Virus record (IMG/VR): IMGVR_UViG_3300025889_000083
Coordinates: 40,149-104,148 of that record
Source of the DNA: a virus
Direction: 5' to 3' (one strand)
DNA length: 64,000 nt
Under the pieces are notes generated by a model. That model searched no databases. It saw only the letters and a program-made list of their open reading frames with translations, and was not told where the DNA came from. The position numbers and the translations under genes were made by a program. Positions 1 to 64,000 of the stretch are shown one piece after another. How positions within the stretch are numbered: position 1 is the first letter of the stretch; each line of letters begins with the position of its first letter.

Positions 1-462
1 TGTACCAGTACTTCTTGATGTTGCTGTTCCTTGCGATGTATTATAAGCTGTTGTAGTACTTCTACTTGTAGCAGTTCCTCTTGATGTACCAGTTGATTGT
101 GTAGTATTAAATGTAGTTGTTGTTGACTGACTAGTGTTAAATGTAGTTGTAGTACTTTGTGAAGTTCCTGTTGCTCTACTTGTTGCAGTTGACTGAGTAG
201 TATTAAATGTAGTTATTGTATTAAAGACAGTGCTAGTATCAAAGACAGTAGTTGTATTAAAAGTAGTTACCTGAATACCTGATACATATGTTGTTTCAGT
301 ATTTGTAACTCGCAATGTATCATGCACTGCAACAAATGGTCCTTCTAACGAACCACCATCATTTACATAAACTTCATTGGCACGACGAAGCGTACCGCCA
401 TCGTTGACAGCTACAAAGCGTAACTGGCGTAAAGTGCCATTGTCGTTTACATAAATTGCCAT
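1..462 (-). CDS. Thr-rich fibre-like protein, C-terminus cut by window edge
   Basis: The reading frame opens at ATG 462 and is still open at base 1, so only the first 154 residues are seen. It starts with two similar units containing YVNDNGTLR and YVNDGGSLE, then turns into low-complexity Thr/Ser repeats of the form TTFNTTQST and TATSRSTG. Such repeats are typical of extended fibre or adhesin stalks. It is the last visible gene of the leftward fibre series. The family was not recognised and the tail function is inferred from position and composition. Confidence 0.7.
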   Translation of the reverse strand, partial: MAIYVNDNGTLRQLRFVAVNDGGTLRRANEVYVNDGGSLEGPFVAVHDTLRVTNTETTYVSGIQVTTFNTTTVFDTSTVFNTITTFNTTQSTATSRATGTSQSTTTTFNTSQSTTTTFNTTQSTGTSRGTATSRSTTTAYNTSQGTATSRSTGT

Positions 463-473
463 TTAATTATCTC

Positions 474-692
474 TTAATATACGTACCAGACGTGTCCACT
501 ACTTGTTGATCCTACGGAAACTGGAGCAGTTGTTGTTATTGTGTAAGGAAGTCGAGCAGAAGCAATAGTTCCACTATCGATTTTATCGGCAGAGATAGTT
601 ACACTTGCCATTCCTCTACTTGAATCAATACTTTCTGTTCCGTCTACGGATAGACCAGCGTCTTCGATATTAAAGTTTAGTTTTACACCCAT
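474..692 (-). CDS. Small virion-associated protein
   Basis: A 72-residue protein directly downstream of the large repeat fibre, one base from its stop. It contains IDSGTIASARLP, a sequence seen in tail-fibre collar or shaft regions of marine phages. It lacks a signal peptide or membrane segment. It is probably a fibre-associated protein. Confidence 0.6.
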   Translation of the reverse strand: MGVKLNFNIEDAGLSVDGTESIDSSRGMASVTISADKIDSGTIASARLPYTITTTAPVSVGSTSSGHVWYVY

Positions 693-693
693 T

Positions 694-3600
694 TTATACC
701 TCTATTGTTGTTCTAATAAATTTGTAAGTCATGCTATCTGTTGAAGCAGGAGTTACTAATAATCTTACATTACCACCGCTTATATCTGCATCAAATGTTG
801 CCTGAGCAAGATTGTCAAAGATAGATGCGAACTGTGTTAAGTATACATTTGTTCCGTCATGGAAAAGTAAAATTTCTAATGCTTGATAATCCCCATCAGT
901 TGTGTTATGAACCTGTACTATATATTTTGCAGTTCTAAATGTTGCTGAAGCGAAAGAATCAAGTGCAAATTGTGATGTTGAAGATGAACTTCCTGTACCT
1001 ACATCCATACCCGCCACTTCATCAATGTGAAGTTTTTGTGGTGGGCTTGTATCTTGAATACCTAATACACCTGCTGCATTTGTTATATCAGTAGTTCCAT
1101 TACCAAGTGTTGTTGTTCCTTGTGTATTTACATCACCTGAGAAAGTTACTGTGCCACTAAATGTTTGTCCACTTAATGCACCACTTGCTAACTCACTTGT
1201 TCCAATAGCATTTGCGGCAATCTTAGCTGAAGTTACTGAATTACTTGCTAAATGAATTGCATCTACAGATCCAGTTACTAACTCACTTGAATCTACTGAG
1301 TTTGCAGCAATTTCAGATGAACCTACTGCATTACCTGCTATTTCACTTGAGCCTACTGCATTTCCAGCAATCTTAGTTGCGGTTACTGCATTTGAAGCAA
1401 TGTGTATTTCATCAATAGATCCACTTACTAATTCGCTAGAATCTACTGAGTTTGCTGCTAAGTGTGATGCATCTATAGAATCAGTTGCAATTTTATTTGC
1501 GGTTACTGCATTATCTGCAATATGAATATCATCAATTGATCCACTTACTAATTCACTGCTATCTACTGAGTTAGCGGCGATTTCTGTTGCTGTAACTGCA
1601 TTTACTGCAATTTTCGCATTTGTTACTTGTAAGTCTCCAATATGAATAGTATCAATGCTACCACTTACTAACTCACTTGAATCTACTGAGTTAGCGGCGA
1701 TTTTTGTTGATGTTACAGCATTATCTGTTATTTGTAAAGTACCTACGCCATTAGTTTCAATTTCACTTGTTCCAACTGAGTTTGCTGCAATATGTCTTGC
1801 TACTATTGAATTACTTGCAATTTCGTCACTTGTTACAGCATTTGCGCTGAAGTGAATTGTATCAATAGACCCACTTGCTAATTCGCTGGAGTCTACTGAG
1901 TTTGCAGCTATTTTAGCAGCTGTTACAGCATTTGCTGCTATTTTTGCTTCGGTTACAGAATCAGTTGATAAGTGAACTGCATTAACAGCACCACTTATAA
2001 TTTCAGCAGAATCTACTGCATTTGCGGCGATCTCTGAAGATCCTACTGCTCCTGCACTAATATGTATTGCTAGAATAGAATCAGTTGCAATTTCACTTGA
2101 TCCAACTGAATTTTCTGCAATTTCTTCTGATCCAACTGCATTTGCAGCGATCTGTAAAGAGCCTACTGCGTTAGCAGCTACTGCACTTGCTGTTCCTGTT
2201 AAGTTTCCTTCGACATTTGCTACAAGAGTTCCTACTGTATAACCAGAAGCACCTGTGTCTACAGTTGAAGTAGGAGCTACTTGTGAATCAACAAATAGTT
2301 TCCATTTGTTGTCATTTGCATCTCTGAAAAGACCTGCATATAAATCTGTTCCTGCTGGATCGTATAATCCATAAAGTCCGATATCGATTGCATCTGTTGA
2401 ATCATTTGTAGATGCAACCTGTACAAGACCATCTTCAACTGTTAATGTTGTTGAAGAAACTATAGTCTCGCTTCCTGAAACAGTTAAGTTTCCAGAAACT
2501 ACTAAGTCATTCATTGTAAAGTTTGAAGTATTTGATAATTTCGCACCAGTAATAGCATTGTCTGCTAAATGAATAGTTAATACGCTACCAGTTACTAACT
2601 CACTTGAATCCACTGAGTTTGCGGCGATTGTTTCTGCAGTAACTGCATTTGAAGCAATTTTATTTGCTGTAACTGCGTTTGCGGCAATAGCATTTTCTAC
2701 AACTGCACTTGCTGATAAGTGAATTGAATCGATAGAGCCAGTTACAAGTTCGCTACTATCAACAGAGTTTTCTGCTATTTCTGCGGAACCTACTGCATTT
2801 GCGGCTATTTTAGCAGCTGTTACTGCATTGTCACCTAAGTTATGAGTTGTAACATTTCCTTCTACAATATGTCTTGTTAAAATACTATTTGTAGCAATTT
2901 TATCTGATGTAACTGCATTATCTTGAAGACAGTGTGTTTGAATTGAGTTACCAGCAATAATTCCATGAGTAACAGAGTTAGAAGCAATTTCAACTCCTGT
3001 TACAGCATTTGCTGCTATTTTAGCAGTTGTTACTGCTAATGAAGCAATCTGCGCTGATCCAACTGCATCACTTGCTATTTCACTTGTACCTACTGCATTT
3101 GCACTAATTTCAGCATTTGTTATAGAGTTATCTGCCATCGCATCATTAGTAACTGCATTTGTTCCAATATGAATTGTATCTACTGCTCCAGAAGCAAGAT
3201 GTACTCCTGTAACTGCATTACTTGCGATTTGAGTTGATTGTACTGAGTTTAATTTAATTTCTGCGGAGCCTACTGAATTAGAAGCTATTTTTGCAGTTGT
3301 AACTGCATTAGCTGCTATTTGTACTGTTCCTACTGAATCAGTTGCTAAATGTAAAGCTGTGATTGAATTTGTTGATATTTCACTTGATCCTACAACGTTC
3401 TCTGCTATCTTAGCGGCAGTAATTGCGTTGTCGGTAATATGTGTAGTTTGTACTGCATCGGTTGCAAGTTCTGAACTTGTAACCGCATTTTCAGCGATTT
3501 CACTTTGACCTACTGCATTAGCGGCTATCTGTGGAGCACCGACAGCATTTGAGGCGATCTCTGCAGTATCTACAGAGTTAGCGGCAATTTCATTTGAAGT

Positions 3601-3951
3601 GACAGCATTTGCAGCTAGTTTTGCAGTTGTAACTGCACCAGTTGAAATATGAATAGAATCAATAGACCCACTTACTAATTCGCTGGAGTCTACTGAGTTT
3701 GCAGCAATAGCTGCTGCATCAATTGAGTTATCGCTTACTGCTGTAACTGCTGTACTCGCTAATTCCCTAGATGTAATAGCGTTTGCTTGAATCTTAGCGG
3801 AAGTAATCGAGTTAGTTGATAGTTCTGAAGTTGTAATACAGTTTGCAGTAATTTCTGATGCAGTAATACTATTGCTTACAATTTCGGTTGTACCAACTGA
3901 GTTTGCTTCTAGCGATGCTACAAGTGCTAGTTGTTTACCTATAAGTGCCAT
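694..3951 (-). CDS. Giant repeat tail fibre
   Basis: This 1085-residue protein is dominated by roughly 14-15-residue repeats alternating NAVTAAKIAAN and NSVDSSELVSGSI types. They fill about residues 10-470 and 590-930. Between them lies a non-repeat block (NLTVSGSETIVSS, VEDGLVQVAS) that resembles shaft motifs of marine phage fibres. The last 150 residues are non-repetitive and probably form the tip. The repeats are the same kind as in the C-terminus of the J-like protein (9530-15625). The regular Ile/Val and Asn pattern suggests a trimeric beta-structured stalk. Receptor binding is inferred. Confidence 0.8.
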   Translation of the reverse strand: MALIGKQLALVASLEANSVGTTEIVSNSITASEITANCITTSELSTNSITSAKIQANAITSRELASTAVTAVSDNSIDAAAIAANSVDSSELVSGSIDSIHISTGAVTTAKLAANAVTSNEIAANSVDTAEIASNAVGAPQIAANAVGQSEIAENAVTSSELATDAVQTTHITDNAITAAKIAENVVGSSEISTNSITALHLATDSVGTVQIAANAVTTAKIASNSVGSAEIKLNSVQSTQIASNAVTGVHLASGAVDTIHIGTNAVTNDAMADNSITNAEISANAVGTSEIASDAVGSAQIASLAVTTAKIAANAVTGVEIASNSVTHGIIAGNSIQTHCLQDNAVTSDKIATNSILTRHIVEGNVTTHNLGDNAVTAAKIAANAVGSAEIAENSVDSSELVTGSIDSIHLSASAVVENAIAANAVTANKIASNAVTAETIAANSVDSSELVTGSVLTIHLADNAITGAKLSNTSNFTMNDLVVSGNLTVSGSETIVSSTTLTVEDGLVQVASTNDSTDAIDIGLYGLYDPAGTDLYAGLFRDANDNKWKLFVDSQVAPTSTVDTGASGYTVGTLVANVEGNLTGTASAVAANAVGSLQIAANAVGSEEIAENSVGSSEIATDSILAIHISAGAVGSSEIAANAVDSAEIISGAVNAVHLSTDSVTEAKIAANAVTAAKIAANSVDSSELASGSIDTIHFSANAVTSDEIASNSIVARHIAANSVGTSEIETNGVGTLQITDNAVTSTKIAANSVDSSELVSGSIDTIHIGDLQVTNAKIAVNAVTATEIAANSVDSSELVSGSIDDIHIADNAVTANKIATDSIDASHLAANSVDSSELVSGSIDEIHIASNAVTATKIAGNAVGSSEIAGNAVGSSEIAANSVDSSELVTGSVDAIHLASNSVTSAKIAANAIGTSELASGALSGQTFSGTVTFSGDVNTQGTTTLGNGTTDITNAAGVLGIQDTSPPQKLHIDEVAGMDVGTGSSSSTSQFALDSFASATFRTAKYIVQVHNTTDGDYQALEILLFHDGTNVYLTQFASIFDNLAQATFDADISGGNVRLLVTPASTDSMTYKFIRTTIEV

Positions 3952-4283
3952 TATGTTTGCTCCAAATATGACAGAACAACGTCTATGCTGTCTACGACGT
4001 TACTCTGAACCTTGATGGCGTCTCCTGCCTCTAAAACTACTTTTGCATCTCCTCCGACTAATACCAATGTTGATCCACTTGGAATCGGCGTGGCGGCTGT
4101 AAGAGAAACGTGAGTTGCTGAACTACTATCGTAAAACTCACAGTTTGCTTCAATTTGACCTCCACTCTGATTACAGAGATAAAGACCAATAATCGTAGAT
4201 GTCGTGCTCGATGGGCATGTATATACTGTCGTAAGTGAAGTATTTACATTTGCCTTGGAAGCAGTTTTAAATGCTGATGCCAT
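3951..4283 (-). CDS. Small virion protein, possible fibre or baseplate component
   Basis: A 110-residue protein whose stop overlaps the start of the giant fibre by one base. It has a compact beta-rich pattern (TSTIIGLYLCNQSGG, VVLEAGDAIKVQS) like small head- or tail-decorating proteins of marine phages. The exact role is unknown. Its position among fibre genes supports a structural role. Confidence 0.6.
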   Translation of the reverse strand: MASAFKTASKANVNTSLTTVYTCPSSTTSTIIGLYLCNQSGGQIEANCEFYDSSSATHVSLTAATPIPSGSTLVLVGGDAKVVLEAGDAIKVQSNVVDSIDVVLSYLEQT

Positions 4284-4287
4284 AATC

Positions 4288-4488
4288 TTATCCTAATGCT
4301 ATACTCAACGCTAGTGCTTCTGATTCAGAAATACCTGCAGATGCCATAACAACTATGTCACCACTAGCGTTTTTTGTATAAATCTTTTGGTCAGAAACAT
4401 TCATAGCTATTTCGTGTGTTTCTAAATCCCCTGTGCCTGGAACTGATCCAGGTGTTTCTGACCTTTTAATTTTGATTACATGGGACAT
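4288..4488 (-). CDS. Short protein with Mtd-like N-terminal domain
   Basis: A 66-residue protein. Its N-terminus (HVIKIKRSETPGSVP, then HEIAMNVSDQKIYTKN) matches the short beta domain that begins many phage fibres and the major tropism determinant of Bordetella phage. The neighbouring 589-residue protein starts with the same motif (QVIKIKRSSTTASP). This one is almost only that domain, so it may cap or anchor a fibre. Confidence 0.6.
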   Translation of the reverse strand: MSHVIKIKRSETPGSVPGTGDLETHEIAMNVSDQKIYTKNASGDIVVMASAGISESEALALSIALG

Positions 4489-4489
4489 C

Positions 4490-6259
4490 TTAGAACGTTC
4501 CTCCGTCTAATGTATTTGTCCATGTTATTGTTCCGTTGTTACCAACTTGTAGCATTTGTCCTACTGAGTTGGTTGAGTCGTATGTGCCGATTGCTAAAGT
4601 AGTAAACTGATTGCCACCATTTGCTCCGAAGATTAAATCTCCTTCTGCAATCGCATCATCAAGACCTTTAATTTGTAAAGTATCTGCAACAATTTCAAGT
4701 GAGGTATCGTCTACATTTACTGAAAGTGTATTTCCAGATTTTGCTAAACCATCACCTGCTGTAACCTGTCCAGCTCCTGAGAATTGAGTAAATGTTAAAG
4801 CATCGCTACCAAGTGTTGCAGATCCTGTAATATTTGTTAATACAAAACCAGCATCGGCATTAGTTGATCCTTCTTCTACAAAAGTGAAAAGACCACCTGT
4901 TACTTCTGCACTTGAGTCTGCATCAGTTACACGAGTAAGTACAAATGGTGTACCTGCATCACCAACTGTTGTTACAGAGTAAATACCGTTTTGAGTTCCT
5001 GTTGATTGATCTTTAACAAGTACTCTATCACCAGATGAAAGTGTTACACCATCTACTGAAATTGCACCATTTGAGTCAGCTGTAAGAGTTGCACCTACAC
5101 CACCTGTTCCATTATCATAAGTTGCTGATAAGTTTGCTGTGGTTGCTACTCGTACTGAATCTTTGATATCGAGTGCTTGTTTAACGCTATCTACATATGC
5201 TTTTGTTGTTGCATCTGTTGCTTGAGTAGGAGTTCCAATATTGGTAAGTCTATTACCTCCAAAGTTAACTGTTTGTGAGGAAGCAACTGTAAATCCAGCA
5301 TCAAAGTCTGCTGATTGTGAGAAAGTTGCTGTACCTGTTACTGTTATTGTATCCCCTGCGGCGTCTCCAAGAGTTACAGCACCATTTGCTGTTAAAGCTC
5401 CTGTAATATCTACGCTTGATGAGAAAGTAGCGGCATTAGTTACTCCTAATGTTCCTGAAATACTTGTATTACCTTCTCCTGCTGAAACTGTAAATTTATC
5501 TGTATTAACAGTTAAGTTACCTACTGTATTTACTGTTCCGCTAAAATCTGTTGTGGTTGCGTTGACATCGAAAGTACCAGTTGTAATTTCTACTTCAGTA
5601 TCTGCATCAATGTCTAATTGACCATCTGCACTTGATCCAATAGTAAGTGCATCGTCTCTAAATTGAAGTTCACTTGCTCCATTTAATAATAGACCAGTAT
5701 CTGCTACGTGTGTTAATGTAACATCGCTGTCTACACCAAATGATAATACATGCGCATCATTACCAAATAAAACATTCTTACCAAAGTCAATGACTTCACT
5801 ACCATTAGTAGTAACAAATTTTAGATATGAGGTTCCGCCTTCGTTTATATCTAAAGCTGCTGCTTCATTATCTGGTATTGTAAGAGAGTTGGCTTGTGCG
5901 TCTAAGTCAATAGTGCCACCATGAGTAATAATTAAATTACCACTTGGTGCGATTGTTAGATCTGCACTTGATACTGTTGAAAGTGTATCTGTTGAGCCAG
6001 TAATAACAATATTACCAGTTTTTAACTGGTCAATTTTACTACTTGAATCTACTACAATAGCTGAACTTGCGGTAAGAGTACCTGCGGCGTGATCTAGCAT
6101 CTCTACATAGAGATCTCCACCTATAGTTGTTACTGTTCCAGAGCCAGGAGCACCAATAAAGAATTTCTTCGAGTTGGATGAGTATGCTATTTCCCCTGCA
6201 CTTAAAGAAACAGGCGAGGCGGTCGTGCTACTTCTTTTAATTTTAATTACTTGTGCCAT
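4490..6259 (-). CDS. Tail fibre with Mtd-like N-terminal domain
   Basis: A 589-residue fibre. Residues 1-50 form the IKIKRSS...GEIAYSSNSKKFFIG attachment-type domain. The middle is beta-rich, with Ala/Thr/Ser/Asp repeats such as LNGASELQFRDDALTIGSS. The region around 350-480 contains KDSVRVATTANLSATYDNGTG, a conserved module of marine phage fibres. It lies in the leftward fibre operon. No reverse transcriptase is present, so there is no sign of a diversity-generating retroelement. Confidence 0.75.
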   Translation of the reverse strand: MAQVIKIKRSSTTASPVSLSAGEIAYSSNSKKFFIGAPGSGTVTTIGGDLYVEMLDHAAGTLTASSAIVVDSSSKIDQLKTGNIVITGSTDTLSTVSSADLTIAPSGNLIITHGGTIDLDAQANSLTIPDNEAAALDINEGGTSYLKFVTTNGSEVIDFGKNVLFGNDAHVLSFGVDSDVTLTHVADTGLLLNGASELQFRDDALTIGSSADGQLDIDADTEVEITTGTFDVNATTTDFSGTVNTVGNLTVNTDKFTVSAGEGNTSISGTLGVTNAATFSSSVDITGALTANGAVTLGDAAGDTITVTGTATFSQSADFDAGFTVASSQTVNFGGNRLTNIGTPTQATDATTKAYVDSVKQALDIKDSVRVATTANLSATYDNGTGGVGATLTADSNGAISVDGVTLSSGDRVLVKDQSTGTQNGIYSVTTVGDAGTPFVLTRVTDADSSAEVTGGLFTFVEEGSTNADAGFVLTNITGSATLGSDALTFTQFSGAGQVTAGDGLAKSGNTLSVNVDDTSLEIVADTLQIKGLDDAIAEGDLIFGANGGNQFTTLAIGTYDSTNSVGQMLQVGNNGTITWTNTLDGGTF

Positions 6260-6279
6260 ATTTATATCCTAGTCGAGCT

Positions 6280-6660
6280 TTAAAAAGCTCCTGCGTCTAT
6301 CGTGTCCGAATCCGCTGAATCGTTACCTATCATTATAGGAACAAAACTAAACGTTCCTTCAGTTGTTTCACGATAAATCTTTAACTGATTATCGTCAGTA
6401 TCGTAAAATAAATCTCCTTCCGCTAAATTAGTTGTATTTGCGGTAGGTGCTGTCGTTGCGACAAAAAATTGATTAGCAAGAAAATTGAGTGCGCCTTCTA
6501 CTGTTGTTTGTCCAGTAAGTGTTCCTACTGGAGAATTAAAAGTAATTGACCCTGCGTCACTAGCTGCATCGGCTACGGCAGATGATATTGTCAGAGTTGT
6601 GGTCTGTGCTGTGGCATTAAGCGTAGTATTGTTAGGAGTTAATGTTAAGGTTAATGCCAT
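6280..6660 (-). CDS. Virion-associated protein
   Basis: A 126-residue Thr/Ala/Asn-rich protein without membrane segments. The C-terminal half (TANTTNLAEGDLFYDTDDNQLKI) resembles a widespread fibre module that precedes shaft repeats. It overlaps its upstream neighbour by one base. It is likely a fibre or baseplate component. Confidence 0.6.
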   Translation of the reverse strand: MALTLTLTPNNTTLNATAQTTTLTISSAVADAASDAGSITFNSPVGTLTGQTTVEGALNFLANQFFVATTAPTANTTNLAEGDLFYDTDDNQLKIYRETTEGTFSFVPIMIGNDSADSDTIDAGAF

Positions 6661-6998
6661 TATCGTGTAACGTTTTGAGTGACTCTTGCTACTCCTTGAA
6701 TTAGTCTTGTCATAGTATTTGTACTACTATTATACAATTCTAAATCATAGTAATATTTACCTGACGCAATATTTGCAGTTGTTGCATATGGTAAAGTCAT
6801 TTTAAAGACACCATTAGCTGCATCTGTTATTGAACAAGTAAATGTTGCTGTAAGAGTATCGGAAGAAGGCGTAGGACGTAGCTGTGCACTTGCCGTATGA
6901 CTAGACAAATTGATTGCTGTTCCATCTTGTGCTATTGCGATTTGGAGCGAGAAATCTGCTCCTTGGTCGATAACAATATCATAGTTTCCTGCTGCCAT
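6660..6998 (-). CDS. Baseplate or fibre-attachment-like protein
   Basis: A 112-residue protein of the type YDIVIDQGADFSLQIAI...LTMTLPYATT, seen in many phages near fibre genes and similar to the N-terminal part of baseplate upper-protein families. A strong minus-strand promoter lies just upstream (7025-7053), so this gene heads the distal fibre transcript. Confidence 0.65.
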   Translation of the reverse strand: MAAGNYDIVIDQGADFSLQIAIAQDGTAINLSSHTASAQLRPTPSSDTLTATFTCSITDAANGVFKMTLPYATTANIASGKYYYDLELYNSSTNTMTRLIQGVARVTQNVTR

Positions 6999-7024
6999 TC
7001 TTAACTTATACTCCTATATGCTAA

Positions 7025-7053
7025 ATTATAACAAAATATAAGTGAGAAGTCAA
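7025..7053 (-). promoter_or_regulatory. Sigma-70-like promoter for the fibre genes
   Basis: On the minus strand, TTGACT (7053-7048), a 17-base spacer and TATAAT (7030-7025). It is preceded by the TTC element shared with most promoters in this window. It drives 6998 and the genes to its left. Confidence 0.8.
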
Positions 7054-7077
7054 GAACTATTTTTGAGAGGTGTAAGA

Positions 7078-7275
7078 TTATTCTGTTGGTTTAGGATATT
7101 TATCCTTGACCGCTTTTAACTCTGTATAAAAACTTGAAGTCTTTGCGGTCTCACCCAATAGACCAGTATCAATAGCATGAAACAACTTATCAAATTGTTC
7201 CTTTAATTCTGGGTACTCACTTGCGCGAGATTCTGCATAAGTGTAATTTTTGCTAAGTGATATTTCTAGTGCCAT
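7078..7275 (-). CDS. Small tail-associated protein
   Basis: A 65-residue protein with YPELKEQFDKLFHAIDTG and a KDKYPKP C-terminus. This pattern is common in small phage proteins near tail-fibre genes and is often annotated as assembly or fibre-associated. Its start overlaps the stop of the upstream gene. The function is not demonstrated. Confidence 0.65.
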   Translation of the reverse strand: MALEISLSKNYTYAESRASEYPELKEQFDKLFHAIDTGLLGETAKTSSFYTELKAVKDKYPKPTE

Positions 7276-7685
7276 TACTTTGTAACCTCCAGTGTAAATG
7301 TTTTTGACTTATAGTTATCTTTTGATAAGATTACTGTATATCTTGTTGCTACTTGTGTTCCTGTAAATGTTATTGTGCCATCTGCTGGAACTGTTCCTTT
7401 GTTTACATTATCTACAGTAACGGTTGTTCCTTCTGGTAGTCCACTAAAACTTAATGTTCCATTAAGTGTAATACTGGTTGTAGATAGGTCTGGATTAAAA
7501 TTTCCATACTGTACTAATGCACCATCTGCTATATAATAATCATCAATAGATGGTAGTGTATCTACTATTACTTGTAAATAAGAATAGCCATGTTCGGCTT
7601 GTGCACTAATAGCAGAGGCGTCACAAGCTGCGACTGTCGCCCATGCAATTTTTCCGTTATTGTCATAAAAAATATTGTATTCCAT
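7275..7685 (-). CDS. Fibre-region protein of unknown function
   Basis: A 136-residue protein. The N-terminus (NIFYDNNGKIAWATVAA) and a C-terminal PEGA-like beta module (GLPEGTTVTVDNVNKGTVPADGTITF, read as separate strands) are visible. This kind of module presents short beta hairpins in surface proteins. It overlaps the next gene by one base. Confidence 0.6.
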   Translation of the reverse strand: MEYNIFYDNNGKIAWATVAACDASAISAQAEHGYSYLQVIVDTLPSIDDYYIADGALVQYGNFNPDLSTTSITLNGTLSFSGLPEGTTVTVDNVNKGTVPADGTITFTGTQVATRYTVILSKDNYKSKTFTLEVTK

Positions 7686-7693
7686 TTATTCTC

Positions 7694-8563
7694 CTATGCG
7701 AATGGACTTGTTCCGTTATAAATTAAGTATGAATAGTAAATAGTTTCTTCTCCTCCAAATGCAGTATTGCTATATGCCATCCCATTCCATAAATTTTGGT
7801 ATCCTTCTTTATAATCATTACTAATTGTTAAATGTGTTGTATTTGTTGAAAAACTAACTCCAGAGTATCCTACTGTAATGCCATCTCCCACTGCCAGTCC
7901 GCCAACTGTTTCATATTCTTTATAATATCCACTATTTGTTAAAAATCCATATTGAGTTGTTGCTGGTACAATATCAGAGTCATAAGCTGGGTATACTTGT
8001 GAAGCATGTAAATCTCCTGCTCCTCCACTCAATGTAATTGTAGGTACTGGGCTATTTCCGCCGTATTTTGGAACATTTGTAATTGTTATACTCGTTATAC
8101 TACCACCTGAAATAGTTGCATATCCTGTAGCCTGAACTGTTCCTCCAGCTCCTGTATAAGCAACTCCACCCGTAGCTGTAAATGGTATTGTTGAACCTAC
8201 ATATCCTGATCCAGCATTTGTAATACTTACGTTTGCACTTCCAAAAGTGTAGTAATCAGTAAAAAATGGTACATACATACTTGCCACACTTACAGTTGCA
8301 GTATTAGACGGACTAGACTCATTTATGTCATCTGGAAAACAATACGTAACGCTTGCATACGGTTTAAAACCTAATCCATGAGAAAAACTTCTTGTGCCTC
8401 CTGGACTTAGTATTCCTTGTCCTTTAGTAACAGTATTAAAACCTTTTACAGCATTTGAGTCAAATACCAAAGAAGAACTTGTACTCGCAACATTTTGTCC
8501 TTCTCTACTAATAAAGATTCCGTAGTCACTGCCTCTATTTCCTATTAAAACTCTATTTGCCAT
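7694..8563 (-). CDS. RVL-family virion protein, long paralogue
   Basis: A 289-residue protein and the longest of three adjacent paralogues. It begins NRVLIGNRGSDYGIFISREG, and residues 1-45 align with the two genes upstream. The rest is beta-rich with Gly/Ser/Tyr loops (GSGYVGSTIPFTATGG). No enzymatic motif is visible. The location between J and the fibres suggests a tail-tip or fibre-adaptor role. Confidence 0.65.
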   Translation of the reverse strand: MANRVLIGNRGSDYGIFISREGQNVASTSSSLVFDSNAVKGFNTVTKGQGILSPGGTRSFSHGLGFKPYASVTYCFPDDINESSPSNTATVSVASMYVPFFTDYYTFGSANVSITNAGSGYVGSTIPFTATGGVAYTGAGGTVQATGYATISGGSITSITITNVPKYGGNSPVPTITLSGGAGDLHASQVYPAYDSDIVPATTQYGFLTNSGYYKEYETVGGLAVGDGITVGYSGVSFSTNTTHLTISNDYKEGYQNLWNGMAYSNTAFGGEETIYYSYLIYNGTSPFA

Positions 8564-8985
8564 TAAAATAAACTCGTATTTGGTATACCTTTTAGTATAA
8601 AGGTAAATGTATTTTGTGTTTGTACTGGATTTGTGTTTGTTCCTACGCTATTTGTTGCTGTAGTTATTTGAACATTTGTTCCAGAATTTAAAGTAATATT
8701 TGCGGTATCATTTGCTCCCACAGGTTTAAATACCATTGCACTTTCGCCAGATGCCAAAGTAGGTACTCCACTAGTAATAGTTCTTGTACTTGCAGGTGCC
8801 TGAGAAGCAGAAGGTATCTCTAATAAAACTAAAGCATGATCTACTTGGTCTTGGTCATCTGAAGAAAATAGTAATTGATCTGAAGTACAAGTTTGTACAT
8901 TATAACCTGGTCTACTTACCCATAGCCCAAAGTTACTTGTACCTCTTGTAGAGGATCCTTTACCTAATAAAACTCTATCTACCAT
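8563..8985 (-). CDS. RVL-family virion protein, short paralogue
   Basis: A 140-residue protein beginning DRVLLGKGSSTRGTSNFGLW, followed by VSRPGYNVQT. The block of about 40 residues is nearly identical to the start of the 8979-9530 product, while the C-termini differ. Coding regions overlap by 7 bases with the upstream gene and by 1 with the downstream gene, so translation is probably coupled. Confidence 0.65.
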   Translation of the reverse strand: MVDRVLLGKGSSTRGTSNFGLWVSRPGYNVQTCTSDQLLFSSDDQDQVDHALVLLEIPSASQAPASTRTITSGVPTLASGESAMVFKPVGANDTANITLNSGTNVQITTATNSVGTNTNPVQTQNTFTFILKGIPNTSLF

Positions 8986-9530
8986 AAATTTGCTGTATCT
9001 CCTAAAGTTGGATGGTTTCCTAGATTTTGTGTTGTACCACTTGAATCTACATAAGTATTACCCATAAATCCAAAAGCATTTGGTATTTTTAAAACGACAA
9101 AAGCACCCGCTGCACTTGTTCGTGAAGTATTGCCTGGAGAATATGATACATTCATACGGAGTGGAGTTACACTTGTATTTGAAATTTTATAAGTATCATA
9201 CTCTCTAATAAGATCTTCTGTAAAACTGTCAAAGCTTGGATTACTTACTATATTTTCATTATGTAAAATTGCTGTATTTGCCTCATTTACTAAAACCTCT
9301 GGAATATAAGTTAATGTTGCCTTACTTCCAGATGTCCAAGTTATAGCGGATGAAGTTGCTGTAAAATTTGCACCTGCATATATCAATCCTGTTCGTACTG
9401 TTGTAGAATCAAAAATTAGATTATTTGCAGTTGTTGTCTCAACATTTGCTGAAGGTTTTGATACCCATAGCCCAAAATTACTTGTGCCTCTTGTTGCTGT
9501 TCCTTTACCAAATAAAACTCTACTAGGCAT
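8979..9530 (-). CDS. RVL-family virion protein, middle paralogue
   Basis: A 183-residue protein beginning SRVLFGKGTATRGTSNFGLW, then VSKPSANVET. It follows the J-like gene directly, with a one-base overlap. The shared start across three genes indicates tandem duplication with divergent distal domains. It is likely a structural tail-tip or fibre adaptor. Confidence 0.65.
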   Translation of the reverse strand: MPSRVLFGKGTATRGTSNFGLWVSKPSANVETTTANNLIFDSTTVRTGLIYAGANFTATSSAITWTSGSKATLTYIPEVLVNEANTAILHNENIVSNPSFDSFTEDLIREYDTYKISNTSVTPLRMNVSYSPGNTSRTSAAGAFVVLKIPNAFGFMGNTYVDSSGTTQNLGNHPTLGDTANLW

Positions 9531-12500
9531 TATGTTCCATCCGATATAATTATTTGTTGATTTACGGAACTAAAAACAATATTTGCACTTGATAATGACG
9601 TTGAATTTAGTGTCCACCCACCAGCAGATCCGCCTGCTACTGTTAATGTTAAACTGTCTGTTGATGATATTTTAGCATTTGTAATCGCATTTGCTGCAAT
9701 CTGTAAACTATCTATACTTCCTGCAATTATTTCAGAAGTACCAATCTGGTTAGCTGCTATCTTTGCTGCTGTAATTGCATTAGCGGCAATTTGTAATGTT
9801 CCAATAGATCCACTAGATATTTCTGCTGTACCAACTTGATTAGCTGCTATTAAAGCCGAAGTAATAGCATTTCCAGCTATAAGTGCAGTTGTAATACTTC
9901 CACTAACTATTTCTGCAGTACCAATTTGATTAGCTGCTATTAAAGCCGAAGTAATACTGTTTGCTGCAATTTCACTTGTACCTACTTGATCTGCGGCTAT
10001 CTTTGCTGATGTAATTGAGTTTGCCTGAATCATTGCGCTTGTAATAGATACAGAAGTTATTTTTGCAAACTCAATTCCTGAAGCATTGATACTTGCATTT
10101 GTAACAGCTCCACTTTCTATCTTTGCATTTGTAATTGCATTTGCTGCAATCTCATTTGTATCTACAGCACCAGAAGATATCTTCGCATTTGTAATTGCAT
10201 TTGATGAAATCTGGTTAGTACCAACTGCATCACTCTGAATACTTACAGAAGTAATACTGTTTGCAGAAATATGAGAATTATCAATAGCATTTGTTACAAT
10301 CGCTGCGGCTGTTATTGAGTTTGCTGTTATATGGGAACTATCAATGGTGCCAGCTTGAATAATTGCAGCATTTACAGAGTTAATTGATAATTCATTATTT
10401 GTAATTGAGTTTGCTGCTATAATAGCTGCTGTTACAGAGTTTGCTGTTAGTTCATTATTTGTAATTGTATTTGCTGCTATCTGTGCGGAGCCAACTGAGT
10501 TTGCAGCTAATTCTGAACTGGTAATTGATCCTGCAATAATCTGTGCTGCTCCAATAGCATTTGCTGCCATCTTAGCATTTGTAACAGCTCCAGTGGCAAT
10601 TTGTATAGCTCCCACAGCTCCAGTTGCAATACTTACTGAGTCTATACTATTTGCAGCTATTGTTTCATTTGTAACTGAGTTACTTGCTAGTAGTGTTGAA
10701 GTGATCGCATTTGCTATAATTTGTGCTGTATTAATAGCATTAGTTGCGACTTTTCCACTTGTTACAGCATTTGCTGCTATTTTAGCTGCTGTAATTGCAC
10801 TTCCTGCTAATTGGTTTGTATCAACAGCACCATTGGCAATAATAATACCAGTTACAGATCCAGTGGCTAATTGAGTTGTTCCAACTCCACCACTAGCAAT
10901 AATTGTTCCAGATACAGAGCCAATGGTAAGTTCTGCACTTCCAATAGAGTTTGCAGCTATCTCAACTGAAGTAATTGAGTTTGCTGCCATTAGGGCATTT
11001 GTAATAGTACCAGAAGCAATTTCTACTGCGGTAATTTCATTTGCTCCCACAGTGAATGAATTTATAGCATCTGCAGTTAACTGAGCTGATGTAATACTAT
11101 TTGCTTGAATAGCAGCAGTTCCAATAGCATTTGCTGCTATTTTTGCTTCTGTAACTGAGCCCGCTGCAATTGAAGCAGTAGTAATAGAATTAGAAGCTAT
11201 TTTTGCATTTGTAATCGCATTTGCGGATACATGCACAGTATCAATAGATCCACTTATAATTTGGGCACTATCAATAGAGTTTGCGGCTATTTCTGATGTA
11301 CCAATAGCATTTGCAATAATCATTGTGCTATCTATTGAGTTTGCAGCAATATGAGAACTATCAATAGAATCAGCAATAATTGCTACTGATCCAATACTAT
11401 TTGCGGCAACTTCTGATGCTCCAATAGAGTTTGCTTGAATATGAATTGCTTGTATTGAGTTTGAAGCTAATTCTACACTTGTAATTGAGTTTGCTGATAC
11501 TGTAAACGCAGCTACAGCACTTGAAGTTAACATAAGAGAAGTAATACTATTTGCTTGAATAGCAGTACCTCCAACAGCGTTTTCTGCTATTGTTGTTTCA
11601 GTTACAGCACCATCACCAATTTCTCCAGTATTTATTTTGAATTTAGAAGTAAATTGCTGTAGTGAATATGTACCTGATGTATTTGCTACTACTGCTAAAA
11701 TTGCGTCTTTTGTTCTATCTATTTTGTAATTTTGGAAGAAAACATTTGCTCCGCTATACGCTCTTAATGCACCATCTGAAATCTGTATGCTAGTATTACT
11801 ATAGACATAAGTTACTTTTGCATATTGTCGAGTAGTACCTGCATCGCCTAAAACAATTAGGTCACCAGTTTGATAATCACTTAAGAAAGTAGTACTACTT
11901 CCTTCTAATATTGTCTCTCCTGCATCTACAGAGAATGTACCATTTGCTTGTCCAAAGTCTGTATTTGCATCATTAATTGTTCTTTTTGTAAAAATAGGAT
12001 AAAGTTTATTTCCTTGTGCATCTTCTGATGTAGTATCTGTTCTATATTCAATAGCTTGTAATGGGTCTGCTGTGTTGCTATAGTCATATAATAAATATGC
12101 TACGCTGTTTGCAGACATTGCACTAAAGTCTTGCTGTGTTTGTGCAGTATTTCCGCTTGATACAGTTATAAAAGTTCCAGCGTCTACTTGTGGAGGTAAG
12201 TAATTATATGAAGTATTTGAAAAACTTACTACTCCATTAGCAGCTATTGTTAATGTTGTATCTAAAAATCCACCTAATGGAATGTCTTTACCTGGTTGAC
12301 TTGATAATATATGGGCTCCGACGGCATCATCAACACCAATACGTCTGCTTCTCCATCGAGAAAAGTTTTCTCTAATATTTACTGTTCTTACTCTTACTCG
12401 ATATGTACCTGGCATTACATTTTCCCAAGTATATGAAGTATCTTCAGGGTCTACACTAAATCTTTCCCATTTTGCATTTCCATCGTATCTACCTTTACCA

Positions 12501-15500
12501 TCCCATGCTACCTGATATTCTTTTAAATGCTCGTACTCACTTGTAACTGAGTTTCCGTTTTTATCAAGTCTTGTTGATAAAGGAGCTTGCCAAGTAAGTA
12601 GTATTTTATATCCTAAATCTGGAGCTGCTGATCCTGATACATTTACGTCTCCTGATGAATTATCACCTGAGCCCATAGGTATTGCTTTAACTGCTAGATT
12701 TCTAGGTACTGGTACTTCTTCAATGTATTTTGGAGGTCTATTTACATCAGGTATTGCAGGTATTGCCCAACCTCTATCAATTAAATCATATTTTCCAGAA
12801 GTATGCTGTACTGCTGTAATTTCAAAGATTCTTCCATCATTTTCTTTTATGGCTTGAATCATAAACTCTTTTGAACTTCCAGCAAGTTTTTCACCATCTG
12901 CAGAAGTTGTTGTTATTGACCAAATAACATCTCTATTTGGAGCAGCACTAAATGCGCTTGCTACTGTTATAGAGCTTGATGTATAACTATCTATAACTTG
13001 AGATTCTATTCTTGAATCTTCAGACCAAAGTAATTGTACTAGACCATCAGAATCATCTTTACAGTTTGCTGCTTTTGCTGCAGTATCTATCGTATTTCCA
13101 CCTTCATCTGTAAGTACTAACTCTCCTTTTCGGTATGTAGTACCATTGATAGTTGCTGAATCTTGTCCGAGATAAGCACCACCAGATGGGTATATTAAGT
13201 GTAAAGTTGAGGTTGCTGTTCCTGAAAGTGTAACAGCTCTATCTATATTAATTGTTGTAGTTGTAGAAGATGAAGAAACGCGACCACTAAATTGAATATC
13301 ATCATAGTCTGCGTCTTGTATGTATATTGAATCGCCTGGTTGTAAGAAACCTGCGTTTAATCCAGTTTTAAATGATACTATTTCAGTATCAAGTTTCTCT
13401 GAGAATAAATGGAACTTACCATATCTATGTGCTTGTCCCTGTGAAGTACAACCAAATGCTACTGTTTCTTTTGGAATAATTTTACCTATTCTTGCAATCT
13501 CATCATAGTCTTCTACAATTTCTACTGCTTGTTTGTAGTGATTATCTGGGTCATTCCAAGTTACACGAATTTGATTTGATCTAAATCTTTGTGAAGATGA
13601 ACTGTATGTAAACATTCCATCAATAACATTACCTTTTGTAAAGGTATAAACAGGACTTTTTTCCTGCATGGCGGCTAAAGTTATTTGTCCATTTTTCCAG
13701 ACTAAGATTCCTCTAAATAAAGTTAGGAAATCTTTAACAACTTTTACAGCTTCTTGTAAATCTTTAATATAAACATTCGCAGTAAAACGAGGTTCTGATC
13801 CACCTTTTCCATCTGGTACTAATTCATCGCAATATTTGGCAATAGCAAATAGAGAATATTTGTCTATTAAATCAAAATTATTATCTGGGTCTAACCAACG
13901 TCCTAATCCATATCGAGGATTAGTCATAATGTCTAAAAATACCCACGCTGGGTTATTACAATAGACTGCATTATAGTTAGGGCTTGTTGCGTCAAATTCG
14001 TTTTTATCGCCTCTAAACTTTCCATCCCAGTCTTGGTAAGTTGATGCATCTACTCCAGTACTTACATTACGAGTATAACTTGCAGTTGTTCTTCTAATTC
14101 CTGTATTCGCAAAAGCTTCTTCTGCTGGAAAATAGTTTGTTGGAACTTTTATTTTTAGACCACGTACTTGATATGCTCTTGATGGCATTTCTCTAAAGTC
14201 TTTTGCATCAATAATAACTGCTCCAAATGCTGTATATGGATAGTTAAGTTTATCTTCTACTATACACTCAATAGATTTAATTACAGACTGATTCTCATGT
14301 ACCCAGTTACCATATTCAAAATTTGTTGCGGTTGGTCGCTGAATTGTAACTTGGAAGTCATCAAATGGTTGGAATTTTTCAGTATCAAATGAAAGAGTTG
14401 CAAGTGTAGGAGTTACTGTGTGTTTATGAATAACACTTGTTGCTGATTTTGGTAAAGTATTTGCATGTAAAGATCGACCTGATAAAGTTTTTGGTCCGTG
14501 TACAACGACTTCTTCTACCTCAGATCCATTTCTAAAGTATTTAAATAAAATTCTGTATTCTACAAAAGAAGGACCTGTTGCGTTATTTGAACTATTTTTC
14601 TTTCTAGATTCAAGTCTAGGCATTTCCACATTTACTTTAATATGATCAACAATGCCAGGATCTCCTGTTCCTATTAAAGTACTTGCTCCATAGGTGCGTC
14701 CTCCTGAGGTTGGCTCAGCTAATGGATCTCCATTTGCATCATCTAAAGTTAGTGTTGCATTACTTGGGTTTCCTGAAATTAAAGATTGTGGTAGCTCCTC
14801 GCCTATTTCATGTGCAAATGATGCACTACCAACACCTTTGGGTGATTGTAAAAATGGTTGCTCTCTTTCTCCTGTTCTGAAAGCATATCCAAAGTTTGTA
14901 AAATTAAAACGTGGAGATTCTGATTCAGGTATTCTTGGAGTACTTAGAATAATAATTGTGTTTGCTTGATCGACACCACCACCAGTTGCTAGTGTTGCTG
15001 TATTTACAGAGTAACTTGCTATTCTATCAACAAGGTCTATCTTACAGTCTGCATTTGATACAGTAGTTGCGGGAGCAAGTGCTACTTTTACTGCGGCAGT
15101 ATTAATAAATTCTGTGATTGTGGCTGCAAAATTACCTCCATCTACTCCTGCTCCTTCAATTCTTAATTGAGGTACTAATTCTGTAGATGCAGTTTGAACA
15201 TCATCGCTTGCGAATGACATTATGCTTGTATTTGTTGTAACTATTTTGGAACCAGCAGTGGTGCTGACAGCGGCTGTGCCTTTCTTTTTACCCCCAACCA
15301 CTAATACCTGTCTAACACCATCGCTAGTATCTAAACCATCAAAAACATTTGTAGAAAGATTATCGGTTAGTTTATTATTTGCTGAATCATATGCGATATC
15401 CGTACCTTTTCTTGTTGCAAAACTTTCGGCATACTGATATGAAACTGCTGGAGCTCCGTTAATAAGAACACTAGCGGCACCATCAATTAGACCTTCTATT

Positions 15501-15625
15501 GGTCCTTCTGAGACTAAGTCATACACTACAGCTGTTTGATGCTTTAGTGATGTTACATTTGTTGATAAATTGCCTGGTGCTGCTGATCCTATACCACCAT
15601 TTGCAGTTGGGTTATTAAGTGCCAT
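9530..15625 (-). CDS. Lambda J-like host specificity protein with fibre repeats
   Basis: A 2031-residue tail-tip protein. The N-terminal part follows the lambda J layout: YDLVSEGPIEGLIDG near residue 35, and the LVWKNGQITLAAMQEKSP and NQIRVTWNDPDNHYKQ blocks near 650-700. Fibronectin-III-like strands follow around 1000-1100 (YQVAWDGKG, YRVRVRTVN). From about residue 1330 to 1990 it carries the same 14-15-residue repeats (NSITSAEIAAN type) as the giant fibre. It is nearly twice the length of lambda J because of this stalk. It follows the I-like gene, as in lambda. The probable role is the central tail fibre contacting the receptor. Confidence 0.88.
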   Translation of the reverse strand: MALNNPTANGGIGSAAPGNLSTNVTSLKHQTAVVYDLVSEGPIEGLIDGAASVLINGAPAVSYQYAESFATRKGTDIAYDSANNKLTDNLSTNVFDGLDTSDGVRQVLVVGGKKKGTAAVSTTAGSKIVTTNTSIMSFASDDVQTASTELVPQLRIEGAGVDGGNFAATITEFINTAAVKVALAPATTVSNADCKIDLVDRIASYSVNTATLATGGGVDQANTIIILSTPRIPESESPRFNFTNFGYAFRTGEREQPFLQSPKGVGSASFAHEIGEELPQSLISGNPSNATLTLDDANGDPLAEPTSGGRTYGASTLIGTGDPGIVDHIKVNVEMPRLESRKKNSSNNATGPSFVEYRILFKYFRNGSEVEEVVVHGPKTLSGRSLHANTLPKSATSVIHKHTVTPTLATLSFDTEKFQPFDDFQVTIQRPTATNFEYGNWVHENQSVIKSIECIVEDKLNYPYTAFGAVIIDAKDFREMPSRAYQVRGLKIKVPTNYFPAEEAFANTGIRRTTASYTRNVSTGVDASTYQDWDGKFRGDKNEFDATSPNYNAVYCNNPAWVFLDIMTNPRYGLGRWLDPDNNFDLIDKYSLFAIAKYCDELVPDGKGGSEPRFTANVYIKDLQEAVKVVKDFLTLFRGILVWKNGQITLAAMQEKSPVYTFTKGNVIDGMFTYSSSSQRFRSNQIRVTWNDPDNHYKQAVEIVEDYDEIARIGKIIPKETVAFGCTSQGQAHRYGKFHLFSEKLDTEIVSFKTGLNAGFLQPGDSIYIQDADYDDIQFSGRVSSSSTTTTINIDRAVTLSGTATSTLHLIYPSGGAYLGQDSATINGTTYRKGELVLTDEGGNTIDTAAKAANCKDDSDGLVQLLWSEDSRIESQVIDSYTSSSITVASAFSAAPNRDVIWSITTTSADGEKLAGSSKEFMIQAIKENDGRIFEITAVQHTSGKYDLIDRGWAIPAIPDVNRPPKYIEEVPVPRNLAVKAIPMGSGDNSSGDVNVSGSAAPDLGYKILLTWQAPLSTRLDKNGNSVTSEYEHLKEYQVAWDGKGRYDGNAKWERFSVDPEDTSYTWENVMPGTYRVRVRTVNIRENFSRWRSRRIGVDDAVGAHILSSQPGKDIPLGGFLDTTLTIAANGVVSFSNTSYNYLPPQVDAGTFITVSSGNTAQTQQDFSAMSANSVAYLLYDYSNTADPLQAIEYRTDTTSEDAQGNKLYPIFTKRTINDANTDFGQANGTFSVDAGETILEGSSTTFLSDYQTGDLIVLGDAGTTRQYAKVTYVYSNTSIQISDGALRAYSGANVFFQNYKIDRTKDAILAVVANTSGTYSLQQFTSKFKINTGEIGDGAVTETTIAENAVGGTAIQANSITSLMLTSSAVAAFTVSANSITSVELASNSIQAIHIQANSIGASEVAANSIGSVAIIADSIDSSHIAANSIDSTMIIANAIGTSEIAANSIDSAQIISGSIDTVHVSANAITNAKIASNSITTASIAAGSVTEAKIAANAIGTAAIQANSITSAQLTADAINSFTVGANEITAVEIASGTITNALMAANSITSVEIAANSIGSAELTIGSVSGTIIASGGVGTTQLATGSVTGIIIANGAVDTNQLAGSAITAAKIAANAVTSGKVATNAINTAQIIANAITSTLLASNSVTNETIAANSIDSVSIATGAVGAIQIATGAVTNAKMAANAIGAAQIIAGSITSSELAANSVGSAQIAANTITNNELTANSVTAAIIAANSITNNELSINSVNAAIIQAGTIDSSHITANSITAAAIVTNAIDNSHISANSITSVSIQSDAVGTNQISSNAITNAKISSGAVDTNEIAANAITNAKIESGAVTNASINASGIEFAKITSVSITSAMIQANSITSAKIAADQVGTSEIAANSITSALIAANQIGTAEIVSGSITTALIAGNAITSALIAANQVGTAEISSGSIGTLQIAANAITAAKIAANQIGTSEIIAGSIDSLQIAANAITNAKISSTDSLTLTVAGGSAGGWTLNSTSLSSANIVFSSVNQQIIISDGT

Positions 15626-16414
15626 CTATTTTCCTATTTGCTCCAAGTCTTCAATAATTTCTTCAGTAATATTATTATACTGATCTGCTAATAAATTCCA
15701 GTCTATGTTTGAAGTTCCACCTGTGTATATTGCACCACTTGAACCCATACCTTGATTAGAATATCCTCCACCGACACCGCTAACCCAGTAGTCTTCTCCA
15801 CCTTGCCAATCTTCATCAGAATTTGTATTCGTAGATCCTGTAAAAGTAAATCCTGCGGATTGTGTTACTCTTGTGTTTGTAAAGCCAAAGTTTATTGGTG
15901 CTCCTCCTATTTCTAGTTTTCCATAACAGAGAGGAACTGGAATACCTTGTTTTACATTATTAACTGGTCCATTAAATAAGTAGGCTTCATTTGTATCAGA
16001 TGGTGAATCTTTCATTAGTTTATCAAGTGTGCCTTCTATAACTAACATACTACCAAGTGCAAATGTCGCTGCTGCTATTGCTCGTCCTGTAGTTCCAGTT
16101 GGGTCTATAAAGAAAGATGCAATCATTAAAATATAACCAATTGTTTGTTTTGCATTTGAACCTTCTACTGCTGGAGAAATTACTAAATCTTGTCCGCCAA
16201 GACTAAGTAATGCATCAGTATCACCATCAATTAATTCTTCACCTTTCTGGATTGTATAGTGTATACCTTTACCTGCTTGTTCAGTAATATAATTTAAAAA
16301 ACCTTCACGTTGCACAGAAATTCCTCGTATAGCTTCTACGATGTTTCGTGCTTCGAGTTTCCAATGAGATCCAAATTTCTCGCCAAGATCTCCTGTTAAA
16401 TAAATATTTGTCAT
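15626..16414 (-). CDS. Lambda I-like tail tip assembly protein
   Basis: A 262-residue protein lying between K-like and J-like genes, exactly as gpI in lambda. It starts with a beta-grasp-like segment (IYLTGDLGEKFGSHWKLEA) as in gpI. A hydrophobic, Gly/Ala-rich central part (about residues 90-135) and a PVPLCYGKLEIGG motif follow. It probably helps to build the tail tip. It overlaps the K-like gene by 4 bases. Confidence 0.8.
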   Translation of the reverse strand: MTNIYLTGDLGEKFGSHWKLEARNIVEAIRGISVQREGFLNYITEQAGKGIHYTIQKGEELIDGDTDALLSLGGQDLVISPAVEGSNAKQTIGYILMIASFFIDPTGTTGRAIAAATFALGSMLVIEGTLDKLMKDSPSDTNEAYLFNGPVNNVKQGIPVPLCYGKLEIGGAPINFGFTNTRVTQSAGFTFTGSTNTNSDEDWQGGEDYWVSGVGGGYSNQGMGSSGAIYTGGTSNIDWNLLADQYNNITEEIIEDLEQIGK

Positions 16415-16740
16415 GCTGGTTCTAAAATAAATACCTCTTTTTGTGGATACGATACAATCATATATGGTATCCTTTGTGCGTTACAACAATCAATATCATG
16501 TTGACTTGGTTTACAATCGCTCATGTAGTGACTATGGACTATGTATTTTATCAAAGAATTTAGTTGATATTTAACTACAATCTTTGAGTCGATTTTAAAG
16601 CTATTCTTTTTATCGTCTGCTAAATTTTCACATTCAATGAAATCGCCATTCCGTAAAAGAAGTCCACACATTTCATAAGGTGCCGCTTTCTCTGCTGCTA
16701 AGAAGATCTTATCCAAAATCTTTAGCGGCGGGGAAACCAC
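16411..16740 (-). CDS. Lambda K-like JAMM peptidase of the tail tip
   Basis: A 109-residue protein with the full JAB/MPN metalloprotease signature: E23, the H69-x-H71 pair (IVHSHYMSD), S79 and D82. Lambda gpK joins such a domain to an NlpC/P60 domain; only the JAMM domain is present here. Gene order L-K-I-J matches lambda. It overlaps the L-like gene by 32 bases in another frame. The likely role is peptidoglycan or protein cleavage during tail-tip assembly or entry. Confidence 0.82.
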   Translation of the reverse strand: MVSPPLKILDKIFLAAEKAAPYEMCGLLLRNGDFIECENLADDKKNSFKIDSKIVVKYQLNSLIKYIVHSHYMSDCKPSQHDIDCCNAQRIPYMIVSYPQKEVFILEPA

Positions 16741-17953
16741 CGAATGGAATTACTACATTAGTACTAAATTCAGTTTTACCTGTAGTAGATGTATTACCAG
16801 TATTAATTGGCGTAAATCCAAATCTCATTCCACAAGAAGTGAGAGATTTGCCACAGATATCACCTCTTTCCCAGTAAGTACTGTAAGTAGGTGCAACATT
16901 AATACTTGCTTTCTTTGCTTTCCACATAAGTGTTTTGTTATAAGTTGCAGAACTTGCTACATTATCTGTAAAAGTTACATAGTCATTCTTTTTATCATCT
17001 GAGTAAATAAAATACTCTGTTCCATGACTATAAGTTGCATAAGTTCTTACTCTTTTAAAATTCTCATTTGTATCTGTTGGAGTTCCAAGTGCAGTTTTTG
17101 TACCTTGTGTTGCTACTTGCCAATAATTATTTACTGTCTGACTACTTACTGTTCCATTTGCTGCAGCTCTGCTTGCAGTTGTTTGTGTGTACCAATAAGT
17201 ATCAAGTGATAAAGTATTTGCTCCTGATTCACTTGTCCAATTTCCAAAAGTAAGACTACTAGGTACAATATACTCATCATCTTGATTTACATATACTTTA
17301 TATGTTGTTGCACCATTTTCTGTATATAAATGTCTAGCTTCATAAGTGCTGTCGATTCTCCAAGTACATCCGCTTTTTGCTTTTTGATACTCTGATAAGT
17401 GATCACTTGCACCTTGATATTCCCAAGGACATCTATTTACTACTACTTGTCTGTATGGAATTTTAATTCCTTCTAATTCAAAAGGAACTCGTAAACTAAA
17501 TTCTACAGATATTTTTGTTCTTGTTTTAATTCTGTCAATATAAAAAACTTGTCGTGGATACTCAGTTGGAGGATTTGTTGCTGAAGCTTCTCCATATAAG
17601 TATTTCTTTAAAGTAGTTCTACGAATAACTCGATTACCAACTAAAGAATCATAGTCGGTTGTTCCTACTGCTCCACTAAAAACACTTGTTGCATTTGCTA
17701 TTGTAAAACTTGGATTTGGATAAGTTCCTGATGCTTGATGCTCAAAACCTTTTGCTTGTACAGGTGCAGCAACATAAGTATTTATCTGAGAATTATTTGA
17801 ATAATCTCTCATTTGTATTGTAGATAAATCAGCTTCAAGACCTACAGCAAAGTATGCCCAAGTATTTTTGGCATACTCAAATTCATAAAGATCAACAACG
17901 GCTGAGCCTGGATCTTGCTTTTGTAAGTCTTTTACTAAAATTTTCTCTGTCAT
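16709..17953 (-). CDS. Lambda L-like minor tail protein
   Basis: A 414-residue homologue of gpL by position and by its cysteines. C175 (NRCPWEYQG), C196 (KSGCTW), C367 (DICGKS) and C374 (TSCGMRFG) are the four residues expected to bind the iron-sulfur cluster reported for this family. The protein is longer than lambda L (about 230 residues), with an insertion of roughly 150 residues between C196 and C367. It follows the M-like gene. Confidence 0.82.
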   Translation of the reverse strand: MTEKILVKDLQKQDPGSAVVDLYEFEYAKNTWAYFAVGLEADLSTIQMRDYSNNSQINTYVAAPVQAKGFEHQASGTYPNPSFTIANATSVFSGAVGTTDYDSLVGNRVIRRTTLKKYLYGEASATNPPTEYPRQVFYIDRIKTRTKISVEFSLRVPFELEGIKIPYRQVVVNRCPWEYQGASDHLSEYQKAKSGCTWRIDSTYEARHLYTENGATTYKVYVNQDDEYIVPSSLTFGNWTSESGANTLSLDTYWYTQTTASRAAANGTVSSQTVNNYWQVATQGTKTALGTPTDTNENFKRVRTYATYSHGTEYFIYSDDKKNDYVTFTDNVASSATYNKTLMWKAKKASINVAPTYSTYWERGDICGKSLTSCGMRFGFTPINTGNTSTTGKTEFSTNVVIPFGGFPAAKDFG

Positions 17954-18330
17954 TATGCTTCGTAAACTCTTCTAAATTGTGCATTAAGAGTGTAGTAATC
18001 ATCATACACCCATGTTTGATCCCAAGTATCACAGACCACTTTTATTGTTTCTTCACTTCCACCAGCATTTGAATCTGATAATGTAAAGTTAAAGTTTGTG
18101 ACTCCGCCTTTTGATTCAAAGAACGCTACGATATCATCTATATCTGCTTTTGGTCGAGTTGTAAAAGCTACATCTATAGTTTGTTCTAAACTATTTATAC
18201 CGTTTGCAATTCTTTGCTCATATCCATCGCCAAAGTTAGCAACAAATACTCTTGGTTTGTTATTTCTTTTTTGTCCTCTATCTGGAACTACTACTCCGAG
18301 TGTTCCGCCTACATCAAATCCTATTGCCAT
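17953..18330 (-). CDS. Lambda M-like minor tail protein
   Basis: A 125-residue protein between the tape measure and the L-like gene, matching gpM in length and order. FGDGYEQRIANGIN and the Trp/Tyr-rich C-terminus (DQTWVYDDYYTLNAQFRRVY) are family hallmarks. It probably forms the distal tail ring between the tube and the tip. Confidence 0.85.
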   Translation of the reverse strand: MAIGFDVGGTLGVVVPDRGQKRNNKPRVFVANFGDGYEQRIANGINSLEQTIDVAFTTRPKADIDDIVAFFESKGGVTNFNFTLSDSNAGGSEETIKVVCDTWDQTWVYDDYYTLNAQFRRVYEA

Positions 18331-21300
18331 TATGTACCACTCAATAATCCACCTGCGCGTTGTTCATCAGCTATTACTTCTTTAACAGCCGCTGCTATTA
18401 TAAGTCCCATTTCTCCTCCACGATCTGAGGTCATGGTTGTCTCTCCGTTTGCCATATTTACATTAACAGAGATATTGTTTGTTCCACCAGATTTTCCTTG
18501 CATTTCTACTGGAATACTTCTTCCATTTGGTAGAGGAACTACAGCTTCAGTGCCATGTAATTCTGCAAGATAGCCAGAGCTTGGTCCTGTTGATACTGCT
18601 CCATCACTATACGATCTATAACCAGGTGCGTTTGCTATACCGCCTTGTCTAACTCCAAATAATGCTTTTAGACCACCCATAAGACCACCACCATTAGCCA
18701 TACCACCAAAGAAGCTGTTTGCACTTTGATAAATCATTGCTGCCATTTGAATTTTTGCGGCGATTTCCATAAGTTTTGCTGCTTCTTCACTTTTTCCTGC
18801 AGCACCAAGTAACATTGAGGCTCCTCCTAAAAATTTAGTAGAAACTCCTGTGAAAGTATCGACGCCTTCCTTAAATTTATCAGCAGTAGTTTGTGTGCCT
18901 GCAAGAGTAACAGAGTTAGGATCTATTCTTTTAATTCCATTTCCTGTTGTAGTTCCTGTTGTAGTACCTGAACCTGTACTTACACCTGGAAGTGATTGTA
19001 AAGCTGTATTTAAGCTTTGTATGTTAAGTTCTAATTGATCGTATTCGAGATTTAAAGCCTCGATTTTTTCATTTGCACCTGTTGCTAATCCGATATTTTT
19101 TTCTTGAGTTTTTCGGTAGTTTTCATTTGCACTTTCTAATTTAGCTATTTCGTCTTTAATTGCCTGCAAAGTCATTGGTTGGGTATAAGGTCCATAAGGA
19201 CCGTCAGTTAGAACGTTACCCGTTACCTTAGAAAAATCAGCACCTATACTCTCATAACCACCTGATTTTGCTATGACTTCACTAATTTGATCCAGTCCAT
19301 CTTCTAAAAATAGTAGTCTTCTATTATTCGCTGCTTCTGCGGCTTTAGCATTATTATAAGCACTTCTAGCAGTTGTTAGTTCGTTGATGTCTCCTTTTAT
19401 TCCACTTTTCTTTAATTCAGTGGCGGCAATTTCACCTTGTGTTTTAAGTCTAAAAGCAATTAGAATTGCAGCTTTATGATAGTCTGCTCCTGATTTAATT
19501 GCTTGTTCTATTTTGGAAGATGCGGTTTGCATGCCTTTTTGAAGTGCACCGCCTTCATCTACGTAAATATCTTTTGTAATCTTATTAGGATCAAACATTG
19601 TGCCCCCTAATAAGTCTTCCATCATTCTTTCACTGATTGCTTTTCCAACAGAGTCAGTTAAAGTTTTTGTTAATTCTTCTCCGATATTTTTAAATGCATT
19701 TGCTTCACCTCGTAAAGCTGCTCCAATAGAAGAGCCGAGTTTACTAGTAATATCATCTAGCATGCTAGTATAGAAATTAAATAGCTCACTTTGTTGTGCT
19801 TTTGCTATTCTATAGTTTTGTTTTAGAACTTCAATATTACCTTTTGCTTGTTGTACTCTAAGCTGTGCAGATTCGTCTCCTTGTTTCTTAGATAGTTCAT
19901 ATGTTGCAGCTTCTAGTTCATTTCGTGCTTTTGCTAGATTAAGTACTGCTGTCATTGTTTTTTCGTATGCTTTTGCCTCTCTTTGTCTTTTTGTACCAAA
20001 GCTATTTTCAGCAACTTCTAAAGATACTCCTAACTGTGCCATTGCAATAAGATGAGCCTCTTTATTTAAAGCATTAATATACTCTAATTCTCCTCTAACT
20101 AATAGAAGTTGAGCAGCATATTTTCTATGTTCACCAGCAAGCTGTTCCATTGCCTGTGCTTGAGTTTTTAATTGATCTGTAATATCTTGATATTTTAATT
20201 TTGGGAGAGCTTGTATTAAGCTATTGGTTAATTTTACAAGAGCTGACTGCGCTTGATTATAAGATTTTATAGCTAACATATTTGTAATATGTTTATCGGC
20301 AAGTTTTGATACTTCTTTTATTTGTTCACTTGTTAATTGTTTTCCTTCTCTTAATACATCTGCATAAACTTTCATTTCAGGATCAAGTCTAGACATTGTA
20401 TCTAATTGTTCTAATAATTTATTGTTAAATTTTTCAAATTCTTTAGGTGCAAGATTGCTTCCATTTGCAAAAACTTGATACTCTTGTAGTCTATTAACTA
20501 AATCTGCACTTTGAAATGCTTGTCCTAATTGTGAAATCTGCTCATCAATACCTTTTAATAATCCTCTCTCGCGAACTTGTGCCATTTTATCAAGTTCTTG
20601 ATTTAAACTATCCATACTTCTAGTACTTTCTGAAATTCCTTCGGCAAATTTATTTATCGTTTTTCCATTAAATTTATCTACTAAATCTCTTAGTACAGTA
20701 AAAGCTGTGATTGCTAAACCAATATAACCTAACCATCTCAATAGTCCTGTTATAGCTGTCATAAGTCCTGTTCCTAATGCTTTGATAGTTCCTATAAATT
20801 TACCATATTCTATTTGCATTTGGTATAAACTAGATTTCCACTCTAACATTATTCTTTTAAATCCAGTGGATTGATCTATAACTAATTGATTCTGTAAGAT
20901 TTTTAAATCTAGAAGAAGTTTTTTCTCTGCACCTTTTACAAAGTTATGGTGATTGAGTAGACTAGATTTTTTTGCTTCTAATGCTTTTCTATACTGTTCT
21001 AGATCTGCTTGTGTATACTCTCCTTCTTGAAATCTTGCTAGTCTTCCCTGTGCGGCTTTTGATCCCGGCTTAGTTTCTAAAACATTGAATAGTTTACCTT
21101 GCGCGCCCCCTGTAATTCTACCAATATCTGCTTTTTGCATAGCAGGTAATAAAGATCCTACTATACTTGCAGTAAAACCTACAATAGCAAATGTTGCTGC
21201 TTCAGTGCTCTCAGTTATTCCTTTTGCAATAAACTCAGATATAGTTGCAATAACAGGACGAGCTTTATTTAAAAGTTCATCAAATGCGATTCCAACTTTA

Positions 21301-22067
21301 TTTATGGCATTACTGGTTGGATCCATAATTTCATTAATAGCTCCAAATTTTTCTTCTACCTGTCCTAAAACTTCTGTTGTTACTGCCTGTGACTTTTGGA
21401 AGATTGTTAATTGATTTTTATTTAGACCAAGAGCAGCGGCGTATTTTATAGACGCTTCTTCGAGTCTTAACACAATACCCAGTTCATCCAAAAGTTCTGG
21501 TTCCGCTTTTGTCACACCACGAACTAATCTATTAAATGAATCTGTTACATCTCTACCAAGTGCGATTGAAACTGTTTTTGCGGCAGCACCTAATTCTCTT
21601 AATTGAGTGGGAGATAAACCTGCAGCTAATCCGATAGCTGCTGCTTGTGATGCCTCTTTAAAACTAATTTGAGCATCTGTTGCAATTTGTAAATCTTTTG
21701 CTAAAGATTTAATTGCCATGCCTGTTGTCGCGGCAAATGCAGCCTGTCCTTCTCCTAATACTCTGAAGTCAGCTGCATCTTTTAAAAAACGGAATAACGC
21801 ATCAATTGCAAATAATTGAGCCGCTAAAGTAGCGTAAGCAGGTACAAGAACTCCTCCGATTCCTTGTGCCATTTTTGAAAAGTTTTTAGTTGCATTTGAA
21901 GATTGTTTTGAGACACCTTTCATTGCACGGTCAGCTGACTGTGCATTTAATCCAACTGTATTAAAAGCTGCGCCTGTTTTTTTGGCTTGTTGCTCTACAA
22001 TCTTGTATGAGCCATCATCCGACATGCGGATGACAATGGTACCAGCTTCAATTTTTTTCTTTGCCAT
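18330..22067 (-). CDS. Tape measure protein
   Basis: A 1245-residue protein, the longest in the tail region apart from J. It is largely helical with long coiled coils (about residues 350-420 and 660-780). Hydrophobic stretches lie near 70-90, 285-305, 425-450 and 1110-1140. It follows the G/GT chaperone genes and precedes M, the canonical position. Length sets tail length; at about 0.15 nm per residue this predicts a tail near 190 nm. Confidence 0.9.
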   Translation of the reverse strand: MAKKKIEAGTIVIRMSDDGSYKIVEQQAKKTGAAFNTVGLNAQSADRAMKGVSKQSSNATKNFSKMAQGIGGVLVPAYATLAAQLFAIDALFRFLKDAADFRVLGEGQAAFAATTGMAIKSLAKDLQIATDAQISFKEASQAAAIGLAAGLSPTQLRELGAAAKTVSIALGRDVTDSFNRLVRGVTKAEPELLDELGIVLRLEEASIKYAAALGLNKNQLTIFQKSQAVTTEVLGQVEEKFGAINEIMDPTSNAINKVGIAFDELLNKARPVIATISEFIAKGITESTEAATFAIVGFTASIVGSLLPAMQKADIGRITGGAQGKLFNVLETKPGSKAAQGRLARFQEGEYTQADLEQYRKALEAKKSSLLNHHNFVKGAEKKLLLDLKILQNQLVIDQSTGFKRIMLEWKSSLYQMQIEYGKFIGTIKALGTGLMTAITGLLRWLGYIGLAITAFTVLRDLVDKFNGKTINKFAEGISESTRSMDSLNQELDKMAQVRERGLLKGIDEQISQLGQAFQSADLVNRLQEYQVFANGSNLAPKEFEKFNNKLLEQLDTMSRLDPEMKVYADVLREGKQLTSEQIKEVSKLADKHITNMLAIKSYNQAQSALVKLTNSLIQALPKLKYQDITDQLKTQAQAMEQLAGEHRKYAAQLLLVRGELEYINALNKEAHLIAMAQLGVSLEVAENSFGTKRQREAKAYEKTMTAVLNLAKARNELEAATYELSKKQGDESAQLRVQQAKGNIEVLKQNYRIAKAQQSELFNFYTSMLDDITSKLGSSIGAALRGEANAFKNIGEELTKTLTDSVGKAISERMMEDLLGGTMFDPNKITKDIYVDEGGALQKGMQTASSKIEQAIKSGADYHKAAILIAFRLKTQGEIAATELKKSGIKGDINELTTARSAYNNAKAAEAANNRRLLFLEDGLDQISEVIAKSGGYESIGADFSKVTGNVLTDGPYGPYTQPMTLQAIKDEIAKLESANENYRKTQEKNIGLATGANEKIEALNLEYDQLELNIQSLNTALQSLPGVSTGSGTTTGTTTGNGIKRIDPNSVTLAGTQTTADKFKEGVDTFTGVSTKFLGGASMLLGAAGKSEEAAKLMEIAAKIQMAAMIYQSANSFFGGMANGGGLMGGLKALFGVRQGGIANAPGYRSYSDGAVSTGPSSGYLAELHGTEAVVPLPNGRSIPVEMQGKSGGTNNISVNVNMANGETTMTSDRGGEMGLIIAAAVKEVIADEQRAGGLLSGT

Positions 22068-22493
22068 TTACTTTTTTCTTACACTACTTTGTGCCTTGGC
22101 TTTTCGACTCTCAGCGTCTTGCCTTTCTTTCACTTTTCTATTAATTGCTTCTGAACTATAGTGTTCCACCCATTTTAAAAAGAACCAGACTGTCTTTCTA
22201 TCCTCTACATTATATACATTAAATAGAGTTTCTATGGGAGTATAATCTTTACCCATGTAGTATCCAGACATTCCATCCCAATTATCGTTTAAATTGCTAT
22301 GCAATAAAAAAGCCACCTGAACTTCGTAAGGTAATACACTTACATCAGGCGGCATTCTATCGGGATCAGGTTCTTGACCTAATTGTTCGCATATAGCTAA
22401 ATACTTATCTAGGTCAATGGCTGTATCTTGGTATTTTCGTTTTATTAACGCAAGTATATCTTCTACTTGCGCTGAGTAAAATTTTCCAGATCA
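22068..22493 (-). CDS. T-frame of tail chaperone GT, reached by -1 frameshift
   Basis: The frame is open from base 22493 down to the stop at 22068, and it has no good start before the internal ATG at 22355. Upstream of that ATG it reads as clear protein (SAQVEDILALIKRKYQD). It lies in the -1 frame relative to the 143-residue G gene, with an overlap of about 30 bases holding an A-AAT-TTT slippery site (22484-22478). The fused G-T protein would be 275 residues (139 from G and 136 from T). As in lambda, it should chaperone the tape measure. Confidence 0.82.
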
Positions 22494-22894
22494 CTGGTTG
22501 TTTCACTCACCCATGTATCAAAATCTGATGAATTTTTCATTAATAACTCTGCGTTATCATGATCGAACTCAAGACAATCATCTGGGTTTAAACTACTAAC
22601 ATCAACCAATAGAAGCTCTTCTAAGTATTTGAATTTTAAGCCGCTCCACCCCTGAATTATTGCTTTTACGTATTCTTTTAAAAATTTATCATTATCAAGA
22701 GTTTCTTCAAACTGTCTAGTCTTTTTATTAAAAGTCTGTTTTACACTTTTGTTGCGTAATTTTAACAGCTCTTCTCTTGCTAAATAAGTCAATTTGACTT
22801 TAAATCCATCAAAACCTGGAAAGTCAATTTCAACTGTTTTGCTTGGAGTTAATAAACTCTTTAATGATACTGGTTTTTTATTTTCTTCTGTCAT
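22463..22894 (-). CDS. Tail assembly chaperone G
   Basis: A 143-residue protein downstream of the tail tube gene and upstream of the tape measure, the G position. It contains no catalytic motif. The gene ends in LENFTQRK, just after the slippery site used for the -1 frameshift into the T frame. It is probably made in large excess over the fusion. Confidence 0.83.
   Translation of the reverse strand: MTEENKKPVSLKSLLTPSKTVEIDFPGFDGFKVKLTYLAREELLKLRNKSVKQTFNKKTRQFEETLDNDKFLKEYVKAIIQGWSGLKFKYLEELLLVDVSSLNPDDCLEFDHDNAELLMKNSSDFDTWVSETTSDLENFTQRK
22478..22484 (-). promoter_or_regulatory. Programmed -1 frameshift site A-AAT-TTT
   Basis: Read on the minus strand in the G frame, the codons are GAA AAT TTT ACT. 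The heptamer A-AAT-TTT matches X-XXY-YYZ. After slipping, translation continues TAC TCA GCG into the open T frame. Both frames are clearly coding around it and the gene position is the classic one for such a site. Confidence 0.85.
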
Positions 22895-22945
22895 TCTCTT
22901 TCCTGTAAGGATATGCGGGACCGAAGTCCCGCATAATTGTTAAAA

Positions 22946-24166
22946 TTAGCTAGCAACGTAAGTAAGTTTGACTTCGTTAGTAGCGTTTGCTGCTGTTCCT
23001 GATGATAAGTCGCTGGGTAAACCGTGGAAGTTTACATCAACGCTTATGACGTCATCAAGAGAGTGAGATGGTAATTCTAAGTGTGCTTTTGCAACTTGTA
23101 CATTACACCTTGGAGTATTACCAGATCCACCGATTCCGAAAGTTAAATCAAATGCGTTAGTAATAACACCTCTTGATTCTTGTAATCTTTCGAATAGATC
23201 AAGTGAGCCATTTGCAGTATCATTTAAGTAACATGTGAAGTTACCTGATACTGATCTTGTTCCCATAACATGACCAAGTGGTAGATTAACTTGTCCTAAT
23301 GTCTCAGGAGTTAGGTAAGTAAGATTATTTTCGATTGTAATATTACCACCAGTTAGTGTAATGTTATAAGAAACATCACTTCCGTCAACATTTAAAGCTC
23401 CTAATGTACCTGTTGATTCTGATACATCAAAGCTAATAGTTAAATCTGTTAGTTTTTGTCTTATGAAGTTAGATGTGGTATCTATACCTTCTCTGATTAA
23501 ACCTTTTGCTGTTAAACCTGAAGCTGCTGTGTTAATAGAAGCTACTTCTTCAACTGTTTGACCGTTTCCAGCCCAAGCAATCTGTGCAATTCCTTCAATA
23601 TCAAAATCAACTGAAGCAGAACCGACTGAACAGTTTGCAAGTTTGTAAACTGTTACACCTTCTGTACCTGTAGCATAAACTTCTGTATCAGTGTCTTTTG
23701 CAGCACCGAGTACGAAGTATAGATCAAATACACCGAGAGTAACTTGGTTTGAGTTTGCGAAATCAAAGACAGATGCATTAGCTTGGAAGTCTCCACCATT
23801 TACAGCTCTGTCATAAGTGTTGGCACTCATAGCAGCCCAAAGTGGTCCTTCTACGGCAAATGTTACGGCATTACCTGTGTGGTCGCCGTTTGTCCATGCA
23901 TTGTTCGCTCCTGAAACTGTTGGTCTCATATAAGTACTGAAACTCCACTCTGCTGGTGCAAAAGAGTCAGTAAACATAGCTCTACCTCTTTTACTATAGC
24001 CTGTGGAATTTGCTGCCTCACTCAAAGTTACTTCTGAGGTATTGGTAGCCTGACTAAATGAGAAACCGTCTAGTACAGGTATTTCATATAAAGCGGTGTT
24101 TGCGGTTGTGCCATCTTCTGACCAAGTCATAAACACCTTGGTATCTCTACTAAAGAAAAATGCCAT
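22946..24166 (-). CDS. Major tail tube protein
   Basis: A 406-residue protein with no membrane segments. It is rich in beta-strand patterns and contains LGQVNLPLGHVMGTRSVSG and SHSLDDVISVDVNFHG near the C-terminus, as in long tail tube proteins of marine siphoviruses. It lies between the tail terminator and the G gene. Confidence 0.82.
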   Translation of the reverse strand: MAFFFSRDTKVFMTWSEDGTTANTALYEIPVLDGFSFSQATNTSEVTLSEAANSTGYSKRGRAMFTDSFAPAEWSFSTYMRPTVSGANNAWTNGDHTGNAVTFAVEGPLWAAMSANTYDRAVNGGDFQANASVFDFANSNQVTLGVFDLYFVLGAAKDTDTEVYATGTEGVTVYKLANCSVGSASVDFDIEGIAQIAWAGNGQTVEEVASINTAASGLTAKGLIREGIDTTSNFIRQKLTDLTISFDVSESTGTLGALNVDGSDVSYNITLTGGNITIENNLTYLTPETLGQVNLPLGHVMGTRSVSGNFTCYLNDTANGSLDLFERLQESRGVITNAFDLTFGIGGSGNTPRCNVQVAKAHLELPSHSLDDVISVDVNFHGLPSDLSSGTAANATNEVKLTYVAS

Positions 24167-24230
24167 TTTTAGTTTCTCCTAATTTCTCTGAAAAGAGCCT
24201 TGCCAAATATTTATTTAGCGTAGCTGATTT

Positions 24231-24695
24231 CTAATATCGGATCTCTACGACGACTTCACCGACGCCGAGAGGTTCCAAAACTCCTTCATCTGTATCAACT
24301 GTCAAAACTGTTGTTTGAGCAGTTGTTTGAGATGCTCCTGTTGAATCGTAGTAAGTTAGAGGATCTTCATTCTCTAAAACTGTCTCTACATCTTCTAACA
24401 TTTCTTCTAGTGCTAGTATCACGTCTGTATCATCTGATACAAAGCACCTAATTGTAATTTGTAGTAGCCTAAATCTGAAACCTGCTGTTTCATATTCTCG
24501 TACCTCACTTCCTGCTCCGATATGGATAGTAGGAAACTCTTGTACTTCGTCCCAGAACTTAAGTCTTTCTTCGACTTGTGCTACTGATGTTCTGTATGGG
24601 GCTTGTCCGTTTAAATTAAATCTTAGTTTTTCGGCTATGGCTTTAACAATGGCTCGCCTACGAGTACTGTATCTTCTTGCTTGTGCATTTGCCAT
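24231..24695 (-). CDS. Tail terminator or tail-completion protein
   Basis: A 154-residue protein located between the connector genes and the tail tube gene, where lambda U-like terminators sit. A beta-alpha pattern (FPTIHIGAGSEVREYE, LLQITIRCFVSDD) resembles this fold. It has four-base-type coupling with the upstream gene (shared base 24695). Confidence 0.65.
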   Translation of the reverse strand: MANAQARRYSTRRRAIVKAIAEKLRFNLNGQAPYRTSVAQVEERLKFWDEVQEFPTIHIGAGSEVREYETAGFRFRLLQITIRCFVSDDTDVILALEEMLEDVETVLENEDPLTYYDSTGASQTTAQTTVLTVDTDEGVLEPLGVGEVVVEIRY

Positions 24696-26182
24696 TATGT
24701 TCTCCTAACTTGCCCGAATTTAATCCCCATTTGTTCTAGTGCTATATTTCTAATAGCAGTACTAATTATGCTTCGTGGGTCTCTAAAAGTACTTCCCATA
24801 TTGAAGCCTGGTTCAAAGGTTTGATATGGATTCTTCATATAGGTATAGTCTGCACTATAACCACCTCTTGAACCTTGATAAATATTTTCAACTCTTGCTG
24901 AATTTGCGAATCTTCCTGTTCTATACACCAATCTTGGTGATACCATCATTGACTTGAGAGTCTGTGGTAAAAATTTATTTATAATGTTTTTTAAAGCTAT
25001 AGGACTATTTCGTGTTGATTGTTTTGTACCTTTATTAATTCTTCTATTTTTTAGTCCAGTTGCCTTTCTTTCATTTGTAGCAGGATTTTTTCCTCTAACT
25101 TTTGATTTTCCTTTACTGTTTTTCTTACTCTGTGAAGATTTTTTAATTTTTGTATTAAAATACTTTTTACCTTTTAATTCTTTTATTATCTGATCTGCCG
25201 CTAATCCTAAGTAAGCATCTTCTAATTTTGGAGAAGCTGCAAAAAATCCTGCGGCATCAGTTACACTATTTTGTTTGATATAATTTAATACATCTTTTAT
25301 AAACTGATTAGAAGCTAAATACTCTGCATATTGCTTTGCTAACGCAGTATCTAATAGATTAGTATTTTGAGCTGTCATCCATGGGCGAGTACGTCCATCA
25401 TCCCATGTAAAGTTTGCATATAGTGTATAAGTATCTGCAATTTCTTTTACAGTTCTATACTGTCTTACTTCATCTGAAAAGTCCATATTTGCTTTCCAGA
25501 TGTTTGCAAAAAAGTTAGAAACTGAATCCATAAGAGTGCTATTATTTGCTTTCAGCACATCATCAATTGCTTTTTCTAATTCTAACAAAGTCTTTGCTTG
25601 TCGAGCTGTACCTGTTAATCTTTGATCAACTTTTGCTAGATCAGTGTTTCTAAAATTTTGATCAAGTATAGTACCATGTCTTTCTTTAGAATGTTCAAAG
25701 GTTGATCTACCTCCAGCCATTTGATTCAGTTGTTGTTCTCCAAATGACCTTTTAACTGCTTTCCAAAAACCTTGAATATGTCGTCTTACTCTATTTTGAA
25801 CTGTTTGTTCTAAATTAGCAGTATTACTAATTCTTCCGCTTTGATTTTTAGTAACCCAGTTTATAACTAAAAGAGTTTCACTACCATTACTTGCTATCTC
25901 ATTTTGTACTATATCGTATCTTTGAACAGGCTGTCTCATTTTAGATTGGACATATTCTGCCATATCTCTAAAAGTTGGAGCTCCGTTAGTCGGTCCTTGA
26001 CTAAACAAATCTCTTGCAGTAGGTAATTGCTGCATAGTAAGAATTAAGTTTTGGAATAAGTTTCCAAAATTTTTCTCATTTAAAACAATAAACCCATATC
26101 CTATGCCTGGGGCACCAGTTCTGTTACCTCTCTCATAGTTTGCCAAATCTGATATACTTCTATATCTAATTTGTTGAGCCAT
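24695..26182 (-). CDS. Virion protein of connector region, possibly head-completion
   Basis: A 495-residue protein with Lys/Ser/Arg-rich segments around residues 330-390 (KKSSQSKKNSKGKSK). It is located between the gp6-like connector and the tail terminator. Similar positions usually hold head-tail joining or HK97 gp10-like proteins, but this one is far longer. The C-terminal part (NPYQTFEPGFNMG) might hold the gp10-like domain. The family is not certain. Confidence 0.55.
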   Translation of the reverse strand: MAQQIRYRSISDLANYERGNRTGAPGIGYGFIVLNEKNFGNLFQNLILTMQQLPTARDLFSQGPTNGAPTFRDMAEYVQSKMRQPVQRYDIVQNEIASNGSETLLVINWVTKNQSGRISNTANLEQTVQNRVRRHIQGFWKAVKRSFGEQQLNQMAGGRSTFEHSKERHGTILDQNFRNTDLAKVDQRLTGTARQAKTLLELEKAIDDVLKANNSTLMDSVSNFFANIWKANMDFSDEVRQYRTVKEIADTYTLYANFTWDDGRTRPWMTAQNTNLLDTALAKQYAEYLASNQFIKDVLNYIKQNSVTDAAGFFAASPKLEDAYLGLAADQIIKELKGKKYFNTKIKKSSQSKKNSKGKSKVRGKNPATNERKATGLKNRRINKGTKQSTRNSPIALKNIINKFLPQTLKSMMVSPRLVYRTGRFANSARVENIYQGSRGGYSADYTYMKNPYQTFEPGFNMGSTFRDPRSIISTAIRNIALEQMGIKFGQVRRT

Positions 26183-26778
26183 TAAATAATAACTCTATAT
26201 AAGTCCAATACTCTCTTGATATGATCTGGAAAGTCAGTACTTAATCTTAGAGAGGAAGTTCCATCCTGTCTTATTTGAGCTCCGCCCAATGTTCTGTTCT
26301 CTTTATGCTCATCTTTCATATAGTAATTTACTAAGTCATAACAAGCAAGTAGTAAATCATCTGGTGTAGATGCATATCCTGCGGTATATGTTACTTGAAC
26401 TGCTCCAACACCTTTTGCCCAGTAAGCAAGTTCTCCATTTTTTGTTGTTCTCATAACGGAGTCTGAATCTGTATCTACAAAATACTCATAGTTACCTGTA
26501 GTTAAAGTTTGATAACTTTCTGAGTAAGCTGTTCTTTCTCTTACGCTGGAAACTGCTATTACAGGAGTTTCACTCAGAATTATTGTACTGGTAAAATTAT
26601 CGTAAATTGTAATGGTTTCTGTTTTTGCACTACTATAATAGTCAATAAAACTAGTTCCGCAATACGTCTTTACAAGTTTTGATACCTGTGGTACGATTAC
26701 AGCTAAACGATCGTCGTCCTTCTCACCTCGAAGACCTTCCGCATCCTTGTATTCGTTAACTGTAAATAAATCTGCCAT
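26182..26778 (-). CDS. Head-tail connector protein, HK97 gp6-like
   Basis: A 198-residue protein immediately downstream of the capsid gene. The N-terminal helices (LAVIVPQVSKLVKTYCG) and the middle VQVTYTAGYASTPDDLLLACYDLVNYYM motif are hallmarks of the gp6/SPP1 gp15 connector family. It overlaps the next gene by one base. It likely forms the ring below the portal. Confidence 0.85.
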   Translation of the reverse strand: MADLFTVNEYKDAEGLRGEKDDDRLAVIVPQVSKLVKTYCGTSFIDYYSSAKTETITIYDNFTSTIILSETPVIAVSSVRERTAYSESYQTLTTGNYEYFVDTDSDSVMRTTKNGELAYWAKGVGAVQVTYTAGYASTPDDLLLACYDLVNYYMKDEHKENRTLGGAQIRQDGTSSLRLSTDFPDHIKRVLDLYRVII

Positions 26779-26829
26779 AATTAAAAGTGTGGGGCATTAA
26801 GGTCGCCCCACGAAACCTGTGTGCTTATA

Positions 26830-28887
26830 TTAAGCAGAAGCTTTGTACATTTGTGCCCACTTTGAAGTAGCTCCATCGATAAGATCGAGGAATCCAATTC
26901 TTTGTGAAGCGACAAGCACTCTTCTTTGGTTAGCAACTTCGTAGTCAGACTCGATGGTTACACCTCTAAGTCTTGGAACTACATAGTTTCTTGGGTAAAC
27001 AGCAATTGCGTTAAATTTAGCAGCTGCTTTAGTAGCGAACTCGTCACAGAGTAATACTCTTGATCCGAAGACCTGTCCGATTTCACCAGATAGCTTAGTA
27101 GCCATGTCGCCAACTAGGTTAGCATCTTGGAACTCAGCATCTTCTAGAAGGTTGTAGTACACGTCTTGTGAAACGATGTATACGACTTCTGATGGGTTAA
27201 CACCATATTTACCCATGTTCTTTCTTAGAGCAAGAAGGTCAGCTGCAGTTACAACGTCAGAAGCTGCGAAAGTTCCTGATGGTTGTGTGTAGTCTGAATC
27301 ATTTCTTGCTAAGTGACATAGACCTTCGAAAGAAGCACCGCCAGTTCCGAAAGCACCGTCAGCGTCGTCACCGACGAGGATTGCGTTCTCGATTGCTCTA
27401 GCATGTGATCTAACCATAGACTCTCTAATTAAAGGAAGAATTGGTAGAATTGCATCTTCTTCAGTCTCGTTACCTAAGTATGATTGTGAAATAAGTTTTT
27501 TGGTTGAAAGAGTTCTTTCAGTTAAATCAACACCACCGTAAGCGGATCCATATGTATCACCTCTTTGTGCCAAGTTACCATGTGGTGAAGAACCACTAGC
27601 AGTTTGGTTAGATGTGAACTCAGCGTATCCTGAATCTGGTAATATTGGGATAATCATATTAGCAGAAGTCATTGGGATTTCTCTAAATAGAGGAGCCAAG
27701 ACTAGCTCATTTTGAATATCTCTTTCAATGTTGGTTGAAACAACTTGCTCGAAGTCAGCTGAAGATACACCCACACCTGAATGTGCGTTTACTTTCTGCA
27801 TAACGTCTTTAGCATATTTGTTTTCCCAACCTTTTCCAGTAGCTAGACCAGCGAATTTAGCATCGATGATATCTTTCTCAAATGCTTTTTTCCAATCGCC
27901 TTCTCCTTTTCTGTCTGAGAAAATTCTTTTAGACTCACGAATATTCATGATTTCTTCAGATTTTTCAGCAAGTTGTTTTTCAAGAGACTTAACGACTTGC
28001 TCTAAATTAGAGTAGTCTGATTTAACTCTTTTCTCAACATCTTGCATTAACTTCTCAGCACCTGAGAGTCCAGCTTGGACTATAGTTTTTTGCTCTTCCT
28101 GCTTTGCTTCCTGAGCAGCCTTTTCAGTAGCTTCAACTTCAGCTTGTTTTGCAACAGCTTCACTTTCAGCTTGCTTTTCAGCTGCTTTCTGTTCGGCTTG
28201 TTTCATAGCAATTTTAGCAGCAGTTTCTTCTGCTACTTGTTTTGCAAATGAAGCTAAGTCGAACTCTGGAGCTACAGGAGTTTTATTTTCTTCTGACATT
28301 TTCGTCTCCATTTTTTTGGCTTTCGCCTTACTTGGCTGCTCAACTTTAACAGCGTCTGCTGGTCCAGAAGAGTTAGCCTTAATAAACTCGGATTTAAACT
28401 TGTTATATTCATCCATACTATCAAATGATTTTGCGATGGAGAATGTAGCGCCTTGGTTGCAAGGAACCGAAACAACGCTCACTTCAAAAAGTTCTGCATC
28501 CTTGATTCTATATCCGTCGGTTTCAGTCATATAATCTGCGTCCTTGACTCTGAAGCCGACAGAAAATGCTCCAAGGACACCGTCTTTAATTAAATCTTTA
28601 ATGTGACCAGATGCTTTTGAAATTCTTGCAGATAGTTCTAGACCATCTTTATTAACTTCTACACCTGTTGCTCTACCAATAGGTTGGTTATAATCATGGT
28701 TAAAAAGAATAACTGGATTATTTTTAAAATTATCTAATCCACCTTTTGTCCATGCTTCTGCTTCAATAATATCACCAGCTCTATCGAGACCGTTGGTACT
28801 AGCTGATCCTTTAATATCTAGTCCACCGTCATCAGTTTCACCAAGTGATTTAAATGAACTTGTCCAATGAAAAATTTTATTTGACAT
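26830..28887 (-). CDS. Prohead protease fused to HK97 major capsid protein
   Basis: A 685-residue fusion. Residues 1-155 are an HK97-type prohead protease: HDYNQPIGRATGV with H64 and LGAFSVGF with S109 as candidate catalytic residues. Residues 200-330 are an Ala/Glu/Lys coiled coil that looks like the scaffolding delta domain. Residues about 355-685 are the HK97-fold capsid protein. An internal ATG at 28299 has a good GGAG ribosome site, so a separate 489-residue scaffold-capsid protein may also be made. Self-cleavage near residue 330-350 is expected. Confidence 0.9.
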   Translation of the reverse strand: MSNKIFHWTSSFKSLGETDDGGLDIKGSASTNGLDRAGDIIEAEAWTKGGLDNFKNNPVILFNHDYNQPIGRATGVEVNKDGLELSARISKASGHIKDLIKDGVLGAFSVGFRVKDADYMTETDGYRIKDAELFEVSVVSVPCNQGATFSIAKSFDSMDEYNKFKSEFIKANSSGPADAVKVEQPSKAKAKKMETKMSEENKTPVAPEFDLASFAKQVAEETAAKIAMKQAEQKAAEKQAESEAVAKQAEVEATEKAAQEAKQEEQKTIVQAGLSGAEKLMQDVEKRVKSDYSNLEQVVKSLEKQLAEKSEEIMNIRESKRIFSDRKGEGDWKKAFEKDIIDAKFAGLATGKGWENKYAKDVMQKVNAHSGVGVSSADFEQVVSTNIERDIQNELVLAPLFREIPMTSANMIIPILPDSGYAEFTSNQTASGSSPHGNLAQRGDTYGSAYGGVDLTERTLSTKKLISQSYLGNETEEDAILPILPLIRESMVRSHARAIENAILVGDDADGAFGTGGASFEGLCHLARNDSDYTQPSGTFAASDVVTAADLLALRKNMGKYGVNPSEVVYIVSQDVYYNLLEDAEFQDANLVGDMATKLSGEIGQVFGSRVLLCDEFATKAAAKFNAIAVYPRNYVVPRLRGVTIESDYEVANQRRVLVASQRIGFLDLIDGATSKWAQMYKASA
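28297..28309 (-). promoter_or_regulatory. Internal ribosome binding site and ATG for capsid-only product
   Basis: On the minus strand, GGAG (28309-28306) lies six bases before an in-frame ATG (28299-28297) encoding MSEENK. This is codon 197 of the fusion, exactly at the border of the protease and the scaffold-capsid part. Confidence 0.65.
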
Positions 28888-29176
28888 CTTTCTTCTCCGC
28901 TTTTGCTTTAGGTGCAGCTTTAGGTGCAGCTTTAGGAGCTTCTACCTTTACTTCAACTTTAGGAGCAACAACTGGAGTGTTTAGTGCTTCAAAATCTATT
29001 GGATATCTTTTCATAACAGTAGACAATACTCTTGACCAAGAACCAAAAGCTCTACGAGCCATATAGTCTTTGACAGGAACATCGTTTCCGCATGCTTTGT
29101 ATTCGGCTAAATCCAAAAGTTTTTTATGTTTTACGAAAAACTCTGAAAGTGCCTTTGCCATCATATCTTTTGTCAT
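28877..29176 (-). CDS. Small protein with Ala/Lys/Pro tail, head region
   Basis: A 99-residue protein between portal and protease-capsid genes. A helical N-terminal half (FFVKHKKLLDLAEYKACG) is followed by a low-complexity APKAAPKAAPKAKAEKK tail. It overlaps the start of the capsid gene by 11 bases and lies two bases after the portal stop. A similar small gene occurs between portal and capsid in some marine phages. The function is unknown. Confidence 0.65.
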   Translation of the reverse strand: MTKDMMAKALSEFFVKHKKLLDLAEYKACGNDVPVKDYMARRAFGSWSRVLSTVMKRYPIDFEALNTPVVAPKVEVKVEAPKAAPKAAPKAKAEKKDVK

Positions 29177-29178
29177 AT

Positions 29179-30402
29179 TTAGTTTCCTTCACTGGGAGGA
29201 GTCTCTTCTGGTCGTCCTCCGATTGCTGGGTTTGATGCTGATCCTGCAATGTTCGCAGGAACTCTTGGTGTATCAAATCCGTCGATCTTCTCAAGCTGCA
29301 TAGCCTCCCGTGCTTCATTCGGTGTCATAATCCCATTGTTAACAAGAGTTGCATAGTATGCTGCCTCGTCTCGAAGTTCGGGCTGTAAGGCAGGAATACC
29401 TGCTACGTTTTCCTCTAACTTGAAACCGAAGAATCTCTCGAAAGCACACTGCATTTTATTAATAATCGGCAGTATGGTTTCTAAGTAATAAAGTCGATGA
29501 TTAGGTCGAATATTAGCGTTGTTTCCGCCATCTAACAAAATGGGTGGGATACCCATAGCTTCTAGAATTATTTTCTCATTAATCTTAATAGCTTCCTGAA
29601 AATCTAGTTCTTTGAAACTTACGTTTGTTAAGTTCTCGACTTCTAAACCACCATCCAAAAAGAGTGGTCGTCTACCGCCAGACTGTGGATTGTATCGTGC
29701 AACCCATGCCTGTAACATTCTTTCTTTAATTTTCTCAGAAAGAGTGTTCGGAGATTTAAGTACCAACCCTGGTACTGCTCCATTCTTAAAGAAGTTATCT
29801 TGGAATCTTCTCATAGAAGAAAGTAACTGCATAGTTCTATATGCAGGCTTTAATCTAGGGACTCCTCTATAAATGGAGTTAAAACTGTTTTCTTTTATGT
29901 GAATAATTTCATTTGGAGAATAATCTATGCTATGATCATATGTGTATTTTTCTACATATGTCTTATCGTCAGTATAGATTGTAACATTCTCTGCTGGAAG
30001 ATGATAAAGGTGGGCACCATCAAAATAAATAAAAATATTACCATCAATCAAAAGATCAATAATAAGATTTCGTTTAAACGCAGATACATCTTGAAAAGGA
30101 TTTGGTTCTCTATTTAAAAGCAAATCAACTTTTGATCTACGAATATTTTTGATAATGTTATTGGTACCAACTAATTGCTCACCAACCTTAAAAGGTATTT
30201 CCGAAACATCATCCACTATCATGTTGACTGCTCGGTTTACTACCTCTAACTGTTCGTAAGCATTTCGGTAATTTGTTACGTTTTCACGTGAATCTAGTGT
30301 AAGTCCTTCTTCAGAAGAAATTACATATTGGCTGGGATTCAACTTCTCATATTCGGAGTTGAAGTCCTTTCTACTGCCTGTTAAAAAATCATACCATGCC
30401 AT
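29179..30402 (-). CDS. Portal protein, HK97 family
   Basis: A 407-residue protein downstream of the large terminase. It has typical portal features: the early VVNRAVNMIVDDVSEIPF helix, RGVPRLKPAYRTMQLL in the middle, and EAMGIPPILLDGGNNANI near 285-300. It ends with a Pro-rich tail. It is the DNA entry ring of the head. The frame overlaps the HNH gene stop by 14 bases. Confidence 0.92.
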   Translation of the reverse strand: MAWYDFLTGSRKDFNSEYEKLNPSQYVISSEEGLTLDSRENVTNYRNAYEQLEVVNRAVNMIVDDVSEIPFKVGEQLVGTNNIIKNIRRSKVDLLLNREPNPFQDVSAFKRNLIIDLLIDGNIFIYFDGAHLYHLPAENVTIYTDDKTYVEKYTYDHSIDYSPNEIIHIKENSFNSIYRGVPRLKPAYRTMQLLSSMRRFQDNFFKNGAVPGLVLKSPNTLSEKIKERMLQAWVARYNPQSGGRRPLFLDGGLEVENLTNVSFKELDFQEAIKINEKIILEAMGIPPILLDGGNNANIRPNHRLYYLETILPIINKMQCAFERFFGFKLEENVAGIPALQPELRDEAAYYATLVNNGIMTPNEAREAMQLEKIDGFDTPRVPANIAGSASNPAIGGRPEETPPSEGN

Positions 30403-30760
30403 ACTTACGTCTCTGTATCTCCACCCAATTTTGTTGCTTTTCTGCTGTTACTAGCTTTGGGCGTTTTCCATAAATACTATGCAACTTTAAATGGTGCATG
30501 TGACAGAGCGTAACAGCGTGCTCATAAACTTGTTCGTAATTCTCTTTTATGAATTGTTCTCGTAGAGCTAGTATGTCCTTCTCTGAGTTAATGATGACTT
30601 GCTTTTCTTTCAACCACCATTCAAGTAACTCAGTCAATCCGTAAAAGTGATGGAAGTCCAGTTCTTCTGTGACTCCACAAATGTAGCATTCCGTCGCTTT
30701 CTTATACTGCGACTTTGCTTTATCTCGGACATACTTTACTAAATCTCTTCTTAATGTCAT
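30389..30760 (-). CDS. HNH-type nuclease
   Basis: The start was set at ATG 30760 (123 residues) because a strong promoter (30782-30810) lies just upstream; a longer frame from 30904 would run through it. Motifs: C25-x2-C28, H37 H38 (LDFHHFYG) and C86 with H89/H90 (LCHMHHLKLH), the Zn-bound HNH layout. HNH proteins beside terminase and portal genes often assist DNA packaging cleavage. It could also be a free-standing homing-type nuclease. Confidence 0.75.
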   Translation of the reverse strand: MTLRRDLVKYVRDKAKSQYKKATECYICGVTEELDFHHFYGLTELLEWWLKEKQVIINSEKDILALREQFIKENYEQVYEHAVTLCHMHHLKLHSIYGKRPKLVTAEKQQNWVEIQRRKYGMV

Positions 30761-30781
30761 AAACTTACTTCTATACAATAG

Positions 30782-30810
30782 ATTATATATTAAAATCGGT
30801 TGAAAGTCAA
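30782..30810 (-). promoter_or_regulatory. Sigma-70-like promoter for head genes
   Basis: On the minus strand, TTGACT (30810-30805), 17-base spacer, TATAAT (30787-30782), preceded by GTTC. It lies between the terminase stop and the HNH start, so HNH, portal, capsid and tail genes can be transcribed separately from terminase. Confidence 0.82.
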
Positions 30811-30833
30811 GAACTATTTTTTGGAGGTGTAAA

Positions 30834-32132
30834 TTAGAAGGATGTAACGCTTGTCTCAAACGAATAGAGCGCATAGCGAAGCGCATCAGCCATGTGAGAG
30901 GCATGAGTGTGCTTAGGTTTTTCTTTGAGAAGATTTGGATTTGGATCCCACTGATATTGATCTAAACAGATTAGAGTTTCTTTGCATCTTTGATCTACTA
31001 TTAGTTTATCATTGTCTACAATTCCTGAAACATGTCCAATTCCATCAAGTACTGATTTTTTCGCATTAATAGTAGAAATGTCATAATTTTGAGCAAAATC
31101 AAATCGAGTTTGTTGAGCTGCAGAATCTATATAAATATAGTCAATATCCCACTTTTCAATCATCTTTCGTATCTCTGCAGCATGTTGCTCAGTAGTACGC
31201 TCACTATCTAAGTATTCATCTAAGAGATAGTATTTATCCTTATCCCAATCATATCCAATTACACAAAATGCAGTAGGATCTTTGTAACCTACGTCCATTC
31301 CTGCAAAGATATCCATTTTACTGGTATCAAGTTCAGCTAGATCTTGTTGACATTCAGCAAAGTTAAACTTCCAAACCTGTCCTTCATAGACATTGAAGTC
31401 AGCCATATACTCTTGTGAAAATTCTGCTTCAGACATAGTTTTTCTTGCCTCTGCTATATCATCTTCAGAGAGTCTTGGATTTTCGTGATAAGTAGCTTTT
31501 ACACTACACCACTCTGGAAATTCATTTGAGAAACCTCTATACCAAAATTCAGCAAACCAGTTATTTCTACCACGAGGTGTAGATATAAAAAGTGCTTTAG
31601 AATTGTCTTTATCGAGTGTAGGACGAAGTGCTACATTAAAAGCATCTCTGCCGTCTACAAGTGCTGCTTCGTCAAATATAATTAGATCGTAAGACCGACC
31701 CACGACAGAATCCACTTGGTTGACAGATCCCATCCTGATTGTGGAATGATTTGAGAGTTCGATAACTTTGTCTTTGGCATTGTCTCTGAGCACTTCGAGA
31801 TCAAAGTGTTTGATAAGATTACGTTGGAGATCAAAAGAGATTTGAGAGAGTGCATAGTTTGGTGACATGAGTAATACATTGCAGTTTGGTACCAGTGTGA
31901 CTAATTGCCCTATAATGTTGGCAATATATGTTTTTCCTTGACGACGTGAGACAGCAGCAACTACAAATCTATACTTAGGATTGTTAATTGCATTGATAAT
32001 TGCATGTTGAGAAGAATTTGGTTGAATACCAAGTAACTCCATATAGGAGTCTATCGGAAGTTTTATGAAACGATTCTCTTTAAATTCCATTAAGGAATCA
32101 GAGAGAATGTCTTTTCTTGAAATTTCTAACAT
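30834..32132 (-). CDS. terL: Large terminase subunit
   Basis: A 432-residue DNA packaging motor. The ATPase domain has a Walker A variant SRRQGKT (residues 62-68), Walker B LIIFDEAAL (150-158, catalytic E156) and a coupling motif LFISTPRG (181-188). The C-terminal RNase H-like nuclease shows D280 (GMDVGYKDPT) and D336 (YIYIDSAA). Gene order terL, HNH, portal, capsid is usual. The probable small subunit is not adjacent but 12 kb away (44047-44511). Confidence 0.93.
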   Translation of the reverse strand: MLEISRKDILSDSLMEFKENRFIKLPIDSYMELLGIQPNSSQHAIINAINNPKYRFVVAAVSRRQGKTYIANIIGQLVTLVPNCNVLLMSPNYALSQISFDLQRNLIKHFDLEVLRDNAKDKVIELSNHSTIRMGSVNQVDSVVGRSYDLIIFDEAALVDGRDAFNVALRPTLDKDNSKALFISTPRGRNNWFAEFWYRGFSNEFPEWCSVKATYHENPRLSEDDIAEARKTMSEAEFSQEYMADFNVYEGQVWKFNFAECQQDLAELDTSKMDIFAGMDVGYKDPTAFCVIGYDWDKDKYYLLDEYLDSERTTEQHAAEIRKMIEKWDIDYIYIDSAAQQTRFDFAQNYDISTINAKKSVLDGIGHVSGIVDNDKLIVDQRCKETLICLDQYQWDPNPNLLKEKPKHTHASHMADALRYALYSFETSVTSF

Positions 32133-32354
32133 CTAGTGCAGTGTCTCAGAGTGTTCGTCATCTAATTCAAATATGTCCTTATCTATTGTGAAATTATGTA
32201 AGTAAAGAAACGCAGCAGATACTTTTAAAAAGAGTTCTTCAACTTCAGTAAGCTTTCTTACTTTTGTTATTTTCTCTAATTTAGTAGCAAGATCTGCGGC
32301 ATGCAGAAATTGCTCATCTAACCATAATTTTCTTGTATCTGCTACTGTTTGCAT
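32133..32354 (-). CDS. Small protein upstream of terminase
   Basis: A 73-residue acidic, helical protein that ends one base before terL starts. It does not look like a known small terminase. The close coupling suggests coexpression with terL. No family recognised. Confidence 0.6.
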   Translation of the reverse strand: MQTVADTRKLWLDEQFLHAADLATKLEKITKVRKLTEVEELFLKVSAAFLYLHNFTIDKDIFELDDEHSETLH

Positions 32355-32698
32355 TAGCGTTTCCTACGTTTAATTCCTCGAACATATTTTTGGGATTTAG
32401 GTGGTGCTTTCTTTTTACCACCTTTACCCGCCCATAAAAATTTATTAGCCCAGTATGCGGGGGAAGCTTTTCCTCTAGCAATATTCTTACGATGTCTTGC
32501 TTTAAAAGACTTTCTAGCTTCTGGGCTATAGTTGTGACCCATCCCCTGTGCCCCAAATCTTATGACTTTTAATTTACCGTTTACCTTTGTGGCTACGACG
32601 GCTTTTTTTGTCTTGTGACTTGGAGTCATTTTTGGCTTGTTTAAGCCTTTCAGACCTGCTCTTCTCAGTCTTGCTTTTTCGCTTATTGTTAGTGCCAT
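32354..32698 (-). CDS. Conserved small basic phage protein
   Basis: A 114-residue Lys/Arg-rich protein. The core (VIRFGAQGMGHNYSPEARKS, then FKARHRKNIARGKASPAYWANK) matches a family common in marine phages beside packaging genes. Its high charge suggests nucleic-acid contact. It overlaps the next gene by one base. The function is unknown. Confidence 0.75.
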   Translation of the reverse strand: MALTISEKARLRRAGLKGLNKPKMTPSHKTKKAVVATKVNGKLKVIRFGAQGMGHNYSPEARKSFKARHRKNIARGKASPAYWANKFLWAGKGGKKKAPPKSQKYVRGIKRRKR

Positions 32699-32770
32699 TT
32701 AAAATACTATTTACGACTTTATTAAGTCGTCCTGATTTCATTAATTCATGAAAATCTTTATGTATAATGT

Positions 32771-33061
32771 TTATCTACGTCTCCTGTTAGGTCTTTTTAC
32801 AAGCACTTTGGAGTGAGCAGTTCTTCCACCTGTAAAAGACGGAGTTCTGGGAGATAAAGTTTTCCCATATCTTGGTCCGATCGCGCTGGGTCTTGCGCTA
32901 TATCGAGCCGCTTCAACACCATATGGATTTTTGGTGTTAACTAGAGTTCCAGCTGCTGCATTCATCTCTCTTGTGATTCCGATTTTAAGCACATGCTTAC
33001 GAATCTTCTGAGTGTTATGTACACCAGTTGGTCCTGATAAAAATGATCCTGTTCTTGCCAT
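32771..33061 (-). CDS. Small basic protein
   Basis: A 96-residue Arg/Lys-rich protein (ends KVLVKRPNRRRR). It has no cysteine motif or membrane segment. It is part of a run of six basic proteins upstream of terL, perhaps packaged with DNA. Confidence 0.6.
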   Translation of the reverse strand: MARTGSFLSGPTGVHNTQKIRKHVLKIGITREMNAAAGTLVNTKNPYGVEAARYSARPSAIGPRYGKTLSPRTPSFTGGRTAHSKVLVKRPNRRRR

Positions 33062-33063
33062 TT

Positions 33064-33249
33064 TTAGCTCCTTGTCAGCCTATTCAGCTGTCTTGACCTC
33101 TCTGGGTCAGTTAATTGTGTGATTTCTTTAACTTGTTTCATCTTTTCTAATCTTGCTCTTTGAGACATGATTAGTAATCCCACAGCTCTTTCGATGCCGT
33201 GTAATCGTGGTGGTATAGTTAGTTTTTCCGCTAGTGTAAGTCCTTTCAT
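33064..33249 (-). CDS. Small protein of unknown function
   Basis: A 61-residue protein two bases from its downstream neighbour, with a helical and basic C-terminus (MSQRARLEKMKQVKEI). An AAGGAG-type ribosome site precedes the ATG. No family recognised. Confidence 0.55.
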   Translation of the reverse strand: MKGLTLAEKLTIPPRLHGIERAVGLLIMSQRARLEKMKQVKEITQLTDPERSRQLNRLTRS

Positions 33250-33263
33250 GACTCCTCCTTGTT

Positions 33264-33542
33264 TTAGCGTTTCTTTCTTCCTCTTCTTGCCTTTGTGCGG
33301 ACATATGTAGGTCTGCCACCGATGCCTTGAGGTTTGGCTCGTTTTCTTCTAACGGCGGAACGCTTCTCTGCAGCACTCATTTTTGATGCTACTCTTACTG
33401 GGACGCATTTGGGATACCCCGCACGCTTTGTCCTTGCTTTTGGTCTACCACATGGTTGATATTTGCCTTTCTTTTTAGGTCGGCTTATATCCACCCATTT
33501 TTCTTTAAACCATTTAGTAAGTCCGCCTTGAGGTTTAGCCAT
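33264..33542 (-). CDS. Conserved basic protein of the WFKEKWVDISRPKK family
   Basis: A 92-residue protein. The motif GGLTKWFKEKWVDISRPKK followed by CGR, YPKCVP and KRSAVRRKR is a conserved small family in phages and some large viruses, which I recall only as a domain of unknown function. Three Cys could bind metal. It overlaps the upstream gene by 8 bases. Confidence 0.75.
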   Translation of the reverse strand: MAKPQGGLTKWFKEKWVDISRPKKKGKYQPCGRPKARTKRAGYPKCVPVRVASKMSAAEKRSAVRRKRAKPQGIGGRPTYVRTKARRGRKKR

Positions 33543-33774
33543 CTCCTTCTAGTCCATTCGACAAGTAATTTGCCGCTGAGACTACTTCGTACTCTGAGAT
33601 TGCTAATTTATTTGTCCACCATGTTGGTAAGGACTGTTCTGGATCTACGTTGTCAAGAATCATTTGACAGTGTGACATAATTGTTTTACATGCATTAATT
33701 GCTGATGCTCCATCAGTATGTCCATCTTTCTCGACTACTCTAAACTTGCCATCTTTTGTTAGAACTGCTTTCAT
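33535..33774 (-). CDS. Conserved small phage protein
   Basis: A 79-residue protein whose C-terminal LPTWWTNKLAISEYEVVSAANYL is typical of a small family repeatedly found next to the WFKEKW protein in marine phages. The function is unknown. It couples to its neighbours through 4-8-base overlaps. Confidence 0.7.
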   Translation of the reverse strand: MKAVLTKDGKFRVVEKDGHTDGASAINACKTIMSHCQMILDNVDPEQSLPTWWTNKLAISEYEVVSAANYLSNGLEGDG

Positions 33775-33956
33775 TTTCGCTTCCTTGTTCCCATGCGGTA
33801 TCTACCGCCTCTAGCTTTGTATGTTTTAACTAACCATCCGTTTGCATATGCACTCGGATATACCTTAAACTTTCTTTTTGCTTCCGCTTTTACCCTAGCA
33901 TAAAGTGCTGGGTTTGTTGGCACTGGTCTTTTCTTTGCTACTCTTTTACGCGCCAT
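33771..33956 (-). CDS. Conserved small basic protein
   Basis: The start was chosen at ATG 33956 (61 residues) because the upstream extension is the antisense of another frame of the virion gene. The core NPALYARVKAEAKRKFKVYPSA and VKTYKARGGRYR is a conserved phage family, rich in Lys/Arg. It starts directly after the stop of the upstream virion gene. Confidence 0.7.
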   Translation of the reverse strand: MARKRVAKKRPVPTNPALYARVKAEAKRKFKVYPSAYANGWLVKTYKARGGRYRMGTRKRK

Positions 33957-33957
33957 T

Positions 33958-34713
33958 TTAGTTATTATTAAGCAGTACAATATCAAATGTTGATGATATA
34001 TTTGTACCTGTTGAAGCAATTGCTCTAACTTCAATATCTGTTTTTTCAGGTAAGTTAAATGGTACTTGATATATTCTTTGATGAAGTCCGCCTGGAACAT
34101 CCATAACGTCTCTTGTTCTAAAAATTAAACCATTGCCTATTTCTCTTGTATATAAGCTAGCGGTTATGGCGTCATTATAAGCACCTACTCCTATATTCCA
34201 ATTTGTTAAATAACCTGTTTTTCCAGCAGGTATTGTATAGAATGACAAATTTGTTTGTCCTTGACCATATACTGTACCTGTACCAATTGTTGCAATTGTT
34301 GCCAATACTGTACCAGCACCACTTGCACCTGTTGATATTACCACAGTGCCTTTATTAGTTTGTAATGAACCTGCTGAAGCAACAAAGGCTCTATAAACTC
34401 TTAAAAATGATTTAGTTGAAACTGCACCATCTACTGTAAGTGTTTCTTGAATTTCATTATAGTTGGCATCTAATCCTTGGACTGTAACGGTACGAGCACC
34501 TGTTCCAGATGCACTATCTTGTGCATCAGCTCCAGACACATAAACTGTTGAGGCAACTGTCAAGTAAGTATAAATGCCACCTTGTTCCCATATTGTTTCT
34601 GGAGCACCACCTACATTTGGATTTCTACCAAACTTATGTATAGACGAAGCTTTATTTATATTGCCTCTTGCAATATTAAAATAAGACTCATTTAAAAAAC
34701 TATTTCTTGCCAC
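33958..34713 (-). CDS. Virion protein, possible head decoration
   Basis: A 251-residue beta-rich protein without cysteines or membrane segments. Segments such as ETIWEQGGIYTYLT and FNLPEKTDIEVRAIA fit a family of phage proteins usually found near terminase and annotated as virion or decoration proteins. It lies in the leftward run of small packaging-region genes. Confidence 0.65.
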   Translation of the reverse strand: MARNSFLNESYFNIARGNINKASSIHKFGRNPNVGGAPETIWEQGGIYTYLTVASTVYVSGADAQDSASGTGARTVTVQGLDANYNEIQETLTVDGAVSTKSFLRVYRAFVASAGSLQTNKGTVVISTGASGAGTVLATIATIGTGTVYGQGQTNLSFYTIPAGKTGYLTNWNIGVGAYNDAITASLYTREIGNGLIFRTRDVMDVPGGLHQRIYQVPFNLPEKTDIEVRAIASTGTNISSTFDIVLLNNN

Positions 34714-34879
34714 GTTTCTTTCCTTTTGGTTTCTTGGTATTTAACTCATACCCACCTTCTACCGCATATAAAAGCCGTACCATTGCTTTAGCACGGCTTT
34801 TACTTTTAGCAGTCGCCTTCTTAGTTAGTTTCTTCCCATTTTTCTTGTAAACAGTGTTTCCTCTAACTACGTATGGCAT
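34700..34879 (-). CDS. Small basic conserved protein
   Basis: A 59-residue protein starting MPYVVRGNTVYKKNGKKLTK and ending in a Lys/Gly/Arg-rich tail (KKPKGKKRGKK). Related short proteins sit in this neighbourhood in other marine phages. Its 3' end overlaps the start of the virion gene by 14 bases, and it starts next to the stop of the membrane protein gene. Confidence 0.65.
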   Translation of the reverse strand: MPYVVRGNTVYKKNGKKLTKKATAKSKSRAKAMVRLLYAVEGGYELNTKKPKGKKRGKK

Positions 34880-35056
34880 TTACTTATCCTTAGCTTTCCA
34901 CACATTAAGTGCGCACCAGTCCATAAGCATGTATACTTTTTTCATAAGTCCATCATCAACTGGTGTTGGTGTTACAGCTGCGATAAATGAACAGACAGTT
35001 ACTATTGTCGGGACTACAGCAATAAATGCTCCAATCCATTCGAATAATGCTAACAT
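34880..35056 (-). CDS. Small membrane protein
   Basis: A 58-residue protein with one N-terminal membrane helix (IGAFIAVVPTIVTVCSFIAAV) and a short cytosolic tail. A GGGGAG ribosome site lies a few bases before ATG 35056. The function is unknown; holin-like size, but no lysis neighbour. Confidence 0.6.
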   Translation of the reverse strand: MLALFEWIGAFIAVVPTIVTVCSFIAAVTPTPVDDGLMKKVYMLMDWCALNVWKAKDK

Positions 35057-35097
35057 ATCATTCTCCCCTAATTGCCACCTTAACGGCGACTCCTTTG

Positions 35098-35562
35098 TTA
35101 CGATGTATAATCGTAAGCATGAACTCCATCTTCCAAAGGTTCGTGTGAATAAATTGCATATTTATACATATTAGTCAACATTGGAAAAGGAGGTTTATAT
35201 AGTCTAGTTAATCTAACTACACTATTATTATCTCTTGTTAAAGAGTAAACTTTTTTGGTTTCAAGATCTACACAAATAAGTGCAGCAAATTTACCATTTG
35301 TATTTTCAAACTGCTCACACTGAGCGTAGTTTGTACAGAAAACTACATAAACATCTTTATAATCAAATGAATATGAGTCTACTGTCCATGTTTCAGTAGC
35401 AAAATCTACTGTTAGTGTTCCTATTTTAGCAAAACAATTTATTGCTTTTTTTCTATCGGCAGGTAATGCTGGAGCAGTATTTCTCCATCTGCGTTTTGTA
35501 TGAGTTCCATCAACATGTATTTTTTGATGGACTTCTTTTGCTATTGAATTAATTGTTCTCAT
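35098..35562 (-). CDS. Protein of unknown function
   Basis: A 154-residue protein with four Cys and a central beta pattern (DVYVVFCTNYAQCEQF, ALICVDLETKKVYSLT). No membrane segment or known motif is seen. It overlaps a tiny upstream gene by an ATGA-type junction. Confidence 0.55.
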   Translation of the reverse strand: MRTINSIAKEVHQKIHVDGTHTKRRWRNTAPALPADRKKAINCFAKIGTLTVDFATETWTVDSYSFDYKDVYVVFCTNYAQCEQFENTNGKFAALICVDLETKKVYSLTRDNNSVVRLTRLYKPPFPMLTNMYKYAIYSHEPLEDGVHAYDYTS

Positions 35563-35642
35563 TTAGGTCCGTATCTTTTAGTAGTACCTTTTCGTACTTC
35601 TTTCTTCTTGAACAAATTTTTAATCCATTGTATCAGTTTCAT
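35559..35642 (-). CDS. Tiny basic amphipathic peptide
   Basis: A 27-residue frame starting MKLIQWIKNLFKKKEVRKG, with a GGAG ribosome site six bases before ATG 35642. It ends in an ATGA overlap with the next gene. The amphipathic, basic N-terminus suggests membrane or nucleic-acid association. Confidence 0.5.
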   Translation of the reverse strand: MKLIQWIKNLFKKKEVRKGTTKRYGPK

Positions 35643-35737
35643 ATTTCTCCTAAAAGGCGGGGGCGGAACGACCCGAATTATATTCCGTGTTATGAATTCA
35701 ATCATACTCTTTTGCTTAGTGTAAGGTCAGTCGCCCC

Positions 35738-36268
35738 CTAAAAATTGGTCACCTCCTCGTAATCCCAGTCAATCATTAGATGAACTCGGTCAGTTGTACC
35801 ATTATTCTGAGTTCCATGTAGCATGCCATGATTACATATTTCCCACATTTCTCCAACTTTCATATTTTGAGTTTCTTTTCCAACTCTAAAAATACAATCA
35901 TCATTTGTTATAATTGGAATATGTATTCTACTTGAATTACTAAAGAAGTCTAATTTATCTACATGCAGATCAATTTGTTTGCCTGCTGGTAATTTAGTCA
36001 ATACACAGGTAAATATTTTTCCTGCTCCCAGTTTCTCGTTAAGAATTGCTGAAAGCTTTTCTAACTCTGGTTTGAATAAATTATAACTAGGATGTTCTTT
36101 TCTTTCTTCTAGTTTTATATCCCAAATTAATGGAATTGTGTATGTATCTTGCATACCGAAACGTTTTTCTTGTCTCTCAGTATACTGGTGCCAGTCTAAA
36201 TAGCTTACCGCTCTTAGAAAGAAACTTATATCAAAGTCTCCCCAATATTTAAACGGTGCGCTAATCAT
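35738..36268 (-). CDS. Aspartyl/asparaginyl beta-hydroxylase-like oxygenase
   Basis: A 176-residue iron/2-oxoglutarate oxygenase. H102-x-D104 (IDLHVDK), H151 (MLHGTQNN) and R161 (TDRVHLMIDW) form the metal and cosubstrate sites. The SSRIHIPI strand and the GEMWEICNHG strand match the beta-hydroxylase cupin fold. The substrate may be a protein or peptide. It is one of five oxygenase-like genes in the window. Confidence 0.8.
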   Translation of the reverse strand: MISAPFKYWGDFDISFFLRAVSYLDWHQYTERQEKRFGMQDTYTIPLIWDIKLEERKEHPSYNLFKPELEKLSAILNEKLGAGKIFTCVLTKLPAGKQIDLHVDKLDFFSNSSRIHIPIITNDDCIFRVGKETQNMKVGEMWEICNHGMLHGTQNNGTTDRVHLMIDWDYEEVTNF

Positions 36269-36271
36269 TAC

Positions 36272-36331
36272 TTAATAAGAACGTTTTTTCTTGCCTTTCT
36301 TTTTCTTACCCATTGATGAGTGTTTTGGCAT
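36272..36331 (-). CDS. Tiny Lys-rich peptide
   Basis: A 19-residue frame MPKHSSMGKKKKGKKKRSY. It is preceded by a near-perfect GGAGG ribosome site, which is why I accept it. Similar tiny MPKH-K-rich peptides are common beside small basic genes of marine phages. The function is unknown. Confidence 0.5.
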   Translation of the reverse strand: MPKHSSMGKKKKGKKKRSY

Positions 36332-36346
36332 ATTCGTTTCCTCCTA

Positions 36347-36508
36347 CTAAGTCCAACGAGGCGGCTCGTCTGGACACTCTGCCCATCTTACTTTTGTTTT
36401 TAGGGGCATAAAGCAATTGCATATTTTGCAAGTCTTCCAGAACTTTCTGTAGTGTGGGCACTTTTGACAAATCGCTAGGCGTTTATCATGCGGTAATTTC
36501 TTCTTCAA
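36347..36508 (-). CDS. Zinc-ribbon-like small protein with TTG start
   Basis: A 53-residue protein with C14, C17, C27, C30, C32 and C45 (ICQKCPHY, TCKICNCFMPLK, AECPDE), a conserved small Cys-rich phage family. No ATG is in frame; TTG at 36508 follows GAGG by six bases, so this was chosen. It overlaps the 3' end of the methyltransferase gene by 23 bases. Confidence 0.65.
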   Translation of the reverse strand: MKKKLPHDKRLAICQKCPHYRKFWKTCKICNCFMPLKTKVRWAECPDEPPRWT

Positions 36509-36998
36509 ATTTTACCTCTAGTATTTTGTTTCCTTTCAACTGGTATAGTATATCTAACCACCATCTTCTATCTCTTTGAAGTGTGTGAAAGTTTGTGCCA
36601 TCTTTAAAATGTTTACGAGCAGGTTTAGTATCTATTCGAAAGAAAACTCCTTTTCTAGCATAACTAAAAATCTCTCGTATTGTTTGTATTGCAGTTGATG
36701 GATGAAGATGCTCCAATACATCTACTGCGATTACAATGTCAAATTTTCCTTTCGGTTTGACATTGTACTTATCGTACCCAGGATCATATAAATATACTTT
36801 TGTTCCCCAGTACTCGTGACATTGATGGTCCCTGTATTGCCATCCTTTGCCACATCCGTAATCTAGTAAAGTCTCCGCTGAAAGTAAGTCTACTAAGTGC
36901 TTAATCTCATCTTTGACTTTGAGTGTAGCGTTTCCGCCCATGCAACCTCTCTCGCTATGGGCGACTCTGTACGCTTCCAGAAGTTCTTCTGGTGTCAT
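36486..36998 (-). CDS. SAM-dependent methyltransferase
   Basis: A 170-residue class I methyltransferase. Motif I is LLDYGCGKG (44-52), acidic motif II follows at VYLYDPG, and IVIAVDVLEHLHP (about 89-101) is motif IV. A small domain at the C-terminus (HTLQRDRRWW) is typical of phage members. The substrate is unknown. It overlaps the upstream gene through an ATGA-type junction. Confidence 0.8.
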   Translation of the reverse strand: MTPEELLEAYRVAHSERGCMGGNATLKVKDEIKHLVDLLSAETLLDYGCGKGWQYRDHQCHEYWGTKVYLYDPGYDKYNVKPKGKFDIVIAVDVLEHLHPSTAIQTIREIFSYARKGVFFRIDTKPARKHFKDGTNFHTLQRDRRWWLDILYQLKGNKILEVKFEEEITA

Positions 36999-37177
36999 CT
37001 TAAACTACTAGGTAGTTTAGATCTATGTTTTCTTTGAAGGTTTTTCTTACGAGCAAGTAATAATTTCTCTCTTGGAGAAATTTCTTTGCTTTCTTCGTGT
37101 CCTTCACCTTCGACAACTTCGCCGACTTGAACTTTGCTTGCGGCAGCTTTTAAAGCTTCTTCTATCTTATTTGCCAC
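36995..37177 (-). CDS. Small charged protein
   Basis: A 60-residue protein from GTG 37177 (VANKIEEALKAAASKV); a longer start at 37225 would overlap the upstream gene by 58 bases. It has an acidic middle and a basic C-terminus (RKKNLQRKHRSKLP). No family recognised. Confidence 0.5.
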   Translation of the reverse strand: MANKIEEALKAAASKVQVGEVVEGEGHEESKEISPREKLLLARKKNLQRKHRSKLPSSLR

Positions 37178-37352
37178 TAAATTCTTTCGCCTCTTTTTCA
37201 GTTGTAAATATCTCATGACCACCATTCCATTTGACGTGCCAGAGACCTCTTTTTAAGTATAGTTCGTAACCATCTTTGATTACCCATACTGGTTTTACTG
37301 CTTTAGTTTTTGGGCTTGCAGTAATTTCTTTTTTCTCGTACTCTAATTCCAT
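37167..37352 (-). CDS. Small protein of unknown function
   Basis: A 61-residue protein with VWVIKDGYELYLKRGLWHVKW and a FTTEKEAKEF C-terminus, a compact beta-hairpin plus helix pattern. No motif for a known family. It lies between the membrane protein and the small charged protein genes. Confidence 0.55.
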   Translation of the reverse strand: MELEYEKKEITASPKTKAVKPVWVIKDGYELYLKRGLWHVKWNGGHEIFTTEKEAKEFSGK

Positions 37353-37354
37353 AA

Positions 37355-37549
37355 TTACCCTATTGTTATAATTGTCCAGACAGCAAGAGCGCCTGCACTA
37401 ATGATACCACCAGCTGCAGCAATAAGAATATTTTGAATCTTATTTATTTCTGCATCTATATCGTCAAAACGATTAAAAGCCGTGTGCCATCTTTCGGCAC
37501 AGACTGCTTCATGCTTCTCTAAATCTGATGCTACTTTTTCAACGCTCAT
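37355..37549 (-). CDS. Coiled-coil protein with C-terminal membrane helix
   Basis: The start at ATG 37549 (64 residues) was chosen because of the GGGA ribosome site and the promoter at 37586-37614. A helical N-terminal part (VASDLEKHEAVCAERWH, DAEINKIQ) leads into one membrane segment (ILIAAAGGIISAGALAVWTI). This is the layout of XhlA-like membrane-associated proteins. Two other small membrane/coiled-coil genes lie in the curli operon. Confidence 0.6.
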   Translation of the reverse strand: MSVEKVASDLEKHEAVCAERWHTAFNRFDDIDAEINKIQNILIAAAGGIISAGALAVWTIITIG

Positions 37550-37585
37550 TTCTGTTTCCCTGAACTTTTGTATAAATACTATCAA

Positions 37586-37614
37586 ATTATATCAAAAATG
37601 AACTTCAAAGTCAA
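37586..37614 (-). promoter_or_regulatory. Sigma-70-like promoter downstream of the cyclase gene
   Basis: On the minus strand, TTGACT (37614-37609), 17-base spacer, TATAAT (37591-37586). It starts four bases after the cyclase stop codon, so it separates transcription of the small-gene run and packaging genes from the curli operon. Confidence 0.82.
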
Positions 37615-37617
37615 GTA

Positions 37618-39396
37618 TTATTTTCGGATGGTATAGATTTTGATGGGTTCTGTTTTGCCTTTAACAATAACCTCGTCTAAATATTCGTAATCGTAACCAT
37701 CCACTAAACTATACTCAGAGATAATGACTCCGACATCATATTCTTTGCATAAACTTTCTAGACGAGCAGCCAAATTAACGGCGTCCCCAAGGACAGAATA
37801 ATCAAAGCGAGAGGAAGAACCGAAGTTGCCCACCACGCAAGTCCCTGTGTTGATTCCTCCACCTGTGTTAATTTGATCAAGTCCTTCTTGCTCAAGTTGT
37901 TCATTTAACTCCTTTAGAGATTGTTTCATCTCAATAACTGCTTTTGTTGCGTTTTCTACTTGGTTATCATCATCGAGAGGTGCACCCCAAAACGCCATGA
38001 TGCAGTCTCCCATGTATTTGTCTATTGTTCCGCCATGCTTCATAATGATCTTAGTCTGATTGTCTAAAAATCGATTTATGAGAGTAGTAAGTCCTTGCGG
38101 ATTCTTCTGGTATTTTTCAGAGATCGGTGTAAATCCCCTGATATCGCTGAAAAGAAAAGTTAGTTGTTTCGTGACGCCACCCAATTGCAGTAATGATGGG
38201 TCTTCCTGTAATTTTTTCACCAACTCGGGACTCACATACGTCCCAAACTGTCGTTTAATCTGTTGTTTCTGTAAATATGTAGTAAAGAAACTACGGAAAC
38301 TTTCAATCGCCCAGAATAAAAACCAGATCAAAATAAGACCACTTGTGGACAATAAATAAGATGATTCTAAGGCATAAAACATTCCATAGATGGAACCTGC
38401 AATAAGTGTTACTAGGACAGGAATACTAAAATAAATACTACTAACAGCAAACCCCAAAATAAGTAGTCCAATAATTCCTGCCACGATTGTTGCACCGCCA
38501 CTCCAAGTAGGCGTAGAAAGTGCTGTGCCTTGTATAAGATTGTGTAAAGTGTTTGCTTGTATTTCATGTGGATATTTAGGTCCTGCGGGAGTTGGTACTG
38601 GATTATTAACTCCTTCTGCGGTTACTCCAAAGATAACGAATGGTGCAGCTATTGGATTTGCCAAAAACTCTGCTGCAGACTGGCGATAGAACTTAGTGTT
38701 CCAATCCAAAAAGATGCGACCATTCGCATCTGTAATCATATTTGGATAGTTGGGTACTCTAACCCAAGATATGCCTTCTTGTGTTGTTTTTAACTGGTAC
38801 GAAGGATCTCCTACGGCGACTCTTAAGAGTTCCAGAGCGAAACTCGGATACAGTTTTGACTGCACGTTTACTACGAGAGGCATACGCCGTGTTACTCCGT
38901 CTATCTCTGGTGATGCTGTTACTAGCCCGAGACCTGCCGCGTTTGCCGCTAGATTTGACTCGGTACGTAAAATTCCTGGGAATTGATATAGCCATGGTGT
39001 TGGGTCTTCTCCTAATTGAGCTGTTCCCACATGTAGAGAAAGCTCCTCTGACTGTGTAGAAGCTGCTGAGGCTATAACCGTTGGGGTCTGCATCATATTA
39101 GTTGCAAGTACATAGTCATTTCTGAAATCTCGAATATCGGGATCTGGCATAAGAACGCTGATCCCAGCAACATTTGATCTAGCAACTAGATCTGCATAAA
39201 GTGTTCTTGGAAGTGGGTAACCACCATAAGCTTCTACTATTTCTTCATCTAAGTCTACGATCAGTATATTTTCGTTTTGGACAGGATCTCTTGACATTAC
39301 AAGATAGTCCCAAGTTTTGAGTTCTAATAATTTGAATGGAAGTGGATTCCATATAAAGAGTGCTCCAAGAGCAAGTGCGATTCCGAATCTTACCAT
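37618..39396 (-). CDS. CHASE2-domain adenylate cyclase
   Basis: A 592-residue membrane enzyme. An N-terminal signal-anchor precedes a periplasmic CHASE2 sensor (about residues 25-295, ending GPKYPHEIQANTLHNL). Three membrane helices lie at about 300-366, then the usual linker (QFGTYVSPELVKKL). The class III cyclase domain has metal ligands D418 (LFSDIRGFT) and D464 (DKYMGDCIMAFWG), plus K460 and YSVLGDAVNLAARLE, which favour ATP as substrate. Product: cAMP. It is the last gene of the operon with FecR and curli-like genes. Such a sensor cyclase is very unusual in a virus. Confidence 0.92.
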   Translation of the reverse strand: MVRFGIALALGALFIWNPLPFKLLELKTWDYLVMSRDPVQNENILIVDLDEEIVEAYGGYPLPRTLYADLVARSNVAGISVLMPDPDIRDFRNDYVLATNMMQTPTVIASAASTQSEELSLHVGTAQLGEDPTPWLYQFPGILRTESNLAANAAGLGLVTASPEIDGVTRRMPLVVNVQSKLYPSFALELLRVAVGDPSYQLKTTQEGISWVRVPNYPNMITDANGRIFLDWNTKFYRQSAAEFLANPIAAPFVIFGVTAEGVNNPVPTPAGPKYPHEIQANTLHNLIQGTALSTPTWSGGATIVAGIIGLLILGFAVSSIYFSIPVLVTLIAGSIYGMFYALESSYLLSTSGLILIWFLFWAIESFRSFFTTYLQKQQIKRQFGTYVSPELVKKLQEDPSLLQLGGVTKQLTFLFSDIRGFTPISEKYQKNPQGLTTLINRFLDNQTKIIMKHGGTIDKYMGDCIMAFWGAPLDDDNQVENATKAVIEMKQSLKELNEQLEQEGLDQINTGGGINTGTCVVGNFGSSSRFDYSVLGDAVNLAARLESLCKEYDVGVIISEYSLVDGYDYEYLDEVIVKGKTEPIKIYTIRK

Positions 39397-39755
39397 GATA
39401 TATTAAAATGTACTCCCATGCTTTCGTGATTTATTACCACGCCCCACTGAACTATATTTGCTGCAATCAGTCCGTATTTTCGATTGTCTCTACTATCATT
39501 AAATTTGTAGAGTACATATGATCCTAATATTTTTTGTGCGAGTATTCGGTCTGGATGTGGACGATTTGAAAATAATGGATTACTTTCCATATATTTTCCA
39601 TTTTTGAAAGCATCTTTTGATTGTTCGTAGTCTATCCAGCTTCCTATATTGTAAGCATAGTATAAGTTTCGTTCTGTTTGTGTCCAATCATTCAGACTGC
39701 CGTAAGATAATAGAGGAACCGCCGCTATTAACCACAATATTAATGTCTTTGCCAT
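39390..39755 (-). CDS. Secreted protein of unknown function
   Basis: The start at ATG 39755 was chosen (121 residues) because it begins a clean signal peptide (MAKTLILWLIAAVPLLSYG). The mature part has Trp/Tyr-rich segments (NLYYAYNIGSWIDYEQS, NPLFSNRPHPDRI). It sits between the FecR-domain gene and the cyclase gene and overlaps both, so it should act with them in the periplasm or membrane. No family recognised. Confidence 0.65.
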   Translation of the reverse strand: MAKTLILWLIAAVPLLSYGSLNDWTQTERNLYYAYNIGSWIDYEQSKDAFKNGKYMESNPLFSNRPHPDRILAQKILGSYVLYKFNDSRDNRKYGLIAANIVQWGVVINHESMGVHFNISW

Positions 39756-40767
39756 CTTGTGATAATATGATATTATATCCTTGAGAGGCATCTAAGTTTA
39801 CATAAATTGTATCACTTATACTTCTCGTCATTTTTAGTCTTCCAGAGTCTACTAAAGTAATTATTTGAGTCTCTGCATCTTGTCCTATTTCTGTTCCTGT
39901 AATTTGTAATGAGCCATCAGAGTCAAGTTCTTTTCCTCCTTCTTTTAGCTCGTCTACTGCTTCAATGATATCTAGTAAGTCTTCGAGAAAGTTTACATCT
40001 AATAAATCTACATCTATCTCACTAAACTCTAAGTCTTCTTCAAAGAAGTCTTCTGCAAGTAGATCTACCTCTAAATCATTAAAGTCTAAAAAATCTGCTC
40101 GGGCTGTCTTTTCTTCTTCAACAAGTTCTTCCTCTTTTGGAGGACTTACAATTAACATATTGTCAATCGCATCTAAAGTTAAGTCTAATATTACATTGCT
40201 ACTGGGAGCTTTCTCCCACATGCTTGCGACTGTGCTTTCAAATGGTTTATTGAGTACAGTAGTTCCTGCCGCCGTTGCTACCGTGATTTCACCGCTAGAT
40301 ATACCATTGACATCAGGAAGAAGAATAACCAGACTACGCCCCAACTCATCAACAGTAACAGTGAAGTCAGTTCCACGAATACCGATTTGAGCAGTTGGAG
40401 TGGATATACTAATATTCTCCTTATTAATCGCACCTATTTTCCCTGTGATAAATCGTGCAGTTCCTGAAGCAAATTGTAAGCCAATTTTTGACTTGCTTGG
40501 ATTTGGGTCAAAGACCACTTCATCAAGTATAAGCTTACTATGCTCAGTGAGACGCACAACACTATCGTCACTAAAAGTAATACCGAGGCGAGTATTAGCA
40601 GTTCGAACGTCATCATAACTATTTACTCCTATATTAACAGAAACGGGCAATTGCTCGCCCGTTCTATTTATTTCTGCATGATTACCGTTTAATTCAGTTA
40701 CGCTACCAATACCATCAGCATGAAGTGACAGTACCAGCATCATTTTGATAAATACAAATATTCGCAT
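39688..40767 (-). CDS. FecR-domain periplasmic protein
   Basis: ATG 40767 gives a 359-residue protein with a short signal peptide (MRIFVFIKMMLVLSLHA). A FecR domain follows at about 25-150: VSVNIGVNSYDDVRT, DDSVVRLTEHSKLIL and TPTAQIGIRGTDFTV are hallmarks. Residues about 215-275 are very acidic (DFLDFNDLEVDLLAEDFF), a possible disordered or ligand-binding region. FecR domains usually sense or scaffold in the periplasm. It overlaps the curlin-like gene by 53 bases. Confidence 0.85.
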   Translation of the reverse strand: MRIFVFIKMMLVLSLHADGIGSVTELNGNHAEINRTGEQLPVSVNIGVNSYDDVRTANTRLGITFSDDSVVRLTEHSKLILDEVVFDPNPSKSKIGLQFASGTARFITGKIGAINKENISISTPTAQIGIRGTDFTVTVDELGRSLVILLPDVNGISSGEITVATAAGTTVLNKPFESTVASMWEKAPSSNVILDLTLDAIDNMLIVSPPKEEELVEEEKTARADFLDFNDLEVDLLAEDFFEEDLEFSEIDVDLLDVNFLEDLLDIIEAVDELKEGGKELDSDGSLQITGTEIGQDAETQIITLVDSGRLKMTRSISDTIYVNLDASQGYNIILSQDGKDINIVVNSGGSSIILRQSE

Positions 40768-41452
40768 TTGATCCACTTGTTCCGCTAGTCGTTGAATTAA
40801 TATTCAAGTAATCCTTTGCCAGTGTAGATTGCTGGTCTATAATAAAGTTTGTATAATCACCTGTATGATCTAGATAAAACTCATGTCCTGCATAGTTATC
40901 TGCATCGTAGTCCAGAGTATTATAATCTCCAGTTATGTCAATATCAAAGATTGCATTATCTACATCTATATTTGAAGTGATTGTATTATAATCACCGCTT
41001 ATAACAGCATCGTAGTCAACACCAGTTGCTGCTGCAGCTGTTGCTATTCTTACTGTCATGTCATTTCCACTTCCAGTAATATCTACATCTATGTTAAGAT
41101 TATCGCCGCCATAAGTTCCAGTTGCATCTACATCAATATCAAAGATATTGCTATCTCCTGTAAATGTAAAGTTTCCTGCAACTGTATCAGCTACGATATC
41201 TCCTATAAAATCGTTGCCATCTCCAATCTGATTTATATCAATCGTTTGACTGTTTCCTGTCAAATTAAATGTGCTAATTGGATCATTTCCACTTGCTGTT
41301 TCGTTTCCTTTTACTTGGTTTCCACTTCCAATCTGGTCTATCTCTATTTGAGCATTACTCCCAGATTGTGTTATGTAGATTTCATTATCCGCTGCATATG
41401 CACTTATAGTAAAAAGTACTATTAAACTAAGATTTACCCCCACTAGTTTCAT
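40715..41452 (-). CDS. Curlin-repeat (CsgA/CsgB-like) secreted protein
   Basis: A 245-residue protein with a signal peptide (LIVLFTISAYA, cleavage after residue 20). The mature start YITQSGSNAQIEIDQIGSGN fits the curlin pattern Q-x-G-x-x-N with alternating hydrophobics, followed by further NINQIGDGND and GDYNTI/TGDYNTLDY units. These Asp/Asn/Gly-rich repeats predict a beta-solenoid amyloid-like fold. It follows the CsgG gene, so it is the likely secretion substrate. The repeats are more degenerate than in E. coli CsgA. Confidence 0.82.
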   Translation of the reverse strand: MKLVGVNLSLIVLFTISAYAADNEIYITQSGSNAQIEIDQIGSGNQVKGNETASGNDPISTFNLTGNSQTIDINQIGDGNDFIGDIVADTVAGNFTFTGDSNIFDIDVDATGTYGGDNLNIDVDITGSGNDMTVRIATAAAATGVDYDAVISGDYNTITSNIDVDNAIFDIDITGDYNTLDYDADNYAGHEFYLDHTGDYTNFIIDQQSTLAKDYLNINSTTSGTSGSNANICIYQNDAGTVTSC

Positions 41453-42293
41453 TTTGCTCTCCCAAGCTGGCTACTGACCAGTAGCCTCTTCTATTTCCTT
41501 CTAAAATAGTTTCATATACTCCTGTCTCAATTGCTTTCTGAAGTGCAATAGTAACGCTTTCGTTCTTTGTCACTCCATTCTCAACTTCGACAAGTTCTGT
41601 TCCCATCTCAATAAATCGAAAAACATCTTGATTTACTGCGACACTGAGAATCGTTTTTGTTATAAGCACTTCCATGAGAATCTCTCCAGTGCTTACACTT
41701 ACTGTTCTTAATGATACCGTCACGGTATCTTCTCGATATTGCTTACTTGCTCCAATACCTAAATATCTTGCTCCTGTTCCTCCTGACTTTAAATTGGTAT
41801 CATAACCAATTACGCCACCTTCCATAATAAGTCCTGCGAAAAGCAGGGGAAGCATGTCTTCGGATTCTCGTAGCGAATCTCGTGTGGAGCGAATGAGCTG
41901 TCTCTCTTTTGTAAGATGATCGAGTCCAACTCGTTCAACAACTCGAAAGAAACTTCCTTGCCCTGCATGCTTGAGTGCTCGTACGAGTAAAGCGTCAGGT
42001 GACATGGTGACTGCAGTGCTGAACAACGCGAACTGGCTATTACTTTTTCGTTGTCCTGTGAGGTCACTAAAGCTATATACAGCAACAGTTGGGATATTAT
42101 TAGAAGTCCGAGTAATATTCCACAGATTTTCATTTGTAATCTGTCGGACTTCAGCAATCTCCATTTTACTAAAATAACCTGTGTTATTTTCGAGAAGACT
42201 CTTAACATCATATCCCCCAAAACAACTACTAAGGCATAAAGTCGCCAAAGGAACCAATCGGAATTGTAATCTCTGTAACTTGTCCATCTGCAT
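41427..42293 (-). CDS. csgG: CsgG-like outer-membrane secretion lipoprotein
   Basis: A 288-residue protein with a lipobox LSSC (lipidated C24) after a signal sequence. The core is textbook CsgG: VAVYSFSDLTGQRKSN, ALFSTAVTMSPDALLVRALK, then VVERVGLDHLTKERQLIRST. CsgG forms a nonameric outer-membrane pore for curlin subunits. The length matches E. coli CsgG (277). Neighbours are CsgF-like upstream and a curlin-like gene downstream; there is no CsgE in view. The gene overlaps both. Confidence 0.93.
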   Translation of the reverse strand: MQMDKLQRLQFRLVPLATLCLSSCFGGYDVKSLLENNTGYFSKMEIAEVRQITNENLWNITRTSNNIPTVAVYSFSDLTGQRKSNSQFALFSTAVTMSPDALLVRALKHAGQGSFFRVVERVGLDHLTKERQLIRSTRDSLRESEDMLPLLFAGLIMEGGVIGYDTNLKSGGTGARYLGIGASKQYREDTVTVSLRTVSVSTGEILMEVLITKTILSVAVNQDVFRFIEMGTELVEVENGVTKNESVTIALQKAIETGVYETILEGNRRGYWSVASLGEQNETSGGKS

Positions 42294-42732
42294 CTGTAAT
42301 TCTTAGAGTAATTGTTGTACCATCACTGGAATACTCAATTGTGTTTCCTTCAATAACAACTGTACCGTAGGCTTCAAGTCCTTGTCCGTTAGATCCAAAG
42401 AGTTGATCGACGAGATCTCGTGATAACTGAGAATAAACTCTACTCTCGAAGTTCTTGAGAAATCGTGCGAGAGTTGATGACTCTGCGTCTCGTTTTGCTT
42501 GTTCAATTGCTGCTTCTAAATCGTCTTTAATTTTATTTTTTCGAGTGTTTTCTTGATTTTCGATTGTCAAGTAATGTGCCGATGTTCCGATCCCAGAGAA
42601 ACTGGGATTGTTGAACTTGTGCACCATTTCGTCGGTATAACCTTTCACCGCAAAAAATATTGCTCCACCAATACATACTAAACCAATCGTAATACTAAGG
42701 AATCTTTTTCGTAGCGGAGTCTTTCTTCTCAT
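42229..42732 (-). CDS. csgF: CsgF-like curli assembly factor
   Basis: A 167-residue protein. A signal-anchor (ITIGLVCIGGAIFFAVKG) leads to the CsgF N-terminal motif HKFNNPSFSGIGTSAHYL, which in E. coli (FRNPNFGG) inserts into the CsgG pore. A helical linker (residues about 62-105) and a beta domain (YGTVVIEGNTIEYSSDG, TITLRITDADGQ) follow the CsgF layout. It overlaps the CsgG gene by 65 bases. Confidence 0.87.
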   Translation of the reverse strand: MRRKTPLRKRFLSITIGLVCIGGAIFFAVKGYTDEMVHKFNNPSFSGIGTSAHYLTIENQENTRKNKIKDDLEAAIEQAKRDAESSTLARFLKNFESRVYSQLSRDLVDQLFGSNGQGLEAYGTVVIEGNTIEYSSDGTTITLRITDADGQVTEITIPIGSFGDFMP

Positions 42733-42961
42733 TTTCTTTCATCTGTAGAATTGTATCTACCTTTTGCTGTAGTCTTATTAGATCATTGTCGAGCATACGA
42801 ACTTGGTCGATTAACTTAATAAGTGCAAAGTGCATTTCTTCAACAGCAGGTTCCACCACATCATTAAGGTTTGTCCACATATAGTAAACAAAATAACCAA
42901 GTCCAACCATCGCAATGATTGGAAAACCAAAGTCTTGTATCAGTTGTCCTATGTCTTCCAT
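42695..42961 (-). CDS. Small membrane protein with coiled coil
   Basis: An 88-residue protein. One membrane segment near the N-terminus (FPIIAMVGLGYFVYYMWTNL), then a heptad region (LIDQVRMLDNDLIRLQQKV). It resembles the 43335-43631 product in layout and sequence (both carry an N-D-x-I-R-L motif), so the two are paralogues. Holin/BhlA-like families have this topology. It lies between iscU and csgF. Confidence 0.6.
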   Translation of the reverse strand: MEDIGQLIQDFGFPIIAMVGLGYFVYYMWTNLNDVVEPAVEEMHFALIKLIDQVRMLDNDLIRLQQKVDTILQMKENEKKDSATKKIP

Positions 42962-43335
42962 GAAGCTAGTGCCTTTTTGATACTTTCTTCTGCTAAGACT
43001 GAGCAGTGTAATTTTATACTTGGAAGTTCAAGAGCAGCAGCTATATCTCTATCTTTTATCTTAAGAGCCTCTTCTACTGTCTTTCCAACAAGCATGTCTA
43101 CAAAAAGACTGCTTGAAGCGATTGCACTTCCACAACCATATGTTTTAAACTTTACATCTTGTATTATGTTATCTTCAATCTTAAGTTGAAGTTTCATTAC
43201 GTCTCCACAAGCTGGAGCTCCTACCATTCCAGTAGCAACTCTCGGATCGCTGGGATCAAATCTACCAACGGAAAATTTTTCGGGATTACTAAGTACTCCT
43301 TCAAATCTTTCTACTACTTGTCTGCTATATGCCAT
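42949..43335 (-). CDS. iscU: IscU-like iron-sulfur cluster scaffold
   Basis: A 128-residue protein matching IscU over its full length. C43, D45 (GAPACGDVMKLQ), C68 (FKTYGCGSAIASSS), H110 and C111 (IKLHCSVLAEE) are all present, as is an LPSIK version of the LPPVK chaperone-binding motif (104-108). It should build [2Fe-2S] clusters from host IscS sulfur. It overlaps both neighbours. It is clearly of bacterial IscU type and could come from a host lineage with an Isc system. Confidence 0.93.
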   Translation of the reverse strand: MAYSRQVVERFEGVLSNPEKFSVGRFDPSDPRVATGMVGAPACGDVMKLQLKIEDNIIQDVKFKTYGCGSAIASSSLFVDMLVGKTVEEALKIKDRDIAAALELPSIKLHCSVLAEESIKKALASWKT

Positions 43336-43631
43336 TAATCTCTTCTCACGTCTAAAGTGCCAGCTTCAATAAAATTCTCTGCTCTGGCAATTCTATTTAG
43401 ATCTGGCACAAGTCCAAGAGCAGCACTTACAGTTGTGTCTAATCTTATCATGTCATTATTGATTGTTTTGACACGAGTAGTAAGTGAAGTACAAAACATT
43501 TTAAGAGTTCCAATACTAGAAGCAACTCCTTCCATCTTCTGTTTCATAACAAGAAAGATGAAGTATCCCATAACAAGTGCGCCTGCTATCGGTGCTCCAA
43601 CTTCTGCTATAAGATTAAGTACTTCTTCCAT
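43335..43631 (-). CDS. Small membrane protein with coiled coil, paralogue
   Basis: A 98-residue protein with one N-terminal membrane segment (APIAGALVMGYFIFLVM) followed by a helical stretch (NNDMIRLDTTVSAALG). It matches the layout of the 42695-42961 product. It sits between iscA and iscU. Membrane anchor or holin-like role is conceivable but unproven. Confidence 0.6.
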   Translation of the reverse strand: MEEVLNLIAEVGAPIAGALVMGYFIFLVMKQKMEGVASSIGTLKMFCTSLTTRVKTINNDMIRLDTTVSAALGLVPDLNRIARAENFIEAGTLDVRRD

Positions 43632-43926
43632 TTATAAATGACTCTCCACAGCCACAGCGGGTGTAAGGCAAGTCAAAAGTAAGTTTTTCATTTAAGTCAC
43701 TTTCAAGTCCGATCTCAACTGGCTCTAACATCTCCCAGTCTGAAAAAGGAATATGGATTGAGAAAAATCCAAAGTCCACCATATATGTTCCCCCAACTTC
43801 TGAGGTTTCTATAAATTCGATACTATTACCGCTGCAACCACGACGAGCAGACCTAAGTAGTATTCTCGCTGGTTTCTTTGCAATGCGCTCCGTAATAAAT
43901 TGTATGGCTTCATTAGATATCTTCAC
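43615..43926 (-). CDS. iscA: IscA/HesB-like iron-sulfur carrier
   Basis: A 103-residue A-type carrier. C31 (RRGCSGNS) and the C-terminal C91-G-C93-GESF motif are the three cluster-binding Cys. The sequence between is somewhat divergent from cellular IscA. HesB-like genes are known in T4-like marine phages; the pairing with IscU in one operon here strengthens an iron-sulfur maturation role. Confidence 0.88.
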   Translation of the reverse strand: MKISNEAIQFITERIAKKPARILLRSARRGCSGNSIEFIETSEVGGTYMVDFGFFSIHIPFSDWEMLEPVEIGLESDLNEKLTFDLPYTRCGCGESFINGRST

Positions 43927-44050
43927 CGTCCATGTATTTGCCCCAGAGGTATTTAGCCCCTACGTATGCACCTCCTAAAATGCTTGCCCAGATAACTAGG
44001 CTAAATAAATATTTAAATAATGTGTATGGTAATAAAATAAATTCTATCAT
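43913..44050 (-). CDS. Small membrane protein
   Basis: A 45-residue protein (MIEFILLPYTLFKYLFSLVI then WASILGGAYVGAKYLWGK). It consists of a single long hydrophobic segment with a short polar end. It overlaps the stop of the terS-like gene by ATGA. The function is unknown. Confidence 0.55.
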   Translation of the reverse strand: MIEFILLPYTLFKYLFSLVIWASILGGAYVGAKYLWGKYMDGEDI

Positions 44051-44511
44051 GTTTTGTCCTGTAATAATCGTTCCATTAACTTGCCGTAATTTCCCTGACC
44101 GAATGGTAATTCTCCATTTATCTGCACATTCGTCTGGTTTTTAATATTAGAGGCTTTGGCTTTCTCAAGTTCTGCCATTGCCTTGATCTCATCCATGCGC
44201 ATCTTGTGCGCTAGGCTTAGTAGATCTACGACATCCTTATTAGTGTAAACTTGACTTTCTTCTGCTTCTTCTAGTTTCTGTTCTATTATATCGTCAAGTT
44301 TATTTGCAATTTTAAATCTATTGCGATATCCTGTGTCCAGATAGACTTGATCGATATACTGGCGAACTTCTCTTTTATTGAGTAGATCTTGTACAGTATT
44401 TTCATCAAGTTTAAGTCGTAAACAAACTGACTGAACATTTCCCAGTTCTAAATAACAGTTCGCTACTTCTAAGCCTTCTGGAGACATTCTTGTTGCGATT
44501 TCATTTTTCAT
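44047..44511 (-). CDS. terS: Probable small terminase subunit
   Basis: A 154-residue helical protein. An N-terminal helix-turn-helix (CYLELGNVQSVCLRLKLDENT) is followed by REVRQYIDQVYLDTGYRNR and a conserved KDVVDLLSLAHKMRMDE helix, as in small terminases of T4-like marine phages. It is separated from terL by 12 kb and heads the iron-sulfur/curli operon. A regulator is an alternative. The ATG is only six bases after the -10 box. Confidence 0.65.
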   Translation of the reverse strand: MKNEIATRMSPEGLEVANCYLELGNVQSVCLRLKLDENTVQDLLNKREVRQYIDQVYLDTGYRNRFKIANKLDDIIEQKLEEAEESQVYTNKDVVDLLSLAHKMRMDEIKAMAELEKAKASNIKNQTNVQINGELPFGQGNYGKLMERLLQDKT

Positions 44512-44517
44512 ATTGGG

Positions 44518-44546
44518 AGTATACCATAGGTCGATCTAAAAGTCAA
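44518..44546 (-). promoter_or_regulatory. Promoter of the terS/Isc/curli operon
   Basis: On the minus strand, TTGACT (44546-44541), 17-base spacer, TATACT (44523-44518). The start codon of the terS-like gene begins six bases after the -10 box, predicting a leaderless transcript. Confidence 0.78.
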
Positions 44547-44621
44547 GAAATTTTTTCGTATGCATCGTCACGATGCTATCTTCTGCGTCTTTTTATAAGT
44601 ACCAAAAATACCAAAAGTTGT

Positions 44622-44662
44622 ACGTGTGGGGGAGCGGAGCTCCGCGCTGACAACGTTGTCAG
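44622..44662. promoter_or_regulatory. GC-rich palindromic site with TGACAACGTTGTCA operator
   Basis: Contains a perfect 12-base palindrome GCGGAGCTCCGC followed by the perfect 14-base palindrome TGACAACGTTGTCA (44648-44661). The latter occurs two more times (45910, 48083). It is probably an operator for a dimeric regulator. Confidence 0.6.
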
Positions 44663-44693
44663 AAAACCGCCCCCCATTGCTGGGGGGTGGCGG
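44663..44693 (-). terminator. Rho-independent terminator
   Basis: On the minus strand, CCGCC-A-CCCCCC, a 6-base loop, GGGGGG-CGG and TTTT. It ends the small-gene operon 45743-44703 before the terS promoter. Confidence 0.8.
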
Positions 44694-44702
44694 GGGGATA
44701 TG

Positions 44703-44846
44703 CTAGAAATTAAATTCTAGCTGCTTTGGTTTATTGCGATTAACAAATAAATGTCTTCTCACAATCTCACCTTTAATCCTAGCAATCATCTCACTATGAG
44801 ATTTTGCTACTATTCTTTTTTTGCCTACTCTTGTAATTACTTTCAT
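44703..44846 (-). CDS. Small basic protein
   Basis: A 47-residue frame (MKVITRVGKKRIVAKSHSEM, ends KQLEFNF) with an AAGGAAAG ribosome site before ATG 44846. It is the last gene of the operon, just ahead of the terminator. No family recognised. Confidence 0.55.
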   Translation of the reverse strand: MKVITRVGKKRIVAKSHSEMIARIKGEIVRRHLFVNRNKPKQLEFNF

Positions 44847-45019
44847 TTTTCTTTCCTTAGCCAATAACGATTGGCATTAATTCCTATAGACACATTATGC
44901 GTCATTTCTTCCCACATATCAAGACATCTTCTTAATTTATTTTTAAGCAGATATTTCTTGATTGCTTTCTCATCACCAACCATAACGATAAGATAATCTT
45001 TATATAATTGATATTTCAT
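44843..45019 (-). CDS. Small protein of unknown function
   Basis: A 58-residue protein from ATG 45019, an ATGA overlap with the upstream stop. Tyr/Lys-rich start (MKYQLYKDYLIVMVGDEKA) and a conserved-looking WEEMTHNVSIG. No known domain. Confidence 0.55.
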   Translation of the reverse strand: MKYQLYKDYLIVMVGDEKAIKKYLLKNKLRRCLDMWEEMTHNVSIGINANRYWLRKEK

Positions 45020-45243
45020 AATTCGCCCCACTCATTATGCATGACTGCTAATAAATCGTAGAACATACCATTTAATTCATCTCTTAGATATTTATCTTTC
45101 TTGACCATTGTCATTGGACAATATCTAATATAATCATTCCACCGCCGAACAATTTGCCTTGCTGATTGCTTGGGCAATTTGGTTTCTTTAATCGCCATGT
45201 GGTATGGTGTTCTCATGTTTACCATTTGCTCACTACCTGCCAT
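45016..45243 (-). CDS. Small protein of unknown function
   Basis: A 75-residue helical protein (KQSARQIVRRWNDYIRYCP). Its start overlaps the stop of the upstream membrane peptide. No known domain. Confidence 0.55.
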   Translation of the reverse strand: MAGSEQMVNMRTPYHMAIKETKLPKQSARQIVRRWNDYIRYCPMTMVKKDKYLRDELNGMFYDLLAVMHNEWGEL

Positions 45244-45340
45244 TTGGTAATACCCCCCACATAACTAAAAGATTAATGCATGTTATCGCAATTCCTAGCG
45301 ATAGGAAAAACATTCCAAACAGAATTAAATTCTCTCTCAT
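45233..45340 (-). CDS. Tiny single-pass membrane peptide
   Basis: 35 residues, nearly all one hydrophobic helix (LILFGMFFLSLGIAITCINL). ATG 45340 overlaps the upstream stop (ATGA). Part of the same operon. Confidence 0.5.
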   Translation of the reverse strand: MRENLILFGMFFLSLGIAITCINLLVMWGVLPNGR

Positions 45341-45507
45341 AATCCTAACCCCATTAATAATAAAGCTAAAAACATGCAACCTATAACTGCTATATTAATC
45401 ATCAACTCAACCCCATAAGGAAGACTATCTGTCCATCTCATAATATAGGCAACCGATAAACACGCCATTAAAAAGACGATACCGCACAAAAATAAAAAAG
45501 CATTCAT
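45337..45507 (-). CDS. Small two-pass membrane protein
   Basis: 56 residues with two hydrophobic helices (FLFLCGIVFLMACLSVAYIM and INIAVIGCMFLALLLMGLGL). It starts at ATG 45507, overlapping the upstream stop (TAATG). It is holin-like in size and topology, but there is no lysozyme nearby. Confidence 0.55.
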   Translation of the reverse strand: MNAFLFLCGIVFLMACLSVAYIMRWTDSLPYGVELMINIAVIGCMFLALLLMGLGL

Positions 45508-45743
45508 TATTTAATCCCCCACTCTTTTTTTGTATTACTAATAGATTGACTAGCTATATCGAAACCTCTATCAATCCCATTTTCAAACGCCATATCTAGG
45601 TTATCTAAAATGGCATTTCTTAGATGATGCTGTAAAACATCATCTTGTATTTTAGAAACTAAATCCCATAATGCGATTTTCATTTCCATATCTTTTTTTT
45701 CTTTATCTAGCATTTTTAACTCCTTATTAGATAAATTTTCCAT
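45507..45743 (-). CDS. Small coiled-coil protein
   Basis: A 78-residue helical, charged protein (KELKMLDKEKKDMEMKIAL). It heads the leftward small-gene operon. The ATG is six bases from the -10 box. The function is unknown. Confidence 0.6.
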   Translation of the reverse strand: MENLSNKELKMLDKEKKDMEMKIALWDLVSKIQDDVLQHHLRNAILDNLDMAFENGIDRGFDIASQSISNTKKEWGIK

Positions 45744-45749
45744 ACACTA

Positions 45750-45778
45750 ATTATTACAAAAAACAACAAGCAATGCAA
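45750..45778 (-). promoter_or_regulatory. Sigma-70-like promoter of the leftward small-gene operon
   Basis: On the minus strand, TTGCAT (45778-45773), 17-base spacer, AATAAT (45755-45750). Weaker than the others. ATG 45743 follows at the expected transcription start. Confidence 0.6.
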
Positions 45779-45812
45779 GAATTTTTTTACTTTTTTTGCC
45801 TTGCTGTTTTGA

Positions 45813-45888
45813 TTGACTCACCCTAAAATTCATAAATGAATTTTAGGGTGTGTTTCGCTTTTTGTCAATAGATTTTTTAAAAAAAATT
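45813..45888 (+). repeat. Direct repeat copy A containing a 15-bp-arm palindrome
   Basis: About 75 bases nearly identical to 48134-48208. It includes the inverted repeat with arms 45819-45833 and 45836-45850 (CACCCTAAAATTCAT and its complement, 2-base loop), then TGTTTCGCTTTTTGTCAATA. Together with copy B it flanks a 2.3-kb segment. Confidence 0.8.
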
Positions 45889-45908
45889 ACTATATATTTA
45901 TACAGCAA

Positions 45909-45924
45909 ATGACAACGTTGTCAT
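45909..45924. promoter_or_regulatory. Palindromic operator-like site, copy 2
   Basis: The perfect palindrome ATGACAACGTTGTCAT, between two CCCTAAAATT palindromes and between the divergent gene runs. The same 16 bases occur at 48082-48097. Confidence 0.65.
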
Positions 45925-45939
45925 GGCTAAAAGAAACAT

Positions 45940-45967
45940 ACCCTAAAATTATAAATAATTTTAGGGT
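45940..45967. repeat. Perfect inverted repeat of the CCCTAAAATT family
   Basis: Arms of 13 bases (ACCCTAAAATTAT and its complement) around a 2-base loop. Same core as the palindromes at 45819 and 48140. Confidence 0.75.
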
Positions 45968-45999
45968 GGCTCTGATTTGGTGGGTTGCTTTAAATGGGG

Positions 46000-46060
46000 C
46001 GGTCTAAAATTTGTCCGCTTCGCTTTATCAAACTTTGTTTGATAAACAAATTTTAGACCG
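46000..46060. repeat. Compound inverted repeat of the GGTCTAAAATTTG family
   Basis: Outer arms of 14 bases (CGGTCTAAAATTTG at 46000-46013, complement at 46047-46060) enclose an inner perfect hairpin with 10-base arms (TTTATCAAAC at 46024-46033, complement at 46037-46046). The outer arms recur at 47592-47647 with a different inner hairpin. Confidence 0.8.
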
Positions 46061-46211
46061 AGATTCAGAAAATGTCAAGATTTGTGACAACTTTTTTACT
46101 GCTCATTTTTTGACCACTTGGCGAAAATTTATACAGGGCTATTTTTTCAAATACACTTGCTCTCTTTATACTTTTCGATATACTAGAAGGATATTCATAA
46201 GAGAGGAAAAA

Positions 46212-46358
46212 ATGGAAAAAGAAAAGAAACAAGAAGAAACTAAGGCAACACTAGCCAAGATGATCGCTAAGAAAAAAGGTTTATCAACTTCCGAGCAAAC
46301 ATCACTAGAAAGAACTTCTAAAGATATGCTTGTTAAAATCTTGGCATGGGTTTCCTAG
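46212..46358 (+). CDS. Small charged protein
   Basis: 48 residues from ATG 46212, chosen because of the AGAGG ribosome site; the frame also extends upstream through the palindrome, which is unlikely to be coding. It is Lys/Glu-rich (KKQEETKATLAKMIAKKKG). First gene of a short rightward operon. Confidence 0.5.
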   Translation: MEKEKKQEETKATLAKMIAKKKGLSTSEQTSLERTSKDMLVKILAWVS

Positions 46359-46576
46359 ATCTTCTTTATTGGTTTGGGGCTATCTGTTTAATGATTGCCC
46401 CAATAACCAAAAACACCACCACTCCGATAATGGCGGTTATTGGTTTATCCTTGCTAACACTTCAAGCAATAGAAAATCAATTAATCAATTTAATAATCTT
46501 AAATGTATCCTCAATTATTGCATGGGGCTACAACTATAAAAGGATAACTAATGAAAACAAAAATCGAATTAACTAA
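46346..46576 (+). CDS. Small two-pass membrane protein
   Basis: 76 residues with two hydrophobic segments (LLYWFGAICLMIAPI and MAVIGLSLLTLQAI) plus a third at INLIILNVSSIIAW. It overlaps the genes on both sides. The function is unknown. Confidence 0.55.
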   Translation: MGFLDLLYWFGAICLMIAPITKNTTTPIMAVIGLSLLTLQAIENQLINLIILNVSSIIAWGYNYKRITNENKNRIN

Positions 46577-47033
46577 ACAAATAGGCAAGGCAAAAATACC
46601 GCTTAAACTTTTTAAATATAGCTATCTATATTTGCTTTCCCTAGAATTGCTAAATGATGAAGGCACACCATACCAGCAATATTTTAAATTTGGAAAAACA
46701 CAAGATCCCGAAAAGCGATTTAAACAATTCCAAAAAGACTATATGAATTTTAAGATAGGTTATTTTTGGCTCTCTTACGATATGCCAAATTGTTGGCGGT
46801 GGTTAGATATGGAAACTCAAATTATAGAGAGCAAAATTAAAAAAACACTTGATAGCAATTTTGAGAAATGGGACAAAGAAAAAGGCAGAATTTATGGGTG
46901 GACAGAAATATATAAACTCAATAATACGCTAGAATTAAAAGGCATTAAGACTTTTGTAACCACAGAAATAAAAATGCTCATGGGACAAAATAACATCAGC
47001 AACTTAGAGGATTTAAAATTATGCACAAAATAA
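46551..47033 (+). CDS. GIY-YIG-like (T5orf172-type) protein
   Basis: A 160-residue protein. YLYLLSLE, then FKFGKTQDPEKRFKQFQKDY, and later DMETQIIESKIKK and GWTEIYKL follow the order of a GIY-YIG nuclease core as found in T5orf172-type domains: a Tyr pair, K/R after the second strand, and a metal-binding Glu. Such proteins are often mobile-element nucleases. Several core positions are degenerate, so activity is uncertain. Confidence 0.5.
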   Translation: MKTKIELTKQIGKAKIPLKLFKYSYLYLLSLELLNDEGTPYQQYFKFGKTQDPEKRFKQFQKDYMNFKIGYFWLSYDMPNCWRWLDMETQIIESKIKKTLDSNFEKWDKEKGRIYGWTEIYKLNNTLELKGIKTFVTTEIKMLMGQNNISNLEDLKLCTK

Positions 47034-47200
47034 ATATTAATAATCAAGAATATATTATGAGAGTCATTGTAGATGACAAAGGAAATGTAGATCATAAAGC
47101 ACAGCTAGAGGTAGAAGAAAAATGGAAAGGAATGACAATAGAGAAGCCAACACTTACGCTAATAACGAACAAGCAATATATAAAATCGTTAAAAGACTAA
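47021..47200 (+). CDS. Small protein of unknown function
   Basis: 59 residues (MHKININNQEYIMRVIVDDK, GNVDHKAQLEVEEKWKGM). It overlaps the GIY-YIG-like gene by 13 bases and ends one base before the next ATG. It competes with a longer frame (47122-47364); this one looks better because of its charge pattern. Confidence 0.5.
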   Translation: MHKININNQEYIMRVIVDDKGNVDHKAQLEVEEKWKGMTIEKPTLTLITNKQYIKSLKD

Positions 47201-47364
47201 ATGAAAAAAGAAAAAATGAACTTTATAGATTGCTTATCAGATATCGCAGACTTAATGGAGAACATAGAACAAGACATGGAAAAAGCTCTCCGCTATTTAC
47301 TGCAAAAATTAGGGTTATCCGAAAAGAACTAGAAGGAAAATTTTTTATTACTGATTTAGATTGA
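47122..47364 (+). CDS. Possible small basic protein overlapping neighbours
   Basis: 80 residues, basic and helical (KIVKRLNEKRKNELYRLLIR). It overlaps two shorter frames (47021-47200 and 47201-47332), so at least one of these is spurious. A GAGG lies 9 bases or so before ATG 47122. Confidence 0.35.
   Translation: MERNDNREANTYANNEQAIYKIVKRLNEKRKNELYRLLIRYRRLNGEHRTRHGKSSPLFTAKIRVIRKELEGKFFITDLD
47201..47332 (+). CDS. Possible small acidic helical protein
   Basis: 43 residues (MNFIDCLSDIADLMENIEQD then KALRYLLQKLGLSEKN) starting directly after the previous stop. It is in the same frame as 47021-47200. Alternative to 47122-47364 in the overlapping region. Confidence 0.4.
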   Translation: MKKEKMNFIDCLSDIADLMENIEQDMEKALRYLLQKLGLSEKN

Positions 47365-47368
47365 TTAC

Positions 47369-47418
47369 AGGGCAAAGCTATCTTTCATTAATTCCTTCTC
47401 ATATCTTAGCTTTGCCCT
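47369..47418 (+). terminator. Long hairpin after the rightward small operon
   Basis: 12-base perfect arms (AGGGCAAAGCTA at 47369-47380, complement at 47407-47418) with a 26-base loop. There is no clear T-run, so it may be a transcript-end stabiliser rather than a classic terminator. A second hairpin with 10-base arms (TTGGGCTCTG 47427-47436, complement 47499-47508) follows. Confidence 0.5.
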
Positions 47419-47510
47419 ATTCCGATTTGGGCTCTGTTGATCTCATTTAATTTTTATTAAATAAGGACGGAAACTCTCTTTGTTAATTTCTACGAGAGCA
47501 GAGCCCAAAG

Positions 47511-47550
47511 TTATCCACAAAAAAACGACTTACTAACAAGGTTATCCACA
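47511..47550 (+). other. DnaA boxes, pair 1
   Basis: Two perfect TTATCCACA sequences at 47511-47519 and 47542-47550, same orientation. They match the bacterial DnaA-box consensus and lie in an AT-rich, gene-free stretch. Confidence 0.7.
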
Positions 47551-47591
47551 GGCAAATTTTTTTGTCACAAAACTTGACTTTTTTCGAAACG

Positions 47592-47647
47592 CGGTCTAAA
47601 ATTTGCTTATTGCAAAGCAATAACCGAAGGTCGCAAATTTTAGACCG
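47592..47647. repeat. Compound inverted repeat of the GGTCTAAAATTTG family, copy 2
   Basis: Arms of 15 bases (47592-47606 and 47633-47647) enclosing an inner hairpin with 7-base arms (TTATTGC 47607-47613, complement 47617-47623). The outer arms match those at 46000-46060. Confidence 0.8.
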
Positions 47648-47694
47648 AGCCCAAATTAACCAAAAAAATAATTTAAAAATATTTAAAAAAACGC

Positions 47695-47726
47695 TTGACG
47701 GCAGGGTTAAAATTTGAGAATATATA
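47695..47726 (+). promoter_or_regulatory. Possible promoter of the structured RNA
   Basis: TTGACG (47695-47700) with the AT-rich GAATATATAC about 17-20 bases downstream. The -35 box is good, the -10 box is poor. Confidence 0.4.
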
Positions 47727-47729
47727 CAT

Positions 47730-48076
47730 ATCAGGACAGGGCAGAAAGCAACGGACTGAAAAGGAAAGCAGACGCCTTCCACCCAATGAGCAAAGACTCT
47801 TAGAGAAACTCAAAGGCTAGGAAACGCGGAGAAGCTACCGAGTAAATACCGACTTTCTACCCCTACTGATACGGAGATTATATCACAGATATAATTATGA
47901 TAAAAATCAAATAACAAAAGTGATTTTGATCTAGGGGAAAGAATTGTTAATCCTCAACCCTAAATCGAAACGCTAGAAAGAAACGGAAACATTAACGGAA
48001 ACTTAATCTAGCAAACTCCTCTCCTTAAAGAGAGAAAAAAGGCAGAACAAGAAATTGAACTGCCTTTTTTTTTTTT
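47730..48076 (+). ncRNA. Candidate structured RNA of about 340 nt
   Basis: No convincing ORF. Paired segments: CCCCTA with TAGGGG, enclosing ATTATAT/ATATAAT (loop CACAG) and AAAATCA/TGATTTT; GCTAGA with TCTAGC; CTCTC/GAGAG; then a rho-independent terminator. The 3' half forms a clear series of helices. I do not recognise the class; it is not an obvious tmRNA, RNase P or 6S RNA. Confidence 0.55.
48036..48076 (+). terminator. Rho-independent terminator
   Basis: GGCAG (48041-48045), loop, CTGCC (48060-48064) and a run of 12 T. It ends the structured RNA candidate. Confidence 0.8.
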
Positions 48077-48081
48077 GATAA

Positions 48082-48097
48082 ATGACAACGTTGTCAT
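48082..48097. promoter_or_regulatory. Palindromic operator-like site, copy 3
   Basis: Perfect ATGACAACGTTGTCAT, just after the terminator and 40 bases before repeat copy B. Confidence 0.65.
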
Positions 48098-48133
48098 TTT
48101 TAATCCTAAAAAAATCCGCTTTGGCTTTTTAAC

Positions 48134-48208
48134 TTGACTCACCCTAAAATTCATAAATGAATTTTAGGGTGTGTTTCGGTTTTTGTCAATACCTTTTTAA
48201 AAAATATT
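48134..48208 (+). repeat. Direct repeat copy B with 15-bp-arm palindrome
   Basis: Nearly identical to 45813-45888. The inverted repeat arms are 48140-48154 and 48157-48171. It marks the right end of the 2.3-kb segment with the GIY-YIG-like gene. Confidence 0.8.
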
Positions 48209-48252
48209 TTTAAATGCGAATGAGAATCATTCTCATTTGGAAAAATCAACTT

Positions 48253-48445
48253 TTGTCCACAGGGGCGCGCCTTCGGCGCCAAAGTGCAAAAGTGAAGTGC
48301 CAAAGTGATGGCGCTTGCGCCAAAGTGCGAAAGTGAAGTGCGAAAGTGAAGTCTTTCTGTGAGCTGGCGCGCGTGCCTGGCGGGGTCGCATAGTCTTTTT
48401 TTTTTATTGGCACTTATCCACAGGTTATCCACAGACTTATCCACA
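48253..48445 (+). other. Candidate replication origin: iterons and DnaA boxes
   Basis: Three perfect DnaA boxes TTATCCACA at 48414, 48425 and 48437 (11-12-base spacing, same orientation) and a variant TTGTCCACA at 48253. Between them, 48281-48352 holds about eight AAGTG units in tandem (AAAGTGCG, AAAAGTGA and similar), broken by GGCGCTTGCGCC. This combination resembles iteron origins of plasmids and some phages. GC-rich repeats stand out against the AT-rich surroundings. Confidence 0.65.
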
Positions 48446-48536
48446 GGCAAAAATATGCGGGTGCTTCCCGCCCACTACCACCCTGATATGATAGCACACA
48501 ATTTTCTTTTTGTCAATAGCTTTTTTTAAAAATAAA

Positions 48537-48558
48537 AAAGCCGACATAAGTCGGCTTT
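48537..48558 (-). terminator. Rho-independent terminator
   Basis: On the minus strand, AAAGCCGAC, TTAT loop, GTCGGCTTT and a T-run. It follows the small gene 48573-48716. Confidence 0.85.
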
Positions 48559-48572
48559 AATTCACGCCAAAT

Positions 48573-48716
48573 TTACTTGGCGTTTAGAATGGCGACGATT
48601 GTCGCTTTGTTGGCTCGCTCTAAGCTAGAGAGAGCTAATCTTGGTAAACGGAACTTTTGTTCCACTTGGCGAACCAAAGCATCTTTGGTTATTTCAACTT
48701 TTGTTTCTTTTGTCAT
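48573..48716 (-). CDS. Small protein of unknown function, own transcription unit
   Basis: 47 residues (MTKETKVEITKDALVRQVEQ, KFRLPRLALSSLERANKATI). It has a strong AAGGAG ribosome site, its own promoter and its own terminator, which together make it convincing despite its size. The helical pattern would suit a small regulator of the nearby origin. No family recognised. Confidence 0.7.
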   Translation of the reverse strand: MTKETKVEITKDALVRQVEQKFRLPRLALSSLERANKATIVAILNAK

Positions 48717-48742
48717 AATTATCTCCTTACTGAATACATACT

Positions 48743-48770
48743 ATTATACTGAAACTTTTGTCCCATTCAA
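48743..48770 (-). promoter_or_regulatory. Promoter for the 47-residue gene
   Basis: On the minus strand, TTGAAT (48770-48765), 16-base spacer, TATAAT (48748-48743). Confidence 0.75.
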
Positions 48771-49212
48771 GAGATATTTTAAATTTTTTTAACTTTTTTC
48801 AGCCCGCCACCAGCTTGACTTTGCGAGGCGACAATTTTGCCCGAATTCAGCGAAGAATGGGGAAATATAGCGAGAACCGCATAGCGGCGGGGTTTTTCGC
48901 GGGGTTGGGCTGGCAGGTGAAAAGCAAGCACAGCCTGCGTTAGCGTGATAGTAAGCACTTACTATTCGCACACGCTCTGCACCGAAGAAAGTGCAAATTC
49001 GAAGTGCAAAAGTGATGCGCGCGCGAGCGCGCTAGTGCAAAAACGATTTAAGTAGTCTTTCTAGCAAACCTCATTATATCACGGCTTTTGCGGGGTTGTC
49101 AAGAAATTTTTTGCGTTTTTTGGAGATTTGCGAAGCACCCGCTCAGGTTTCGTACGCCCGCCCCCGAAATAAAAGTGCGTTCCACCTCCAATTAAAAAAG
49201 TTAAAGTAATTG
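48771..49212. other. Gene-free stretch with palindromes and further AAGTG repeats
   Basis: No supported gene. It contains the inverted repeat ATAGTAAG-CA-CTTACTAT (48948-48965), GC-rich GCGCGCGAGCGCGC, and several more AAGTGC/AAAGTG units at 48988-49042 like those in the candidate origin. Short frames here lack ribosome sites. Confidence 0.5.
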
Positions 49213-49241
49213 TTGACTTGGCGGATCACTTTTTATATAAT
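49213..49241 (+). promoter_or_regulatory. Sigma-70-like promoter
   Basis: TTGACT (49213-49218), 17-base spacer, TATAAT (49236-49241). ATG 49248 starts six bases later. Confidence 0.8.
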
Positions 49242-49247
49242 ATTCTC

Positions 49248-49412
49248 ATGAAAAAAAGAATGAATATATCAAAATACTTGGCGAATGTGGCACAAAGTTC
49301 ACGGCACAAGTCAAATATGTTCGAACACACATGGTGGCAAGACAACAAATATTGGATCGTGCATCCGTTTTGGGGGATTGTTGCCGCAATAATCTGGGCG
49401 TATAGTGCGTAG
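49248..49412 (+). CDS. Small protein with C-terminal hydrophobic segment, leaderless
   Basis: 54 residues (MKKRMNISKYLANVAQSSRH, ends VHPFWGIVAAIIWAYSA). The ATG lies at the predicted transcription start, and no ribosome site is present. Probably membrane-attached. The function is unknown. Confidence 0.55.
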   Translation: MKKRMNISKYLANVAQSSRHKSNMFEHTWWQDNKYWIVHPFWGIVAAIIWAYSA

Positions 49413-49593
49413 ACATCTGAGAACGATTGCGATTAACGAAGCCGCTCACGATTATATAGAGCGTATGGAAGTTTATTACTCCCATAATGCAGGTGGAATA
49501 GAGGCAGGCGTGCAAGCACTTGTAAATGAGTGCAACCTTGACGAAAACGAGGCACGCCGACTTGCCGAACTCTTTGAAAAAAATTCAAAGTAG
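49405..49593 (+). CDS. Small helical protein
   Basis: 62 residues from GTG 49405, overlapping the previous gene by 8 bases. Helical, with AINEAAHDYIERMEVYY and NEARRLAELFEK. Possible small DNA-binding or regulator protein; no family recognised. Confidence 0.5.
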   Translation: MRRHLRTIAINEAAHDYIERMEVYYSHNAGGIEAGVQALVNECNLDENEARRLAELFEKNSK

Positions 49594-49596
49594 TTC

Positions 49597-49625
49597 TTGA
49601 CAAGCCACCAAAAAACCTCTATAAT
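49597..49625 (+). promoter_or_regulatory. Sigma-70-like promoter
   Basis: TTGACA (49597-49602), 17-base spacer, TATAAT (49620-49625), followed by ATACTTAT as in other early promoters. Confidence 0.85.
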
Positions 49626-49679
49626 ATACTTATTATGAAATGGTTAATAAATAAAATTTTTGGGAGAAATAAAACAATC

Positions 49680-49997
49680 ATGGCAACAACTAATTACACA
49701 GACGAAATGGTATCATCAATGGTTTCAGCTTACGAGGCTAACCCATCAAGAGATACAGTAGATTCTCTAGCTTCACAATTTGGCAAGACTACTAGAAGTA
49801 TCATTGCTAAACTCAGCAGAGAAGGCGTATACCAAGCTCAACCAAGACTAACAAAGTCAGGCGAGCCAGTGGTTAGCAAAACAGAGTTAGTTTCTCAGAT
49901 CACCACTTTAACAGGTATCGAGTTCACTAACCTAGCTAAAGCAGGTAAGTCAGACTTACAAGCTCTAGTAGACTTCTTTACTGCCGAACAGCAGTAA
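49680..49997 (+). CDS. HTH-type DNA-binding protein, paralogue 1
   Basis: 105 residues from ATG 49680; an in-frame ATG at 49635 right behind the promoter would add 15 residues. The start used matches the paralogue at 54522 (TNYTDEMVSSMV versus SNYTEAQVTEMV). SLASQFGKTTRSIIAKLSREG is a good helix-turn-helix. This family occurs widely in T4-like marine phages. Likely an early regulator. Confidence 0.7.
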   Translation: MATTNYTDEMVSSMVSAYEANPSRDTVDSLASQFGKTTRSIIAKLSREGVYQAQPRLTKSGEPVVSKTELVSQITTLTGIEFTNLAKAGKSDLQALVDFFTAEQQ

Positions 49998-50022
49998 GCA
50001 TAAGACCTCCTTATGAATAGTG

Positions 50023-50044
50023 TGGTGGGCACTTTAACCCACCA
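50023..50044 (+). terminator. Hairpin after the HTH gene
   Basis: TGGTGGG (50023-50029) and CCCACCA (50038-50044) with an 8-base loop. No T-run follows, so termination is uncertain. Confidence 0.45.
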
Positions 50045-50070
50045 AGTCAGAAAATACTTCAAAGTTTTTC

Positions 50071-50099
50071 TTGACAAAAGGTTAAATTTCATTTATAAT
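50071..50099 (+). promoter_or_regulatory. Promoter of short RNA (repeat unit 1)
   Basis: TTGACA (50071-50076), 17-base spacer, TATAAT (50094-50099), then ATACTTATATTTGAGA. About 70 bases around it are duplicated at 50208-50276. Confidence 0.85.
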
Positions 50100-50105
50100 A
50101 TACTT

Positions 50106-50225
50106 ATATTTGAGATTGAGAAAGATCAAAATTTCTCAAACGCAGGGTTGCTCAGTTCAAGGAAGAGCATTAAAGGATAATTCCTCAACAACGCCCAAAG
50201 CTACCTCCAAGAAAATACATCAAAA
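50106..50225 (+). ncRNA. Candidate short structured RNA
   Basis: A gap of about 120 bases with no gene between two strong promoters. Helices: TTTGAGA (50109-50115) with TCTCAAA (50134-50140), GCTC/GAGC (50150-50153/50165-50168) with an 11-base loop resembling a tRNA D-arm, AGGA/TCCT, and an enclosing GTTG/CAAC. It has no T-arm, so it is not a tRNA. Confidence 0.45.
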
Positions 50226-50231
50226 TTTTTC

Positions 50232-50260
50232 TTGACAAGAGGTTAGACTTCGGATATAAT
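50232..50260 (+). promoter_or_regulatory. Promoter of the giant RNA (repeat unit 2)
   Basis: TTGACA (50232-50237), 17-base spacer, TATAAT (50255-50260), then ATACTTATATTTGAGA, identical to the downstream part of the 50071 promoter. Confidence 0.88.
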
Positions 50261-50266
50261 ATACTT

Positions 50267-51310
50267 ATATTTGAGAAGAAACAAGTTCTCGAATGACTTT
50301 TCGGAAAATGAGTTAATCTCTCTGTGAGTCGGACTTGTTTGCCTACCACTCAGGCGAAAGAAGTGGCGTAGTGTGAAATTCCGACAAAAGTTCACCCCAA
50401 TGGCTAACGGGTTAATACGCTCCTCATGATCGGGCAATAGAGGTTAATATTGCGACCCGTGATGTTCAGTAATCGTTATAGGACTGTTCCCCCTGCTCAT
50501 TAGGTGGTTATCAGAATGAGTACTTCGTGTGCGAGTATTGAAGGACACACCGAGTATATACGCTCGTCGATAGTATATCAGAACACCTGCTCTGAGATGC
50601 AGGTCAGATGCTCGGCATTTTATGCAGCGTTTTTCCAGAGAACTGTAGACTGTAGGAAAAACAGCACTCTTAAAAGAGTTTGCCCTAGTGGGTAATAGGA
50701 AAAAATAAATGTATCAGCTTCGGCGGTAAAATAATCCTTCCACAAATGCAGGCTCTTTTAAGAGTAAAACTCTTAGGCACTAACAGTTTCGGCTGTGAAT
50801 ACCTAGCCCACATTGCCTTAACGCAAGTAGTAGGACGAAGTAAGTGCCGCCCACATGTTGGCGTTATCTAAGTGCAAGTTTGACATTGTAAGCACTTGAC
50901 CTAAGTATGCAAATACAGGAACGAGCCAATGTCCTTGTGGTAAAAAACACGCTACTGGCAATGCCAACCGATACCTGAGAAGATCTATGGGTTGGCTCTC
51001 ACAAGGTGGAAACGCTGATGATGAGTAGCTATCTTCTCTTAGTAGCAACATGCAACGAAAGTGCCTATACGAGCAATGGGTGGACGAAGTAGTTCAGAGG
51101 ACGAGGCGAGATTCAGCTTTAGCTGTCAACCCCATCAAGTAATGTGAGTCCAGCGAAAAAACACCCTAATGACGGCACAGTTTATGGAACATGGGTGCTT
51201 GCAACCCCACGACCAAAAGTCGACTATAATATGAGTGAAATACTGTAGCAAATGCGAAACACGACTCTGACAGTGATAAAACAACGGGCATATTTTTTTA
51301 GACATTCAGT
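50267..51310 (+). ncRNA. Giant structured noncoding RNA, GOLLD-like candidate
   Basis: About 1,040 bases with a perfect promoter, no coherent ORF, and dense complementarity. Helices include AAACAAGT/ACTTGTTT (50279/50333), ACGGGT/ACCCGT (50407/50455), GTTTTTCC/GGAAAAAC (50629/50655), a 13-bp helix 50666-50678/50753-50765, AAGTGC/GCACTT (50870/50892). Several pairs cross as pseudoknots: GTCGGA/TCCGAC (50328/50380), GAGCCAA/TTGGCTC (50923/50992) with CCTTGTG/CACAAGG (50933/51000), and GAGAAGAT/ATCTTCTC (50977/51031). Size, complexity and phage setting fit large ornate RNAs such as GOLLD or ROOL, but membership is untested. Confidence 0.75.
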
Positions 51311-51358
51311 TTTACATAGCCTAAATAAAAACTAATCAAAATCAAAAAACGCGGTTTG

Positions 51359-51430
51359 AACCCTATGATGGAAAAGAAGTGTGAGTTGACGGACAACATC
51401 ACTCCCCTGCCTCATAGGGTTTTTTGTTTT
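51359..51430 (+). terminator. Rho-independent terminator with long stem
   Basis: AACCCTATGA (51359-51368) and TCATAGGGTT (51412-51421) followed by TTTTTTG-TTTT. The loop carries a further GUUG/CAAC-based hairpin. It probably ends the giant RNA transcript. Confidence 0.8.
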
Positions 51431-51478
51431 CCCTAAGATATTCACATCAAAATTTTCACCCCACATCTAAAAAATTTC

Positions 51479-51507
51479 TTGACAAAATTCCTTAACTCCT
51501 GTATAAT
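51479..51507 (+). promoter_or_regulatory. Main early promoter
   Basis: TTGACA (51479-51484), 17-base spacer, TATAAT (51502-51507). An AAGGAG ribosome site and ATG 51532 follow. It drives the long overlapping early operon. Confidence 0.88.
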
Positions 51508-51531
51508 ATTACTTATATTAAGGAGAAAAAT

Positions 51532-51732
51532 ATGAACTTAAATATTATGCGAAAAGATACCATAGAGCTATTAGCACATCAGTATGATGTCGGTGCTTAT
51601 GGGCGTGCCTGCAGAAAAGAACTTCGTAGGCGAAAAAATATAGGTTTCTGGCTAGGTCCGATTGTATCACCTGTCAAAATGAAAGAAGAACGCGAGTCCA
51701 CAGTAGGAACTGTTAGGGTGGTGCGTAAGTGA
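51532..51732 (+). CDS. Small basic early protein
   Basis: 66 residues, Arg-rich (YGRACRKELRRRKNIGFWLG). Perfect AAGGAG site. First gene of the early operon. Its stop overlaps the next GTG start. No family recognised. Confidence 0.65.
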   Translation: MNLNIMRKDTIELLAHQYDVGAYGRACRKELRRRKNIGFWLGPIVSPVKMKEERESTVGTVRVVRK

Positions 51733-52067
51733 TTACAGGCGAAGAAATCAAAAACGGCAAAGTAGATGTTCAACACCAACATGTGTTTATATCATTTAGC
51801 GTAGAAGATATACGCTATGAGTTGGACTATTGTGCGAGTTTTGACAAAGACTATGGTGGTGAAGATTATATAGGCGACCACGATGTATTAGTATCAGATC
51901 TATGGATACAAGATGCAATCTTAGAAGTATGCGATACATTTGATTATGATTATCACTCATGGTGCAATATGCGTGATCAGATCGTAGAGATTATCGAAGA
52001 CAAAGTACAATCAGAGTATAAAACTGATGTTAATGCAATAACAGGCGTTTTAACAAACAGGAGGTAA
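51729..52067 (+). CDS. Early protein of unknown function
   Basis: 112 residues from GTG 51729 (GTGA overlap). Very acidic with many Asp/Tyr (DYCASFDKDYGGEDYIGDHD). An acidic early protein could mimic DNA, but there is no direct support. Confidence 0.6.
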   Translation: MITGEEIKNGKVDVQHQHVFISFSVEDIRYELDYCASFDKDYGGEDYIGDHDVLVSDLWIQDAILEVCDTFDYDYHSWCNMRDQIVEIIEDKVQSEYKTDVNAITGVLTNRR

Positions 52068-52069
52068 AG

Positions 52070-52294
52070 ATGCCAGCTAAATACAGAGAAAGTGAAAGGA
52101 CTAACTTCAGAAAAAGAGGCGGTCCGAACATAAAAGCTAAACAGTATAAACACTTTTATTTAAAGTGTGCGACTAAAGAAGCACTCTTTGAGGAGATCAA
52201 CAGATATGGTGTAAAACCGAAGATCAAACAAAAGTGCGTAAACGAATTAATTCGTAGGGGAGTAAAGATAGTATGGACTACACCACAACAGTAA
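52070..52294 (+). CDS. Small basic early protein
   Basis: 74 residues, Lys/Arg-rich (KYRESERTNFRKRGGPNIKA). AGGAGG ribosome site immediately before it. No family recognised. Confidence 0.6.
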   Translation: MPAKYRESERTNFRKRGGPNIKAKQYKHFYLKCATKEALFEEINRYGVKPKIKQKCVNELIRRGVKIVWTTPQQ

Positions 52295-52347
52295 TAGTGG
52301 CAATGTTCTTAATTTACTTATATTTTAACAATACACCGAGAACTTGA
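52273..52347 (+). CDS. Tiny membrane peptide
   Basis: 24 residues, one hydrophobic helix (TTVIVAMFLIYLYF). Overlaps the genes on both sides (TGATG at its end). One of four such peptides in the early region. Confidence 0.45.
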   Translation: MDYTTTVIVAMFLIYLYFNNTPRT

Positions 52348-52574
52348 TGGCAGATATAATTAATTTTCCAACAAAGACAGAAGCAGTGCAACTTCGAGAG
52401 GACATGCGTAAACTCGAAGAAGAAATCAAAGTACAGTTAGATTTATTACAAGATATCAACGATAGAGTGGTAGATCTAACAGTTGATTACGAAGATATGT
52501 TAGCCAGACTCTGTAAAATCACAGGAGTGCATCTGCCACCAGAACTCGATTTTGAACCAGATTTTGATATATGA
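52347..52574 (+). CDS. Small coiled-coil early protein
   Basis: 75 residues from ATG 52347. Helical (EDMRKLEEEIKVQLDLLQDI) with a Pro/acidic end (HLPPELDFEPDFDI). Similar short proteins are common early genes of marine T4-like phages. Function unknown. Confidence 0.6.
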   Translation: MADIINFPTKTEAVQLREDMRKLEEEIKVQLDLLQDINDRVVDLTVDYEDMLARLCKITGVHLPPELDFEPDFDI

Positions 52575-52762
52575 TATGTAATGAGTGCGGGGACGACTAT
52601 CCAATAGAAAGAGCTAAGCTTGGCTACATCACTTGCCTAGATTGTGGTGAGAAAGTAGCAAGTCGACTAGCTGAGAAACGAAAGAAACAAGTAGGTATTG
52701 CATACAACAAAGGTGCATACCAGTACATAACCGAAGGAGATTTAAAGTGGTTAGGCAGATAA
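52571..52762 (+). CDS. Small zinc-ribbon protein
   Basis: 63 residues. C3-x2-C6 and C22-x2-C25 (ICNECGDDYP, TCLDCGEKVA), followed by a basic helix and QYITEGDLKWLG. A conserved phage family distantly like DksA/TraR zinc fingers. May modulate transcription. ATGA overlap with the previous gene. Confidence 0.7.
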   Translation: MICNECGDDYPIERAKLGYITCLDCGEKVASRLAEKRKKQVGIAYNKGAYQYITEGDLKWLGR

Positions 52763-52968
52763 ATGTAGAAACTATACGAACAGCTCTAAGCAGTATAAAT
52801 TATATGCAAGAGTTGAATAATGAGCGTGGTGAAAACAATTTTCGTATGGAAACAATCCACGCTGCAACAAGAAAGATTTTAGGTGAGATCATGGATTGCT
52901 ATGATCTTGGAGATTTTAACAAATTATACCCGAAAGGATTAGCTTTCGAAGGAGAACAAAGTGATTAA
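52747..52968 (+). CDS. Small helical early protein
   Basis: 73 residues from GTG 52747, overlapping the zinc-ribbon gene by 16 bases. Helical with TIHAATRKILGEIMDCYDLG. No family recognised. Confidence 0.5.
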   Translation: MVRQINVETIRTALSSINYMQELNNERGENNFRMETIHAATRKILGEIMDCYDLGDFNKLYPKGLAFEGEQSD

Positions 52969-53392
52969 TGATTATGCAAAATTTGTGGATATGACTACTT
53001 CTCCACAAAGTAAAGACCATTTAGCTTTTGAAAAGCAATGGAATTGGATGATGCGCAGTGGTAGTCAACAAGGAGTAGGTACTCCTATTGAGTGGACAAT
53101 CAATATGCCTAGACTACTAACAAGTGTAGTAGGAATGATGGCTGAGAGTGGTGAATTTGCCGAAGTAGTAAAAAAGAAATTATTTCAAAGTGAGAAACAG
53201 TTTGATGATGACGAGATTTTTCACTTAAAAAGAGAATTAGGCGATGTCTTATGGTATTGGGTGCAAGGTTGTATAGCCTTAGGTTTCAAGCCAGAAGATG
53301 TCATACAAGAAAATATTAAAAAGCTAGAAAAGAGATACCCAAACGGCTTTGAAACAATTAGAAGCGAGGTAAGACAAGATGGAGATATCTAG
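52961..53392 (+). CDS. MazG-like nucleotide pyrophosphohydrolase
   Basis: 143 residues from GTG 52961. The metal-binding residues E62, E65 (MAESGEFAEVV) and E92, D95 (ELGDVLWYW) match the MazG/phage MazG fold. It would hydrolyse nucleoside triphosphates or alarmone-like nucleotides. MazG genes are common in marine phages. A GIALGF-like helix and KRYPNGF tail also fit. Confidence 0.85.
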   Translation: MINDYAKFVDMTTSPQSKDHLAFEKQWNWMMRSGSQQGVGTPIEWTINMPRLLTSVVGMMAESGEFAEVVKKKLFQSEKQFDDDEIFHLKRELGDVLWYWVQGCIALGFKPEDVIQENIKKLEKRYPNGFETIRSEVRQDGDI

Positions 53393-53462
53393 TATATTTT
53401 TATGGGTTGTGGTTGCTGTTGTGCTAGGTTTTGTAATACAAAAGGTGGTGGATAATGGCTAA
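53379..53462 (+). CDS. Tiny membrane peptide
   Basis: 27 residues with one hydrophobic helix (IFLWVVVAVVLGFVI), overlapping both neighbours. Similar in kind to those at 52273, 54099 and 57611. Confidence 0.45.
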   Translation: MEISSIFLWVVVAVVLGFVIQKVVDNG

Positions 53463-54102
53463 TCATGTATATTTTAATGTAGATTTTGTTGGAGTTAGTG
53501 AAGAACTTTGGAACAAAACATTAATCAGTGAGCCTGTAACTAAAAAAGGTTGGGACGATAGTAATTATACTATTAATGAACTTAAAGAGTTGCATAAGTT
53601 GCCATTCTTTGATCATATTGAAAAAGAGTATGAAGATGGTGATTGGCTAAAAGACAGCTATGACTTCTATGTGAACAACATAGGTGCAAAGTGGTGTAAT
53701 ATTGATAGTTGGGAAGAAACCTCTCTAACAGGATATAGTGCATGGTCACCTCCTATAGAGCTAGTGCGAAATATGGTTAAATACTTTCAAGAACATAGTG
53801 TAGAAGCGATTAGTGCTAGAATAACTTACGAAGATGAGTTTAGAAACTTTATAGGTATAAATGAGTTCTATACTGAATTTGATGGAGAAGTTATTGTGCA
53901 TGATGATGAAAACTATATTGACTGTGAAGAACTTCAGGACATGCTTAATTTCAGACTATCTGAACTTACAGGACAAGATATAGATGTATCTGAAAGAGAA
54001 ATGGATGACGAGATACCTACACTTAGTGGTGGAGTTGTTGTTCCTCAAGAGTTTGCAGACGATATGGTTTATAACTTTTGGGAAACAGGAGATCTAACAT
54101 GA
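53455..54102 (+). CDS. Api92-like early protein
   Basis: 215 residues. The part CNIDSWEETSLTGYSAWSPP followed by IELVRNMVKYF resembles the ferredoxin-like Api92 family of phages. Many Glu/Asp in the second half. The role of the family is unknown. Confidence 0.6.
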   Translation: MANHVYFNVDFVGVSEELWNKTLISEPVTKKGWDDSNYTINELKELHKLPFFDHIEKEYEDGDWLKDSYDFYVNNIGAKWCNIDSWEETSLTGYSAWSPPIELVRNMVKYFQEHSVEAISARITYEDEFRNFIGINEFYTEFDGEVIVHDDENYIDCEELQDMLNFRLSELTGQDIDVSEREMDDEIPTLSGGVVVPQEFADDMVYNFWETGDLT

Positions 54103-54176
54103 GTGATGCACCATTACTCATCATAGGTTATATGGCATTAGCAAGTTATATAGGATTATTATATGGGACAGTATAA
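54099..54176 (+). CDS. Tiny membrane peptide
   Basis: 25 residues, almost entirely hydrophobic (LLIIGYMALASYIGLLYG). Overlaps the genes on both sides. Confidence 0.45.
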   Translation: MSDAPLLIIGYMALASYIGLLYGTV

Positions 54177-54396
54177 GGAATTAGTAGAAAAACAAAAACT
54201 ACTACTAGAAGCAGAGAAGTGGGCAAAAGGTGTTAAGTATATTCTAGGTGATCAAGACACATTTAAAGTAGAATATAATGATGGCAGTGCTGAAATAACA
54301 ACCTCTGCAGGAACAGTGTATAGAGATGCGGAACTCAGTTTAGAGGATTGCATAATAAGAATGAAGGAGTTAAAAGCAGATGCCCAGCAAAGATGA
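54163..54396 (+). CDS. Small early protein
   Basis: 77 residues: helical start (ELVEKQKLLLEAEKWAKGV), then a beta-like part (FKVEYNDGSAEITTSAG). No family recognised. Confidence 0.55.
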   Translation: MGQYKELVEKQKLLLEAEKWAKGVKYILGDQDTFKVEYNDGSAEITTSAGTVYRDAELSLEDCIIRMKELKADAQQR

Positions 54397-54532
54397 ACTC
54401 GAAATGGAACTAGAGTGGATTGAAATGAAACAGAAGTATGGCAGAGAAGAAGCAATCTATGTCTGTGCTGATCTGTGGAGTAAATCCACTTTTGAAGTAG
54501 AACAATTAATAAGGAAATGGAATGGCAAGTAA
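54380..54532 (+). CDS. Small helical early protein
   Basis: 50 residues (MPSKDELEMELEWIEMKQKY, EEAIYVCADLWSKS). Overlaps both neighbours by 11-17 bases. Codon pattern and overlaps look like a true gene. Function unknown. Confidence 0.5.
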   Translation: MPSKDELEMELEWIEMKQKYGREEAIYVCADLWSKSTFEVEQLIRKWNGK

Positions 54533-54896
54533 CTATACAGAGGCTCAGGTAACAGAAATGGTTGCTAGATATACCGAGAAACCTGATAGAGAAACAGTAG
54601 AAAATCTAGCAAAAGAACTCAATAAGAGTATAAAATCGGTGATAGGTAAACTTTCAAGAGAAGGAGTCTATCAAAAGACTGAGTATCTTACCAAATCAGG
54701 TGAGAAACCAGTAACAAAACTAGAATTAGTAAGTGCGTTAGGTGATGTATTAGATATACCCGATCAATGGCTAGAAGGCTTAGAGAAAGCACCAAAACCA
54801 GTACTCAAGAGAATAGTTGACATGCTTGAAGAAGCTCAGGCAAATTATGAAAACAATGAAGAAGGACTACAATTATACTACAAGGAAAACATATGA
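54522..54896 (+). CDS. HTH-type DNA-binding protein, paralogue 2
   Basis: 124 residues, clearly related to 49680-49997: YTEAQVTEMVARYTEKPDRET, then LAKELNKSIKSVIGKLSREG and TKSGEKPVTKLELVSALGD. C-terminal extension is acidic. Duplicated regulators of this type may act on different early promoters. Confidence 0.7.
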   Translation: MASNYTEAQVTEMVARYTEKPDRETVENLAKELNKSIKSVIGKLSREGVYQKTEYLTKSGEKPVTKLELVSALGDVLDIPDQWLEGLEKAPKPVLKRIVDMLEEAQANYENNEEGLQLYYKENI

Positions 54897-55174
54897 TTAT
54901 AAAAACAATAGGCGGTTTTAAGACTAGAGCAAGAAAATTCAATTATCATGTTGGAATGAAGTTACCAGATGCTAGAGAAATCACTTCTATAGAACACGCT
55001 CTAATAACAAGAACAGTTACTAGAGAAAGTGAGAAGTATCGAGTTGGTGATAAATTTCTAAAAATTACCTACAGAAATAGTAGGCTAATGATGGTTGAAT
55101 TGAATGACGGAACACTATTAACAAGTGAAGAACTAAGGAAATTAATAAATGACACGCGTAGCAAAACTAACTGA
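54893..55174 (+). CDS. Early protein of unknown function
   Basis: 93 residues, ATGA overlap with the HTH gene. Beta-rich (GGFKTRARKFNYHVGMKLPD). No motif recognised. Confidence 0.55.
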   Translation: MIIKTIGGFKTRARKFNYHVGMKLPDAREITSIEHALITRTVTRESEKYRVGDKFLKITYRNSRLMMVELNDGTLLTSEELRKLINDTRSKTN

Positions 55175-55334
55175 TAATCCTTCTAACGACAAGCTAATAA
55201 AAGATCATGGAAGATTAGCTGTTGTACTCAGCATAGAGGAGTCTGCAACTGGAATGCAGGCAAGATTAAAGTTTCCAGATGGATTTCGAACTAGACACTC
55301 TGTTAAGTTCATCCGAATATTACAAGATACCTAG
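55149..55334 (+). CDS. Small early protein
   Basis: 61 residues overlapping the previous gene by 26 bases (LIKDHGRLAVVLSIEESATG). Last gene before the gene-free stretch. No family recognised. Confidence 0.5.
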   Translation: MTRVAKLTDNPSNDKLIKDHGRLAVVLSIEESATGMQARLKFPDGFRTRHSVKFIRILQDT

Positions 55335-55341
55335 TCCCAGC

Positions 55342-55359
55342 GGGGTCTAAGCAGACCCC
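55342..55359 (+). terminator. Strong hairpin at the end of the early operon
   Basis: GGGGTCT-AAGC-AGACCCC, seven pairs with a 4-base loop, eight bases after the stop. No T-run, so either a Rho-dependent end or an mRNA-stabilising hairpin. Confidence 0.55.
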
Positions 55360-55534
55360 AACGGGTATTCTAAAAACCTGAACGCCATAGTACAAATTAA
55401 AAGAAATTGGGGATAAACCCGTTTAATCGCTTTAAAAAATTTGCGATTGGCGCATGTGTAGTAATTGTTAGTGTTTAGGGAATTTACTCAGTTGAAAATA
55501 AACCCGTTGCAGGTTTTAGTTGAGTTTATATTGA

Positions 55535-55674
55535 CTTATATAGTTAACACAATATCGTCTTTACTTTGTGTCAAACCAGCTACGACATGACTTCGTCATT
55601 TAATTCCTCAGTCAGTCGACTAGCAATGGACACTAGTTAGACGATAAGTGGTTTGTGTTGAGTTTTTATATAAC
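55535..55674 (-). ncRNA. Candidate structured RNA between convergent early genes
   Basis: Gene-free. Nested complementarity AACACAA-TATCGTCT (55546-55560) with AGACGATA (55639-55646) and TTGTGTT (55653-55659), plus the hairpin ATGAC-TTC-GTCAT (55587-55599) inside. A minus-strand promoter lies just upstream (55681-55709), which suggests transcription to the left. Strand and ends are uncertain. The rest of 55360-55777 shows no gene. Confidence 0.4.
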
Positions 55675-55680
55675 TTGTAT

Positions 55681-55709
55681 ATAATACCACACTTTTCACC
55701 AAAATGCAA
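55681..55709 (-). promoter_or_regulatory. Promoter reading into the gene-free stretch
   Basis: On the minus strand, TTGCAT (55709-55704), 17-base spacer, TATTAT (55686-55681), preceded by GTTC as in the other promoters. Confidence 0.6.
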
Positions 55710-55777
55710 GAACTGTTTTTCGTAGGTGATTGAAATAACTCGTTGGAATGGGTAGTGGTGAACATAAAATATTTTAT

Positions 55778-56011
55778 TTATGGCTTGATATGTTGAAAAT
55801 TTAGGCGATGAAACTCAGTAAGATAATTATGCACTTCTCGATTGTACGAAATTCGCTTGGATATTTCTTCGGTGCAATCCATTAAACCAAAGAGTTTAAT
55901 GTAGAGAATTGCAAAGTCTCTTGGATCATCAACGATATCCTGTGCGCTTATATAGTCTGCCACGAACTCTATTTGAGAAAGCAGTGAGTGCATTGCTCTC
56001 GTAGGACTCAT
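55778..56011 (-). CDS. Protein of unknown function
   Basis: 77 residues, helical (SLLSQIEFVADYISAQDIVD, DCTEEISKRISY). ATGA overlap with the bS21 gene stop, so it is cotranscribed with it. No family recognised. Confidence 0.6.
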   Translation of the reverse strand: MSPTRAMHSLLSQIEFVADYISAQDIVDDPRDFAILYIKLFGLMDCTEEISKRISYNREVHNYLTEFHRLNFQHIKP

Positions 56012-56241
56012 GATCTCTTTCGATTTCGTTGACGCAATATCATTTCCTGTCTGTAAGGTAGACGTGCCTCTACTGCCTTTTTATTAGTGCGTTTGTGATA
56101 TTGTTTCTTTGTGTTTTTTACGCTTGAAGGTTTTTCAAAATATTCTCTAGCTTTCAGATCTTTCAAAACACCACTCTTCTCCACTTTCTTGCGAAAGATT
56201 CGAAGTGCTTTGTCGAAGCTGTTTGTTACGATCACTTTCAT
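56008..56241 (-). CDS. rpsU: Ribosomal protein bS21
   Basis: 77 residues, matching bS21 in length and pattern: FDKALRIFRKKVEKSGVLKD, then REYFEKPSSVK and a basic tail. An AGGAA ribosome site lies before ATG 56241. Viral bS21 has been reported in marine phages and can enter host ribosomes, where it contacts the mRNA near the anti-Shine-Dalgarno. The gene overlaps the oxygenase gene by 95 bases. Confidence 0.9.
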   Translation of the reverse strand: MKVIVTNSFDKALRIFRKKVEKSGVLKDLKAREYFEKPSSVKNTKKQYHKRTNKKAVEARLPYRQEMILRQRNRKRS

Positions 56242-56734
56242 ATTGTTTCCTGTTTCTCATCCATAGTACAAAGGAGTATCTTTGACCACTTTCGAGTGGT
56301 GTAACTCCGTGCATGATATTCGAATCATAGAGTATCAGATCTCCTTGTCCTAAATTAACTGGTGCGTTCTTAATGTAGAACTCACCTCCTTTGTATGTGG
56401 GTGGACTTAGATTGATGCTCGCTGACACTGTTGCAATGTTTGGCTCTGCATGTATCTTCAGTCCGTTTCCTTTTTCTAAATAGTGCATGAGATGAAAGTG
56501 CTCGTGTGGAAAGAGTTCAAGACCCCATTTCTTTTCTGCAAACTCTTTTACTTTTCGTACAAGAGGTATTTTAGGCAGAGAGTAGTATTTTCGATCTACT
56601 CTCTCATTCAGATTAAACTTCGGAGTATTTAAATGAACTCTCATACTGCGATCTTCAGGAAAAACCCGAGTCATTGCAATAAGATCTTCACACTCTTGTA
56701 TTGAAAGAAACTGTTTTATCACGAGTATTTTCAA
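56147..56734 (-). CDS. Iron/2-oxoglutarate-dependent oxygenase
   Basis: 195 residues. H95-x-E97 (LKIHAEPN) in place of the usual H-x-D, H142 (NIMHGVTPL) and R152 (GQRYSFVLWM) form the iron and cosubstrate sites. GGEFYI and GDLILYDSN are typical of prolyl-hydroxylase-like phage oxygenases. The last 35 residues overlap the bS21 gene and look non-conserved, suggesting a shifted or extended end. Substrate unknown. Confidence 0.8.
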   Translation of the reverse strand: MKILVIKQFLSIQECEDLIAMTRVFPEDRSMRVHLNTPKFNLNERVDRKYYSLPKIPLVRKVKEFAEKKWGLELFPHEHFHLMHYLEKGNGLKIHAEPNIATVSASINLSPPTYKGGEFYIKNAPVNLGQGDLILYDSNIMHGVTPLESGQRYSFVLWMRNRKQYESDRNKQLRQSTSNLSQESGEEWCFERSES

Positions 56735-56876
56735 ATGTCCATCCTCTTTTTCTTAGATAAGCTACTTGGCTATAGATTGCGGATTTCTTTCTTTTCAGTT
56801 GGATTTCTAGCTGTTCCATGCTTAGAACATTATAGTTATCCTTTAGAAATTGTCTTTCTTCCATAGTCCATCTCAT
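56688..56876 (-). CDS. Small DNA-binding-like protein
   Basis: 62 residues. EERQFLKDNYNVLSMEQLEI followed by KRKKSAIYSQVAYLRKRGW has the spacing of a Myb/SANT-like helix-turn-helix found in small phage regulators. ATG lies six bases after the -10 box, so it may be leaderless. First gene of the minus-strand island. Confidence 0.6.
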   Translation of the reverse strand: MRWTMEERQFLKDNYNVLSMEQLEIQLKRKKSAIYSQVAYLRKRGWTFENTRDKTVSFNTRV

Positions 56877-56882
56877 GCTGTT

Positions 56883-56911
56883 ATTATATCAAAATTTTGA
56901 CCTGCTGTCAA
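56883..56911 (-). promoter_or_regulatory. Divergent promoter, leftward
   Basis: On the minus strand, TTGACA (56911-56906), 17-base spacer, TATAAT (56888-56883). It drives the HTH, oxygenase and bS21 genes. Confidence 0.85.
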
Positions 56912-56928
56912 GAACTAAAATTCTGTTC

Positions 56929-56957
56929 TTGACTTATGGTGAGAGGCGTAGTATAAT
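56929..56957 (+). promoter_or_regulatory. Divergent promoter, rightward
   Basis: TTGACT (56929-56934), 17-base spacer, TATAAT (56952-56957). The two -35 boxes lie only 17 bases apart. Confidence 0.85.
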
Positions 56958-56980
56958 ATTATCTTAATGGAGAAATTTAT

Positions 56981-57118
56981 ATGGCAGATGCAAGCTATTG
57001 GGTAATACTTTTATGGTCATGTGGTCTTACATACTTTTGTGCAAAGTATTACTGGATTAGATCTACTATCGACTTCCTTGAAGAACAGGGTTTGCTCGAG
57101 TTAGATGATGAAAAATAG
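56981..57118 (+). CDS. Small membrane protein
   Basis: 45 residues: one hydrophobic helix (YWVILLWSCGLTYFCAKYYW) and an acidic tail. GGAG ribosome site nine bases upstream. Function unknown. Confidence 0.6.
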   Translation: MADASYWVILLWSCGLTYFCAKYYWIRSTIDFLEEQGLLELDDEK

Positions 57119-57121
57119 TTC

Positions 57122-57150
57122 TTGACATTCTGCTCGAAAAAGTTTATAAT
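57122..57150 (+). promoter_or_regulatory. Promoter of the small heat-shock gene
   Basis: TTGACA (57122-57127), 17-base spacer, TATAAT (57145-57150). It starts just after the stop of the membrane gene. Confidence 0.85.
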
Positions 57151-57230
57151 ATACCTGTAGTGTATAACTACATGGCGTCGTTATCGAAAGAAACGGCATA
57201 ATTTAATCGAAAGATGAATTTGGAGAAAAT
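57151..57230 (+). promoter_or_regulatory. Structured 5' leader of the heat-shock gene
   Basis: About 75 bases with successive hairpins: TGTAGT-GTATA-ACTACA, GTCGTT with AACGGC, and ATC-GAAA-GAT just before the GGAG site. Most other early genes here have short or no leaders. A thermosensor or stability role is possible; I see no fourU or ROSE motif. Confidence 0.4.
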
Positions 57231-57614
57231 ATGACAACATTAGATTTAACAAAATTTTGGCTTGGTATGAACTCACATGACTGGATTCACAGCAGTGACA
57301 CATCATATCCAAGATATAACATAGTCGAAAGCAAGACTGGGTATCGTATAGAAATAGCAGTACCGAGTTGGAAAAAAGAAGAACTAGAGGTTATTCACGA
57401 GAATAATGAGCTAGTGATTAAAGGTAAAAAAGAACGAAAACTTGATGAAGATGAAAGATATGTTCATCAAGGACTGAGCCTAAAATCCTTTGAGAGAAAG
57501 TTCATGTTGAACATTGATCTCACTGTAGACTCTGTCGAATTAACAGATGGGATGTTAACAATACAGTTGGAACGCACTCCGAACTCAACAAGGAAATTGT
57601 TGGAAATAAAATGA
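57231..57614 (+). CDS. Small heat-shock protein, Hsp20 family
   Basis: 127 residues with the alpha-crystallin domain: YPRYNIVESKTGYRIEIAVP, then ELEVIHENNELVIKGKK and MLTIQLERTP. ATP-independent holdase that prevents aggregation. Hsp20 genes are frequent in T4-like marine phages, where they are thought to aid virion assembly. GGAG ribosome site. Only the C-terminal I-x-I tail is not clear. Confidence 0.9.
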   Translation: MTTLDLTKFWLGMNSHDWIHSSDTSYPRYNIVESKTGYRIEIAVPSWKKEELEVIHENNELVIKGKKERKLDEDERYVHQGLSLKSFERKFMLNIDLTVDSVELTDGMLTIQLERTPNSTRKLLEIK

Positions 57615-57712
57615 AAAATATAGTGCGTCAGACTAGAGAGGCAACTGAAGTATGTTTTTTAGGCGTTATCTTTATGGGTAGCGTCTTTGCAAGCGTAGGG
57701 CAGTTTGTTTGA
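57611..57712 (+). CDS. Tiny membrane peptide
   Basis: 33 residues (VCFLGVIFMGSVFASVGQF hydrophobic part), ATGA overlap with the Hsp20 stop. Function unknown. Confidence 0.45.
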   Translation: MKNIVRQTREATEVCFLGVIFMGSVFASVGQFV

Positions 57713-57737
57713 TAGTCTATTGCAAAATACCGAAGTC

Positions 57738-57763
57738 GAAGCGCACTCGCAAGAGTGTGCTTC
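57738..57763 (+). promoter_or_regulatory. Strong hairpin before the lysis genes
   Basis: GAAGCGCACTC, GCAA tetraloop, GAGTGTGCTTC: 11 pairs including one G-U. No T-run follows. Possibly an RNA-processing or attenuation element. Confidence 0.5.
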
Positions 57764-57765
57764 GC

Positions 57766-57876
57766 ATGAAGAAAGTTCGCCAAGAACAAGATATGCTTCT
57801 TAAAAGCAAAGCAGACGAAATGTCTGAGGATATAAAAAGACGATGCAAATTAGTAATAAAGGACTTGATCTTATAA
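57766..57876 (+). CDS. Possible small charged protein overlapping the lysozyme gene
   Basis: 36 residues (MKKVRQEQDMLLKSKADEMS), right behind the hairpin. It overlaps the lysozyme start by 34 bases. No clear ribosome site, so it may be untranslated. Confidence 0.3.
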   Translation: MKKVRQEQDMLLKSKADEMSEDIKRRCKLVIKDLIL

Positions 57877-58277
57877 AGTTTTATGAAGGCTTAGAACTCG
57901 AAGCCTATAAGTGTGCTGCTGGAGTGTTAACTATTGGTTATGGTTGGACACATGATGTTAAGGAAGGAGATACCATAACAGAAGAACGAGCAGAGGAGCT
58001 CCTCAGAGAAGGCATAGTACAGTACGAAAATGCCGTACATGATCTCGTTGATGTTCCACTCGAGCAGCACCAATTTGACGCTCTTGTCAGTTGGGTGTAT
58101 AATTTAGGAAAGGCAAATTTAGCCGCTTCTACACTACTCAAAAAAGTAAATGCACAAGAGTTTGATGAAGTGCCAGATCAAATCCGAAGATGGAACAAAG
58201 CTGGCGGTAAAGTTTTAGAAGGACTTACCAAAAGAAGAGAAAGTGAAGCAAAGCTTTGGTCAACTGGTGAGTTCTAA
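57843..58277 (+). CDS. Endolysin, phage lysozyme GH24 family
   Basis: 144 residues. The catalytic triad follows lambdoid lysozymes: E15 (KFYEGLELEAY), C24 in the place of Asp, and T30 (GVLTIGYGWTHD). QFDALVSWVYNLG is the usual helix. It cleaves the peptidoglycan MurNAc-GlcNAc bond. No N-terminal signal, so it needs a holin to reach the cell wall. Spanin-like genes follow. Confidence 0.93.
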   Translation: MQISNKGLDLIKFYEGLELEAYKCAAGVLTIGYGWTHDVKEGDTITEERAEELLREGIVQYENAVHDLVDVPLEQHQFDALVSWVYNLGKANLAASTLLKKVNAQEFDEVPDQIRRWNKAGGKVLEGLTKRRESEAKLWSTGEF

Positions 58278-58687
58278 TGTGGAAGATATTTGCAGGAACA
58301 ACAGTAATGTTTGCATTAAGTACTTTTTATTTATGGCAAACTAATCAAGTTCTAGTAGAAAACAATGTAAAACTAGAAAGTGCGATTGCTACACAAGAAG
58401 CAGCAATACAGAGTCTACAAAACGACTTCACACTACAAACAGGACAACTAAACGAATTACAAAAGAAAAGTCAAGAAGCACAGTTAGAAATGAATCGCTA
58501 TCTTGATATTTTCAGAAGGCATAACCTCAGCAAATTAGCTGCAGCAAAGCCTGGGCTAATAGAGCCAAAAGTGAATAAAGCAACAAAAGAGGTATTTGAT
58601 GGTATTGAACAAGATAGCCGTGACATTGATGACGCTGACGATGGTCTCACAATGCAGCCTACTCCTACCGAAGAAGTTAGAGGTTAG
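58277..58687 (+). CDS. Rz-like inner-membrane spanin
   Basis: 136 residues. N-terminal membrane anchor (FAGTTVMFALSTFYLWQ) and long coiled coil (AIATQEAAIQSLQNDFTLQT), acidic Pro-rich end. One-base overlap with the lysozyme gene. Topology and position fit i-spanins, which fuse inner and outer membranes in the last step of lysis. Confidence 0.78.
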   Translation: MWKIFAGTTVMFALSTFYLWQTNQVLVENNVKLESAIATQEAAIQSLQNDFTLQTGQLNELQKKSQEAQLEMNRYLDIFRRHNLSKLAAAKPGLIEPKVNKATKEVFDGIEQDSRDIDDADDGLTMQPTPTEEVRG

Positions 58688-58970
58688 TGCAAAACCCATA
58701 GAGAGGCAGATCGCACAACCAGTTCTACCTCGAGAAATAGATTTAAAAGAGCCATATTGGTATGTGGTAAGTGCAGAAAACTTAGATGAGTTTCTAGCAA
58801 GAGTTGAAAAAGAGAGTGGACAAGTAGTATTTTTTGCTATGTCAGTCCCTGATTACGAACTCATGGCATACAATATGCAAGAGTTAAAACGATATATTCG
58901 TGAACTCAAAGAAGTAGTAATATACTACAGAAAGGTTACGACAAATGAAACCAGTATCAATACGAAATAG
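58599..58970 (+). CDS. Possible outer-membrane spanin partner or secreted protein
   Basis: 123 residues from ATG 58599 (GAGG site seven bases upstream). The signal-like N-terminus (IAVTLMTLTMVSQCSLL) has a Cys at a position suited to lipidation, although the lipobox is imperfect. It starts inside the Rz-like gene in another frame, as Rz1 does. Longer than Rz1, with a soluble C-terminal domain (YWYVVSAENLDEFLARV), so other roles are possible. Confidence 0.5.
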   Translation: MVLNKIAVTLMTLTMVSQCSLLLPKKLEVSAKPIERQIAQPVLPREIDLKEPYWYVVSAENLDEFLARVEKESGQVVFFAMSVPDYELMAYNMQELKRYIRELKEVVIYYRKVTTNETSINTK

Positions 58971-59565
58971 AAGGCTACTAGATAAACTAGACCTACTGGC
59001 AGAAGAAGTATTAAAGTGTCCACATAGCTGGAAAGTTAAGAGTTGGAGTCCAACACTTGCAAATCTAAAAACAAAAATGGATGATAGCGAGTATGATGGA
59101 TATCCAGATAGCACTTTAATTATTGATTATGCTTACAGAAACATAACGCCAGAGCTTAGAAATGCAAGAAAGTTTCTATTGGCAGGTTTTAAAAATGCAA
59201 TATCTGGAAAAGCACCTCATTGGAGTTATGATGGTATTTACTTTATGCCTCCAAGATATGGTCACATAGACTGGCACAACGATAAGAATAATCCTAGAAA
59301 GAGTATTCAATTTATATGGTCTGGTGCTAAAGGCTATACAATAGATTGTGCTGATGGTAAACTAACAAAAATACCAGACAGAGGTGGAAATATCAATCAA
59401 GGTAAATGGAGCTGTATACAAACAGAGTTCAAAAGAGATGGAAAGACTTGGATGGCTCATGTAAATAATGGTTTTAAACCAAGAATTGTTATTGATATTA
59501 GTATACCAAATAAGTATACATATGAATACCAAGAGGCATTGAGTTTTATAAGAAGAAGTGTTTAA
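58945..59565 (+). CDS. Oxygenase-like cupin protein
   Basis: 206 residues. H111-x-D113 (IDWHNDKNN; H107-x-D109 is an alternative), H172 (WMAHVNNGF) and R180 (KPRIVIDISIP) follow the order of iron/2-oxoglutarate oxygenases. FIWSGAKGYTIDCADG is a possible cosubstrate strand. Start of the right-hand oxygenase cluster. Substrate unknown. Confidence 0.6.
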   Translation: MKPVSIRNRRLLDKLDLLAEEVLKCPHSWKVKSWSPTLANLKTKMDDSEYDGYPDSTLIIDYAYRNITPELRNARKFLLAGFKNAISGKAPHWSYDGIYFMPPRYGHIDWHNDKNNPRKSIQFIWSGAKGYTIDCADGKLTKIPDRGGNINQGKWSCIQTEFKRDGKTWMAHVNNGFKPRIVIDISIPNKYTYEYQEALSFIRRSV

Positions 59566-59848
59566 TATATTTAATATGCTAAAATGGCGACAAGAAATGG
59601 TTAAAGGATCTCAGGCACTGGAGGATAATCCAGTTATACAGTCACGCTTTGAAGAAAATGAAGATTGGCTAGAAGAACTTGAAGATCGCATTATAGAACT
59701 AGAAGAAGTTGCTCACCCACCAATAGAGGCGGGTGGTGCAACTGAATTAAAAGCTGCGATAGAGGCAGTTTCAGAAAGAGTAAGACAAATAGAGGTGAAG
59801 CTAGGACTTGTTAAGTCCGATTATGAATACGATACTGACAGCGACTAA
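59558..59848 (+). CDS. Coiled-coil protein
   Basis: 96 residues, very acidic and helical (DWLEELEDRIIELEEVA, ATELKAAIEAVSERVRQIEV). Start overlaps the oxygenase stop. Possibly a scaffold or trimer motif. Confidence 0.6.
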   Translation: MFNIFNMLKWRQEMVKGSQALEDNPVIQSRFEENEDWLEELEDRIIELEEVAHPPIEAGGATELKAAIEAVSERVRQIEVKLGLVKSDYEYDTDSD

Positions 59849-60269
59849 AAGAGAAGTTACGGCATATCTTTTAGGAGGAGAACTTAACGCAGCTACTTAT
59901 GCAACAATCGCAGTAGACTTAGACTACATTGCCTGCCCTGTAAAAGAGCGAGAACTTATCAATGGATATGACTTTTTAAGAAAGTCTATCGTCACCAATG
60001 GAATGACTGATCCAGTTATTCTCCTACCCAACAGTCAGTCAATGTATGATATGGCAATCCGACAAGTAAAGAAAGAATTTATAAATGACTTTGATCCAAG
60101 TGCAAAACTTCTTGCATATACTGGTAACCAAAGAATAAGTATAGCAAAAGAATTAGGATATATAGCAATAGAAGCCGTAATTGTAGAGGATGTTCATTGG
60201 GCACATGCTGTACAATTAATGCTACAAGATGGAGTTATAAAACATGAAATTAGAACTATCAACTCATAA
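59823..60269 (+). CDS. ParB/sulfiredoxin-like domain protein
   Basis: 148 residues from ATG 59823. DYIACPVKERELINGYDFLR, TDPVILLPN, and GNQRISIAKELGY (101-113) match the ParB N-terminal fold and its G-x-R-R loop variant. Members act as CTPases, nucleases or kinases in phages; the exact activity cannot be read. It lies within the modification gene cluster. Confidence 0.7.
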   Translation: MNTILTATKREVTAYLLGGELNAATYATIAVDLDYIACPVKERELINGYDFLRKSIVTNGMTDPVILLPNSQSMYDMAIRQVKKEFINDFDPSAKLLAYTGNQRISIAKELGYIAIEAVIVEDVHWAHAVQLMLQDGVIKHEIRTINS

Positions 60270-60903
60270 CGAGTACGATATCGTAGGACATGTTCCAGAC
60301 TTTTTAAATGATCCCGAGATAGATGCTATATGGAAAGCAAATAACCATAGAAACTGGGAAAGAGGAGTAACTAGATATAGTGGTTATAACTCAAAAATAC
60401 GAGATTGTCTAAAGATACCTCAGATAGAGTTTCAGTTTTGGGACAGACTTTACGCAGCAGTACAGGAGTACAATAAGCATAGCTATCAGTTAGAATTAAA
60501 TCCTGATAGAGAATGGTCTGAGATAAACCTTGTAAGATATAACAAGCCAGGTATGTTCTTTCGACCTCATAGAGATTATAGACCAGTTTTAAAAGACTGG
60601 AAACTAAGAAAACATATAAGAAAAATAAGCTGTAGTATACAGTTAAGTTATGGATATAAATATAAAGGATCAGACTTAGAAATAGTGGAAAGTTACACTG
60701 TTCCAGATGCTTTTATGGACAGTAATCATCCACCCGAATTTATACAACAACGAGAAAAATTTAGACACAAATTTAGAACAATAAAAAAGAAAGGTAGTTT
60801 AACTATGTTTACATCAATACACGAACACGAAAGTACACCACTAATAAGTGGACAGCGTGATATTATTGTAGCATTTATTAGTGGAAAGTCAGTAGGAATA
60901 TGA
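60244..60903 (+). CDS. Iron/2-oxoglutarate-dependent oxygenase
   Basis: 219 residues. H109-x-D111 (FRPHRDYRP), H195 (IHEHESTPL) and R205 (SGQRDIIVAF) make a full prolyl-hydroxylase-type site. NLVRYNKPGMFF and CSIQLSYGYKYKGSDL are core strands. Overlaps the ParB-like gene by 26 bases. Possible target: protein or nucleic acid. Confidence 0.87.
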   Translation: MKLELSTHNEYDIVGHVPDFLNDPEIDAIWKANNHRNWERGVTRYSGYNSKIRDCLKIPQIEFQFWDRLYAAVQEYNKHSYQLELNPDREWSEINLVRYNKPGMFFRPHRDYRPVLKDWKLRKHIRKISCSIQLSYGYKYKGSDLEIVESYTVPDAFMDSNHPPEFIQQREKFRHKFRTIKKKGSLTMFTSIHEHESTPLISGQRDIIVAFISGKSVGI

Positions 60904-61385
60904 TAGACTTATTTAGAGAAGTTGCTAAAGAGTATATAACTTACTCTACAGGACAGAACTTTTGGAGATTTCCAAGAGCAGATGTATGGCAACTCTATAA
61001 ATTAGAGAGACAAAAATATGTCAATCCTTTCCCACCTTTTGTCAACAATAAAGATGCTCTATTTGATTTTTGTAAAGAAAAACTAGGTAAAGAGAAGAAT
61101 ATAATTAATTTTTACCTAGTAAAACATACAAATAGATCTTTTCAAGTACCAGTTCAAAGGAAACAGCATGGGTATATTCCATTAAATCCTTTGAATATTG
61201 TAGTTAGTAACAAAACAAATTTAGAAAAATGGCAACACATCCACGATTTGGATCTGTTTCCTTTTAAAGATCTAGGACTAAAATATCTTAGAAAGTATAG
61301 TGAGCCTGTATTCTTTGATCCTGACTGGCAGACATTAGTCTACCCACAAGAAGGCACAAGTTATTTTTATGTGGAGTTTGAATGA
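60900..61385 (+). CDS. Protein of unknown function in modification cluster
   Basis: 161 residues, Tyr/Phe/Lys-rich, without a visible motif (FWRFPRADVWQLYKLER). ATGA overlap on both sides with the oxygenase and the glycosyltransferase-like gene, so it probably belongs to the same pathway. Confidence 0.55.
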   Translation: MIDLFREVAKEYITYSTGQNFWRFPRADVWQLYKLERQKYVNPFPPFVNNKDALFDFCKEKLGKEKNIINFYLVKHTNRSFQVPVQRKQHGYIPLNPLNIVVSNKTNLEKWQHIHDLDLFPFKDLGLKYLRKYSEPVFFDPDWQTLVYPQEGTSYFYVEFE

Positions 61386-62161
61386 TATTAAAACCATTAA
61401 ATATATTTGTAGGAACAAGCGATACTGAAGATACTTTCATAGAACGGATTTTAGTCTATACTCTAAGTAAAAATACTAAGTATCCATTGAATATTAGATT
61501 TTTAAGACCGAGAGATTTTCCTAATTGGAATAGAGATACTTGGGGTACACCATTTACTTGTTTTCGTTACGCTATCCCACATATTATGGGCTATAAAGGC
61601 AGAGCACTATATTTTGATGTTGACCAAACAAATTTTAGAGATATATCCGATCTATACTTTACAGATTTAGAAGGATGTGCTTTTGGAATGGTATGGGATG
61701 CATTGCAAGATAATGGACAACTAGGTAAAAAGCAAGGACGACCAAGAGGTTGGTTTTGTGATAGTGTAATGCTCATGGATTGTGCAAAAGCAAAACAGTA
61801 TATAGAACATCCAGACAAAATTGCAAAATGGAAAGGATCTTACAAGTGGCATTTTCCAGAGCAAATAGGATGTCCTATTAAAGAGAAAGCAAAAGGTATA
61901 GTATACGAATTAGATCAAAGATGGAACTCTTTTGATGGTAGAGCTACTGCGGAAGAAGTAAAGACAAATAGATCGGAAGATCAGTCAGATCTACCTTTGC
62001 ATGAGATTTGGCATTTACACTGGACTACAATATCAAGCCAGCCATGGCACCCAAAGTACCATGCAAGTGGAAAGATGCAACATCACAGACAAGATTTATG
62101 TTATCAATTATGGAAGTATGCAAAAATAGTGCATCAGATAGGAAATGTAAATGACTATTGA
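61382..62161 (+). CDS. Glycosyltransferase-like protein, GT-A fold
   Basis: 259 residues. NIFVGTSDTEDTFIERIL start, GTPFTCFRYAIPHIMGYKGR, and D79-V-D81 (ALYFDVDQ) give the metal-binding D-x-D of GT8-like enzymes. GWFCDSVMLMDC is the usual following strand. It may transfer a sugar to hydroxylated protein, DNA or a surface glycan. Confidence 0.7.
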   Translation: MILKPLNIFVGTSDTEDTFIERILVYTLSKNTKYPLNIRFLRPRDFPNWNRDTWGTPFTCFRYAIPHIMGYKGRALYFDVDQTNFRDISDLYFTDLEGCAFGMVWDALQDNGQLGKKQGRPRGWFCDSVMLMDCAKAKQYIEHPDKIAKWKGSYKWHFPEQIGCPIKEKAKGIVYELDQRWNSFDGRATAEEVKTNRSEDQSDLPLHEIWHLHWTTISSQPWHPKYHASGKMQHHRQDLCYQLWKYAKIVHQIGNVNDY

Positions 62162-62885
62162 AGAATTATTACAACCAATAGGAAAAGAAAGATTCTTTGA
62201 CGAGTTTAAAGGCAAGAAAATCTTAGTTATAAAGTCAAAGAAAAATATTTTTAAAGATCACTTCAGCTGGGTAGAATTTGATAGATATCTACAAGGTATT
62301 CATATGGGTGGACATGATAGAGTTCCACAATTACAAGTAGTTCTTCCACAAGGTGGTAAGTGGTGTAAGAAAAAAGACAAGAAGCAATACACAAAAGCTG
62401 AGATCTACGACATGTGGAAAAGTGGGTGTAGTTTTATATTAACATTATCAGAGTTCCTAAACAAAACAATGTGGGAACAATGTAGAGAATTTGAGAAATA
62501 TTATGGAATTGGTCAAGCAAACATTTACTGTTCTAATCAGGCAAACGCAAAAACGTTTCCTATCCATGCAGATAGCACTGACAATTTTCTTTTCCATGTT
62601 AGTGGAAAAATACGGTGGCACATTTACAAAGAATGGGCGCCAGCTAGTAAGCAGGATAAAATCGCTGCTAGAACAGATAACTTAACAATAGATAAAGAGT
62701 TTGAATTAGATGATGGGGATATGCTTTATATTCCTAAACATTTATATCACAGGGTAACAACCCTAAGCCCAAGAATAAGTATAAGTTTCCATTTTAACGA
62801 ACAAGGCGAAAGCCACCAGCGTTATAATAGAGATCCTTGGCTTAATTGGATTCCACAGGGGATATATGGAAGCCACACAAAATGA
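62151..62885 (+). CDS. JmjC/cupin-4 type oxygenase
   Basis: 244 residues. FPIHADSTDNFLFHVSGK with H139-x-D141, then GDMLYIPKHLYHRVTT with H200, and ISISFHFNE follow bacterial ribosomal oxygenase-like JmjC proteins (YcfD type), which hydroxylate ribosomal proteins. Overlaps the GT-like gene by 11 bases. Its target may be a host or phage protein. Confidence 0.83.
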   Translation: MTIEELLQPIGKERFFDEFKGKKILVIKSKKNIFKDHFSWVEFDRYLQGIHMGGHDRVPQLQVVLPQGGKWCKKKDKKQYTKAEIYDMWKSGCSFILTLSEFLNKTMWEQCREFEKYYGIGQANIYCSNQANAKTFPIHADSTDNFLFHVSGKIRWHIYKEWAPASKQDKIAARTDNLTIDKEFELDDGDMLYIPKHLYHRVTTLSPRISISFHFNEQGESHQRYNRDPWLNWIPQGIYGSHTK

Positions 62886-63237
62886 TAGAAATGAAGTAAA
62901 CATTGATCTGGACAAGTATATGGCATTGCTCGATAAACTCGACAAAGCCGAAGATACTATCAGTGATATGAAGGCAGAAGCGGAAGCAGCTAGAAAACAA
63001 CTTGCTCCTCCCAAGAGAAAGTTTATTGATTTGTTTTTAGATGACAATGATATAAATGAAAAGTCTATTATTGGATTCGTTTCATTTGCTTTTATGTGTG
63101 CCTTTGCAGTATGCGATTTAATCACAGCATTTTGGGGAATGGAATTAGTAATATCAGACACAGTTTATACTTCGCTAGTGGTGGTAACACTCGGTGCATT
63201 TGGTATAAGCGAGGCAGGAAAAGCATTTGGAAAATAG
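62866..63237 (+). CDS. Membrane protein, possible holin
   Basis: 123 residues. Helical, charged N-terminus (LLDKLDKAEDTISDMKAEAE), then two membrane segments (IIGFVSFAFMCAFAVCDLIT and TSLVVVTLGAFGI). Size and topology are acceptable for a holin, which the lysozyme needs. It lies 4.6 kb from the lysis genes, so this is tentative. Confidence 0.5.
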   Translation: MEATQNDRNEVNIDLDKYMALLDKLDKAEDTISDMKAEAEAARKQLAPPKRKFIDLFLDDNDINEKSIIGFVSFAFMCAFAVCDLITAFWGMELVISDTVYTSLVVVTLGAFGISEAGKAFGK

Positions 63238-63240
63238 TTC

Positions 63241-63269
63241 TTGACAAGAAGTAATAAATTTAGTATAAT
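63241..63269 (+). promoter_or_regulatory. Sigma-70-like promoter
   Basis: TTGACA (63241-63246), 17-base spacer, TATAAT (63264-63269). ATG 63278 is eight bases downstream, close to the expected transcription start. Confidence 0.85.
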
Positions 63270-63277
63270 ATACACTT

Positions 63278-63877
63278 ATGAATTTATTTTATCTTGATGA
63301 AGATTTTGACAAGTGTGCTGAGTACCATGTAGACAAGCACATAGTAAAAATGCCGCTCGAAGCAGCACAGCTTTTGTGTACTGCTATTTGGGTAGATCAT
63401 GTGCTAGGCTTTGTACCTCGTGCTTTGAACAAAGAAGAAACCAAAGCACTCAATGAGGAAAAAGCTAAGATCAAAGATTTACCTATGGAGGAACGACCTT
63501 TGACTCCATACTTGCCAATGATGTACAACCATCCTTGCACAATATGGACTAGGTCGTCTCTCGATAACTTTGAGTGGACTCACTGCTATGCCAATGCGTT
63601 GAATGACGAGTATCATTATCGCTATGGCAAACAACACAAATCGGTAGTAGAAGTAATCAATAAACTGCCCGAGCCAAAGAATATGCCTCGATTGGGGCAA
63701 ACACCTTTTGGTATGGCAATGCCAGACGAGTTGAAAGACGAGAATGATGTTGTGGGCAGTTACCGATTGTATTACCATACTGATAAGGCAACATTTGCCG
63801 CATGGTCACATCGTGACAAGCCATACTGGTGGGATGAAGGTCTCGCATGGTATGACAAGAGAATAACAGCTAAATGA
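63278..63877 (+). CDS. Conserved phage protein, possible nucleic-acid repair enzyme
   Basis: 199 residues. MNLFYLDEDFDKCAEYHVDK followed by HIVKMPLEAAQLLCTA is the start of a conserved phage family, sometimes labelled pyrimidine-dimer glycosylase-like. The Trp-rich C-terminus (AAWSHRDKPYWWDEGLAWY) is also conserved. Activity unproven. No leader is apparent. Confidence 0.65.
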   Translation: MNLFYLDEDFDKCAEYHVDKHIVKMPLEAAQLLCTAIWVDHVLGFVPRALNKEETKALNEEKAKIKDLPMEERPLTPYLPMMYNHPCTIWTRSSLDNFEWTHCYANALNDEYHYRYGKQHKSVVEVINKLPEPKNMPRLGQTPFGMAMPDELKDENDVVGSYRLYYHTDKATFAAWSHRDKPYWWDEGLAWYDKRITAK

Positions 63878-64000
63878 AAACATACGAAATAAATGGTAAA
63901 AGAGTTACCTTTCCAGAAAGTTGGACAGAAGAACAATGCCAAGCATGGATTAAAAAGGCAACTGGAGATCTAGTGCTTCGCAGAAATTTAAGAATGATTA
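63874..64000 (+). CDS. Early protein cut by the window edge
   Basis: ATG 63874 overlaps the previous stop (ATGA). The frame MKTYEINGKRVTFPESWTEE is open to base 64000. Only 42 residues are seen. No family recognised. Confidence 0.5.
   Translation, partial: MKTYEINGKRVTFPESWTEEQCQAWIKKATGDLVLRRNLRMI

Follow-up and report, generated by a model that had tools for sequence, protein, structure and literature searches.

A predicted curli-type secretion and sensing module between the terminase genes of a T5-like phage

The window, by which we mean the whole stretch of 64,000 nucleotides analyzed, carries on its minus strand (37618-42732) six overlapping open reading frames (ORFs) encoding, in this order, a CsgF-like protein, CsgG, a curlin-like protein, a FecR-domain protein, a small secreted protein and a CHASE2 adenylate cyclase. 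We interpret them as part of a type VIII (curli-type) module for secretion and sensing that a T5-like phage carries and probably expresses together with its late genes, a reading whose chances we put at slightly better than even. As read from the sequence, it builds on the genes and their order, the catalytic residues of the cyclase, the solenoid-type fold predicted for the candidate substrate and the position between the terminase genes terS and terL. The initial annotation had described virus-encoded curli-like secretion genes accompanied by FecR and a CHASE2 cyclase, and both the ORF order and the Pfam matches bore this out (Table 1).

Gene content, spread and phage background

The module unit extends beyond the six ORFs to two upstream membrane proteins (TM98 and TM88), with a NifU gene between them. 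The listed starts of the CsgG, FecR and 133-aa ORFs are mechanical and, in our judgement, probably placed too far upstream. The next gene downstream encodes a 76-aa protein without a Pfam match, which could be called XhlA-like on its architecture alone, as judged by eye; its family was present in 27 of the 80 loci of set 1, defined below.

Table 1. Coordinates of the module genes, the terminase genes bordering the insertion and the lysis genes of the window.
Feature	Position	Strand	Match or basis
Terminase small subunit (TerS), upstream border of insertion	44047..44511	-	phrog_3802 1.9e-40
TM98 (98 aa)	43335..43631	-	phrog_18771 8.9e-24
NifU-like Fe-S scaffold	42949..43335	-	NifU_N 6.9e-37 (Pfam)
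TM88 (88 aa), relative and partner of TM98	42695..42961	-	phrog_18771 8.5e-25; weak holin phrog_4898 1.6e-4
CsgF-like secretion accessory protein	42229..42732	-	PF10614 3e-17; phrog_35372 1.2e-41
CsgG outer-membrane pore protein	41427..42293	-	PF03783 1.2e-50
Secreted curlin-like beta-solenoid protein, candidate export substrate	40715..41452	-	Curlin_rpt E 0.0067, below cut-off; AlphaFold2 model
Secreted FecR-domain protein	39688..40776	-	PF04773 5.6e-12
Small secreted protein, 133 aa	39390..39791	-	no Pfam or PHROG match
CHASE2 class III adenylate cyclase, 592 aa	37618..39396	-	CHASE2 3.8e-33 and Guanylate_cyc 3.5e-21 (Pfam)
76-aa protein, C-terminal hydrophobic segment, next gene downstream	37355..37585	-	phrog_38642 0.0014 (function unknown)
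Terminase large subunit (TerL), T5-like, downstream border of insertion	30834..32132	-	best match 49.5%, Serratia phage Kamaji
Endolysin, context outside module	57843-58277	+	phrog_7 1.7e-59
i-spanin, context outside module	58277-58687	+	phrog_739 9e-13
o-spanin, context outside module	58596-58970	+	phrog_812 5e-11

CsgG relatives were encoded by 415 stretches of IMG/VR, the best 80 of which constituted set 1, and a second set consisted of the best 80 of 194 relatives of the CsgG from phage HTVC008M. Both are nearest-neighbour samples that include related or truncated contigs; they comprise 55 and 62 distinct CsgG sequences, respectively, with none in common, and the name "T4-like" for the second set comes from its query alone. 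Set 1 contained CsgF in 78 loci, the curlin-like protein in 79, FecR in 73 and the cyclase in 50, many loci being cut by contig ends, and the association of these genes is beyond chance. The gene order was repeated in the two sets, in HTVC008M and in the Methylophilales phage Melnitz; 11 of the 80 loci in the second set carried spanin genes and a different order. The cyclase appeared in 25/80 loci of the second set, in which many loci likewise end at a contig edge. It was also missing from loci such as L012, which continue for a long distance downstream; thus, the curli part persists without the cyclase.

The phage of the window has a large terminase, a portal protein and a major tail protein of T5 type. 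Among the matches listed, the best were Kamaji, then Slocum and My1, for the large terminase, My1 for the portal (42%) and Kamaji for the major tail protein (33%). In My1 and Slocum (Demerecviridae) terS adjoins terL, in contrast with the window, where they are 11.9 kb apart and the module is inserted on their strand. We know of no rule that makes this adjacency a defining trait of Demerecviridae relatives; because of the split, the phage is called here "T5-like" and is not placed in the family. TerL of the seven T5-like relatives tested (7/7) was 80-84% identical to that of the window, and four relatives (L003, L006, L007, and L009) repeated the order, with a terS 64-71% identical to the window's just upstream of the module. 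The T5-like TerL of the relatives, the terS and terL flanks and the order shared by four relatives led us to reject a misassembly of host sequence into phage contigs, a possibility raised in the initial annotation: the segment is phage DNA. A T5-like lineage carrying the module is new here.

Predicted properties of the module proteins

The assignments of CsgG and CsgF were upheld by strong Pfam scores (Table 1). Residues 69-280 of CsgG aligned to the CsgG structure 4uv2 (E 1.6e-44), and the protein is a probable lipoprotein, as judged by eye. Its constriction, located through residue numbers that we take to be those of E. coli, differed from the E. coli one in the alignment to CsgG structures; the pattern used for the pore loop did not work in 133 of 162 sequences, and therefore no count of constriction residues is claimed. 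CsgE (the periplasmic cap), CsgC and CsgD were absent from the Pfam matches of the ten proteins scanned, a result compatible with a CsgE that has diverged or is encoded in another part of the record.

The curlin repeat PF07012 matched the candidate substrate below the Pfam cut-off (16.8 vs. 20.7 bits; E 0.0067). Nine of the 36 aligned members, the window protein among them, matched this repeat at E <= 0.01, and a Q/G/N ladder was invariant in all 36. The AlphaFold2 model displayed stacked strands (pLDDT 78, pTM 0.77). Foldseek returned nothing at E <= 0.001 for this model (best E 0.44); VIA-align of its candidates yielded parallel beta-helices, which inform on fold class only, including 5awg_A from the SufB-SufC-SufD complex (Z 17.2, rmsd 3.8, 199 residues aligned). 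Run as a profile against the PDB, the curlin-like alignment matched three entries weakly (best E 0.012), none of them named as a curli protein. Taken together, AlphaFold2 and VIA-align give a predicted fold of solenoid type.

FecR proteins acting as anti-sigma or iron regulators are defined by an inner-membrane segment that connects a FecR domain in the periplasm with a portion in the cytoplasm. The window protein presented a signal-like N-terminus, the FecR domain, a long low-confidence linker and a C-terminal beta stretch, the signal-like segment being its only candidate for a membrane segment, and by simple hydropathy a hydrophobic segment past residue 60 was absent in 116 of 118 relatives. 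The reading as an iron regulator is thus unsupported, and that label is probably wrong for the FecR of the module. Its AlphaFold2 model was low overall (pLDDT 58), too poor for a structure search. For the 133-aa protein, neither Pfam (E <= 1) nor PHROG (E <= 0.1) gave a match; relatives occurred in 8/80 loci of set 1, five between FecR and the cyclase and three between TM98 and CsgF.

In the cyclase, D418, K460, D464, N541, and R545 were kept in all 66 relatives (59 distinct), and the other purine site was occupied by Ser in 41 and by Thr in 25. We take these conserved positions to be the two metal-binding Asp, the adenine Lys and the transition-state Asn and Arg, so that at sequence level the class III catalytic set is complete in the window protein and its relatives. 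In bacteria, 15 of 34 FecR matches lay within 3.5 kb of a CHASE2 domain, counted irrespective of its output domain, as against 0.23 expected; FecR-CHASE2 is thus a pre-existing, recurrent neighbour pair. A cNMP-binding protein was not found in the 104-kb record, itself possibly incomplete, which speaks against a phage-encoded receptor there; cAMP would therefore require a host receptor.

TM98 has a single N-terminal transmembrane segment followed by a coiled coil, the latter probable by eye, and one hydrophobic segment was found in all 122 TM98 relatives of at least 70 aa. TM88/98 proteins preceded csgF in every testable locus of the two sets (65/65 and 74/74, that is 139/139, covering 44 and 57 distinct CsgG sequences). 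Among 50,697 phage records they occurred in only six, all carriers of the module (HTVC008M twice and four Melnitz strains), and both appear to be dedicated components of it. We examined 27 members, from 16 of the 80 loci of set 1 plus the window, HTVC008M and Melnitz; HisKA and HATPase were not among the 25 families listed for them (to E 0.098), and 11 weakly matched a holin PHROG (E <= 0.01). The upstream genes are therefore predicted to encode small single-TM proteins lacking a kinase domain, and the "HK" label published for genes that we equate with them by position and number is probably wrong; the doubt concerns this label and not membership of the module. The NifU gene, shared by only one of the 80 loci of set 1 (L009), is probably a passenger.

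Proposed function and alternatives

The module looks like curli genes joined to the FecR-CHASE2 pair, which in bacteria also occurs by itself, and to small membrane proteins of its own. CsgG would form an outer-membrane pore with CsgF as its partner, and the curlin-like protein would be exported through it, covering the infected cell or its lysate with a fibre or a surface layer. The FecR protein and the cyclase, a pair taken from bacterial signalling, would act as a periplasm-to-cytoplasm sensor that makes cAMP upon a change in the envelope or in export; TM88/98 may be dedicated inner-membrane partners, with the N-terminus probably outside and the coil inside (judged by eye from charge). The likeliest benefit would be a host surface altered late in infection, near lysis, shielding against competitors or keeping cells and progeny together. 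Secretion, fibre, cAMP and late transcription are all predictions from the genes, and the report that Melnitz-infected cells did not clump (Buchholz et al., 2022; PMC9004378, section 9) counts against this reading.

A role in lysis was already proposed by Buchholz et al. (2022; PMC9004378) as pinholin- or secretin-like, and the initial annotation also considered a pore assisting lysis. According to this explanation, which we judge unlikely but ahead of the other alternatives, CsgG/CsgF, as a pore, would join in or time lysis together with the small TM proteins, with FecR-CHASE2 as trigger. Among the set 1 loci with both flanks, endolysin or spanin genes lay within 2.5 kb of the module in 12/13 (11 distinct CsgG), as compared with 1/13 around NifU, the sole control gene, one of whose loci (L220) itself carries the module; the 2.5-kb flank filter removed 67/80 loci of set 1, including every T5-like one, and 77/80 of the second set. 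The endolysin was within 5.1 kb of csgG in 15 of 16 long records holding both (5.0 expected at random), a distance picked after seeing the data, in a test that treats non-independent records as independent and leaves out 7/23 long records without a PF00959 match. On the CsgG tree each lysis-arrangement label (holin-lysozyme or spanin-lysozyme, assigned by hand to 26 rows) changed five times, 3 and 4 of these changes being forced by well-supported branches. The holin matches of TM88/98 are in the same line, and the genes found beside the module in smaller phages suggest that it acts late, at the time of lysis.

The lysis idea thus gains support in smaller phages, but this does not extend to the window, whose endolysin and two spanin genes are encoded on the opposite strand, about 14 kb away from the module edge. 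With these genes already present, the CsgG pore is not required to stand in for any of the lysis steps. The module likewise coexists with endolysin and both spanins in loci such as L012, L021, L045, and L064, so that no lysis step is missing, and CsgG as a spanin replacement was rejected. In the second set lysis genes flanked the module in 0/3 loci with both flanks and were present in 14/80 loci altogether, as found with profiles built from set 1, which other lysozyme families may escape. TM88/98 were found only in module phages, unlike a general holin, and late regions of small phages may simply tolerate insertions beside lysis genes.

An import role, proposed in the available text of Zaragoza-Solas (2020; PMC7029224) and Wittmers et al. 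(2022; PMC9599517), would make CsgG an ungated pore admitting nutrients or cofactors, the curlin-like and FecR proteins being remnants. The lack of a CsgE match among the ten scanned proteins fits this explanation, but a bare pore leaves unexplained the recurring curlin-like, FecR and cyclase genes with their conserved residues, and we consider it doubtful. Slightly more doubtful is that cAMP signalling is primary, the cyclase reprogramming the host and the curli part merely supplying its input: the catalytic residues are conserved throughout (66/66) and FecR-CHASE2 recurs in bacteria, including a biofilm operon of Burkholderia (available text of PMC5192318), but the cyclase occurs in only 50/80 and 25/80 loci of the two sets, many of them contig-limited, and L012 and similar loci lack it despite their long downstream sequence. 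An equally slim chance is given to an envelope-state sensor timing lysis, a counterpart of T4 lysis inhibition made from a signalling pair of bacteria, in which CsgG/CsgF export and FecR would report the envelope state, as altered for instance by superinfection or crowding, to CHASE2, and cAMP or the TM88/98 coils would signal to the lysis genes. Variable-content insertion regions are common in such phages, but neutral passenger DNA or misjoined host DNA has a negligible probability given the TerL and terS of the relatives, the conserved active sites and the independent contigs that already contradict it.

Comparison with known systems

The secretion and sensing module favoured here comprises about eight genes and recurs in marine phages of several dissimilar backgrounds, and the cultured carriers HTVC008M and Melnitz make its function testable. 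The combination of FecR-CHASE2 with curli genes, initially thought unreported, is already known in other marine phages: the available text of Wittmers et al. (2022; PMC9599517) describes, for podo- and myoviruses of the pelagiphages, a set of CsgF, CsgG, CsgA/B, FecR, frequently another CsgA/B, and an adenylate cyclase, preceded by "histidine kinases". As far as that text and that of Zaragoza-Solas (2020; PMC7029224) go, the window shares the order CsgF-CsgG-curlin-FecR-(second gene)-cyclase and one or two small upstream genes (the "HK" of the 2022 paper). It differs in its T5-like background, in the 133-aa protein at the position of the frequent second CsgA/B, in the inserted NifU and in upstream single-TM proteins without kinase domains.

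HTVC008M presents the module order of the window, and in Melnitz (PMC9004378) TM98-TM88-CsgF-CsgG-curlin-FecR-curlin-cyclase is also alike. Melnitz differs in being a 141-kb Kyanoviridae record, its CsgG being 46% identical over 76% of the query; lysozyme and spanin profiles found nothing there within 8 kb of csgG.

The CsgG pore, CsgF and, as a candidate, a curlin-like substrate are common to the window and to the E. coli csg and bacterial type VIII systems. In contrast, profiles did not find FecR, cyclase or TM88/98 at any of the seven bacterial curli loci examined, and the Pfam matches of the ten scanned proteins included no CsgE, CsgC or CsgD. The sensing half resembles the CHASE2-FecR operon linked to biofilm in Burkholderia (BiofilmReg; PMC5192318), where, in the text available, a secreted FecR-domain protein likewise lies next to a CHASE2 membrane receptor; there the output is a histidine kinase and the partner a LysM-FecR protein, whereas in the window a cyclase output stands beside curli genes.

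The module and its T5-like carrier

The curli-type genes accompanied by a FecR-domain protein and a CHASE2 cyclase, ascribed to the virus in the initial annotation, were present on the minus strand, tightly packed and for the most part overlapping; the module is real and intact-looking, and it is carried by a T5-like phage. The window comprises bases 40149-104148 of a 104,148-base IMG/VR record.

Module genes in transcription order, with terminase and related genes (window positions unless a locus is named)
Feature	Position	Strand	Remark
TM98	43335-43631	-	first
NifU	42949-43335	-	second, between TM98 and TM88
TM88	42695-42961	-	third
CsgF	42229-42732	-	fourth
CsgG	41427-42293	-	fifth
Curlin-like protein	40715-41452	-	sixth
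FecR-domain protein	39688-40776	-	seventh
133-aa secreted protein	39390-39791	-	eighth
CHASE2 class III cyclase	37618-39396	-	ninth
Small protein	37355-37585		hydrophobic C-terminal segment; next gene after cyclase
terS	44047-44511	as module	phrog_3802, 1.9e-40
terL	30834-32132	as module	
Extra curlin-like gene	L003:4771-5562; L005:143-991; L006:1727-2518; L007:4640-5431		T5-like relatives

Among the matches listed, the best were Serratia phage Kamaji for the large terminase (49.5%) and the major tail protein (33%), and Pectobacterium phage My1 for the portal (42%); these phages are of the T5 kind. In My1 and Slocum (Demerecviridae) terS adjoins terL; in the window the positions of these genes make the module part of the 11.9 kb between them, all on the same strand. 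Nine other contigs of set 1 (the best 80 of 415 IMG/VR relatives of the window CsgG) were grouped with the window by their neighbouring genes, and a terL 80-84% identical to that of the window was found in all seven tested (cut by the contig end in one, in two pieces in another), with no match to it in seven comparator contigs that carry the module. The four T5-like loci long enough to reach terS (L003, L006, L007, and L009) had it directly upstream of the module (64-71% identity). Because of this conservation of terL and terS, a chance join with host DNA was excluded, and the wrongly joined host chromosome considered by the initial annotation was discarded.

The beginning of a 685-aa ORF (26830-28887) matched a head maturation protease and a stretch close to its end a major head protein; from these matches it may be a protease-capsid fusion, whereas My1 has two genes. 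Two diverged genes, similar by eye, lay close to opposite ends of the 104-kb record (window 63278-63877, phrog_624, DNA binding; and L082:141-734). In some T5-like relatives, TM88 and CsgF were separated by an additional curlin-like gene, absent from the window. NifU occupied the same place in L009 as in the window, and lay between the FecR or curlin-like gene and the cyclase in L101, L219, and L220; these differing positions suggest repeated insertion. Close to NifU, a 103-aa protein (43615-43926) weakly matched Fe-S_biosyn (E 0.068) and, by this match, two Fe-S related genes stand together.

In a CsgG tree of 75 rows, obtained by a quick method and with long branches flagged, the seven bacterial rows stood apart from the viral-side rows (SH-aLRT 98); nine T5-like rows formed one group (support 99) and 17 rows of the HTVC008M-nearest set (the best 80 of 194 viral relatives of the CsgG of this cultured phage) another (support 90). 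Whole modules also occurred on seven contigs in bacterial reference genomes (L086, L087, L089, L090, L093, L101, and L105), labelled Pelagibacter, Maricaulis, Flavobacteriaceae and others, with phage-type lysozyme genes alongside in L090 and L101. In the tree all seven fell on the viral side, and the CsgG of L105 (labelled Maricaulis) was identical over the tree columns to that of viral contig L069; such contigs probably represent phage DNA placed in bacterial bins.

Module proteins and bacterial counterparts

Every locus whose upstream sequence extended for 800 bases or more had TM88/98 genes no further than 1.8 kb upstream of csgF, both in set 1 (65/65; 44 distinct CsgG sequences) and in the HTVC008M-nearest set (74/74; 57 distinct). 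Most encoded about 80-120 aa, and a simple cut gave a single hydrophobic segment in 122/122 TM98 and 82/122 TM88 relatives. For 27 members, the families listed included no kinase domain, and a weak holin PHROG match appeared in 11 of 27. When 50,697 phage records were searched with the window TM98 and the TM88 of L014, only six had TM88/98 (HTVC008M twice and four Melnitz strains), all of them with CsgG. The seventh CsgG-bearing record, labelled Salmonella phage S.Kent 1-2-1 (OR851715.1; CsgG at 337-975), is 1,499 bases long and, at that length, may derive from host curli genes. TM88/98 look like dedicated parts of the module.

Curlin repeats fell under Pfam's cut-off in the window protein and reached E ≤ 0.01 in 9 of 36 members, across which Q29, G31, Q40, G42, N45, Q75, G77, N80, and others were invariant. 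Its AlphaFold2 model (pLDDT 78) consisted of short, stacked strands; Foldseek gave no match at E ≤ 0.001, and VIA-align on the Foldseek candidates returned parallel beta-helices (best Z 17.2, rmsd 3.8, 199 aligned). A solenoid is supported by this prediction.

The regulator FecR is a membrane protein, whereas the FecR-domain protein of the window showed a signal-like segment, with no further hydrophobic segment in 116 of 118 relatives. In the cyclase, D418, K460, D464, N541, and R545 were kept in 66/66 relatives (59 distinct) and position 534 was Ser or Thr; these residues, whose roles we take to be catalytic, fit a putatively active adenylate cyclase.

In the class of Stagnimonas (presumably Gammaproteobacteria; 56 genomes), 15 of 34 over-cut-off FecR matches had a CHASE2 domain no more than 3.5 kb away (0.23 expected), 14 of them on the same strand. 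The 23 cyclase loci of the named-genome scan included seven whole modules and two cut ones (L088, L091); FecR adjoined the cyclase in four of the remaining 14 (L096, L099, L100, and L106) and lay within about 2.2 kb in two (L095, L107). CsgF exceeded the cut-off in 3/289 alphaproteobacterial genomes and 5/274 of the Stagnimonas class; seven of these eight loci were examined, the cut G059 being dropped, and the sub-threshold match G269 yielded no anchor. Virus-built profiles, which may miss a remote FecR, detected no TM88/98, FecR or cyclase within 5 kb at any of the seven. Taken with the FecR-CHASE2 pairs, these results suggest that two bacterial units have been brought together in the phage module, with module-only proteins added. 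The text of PMC5192318 describes a FecR-CHASE2 operon controlling biofilm in Burkholderia.

Lysis genes around the module

We slightly favour late surface secretion with sensing as the role of the module; that it acts in lysis, as the text of Buchholz 2022 (PMC9004378) proposes for Melnitz, seems unlikely. Genes for lysozyme, i-spanin, or o-spanin (one representative per family was checked) were found within 2.5 kb of the module in 12 of 13 both-flank loci of set 1 (11 distinct CsgG; exception L031), vs. 1/13 around NifU genes, and on the downstream side in 17/22 and the upstream side in 7/40. Long records contained a PF00959 gene in 16 of 23 cases, within 5.1 kb of csgG in 15 of the 16 (5.0 at random placement; limit set once the data were known). 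Two labels, holin-lysozyme and spanin-lysozyme, were traced on the CsgG tree, "holin" being a positional name for a membrane protein whose PHROG is of unknown function. Either label requires five changes, of which well-supported branches force three and four, respectively; the module thus keeps its place near lysis genes while their arrangement varies. Against a direct role, the endolysin and spanins of the window start on the opposite strand, 14.2 kb from the module edge and 15.6 kb from csgG, and most HTVC008M-nearest loci showed no link (0/3 both-flank, 0/3 downstream, 12/44 upstream).

Comparison with pelagiphage modules

The combination, which the initial annotation held to be unreported, is described in the text of Wittmers et al. 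2022 (PMC9599517) for pelagiphage podo- and myoviruses: one or two "histidine kinases" precede CsgF-CsgG-CsgA/B; then come FecR, in many cases a second CsgA/B, and adenylate cyclase, the set being distributed and expressed ocean-wide. Since TM88/98 share the position and number of those kinases as given there, the kinase name looks wrong. CsgF and CsgG appear earlier in the text of Zaragoza-Solas 2020 (PMC7029224), and further viral contigs with csgG or curli genes in those of PMC7003362, PMC7198788, and PMC9636769. Among the titles, abstracts, and text passages of open-licence papers, nothing was found that assigns the gene set to a T5-like phage or puts it beside endolysin and spanin genes. 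This kind of module is known; the T5-like phages are a new carrier lineage, and the parts list is improved.

Follow-up and report, generated by a model that had tools for sequence, protein, structure and literature searches.

In phage T5, the first-step DNA is the first to enter the host, after which transfer stops temporarily at an injection stop signal; entry of the remaining DNA requires the products of A1 and A2. How T5 interrupts DNA entry and later resumes it is, to our knowledge, still little understood. The left terminal repeat of T5 carries A2, the gene for a two-TM protein, A1, 003, 002, and dmp, and ends with the annotated iss (9140-10149 of AY543070). The order of dmp, A1, and A2 is also given in PMC3326045, and the injection stop signal has been described as a set of repeats, inverted repeats, palindromes, and DnaA boxes (PMC13250531). 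The annotated iss contains repeats of AAATGAGAATCATT and iterons of TGTGCAAATCCGAC, together with a GC palindrome and a DnaA box that lies in GTTATCCACAGACTTATC.

Here we consider a segment at 45813-48208 of a 64-kb stretch of viral DNA (the window), which is part of a 104-kb record. In our view, it probably constitutes the block of pre-early (first-step-transfer) genes of an uncultivated T5-like phage, equipped with palindromic promoters and an iss-like flank. A sequence-only reading had proposed that the segment could be a mobile cassette, a satellite-like insertion, or an amplified control region.

A terminase-to-regulator interval shared with T5-like phages

Judged by its sequence, the window belongs to an uncultivated T5-like phage. 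The terminase small subunit gene to the left of the segment matches phrog_3802 (1.9e-40) and 903 phage records, with T5-like phages foremost. Its product shares about 42% identity with the terminase small subunits of T5-like Escherichia, Salmonella, and Vibrio phages, and identity rises to as much as 83% with those of uncultivated phages. A D5-like regulator gene lies on the right side of the segment. When the interval between these two genes was extracted from relatives holding both, it proved to be kept at the same place and to contain a short operon. In most cases this operon runs rightward and begins with one or two small proteins, followed by a nuclease-like slot, whose occupant is a 290-aa exonuclease-like protein in some relatives and, in others, a GIY-YIG-like protein of 130 aa (family c45; MUG113 8.2e-5, T5orf172 1.3e-4). 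After this slot come small genes, then a gene for a membrane protein and one for a HAD-type phosphatase. The phosphatase, which is dmp in T5-like phages, matches phrog_415 and 895 annotated records, and its family is present in 31 related regions.

The locus in the window is homologous to and syntenic with these intervals. Its operon also runs rightward (46212-47364) and encodes a 48-aa protein, a membrane protein, a GIY-YIG protein, and proteins of 59 and 80 aa (Table 1). Neither dmp nor the exonuclease-like gene was found anywhere in the 104-kb record, as is also the case in relative L048, and nothing in the window operon matched T5 A1 or A2 in sequence. Therefore, the homology of the window genes to those of T5 rests on the relatives and on gene order. 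Searched against annotated phages, the window DNA gave matches only to DnaA-box strings.

Several other observations concern this interval. The 290-aa exonuclease-like protein that occupies the A1 slot of relatives (family c5; e.g., 1873-2769 of the L016 interval) appears DEDD-like by eye and had no match among annotated phages. A block of DNA upstream of the terminase gene (44540-44640) is conserved in relatives and is a candidate packaging site. Two results count against a terminal repeat here. The record is linear and has no end repeats. In relatives, 19 of 62 contig ends fall within 850 bp of where the terminase begins, but the ends scatter and form no sharp site.

Table 1. Features of the segment and its right flank, in window coordinates
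Feature	Position	Strand	Basis or remark
Left 75-base repeat	45813-45888	-	A/T tract and TTGACA-N17-TAAAAT promoter reading left; palindrome 45819-45850 over -10/+1
Third palindrome, arm motif ACCCTAAAATT..AATTTTAGGGT	45940-45967		Motif count and palindrome scan
Inner-left hairpin (46000-46060) with TTGACA-N17-TAAAAT promoter reading left	46000-46078	-	
48-aa protein, position of T5 A2	46212-46358	+	Aligns, at pattern level only, with family c8, the small gene that comes first in the operons of relatives
76-aa membrane-type protein (family c24), position of T5.005	46346-46576	+	BLASTP grouping with L055, L065, L071, and L073 proteins; T5 order
160-aa GIY-YIG-like (T5orf172 type) protein, slot of T5 A1	46551-47033	+	Profile, alignment, and predicted structure
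59-aa operon ORF	47021-47200	+	ORF list; no clear family match
80-aa operon ORF	47122-47364	+	ORF list; no clear family match
Two DnaA boxes (47511, 47542)	47511-47550	+	
Inner-right hairpin (47592-47647) with TTGACT-N17-TAAAAT promoter reading right	47574-47647	+	
Structured non-coding RNA	47726-48076	+	Promoter-like sequence upstream (~47695-47723), terminator; core GAGATTATATCA at 47874-47885
Palindrome TGACAACGTTGTCA	48083-48096		Other copies at 44648 and 45910
Right 75-base repeat	48134-48208	-	Promoter-palindrome as in the left repeat, reading left toward the RNA terminator
Fur-box-like palindrome AATGAGAATCATTCTCATT	48213-48240		Kind also in T5-like injection stop regions
GC palindrome and AAGTGCAAAAGTGA-type iterons	48265-48350	+	
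Three DnaA boxes within 32 bp	48414-48445	+	

Paired promoters within palindromes

The near-identical repeats reported earlier, each with a perfect palindrome of 15-bp arms, are borne out. The copies measure 76 and 75 bases at a spacing of 2,321 bases, and the 76-nt unit is 93% identical to its partner (E 1.5e-27 in a search of the 104-kb record). Taken more broadly (45803-45888 and 48124-48209), the pair is 88% identical over 86 nt. Both copies contain CACCCTAAAATTCATAAATGAATTTTAGGGTG (45819-45850 and 48140-48171; arms 15, loop 2). The further palindromes noted before are also present, namely an inverted second hairpin pair and three copies of TGACAACGTTGTCA, together with a third related palindrome that had been missed. 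The arm motif occurs three times in the window versus zero expected, and the whole 104-kb record has five palindromes whose arms reach 13 bp or more, every one of them within 45819-48171. The exact window palindrome had no match in other IMG/VR viral contigs. The three exact copies of TGACAACGTTGTCA in the window have no counterpart in the relatives' loci, and this element is a candidate for a phage-specific operator.

What the sequence-only reading did not recognize is that each repeat is also a promoter. On the minus strand, every 75-base unit presents an A/T tract, TTGACA, 17 nt, and TAAAAT, with the -10 box at palindrome offset 5, and thus has the sequence of a sigma-70 promoter whose -10 box is inside the palindrome. 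The whole record contains three instances of TTGACA-N17-TAAAATT, each in one of the palindromes, and the fourth hairpin has TTGACT as its -35 box. The AT-rich palindromes of relatives have other sequences, yet their geometry is kept, with a -35 box of TTGACA, TTGACT, or, in a few, TTGCAA. The left one reads left in every case. In all 13 phages having such palindromes, every palindrome carries a 17-nt-spaced promoter, and the -10 offset is near-constant across copies. In the short-loop copies, the dyad is close to the start site. Arm identity is 0.87 within a phage versus 0.62 between phages, which none of 20,000 shuffles reached in a permutation that ignores phage relatedness. Nine of the closer relatives lack AT-rich palindromes and have the locus all the same, and so these palindromes are inessential to it.

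A mobile or satellite-like cassette, inserted by way of its direct repeats, would suit a compact operon with a nuclease-like gene between near-identical repeats, and homing endonucleases are found among GIY-YIG proteins. However, the synteny of the operon in relatives contradicts this explanation, and the repeats are promoters whose sequences vary among phages and match within them. Furthermore, no recombinase or transposase was recognized among the ORFs, the palindrome is not found in other IMG/VR contigs, and no relative with an empty site and a single repeat copy was found; the three relatives with one palindrome still have the operon. The segment is kept at the same place in relatives, in a T5 pre-early-like order and with repeats that differ between phages and look functional, which is in essence the outcome that the sequence-only reading had given as refuting its proposal. 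We therefore consider a cassette or satellite-like insertion highly improbable. The control-region alternative fares better, given repeats that look like functional promoters and a gene order corresponding to that of the T5 pre-early genes.

Perhaps the palindromes instead act as DNA structures, with cruciforms or hairpins halting DNA entry or RNA polymerase as part of the injection stop, rather than as regulator-bound promoters. Their arms are perfect and AT-rich, their loops range from 0 to 31 nt and thus poorly match a fixed dimer operator, and they adjoin iss-like elements. The T5 iss is itself described as palindrome-rich (PMC13250531). However, an exact 17-nt spacing and a near-constant -10 offset in every copy would be superfluous for a structural stop, and the left copy is at the far end of the block. 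We judge this possibility unlikely, although it deserves serious weight. Bidirectional terminators are a very unlikely third reading. A terminator-like scan does list the palindromes, and the right copy is located between convergent units, but no clear U-run follows the palindromes, the left copy separates divergent genes, and the conserved flank consists of promoter boxes.

A structured RNA with a conserved core

The proposal that the segment encloses a structured RNA also stands. The folding z of this RNA is -5.3, with its own terminator included. In relatives, the operon is followed by a promoter, a purine-rich RNA of 180-430 nt, and a terminator. An 11-nt core, GAGAUUAUAUC, is common to the window RNA and the relatives, in which it is located inside a covarying hairpin. 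The stems of this hairpin differ yet pair (96% of cells), and 8 of 15 pairs have changed on both sides, with 20 such cells versus 6.5 in shuffles. The window RNA has the core at the same place, with diverged sequence around it. An RNA model made from nine relatives recovers only the sequences it was built from, has no T5 match, and identifies only the core in the window (E 0.02 in 6.5 kb). Thus, the window RNA is assigned to this group by its place, by its promoter-like sequence and terminator, and by the core. The core is overlapped by an antisense extended -10 (TGATATAAT), which may be an alternative reason for the conservation of the core. An Rfam search gave no family at the gathering score, and the structured RNA is previously undescribed. 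It represents a new phage RNA that can be tested.

The protein in the A1 slot

The 160-aa protein scores below threshold against Pfam (T5orf172 16.3 bits, threshold 20; MUG113 15.8 bits, threshold 22.3), and we found no clear PHROGs match and no near relatives in viral contigs. Aligned with the c45 family, it has the landmarks KFGKT, R, E, and GWTEIY in common, although a profile comparison with that family was not significant. PDB sequence searches returned nothing or chance matches. An earlier structure prediction from two sequences reached a pLDDT of 35. The present model (pLDDT 71.5, pTM 0.67) has a two-strand hairpin, a helix, a strand, and a helix, together with the catalytic landmarks. 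Among viral proteins, it best matches a T5orf172 protein (1.4e-5). Among solved structures, two GIY-YIG proteins score best, HIGLE and Slx1, with modest Z values of 5.8 and 4.7; Foldseek against the PDB gave no match at 0.001. A GIY-YIG fold, as suspected from the sequence, is likely on the strength of this model, and nuclease activity may be expected with it. The interchangeable occupants of the nuclease slot suggest selection on a DNA-cutting function and not on a given protein.

The right flank resembles an injection stop region

Repeats, palindromes, and DnaA boxes are clustered past the putative pre-early genes of the window. The DnaA boxes had been placed between the repeats, which is true of two of the five exact boxes, whereas those at 48414, 48425, and 48437 are just outside. 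Beside the right repeat is a palindrome that we take to be Fur-box-like from the Fur consensus. T5 uses FhuA, which is Fur-controlled, as its receptor. In 32 relatives, the Fur-type pattern TGANAATNATTNTCA occurs 21 times inside the interval (156 kb) versus zero times outside (336 kb), and DnaA boxes occur 37 times inside versus six times outside. The T5 iss and the right flank of the window share AATGAGAATCATT elements, a GC palindrome, iterons, and DnaA boxes with GTTATCCACAGACTTATC. The flank also holds GGTTATCCACAGACTTATCCACAGG.

Fur-box-like palindromes are also seen in the T5 iss at about 9560-9720 (L109) and in relatives' intervals (L009-L088). Farther right, a AGTAAGCACTTACT palindrome (48948-48972), also present in L012, L014, L027, L028, L029, L032, and L036, looks like a further regulator site. 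Three near-identical strong promoters (TTGACA-N17-TATAAT) are at 49575, 50049, and 50210. The last two precede stretches without clear genes, and more small RNAs are possibly made there.

The DnaA boxes, iterons, and AT-rich tracts could alternatively form a replication origin, with short promoters priming DNA synthesis. Such elements do cluster here, and cumulative GC skew has its turning point near 46 kb. However, the skew tracks gene direction, and the same elements are in the annotated T5 iss. An origin is therefore a doubtful explanation, though not a negligible one.

A proposed pre-early control locus

From homology with T5, we infer pre-early timing, a terminal repeat, and an injection-stop role for this locus. 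The rightward operon would fill the pre-early role, with the GIY-YIG protein in place of T5 A1. The 75-base repeats would be copies of one strong sigma-70 promoter with the -10 box and start site in the palindrome. The left copy would fire the divergent leftward gene set, and the right copy would produce a short leftward transcript that meets the bidirectional terminator of the RNA. Because the two copies are alike within each phage, it is simplest to suppose that both are acted on by a single regulator or by the same DNA structure, probably so as to shut off pre-early transcription. The injection stop signal would consist of the Fur-like palindrome, iterons, and DnaA boxes at the right.

It is far more speculative, and in our estimation improbable, that a large uncultivated T5-like group runs its injection pause and pre-early shut-off through paired palindromic promoters and a structured RNA dedicated to this task, while the host proteins Fur and DnaA bind the stop region as sensors or brakes. 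A wide set of natural variants keeps the Fur-like palindromes, iterons, and DnaA boxes while swapping genes and promoters, which points to the kept elements as the likeliest to be essential.

Comparison with known systems

GOLLD, ROOL, and OLE are large structured RNAs of phages or bacteria. The window RNA resembles them in being long and structured with its own terminator, and some of them are also in phages. It differs from them in having no Rfam match and in its conserved core, which in relatives lies in a covarying hairpin. The 160-aa protein is like the T5orf172 and MUG113 GIY-YIG nucleases in predicted fold and landmarks, and unlike them in its sub-threshold Pfam scores and in having no clear PHROGs match.

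With respect to T5 itself, the window block is about 2.3 kb versus a 10-kb repeat, its operon is oriented opposite to the terminase gene, unlike in T5, and it lacks the dmp family that T5 and most relatives have. The A1 slot holds a GIY-YIG protein in the window, an exonuclease-like or GIY-YIG-like protein in relatives, and A1 in T5. The main DnaA cluster is right of the iterons in the window and left of the palindromes in T5. Promoters with a -10 box inside a palindrome occur in the window, and none was seen in T5; these promoters and the structured RNA are new parts of a known kind of locus. As with the first-step-transfer DNA of T5 and its pre-early operon (A2, T5.005, A1, 003, 002, and dmp), the block is positioned by the terminase end, and its genes follow the same order of a small gene, a membrane gene, a nuclease slot, and two small genes.

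Follow-up and report, generated by a model that had tools for sequence, protein, structure and literature searches.

A large, pseudoknotted noncoding RNA at a fixed locus in uncultured T5-like phages

Introduction

GOLLD and ROOL are large, phage-linked RNAs that form hollow cages from RNA alone (PMC12286853). GOLLD (RF01998) is longer than 800 nt, pseudoknotted, divergent in its 5′ part and often found near tRNA genes (PMC12286853). It assembles as an RNA-only 14-mer nanocage. ROOL (RF03087) has many pseudoknots and lies near tRNA islands. OLE, also large, ornate and noncoding, belongs to Gram-positive extremophilic or anaerobic bacteria and has protein partners. Phage T5 itself carries RNAX (AY543070, 40848-41566), a 719-nt stable RNA that has its own promoter, is conserved in enterobacterial T5-like phages and lies beside tRNA-Arg. 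Its sole Rfam match is a tRNA-like part (E = 3e-6). Matches to RNAX were present in 521 phage records.

Here we analyze a large noncoding RNA gene in a stretch of 64,000 nt (hereafter, the window), which is the final 64 kb of the 104,148-base IMG/VR record IMGVR_UViG_3300025889_000083. The large terminase subunit (TerL) of this phage is about 49% identical to the terminases of T5-like phages, and a small gene upstream of the RNA has a weak D5-like match. Judged by these sequence comparisons, the phage is therefore an uncultured bacterial virus distantly related to T5.

Results

Comparison with described large RNAs

The window RNA resembles RNAX in being a large noncoding RNA of a T5-like phage behind a promoter of its own, and might be its counterpart by descent. 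We consider this clearly unlikely. The two align over the promoter only and their bodies have no homology; RNAX is shorter and has different neighbors (tRNA-Arg); and no tRNA-like part was found in the window RNA by tRNA and Rfam searches.

The first-pass annotation had considered either a new class or a divergent GOLLD, and had proposed a search with models of known large RNAs. We searched Rfam with the window and its relatives at gathering and permissive (E ≤ 10) thresholds. Within the window, the covariance models of GOLLD, ROOL, OLE, HEARO and raiA had no hit up to E = 10, and no large-RNA family, GOLLD and ROOL included, matched in the relatives. A new class is thus favored. If the RNA were instead a distant variant of GOLLD or ROOL, its size, its phage location and the tRNA genes that several relatives have some kb downstream would be accounted for, but in view of the missing covariance-model matches, permissive thresholds included, we regard it as very improbable. 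The likeness to GOLLD extends to the length above 800 nt, the pseudoknots and the divergent 5′ part; the window RNA, in contrast, occupies another locus and has a domain order that varies among relatives. Similarly, it shares phage linkage, size and pseudoknots with ROOL, but is predicted to have about 1160 nt as against 659 nt for the ROOL studied by cryo-EM. Apart from its size and ornate noncoding character it is unlike OLE, which had no Rfam match here and is an RNA of Gram-positive extremophilic or anaerobic bacteria. Among open-licence papers, none that we found describes an RNA like this one in phages of this kind.

A predicted transcription unit behind a D5-like gene

Between a gene ending at 49997 and a gene starting at 51532 lie a short noncoding unit and then the large RNA. 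The features of the locus are as follows.

49683-49997, + strand: small gene of 104 amino acids with a D5-like N-terminal region (phrog_323, weak, E = 3.8e-4), the syntenic upstream neighbor
50071-50197, + strand: second perfect promoter (50071-50099) and short noncoding unit upstream of the large RNA
50232-50260, + strand: sigma-70 promoter, TTGACA-N17-TATAAT, with a similar promoter before the gap in relatives
50267-51427, + strand: gene of the large structured RNA, noncoding, its transcript predicted at about 1.16 kb, with full-length homologs and covariation
51359-51425, + strand: intrinsic terminator AACCCTATGA/TCATAGGGTT plus T6, with an inner hairpin (z = -3.0)
51479-51507, + strand: separate perfect promoter of the next gene (consensus match)
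51532, + strand: start of the next gene downstream

The perfect promoter that had been noted ahead of the gap matches the consensus at 12 of 12 positions, as do promoters at 49597, 50071 and 51479. From its position, we infer that the RNA starts near 50267. The 3′ end had to be moved. The terminator had been called at about 51290-51310, but no stem precedes the T-run at about 51290-51297; the intrinsic terminator has its stem arms at 51359-51368/51412-51421, followed by T6. The annotation was right that the RNA is giant, but its estimate of about 1 kb was some 120 nt shorter at the 3′ end than the RNA predicted here. Both full-length homologs (L050 and L071) keep the terminator, and in its inner hairpin the aligned sequences, read by eye, appear to differ by compensated changes. 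The T-run appears to lie inside a hairpin loop, the arms of which change together among relatives (by eye, uncounted), as in GGGC/GCCT in the window and ACGCAG/CTGCGT in L075.

Could the region instead belong to the downstream gene, which is on the same strand, as an exceptionally long leader or a regulatory stretch? This is hardly likely, because the terminator intervenes and the gene at 51532 has a separate perfect promoter, which makes the large RNA its own transcription unit.

The locus sits between a leftward structural block and a rightward block of small genes, and its double promoter recurs in 44 of 78 non-redundant loci. The short unit at 50106-50197 resembles a truncated tRNA by eye, its two ends being GGGTTG...CAACGCCC, and its GCTC/GAGC arm becomes GCAT/GTGC in L071. 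Other loci have other small units in its position, with tRNA-Glu in L036. A second D5-like paralog at 54522-54896, 44% identical to the first, has no noncoding gap after it. In a largely noncoding region at 48412-48446, ACTTATCCACAG occurs three times in tandem, each copy with the DnaA-box consensus TTATCCACA. A palindromic terminator-like element is present in two 86-nt copies (88% identical) about 2.3 kb apart, at 45803-45888 and 48124-48209, accompanied by further repeats and inverted repeats. The stretch between these copies may be an insertion, or an injection or terminal-repeat-like region.

Relatives at the same locus

A search with the upstream D5-like protein gave at least 590 related places, of which 80 were kept, and further scans added to them. 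The locus pattern (a promoter, 0.6-1.9 kb and another promoter, shortly after the upstream gene) was detected in 148 of the 177 fetched stretches (78 non-redundant). Two of the 78, L176 and L177, were unconvincing on inspection. About 76 non-redundant viral loci have a promoter-noncoding-promoter unit of 0.7-1.6 kb after the same small D5-like gene. In L137, L151 and L163, which the promoter pattern missed, an ORF-poor gap of about 1 kb was present. Several records seem to be marine, judging by their metagenome numbers.

Full-length matches to the window RNA were found at the same locus in L071 (78% identity over 1142 nt) and L050 (76% over 1132 nt). Many other loci matched it by short blocks in the same gap, with shared modules in other positions. 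Clustering by sequence gave a small number of deep clusters: a main group with 38 members, three further groups with 8, 7 and 7, and the window's own with 3. Searches with DNA patterns for further close homologs gave few new ones, and blastn against isolated phages gave nothing meaningful, whether the query was the window RNA or any of four subfamily representatives. Host or prophage copies were sought with the core 18-mer; its 8 hits in 257 Gb of cellular genomes are at chance level (roughly 7.5 expected).

Downstream of the RNA, at a distance of a few kb, seven relatives (L050, L071, L079, L080, L105, L117 and L121) have clusters of two to four tRNA genes (types Asp, Gly, Glu, Thr, Ala and Ser). 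No tRNA gene was found within the 64-kb window. L176 contains a permuted tmRNA gene of alphaproteobacterial type (L176:5866-6351) in the same viral record as a D5-like gene, which hints at alphaproteobacterial hosts for that phage.

Compensatory changes in the window RNA

We scanned every possible helix in a three-sequence alignment of the window, L050 and L071, with 150 column shuffles as the null. Helices with at least two compensated pairs numbered 14, against a shuffle mean of 3.3 and a maximum of 10; none of the 150 shuffles reached 14. For local helices, the count was 11 against a null mean of 0.75. The recurrent complementary segments reported earlier along this RNA therefore exceed chance. 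At least three pseudoknots had been predicted; pseudoknots are indeed present, and two crossing helix pairs in the window carry compensatory changes.

Fifteen helices contained 23 doubly changed pairs as compared with 0-1 in slid controls, most of these helices having been chosen on the same alignment. When three helices were examined in ten sequences, seven of which had not been used for choosing, they were 100% paired with seven doubly changed pairs. The following elements were recognized.

50281-50338, + strand: helix 50281-50288/50331-50338 (two doubly changed pairs in three sequences) with inner helix 50295-50299/50326-50330 (one in three sequences; 100% paired with three in ten sequences)
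50431-50459, + strand: hairpin GCAATA/TATTGC and its base, the upper helix 100% paired with three doubly changed pairs in ten sequences
50551-50578, + strand: H-type pseudoknot, 50551-50555/50562-50566 crossing 50556-50561/50573-50578, two doubly changed pairs per helix
50629-50662, + strand: helix GTTTTTC/GAAAAAC in a conserved stretch (TTTATGCAGCGTTTTCC in relatives), 100% paired in ten sequences, mostly invariant
50697-50738, + strand: A-rich module NNNN-AAAAAkwAATG-NNNN ... N'N'N'N'-AAATAA-N'N'N'N', covarying stems in relatives
50869-50933, + strand: second pseudoknot, 50869-50874/50893-50898 crossing 50882-50887/50928-50933, four and two doubly changed pairs
51110-51128, + strand: core hairpin GATTCAGCTTTAGCTGTCA (GATTCA-n-TTTA-n-TGTCA), stem variants compensated

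The global folding energy of the window RNA was unremarkable relative to shuffles (z = -1.05). Complementarity within a single sequence is thus insufficient as proof, which the relatives supply. As the full-length window type has three members, much of the 3′ half rests on near-invariant sequence.

Covariation in the relatives and the strand that folds

A covariation test on homologs, as the first-pass annotation had recommended, was carried out using a script modeled on R-scape (G-test with APC and tree-based substitution shuffling). In the 38-member main group, all 9 significant pairs were at least 80% standard (Watson-Crick) pairs, and in a 33-member alignment 12 of 13 significantly covarying pairs were Watson-Crick. 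A coding control, the shorter upstream coding region, gave 0 significant pairs. A 19-member alignment gave good pairs in 5 of 11 and 4 of 8 cases; the remainder were not Watson-Crick and are probably phylogenetic noise, so we relied on the 33- and 38-member sets. Some of the significant pairs crossed each other, indicating pseudoknots in the relatives. When a pseudoknot module of the main group was aligned separately (31 sequences, 18 pairs), 98.4% of it was paired. Its main helix had double changes at all 7 pairs and is crossed by a three-pair helix. The layout first proposed, a large, ornate, pseudoknotted noncoding RNA, agrees with the long noncoding region, its extensive covarying structure and its pseudoknots.

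RNA helices could be mimicked by the palindromes of an element that acts as DNA, for example an origin of replication or an injection-related site, and the location between the two gene blocks, with three DnaA-box-like repeats and large palindromes nearby, might suit such an element. We therefore seeded helices of the main group on strict Watson-Crick covariation and then counted G-U and A-C cells. The ratio was 46:3 in the main group and 35:5 in a second alignment; in the window's three sequences it was 6:3, which is weak. Folding energy did not discriminate between the + and - strands. The large excess of G-U over A-C in the covarying helices of the relatives indicates that it is the + strand RNA that folds. 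Neither DNA pairing nor an RNA of the opposite strand would be expected to produce such an excess, and the perfect promoter and terminator in one orientation, together with the pseudoknots, further speak against a DNA element, which we judge highly implausible. The window RNA is almost certainly a real structured RNA class.

Noncoding status

The gap had been described as lacking a coherent ORF, and the longest + strand ORF in the window gap has 63 amino acids. The relatives agree: no coding conservation was found in their gaps, where + strand ORFs in the 78 loci average 55-59 amino acids against 56 in shuffles. An overlooked protein-coding gene on either strand can practically be dismissed, since the longer minus-strand ORFs (82.6 amino acids on average against 68.0 in shuffles) begin, when longest, at differing places from locus to locus and are lengthened by minus-strand stop trinucleotides being scarcer than + strand stops across the whole region.

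Modules and mosaic evolution

The A-rich module, in which two covarying stems flank an A-rich internal loop that hardly varies, was present in 38 of 78 loci, in all main subfamilies; its stem cells were 98% paired, compared with 65% in shuffles. Its distance from the RNA start is about 30 nt in most of these loci but about 430 nt in the window type. The core hairpin occurs in exactly one copy in each of 46 of the 78 loci, at very different positions, and seems in L133 to stand in place of another hairpin. A covariance model of the main group's pseudoknot module matched nothing in the window convincingly, and the architecture of the window RNA is thus its own.

Among the 80 loci kept of at least 590, the D5-like protein of the window is closest to that of L003, whereas the window RNA is closest to those of L050 and L071. 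The RNA thus seems to be transferred as a cassette. The locus is occupied by a mosaic superfamily, or by several RNA types sharing parts. One function common to relatives of such differing architecture is an assumption.

Discussion

The window RNA follows a consensus promoter, does not code for protein, pairs as + strand RNA, contains pseudoknots, exchanges modules with its relatives and keeps a fixed site after a D5-like gene. We think it likely that it represents a new class of large structured RNAs in uncultured T5-like phages, one that stands alone and probably acts in trans.

By analogy with GOLLD and ROOL, of which its size, pseudoknots and conserved A-rich loops are reminiscent, our tentative first choice of mechanism is an RNA scaffold, cage or oligomer. 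Transcription by host RNA polymerase with sigma-70 would be strong and early, as the perfect host-type promoter adjoining the D5-like gene suggests. The transcript would run to the terminator at 51425 and fold as a compact multi-domain particle, possibly holding several RNA copies, as in GOLLD and ROOL. During take-over it might then serve as scaffold, cage or decoy, its partner being a component of the host or of the phage.

Ranked after the scaffold or cage is an RNA decoy or sponge against host defense or regulators, with module exchange driven by an arms race. The probable early expression, the high divergence, the swapping of modules and the recombination that separates the cassette from its neighbor gene would all fit this anti-defense role. 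To our knowledge, however, known phage decoys require nothing like a 1-kb ornate fold, and we place this explanation on the unlikely side.

Returning to the scaffold or cage, a fuller version is possible though doubtful: an undescribed kilobase RNA class, fixed in a widespread T5-like group, that forms an RNA-only particle and evolves at one locus, in at least two architectures, by swapping modules (pseudoknots, the A-rich two-helix module and the movable hairpin).

Very few natural RNAs so large and complex are known, and the phage-linked ones, GOLLD and ROOL, have no known function. Here a further class stands at a fixed place in dozens of phage records, in variants that have gained, lost or moved modules. 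Such natural variants offer a comparative handle on what these RNAs require. T5 RNAX seems worth a covariation study. Our results suggest that a large stable RNA, such as RNAX in T5, may be a general feature of T5-like phages; if so, the old question of RNAX would become testable in laboratory T5.
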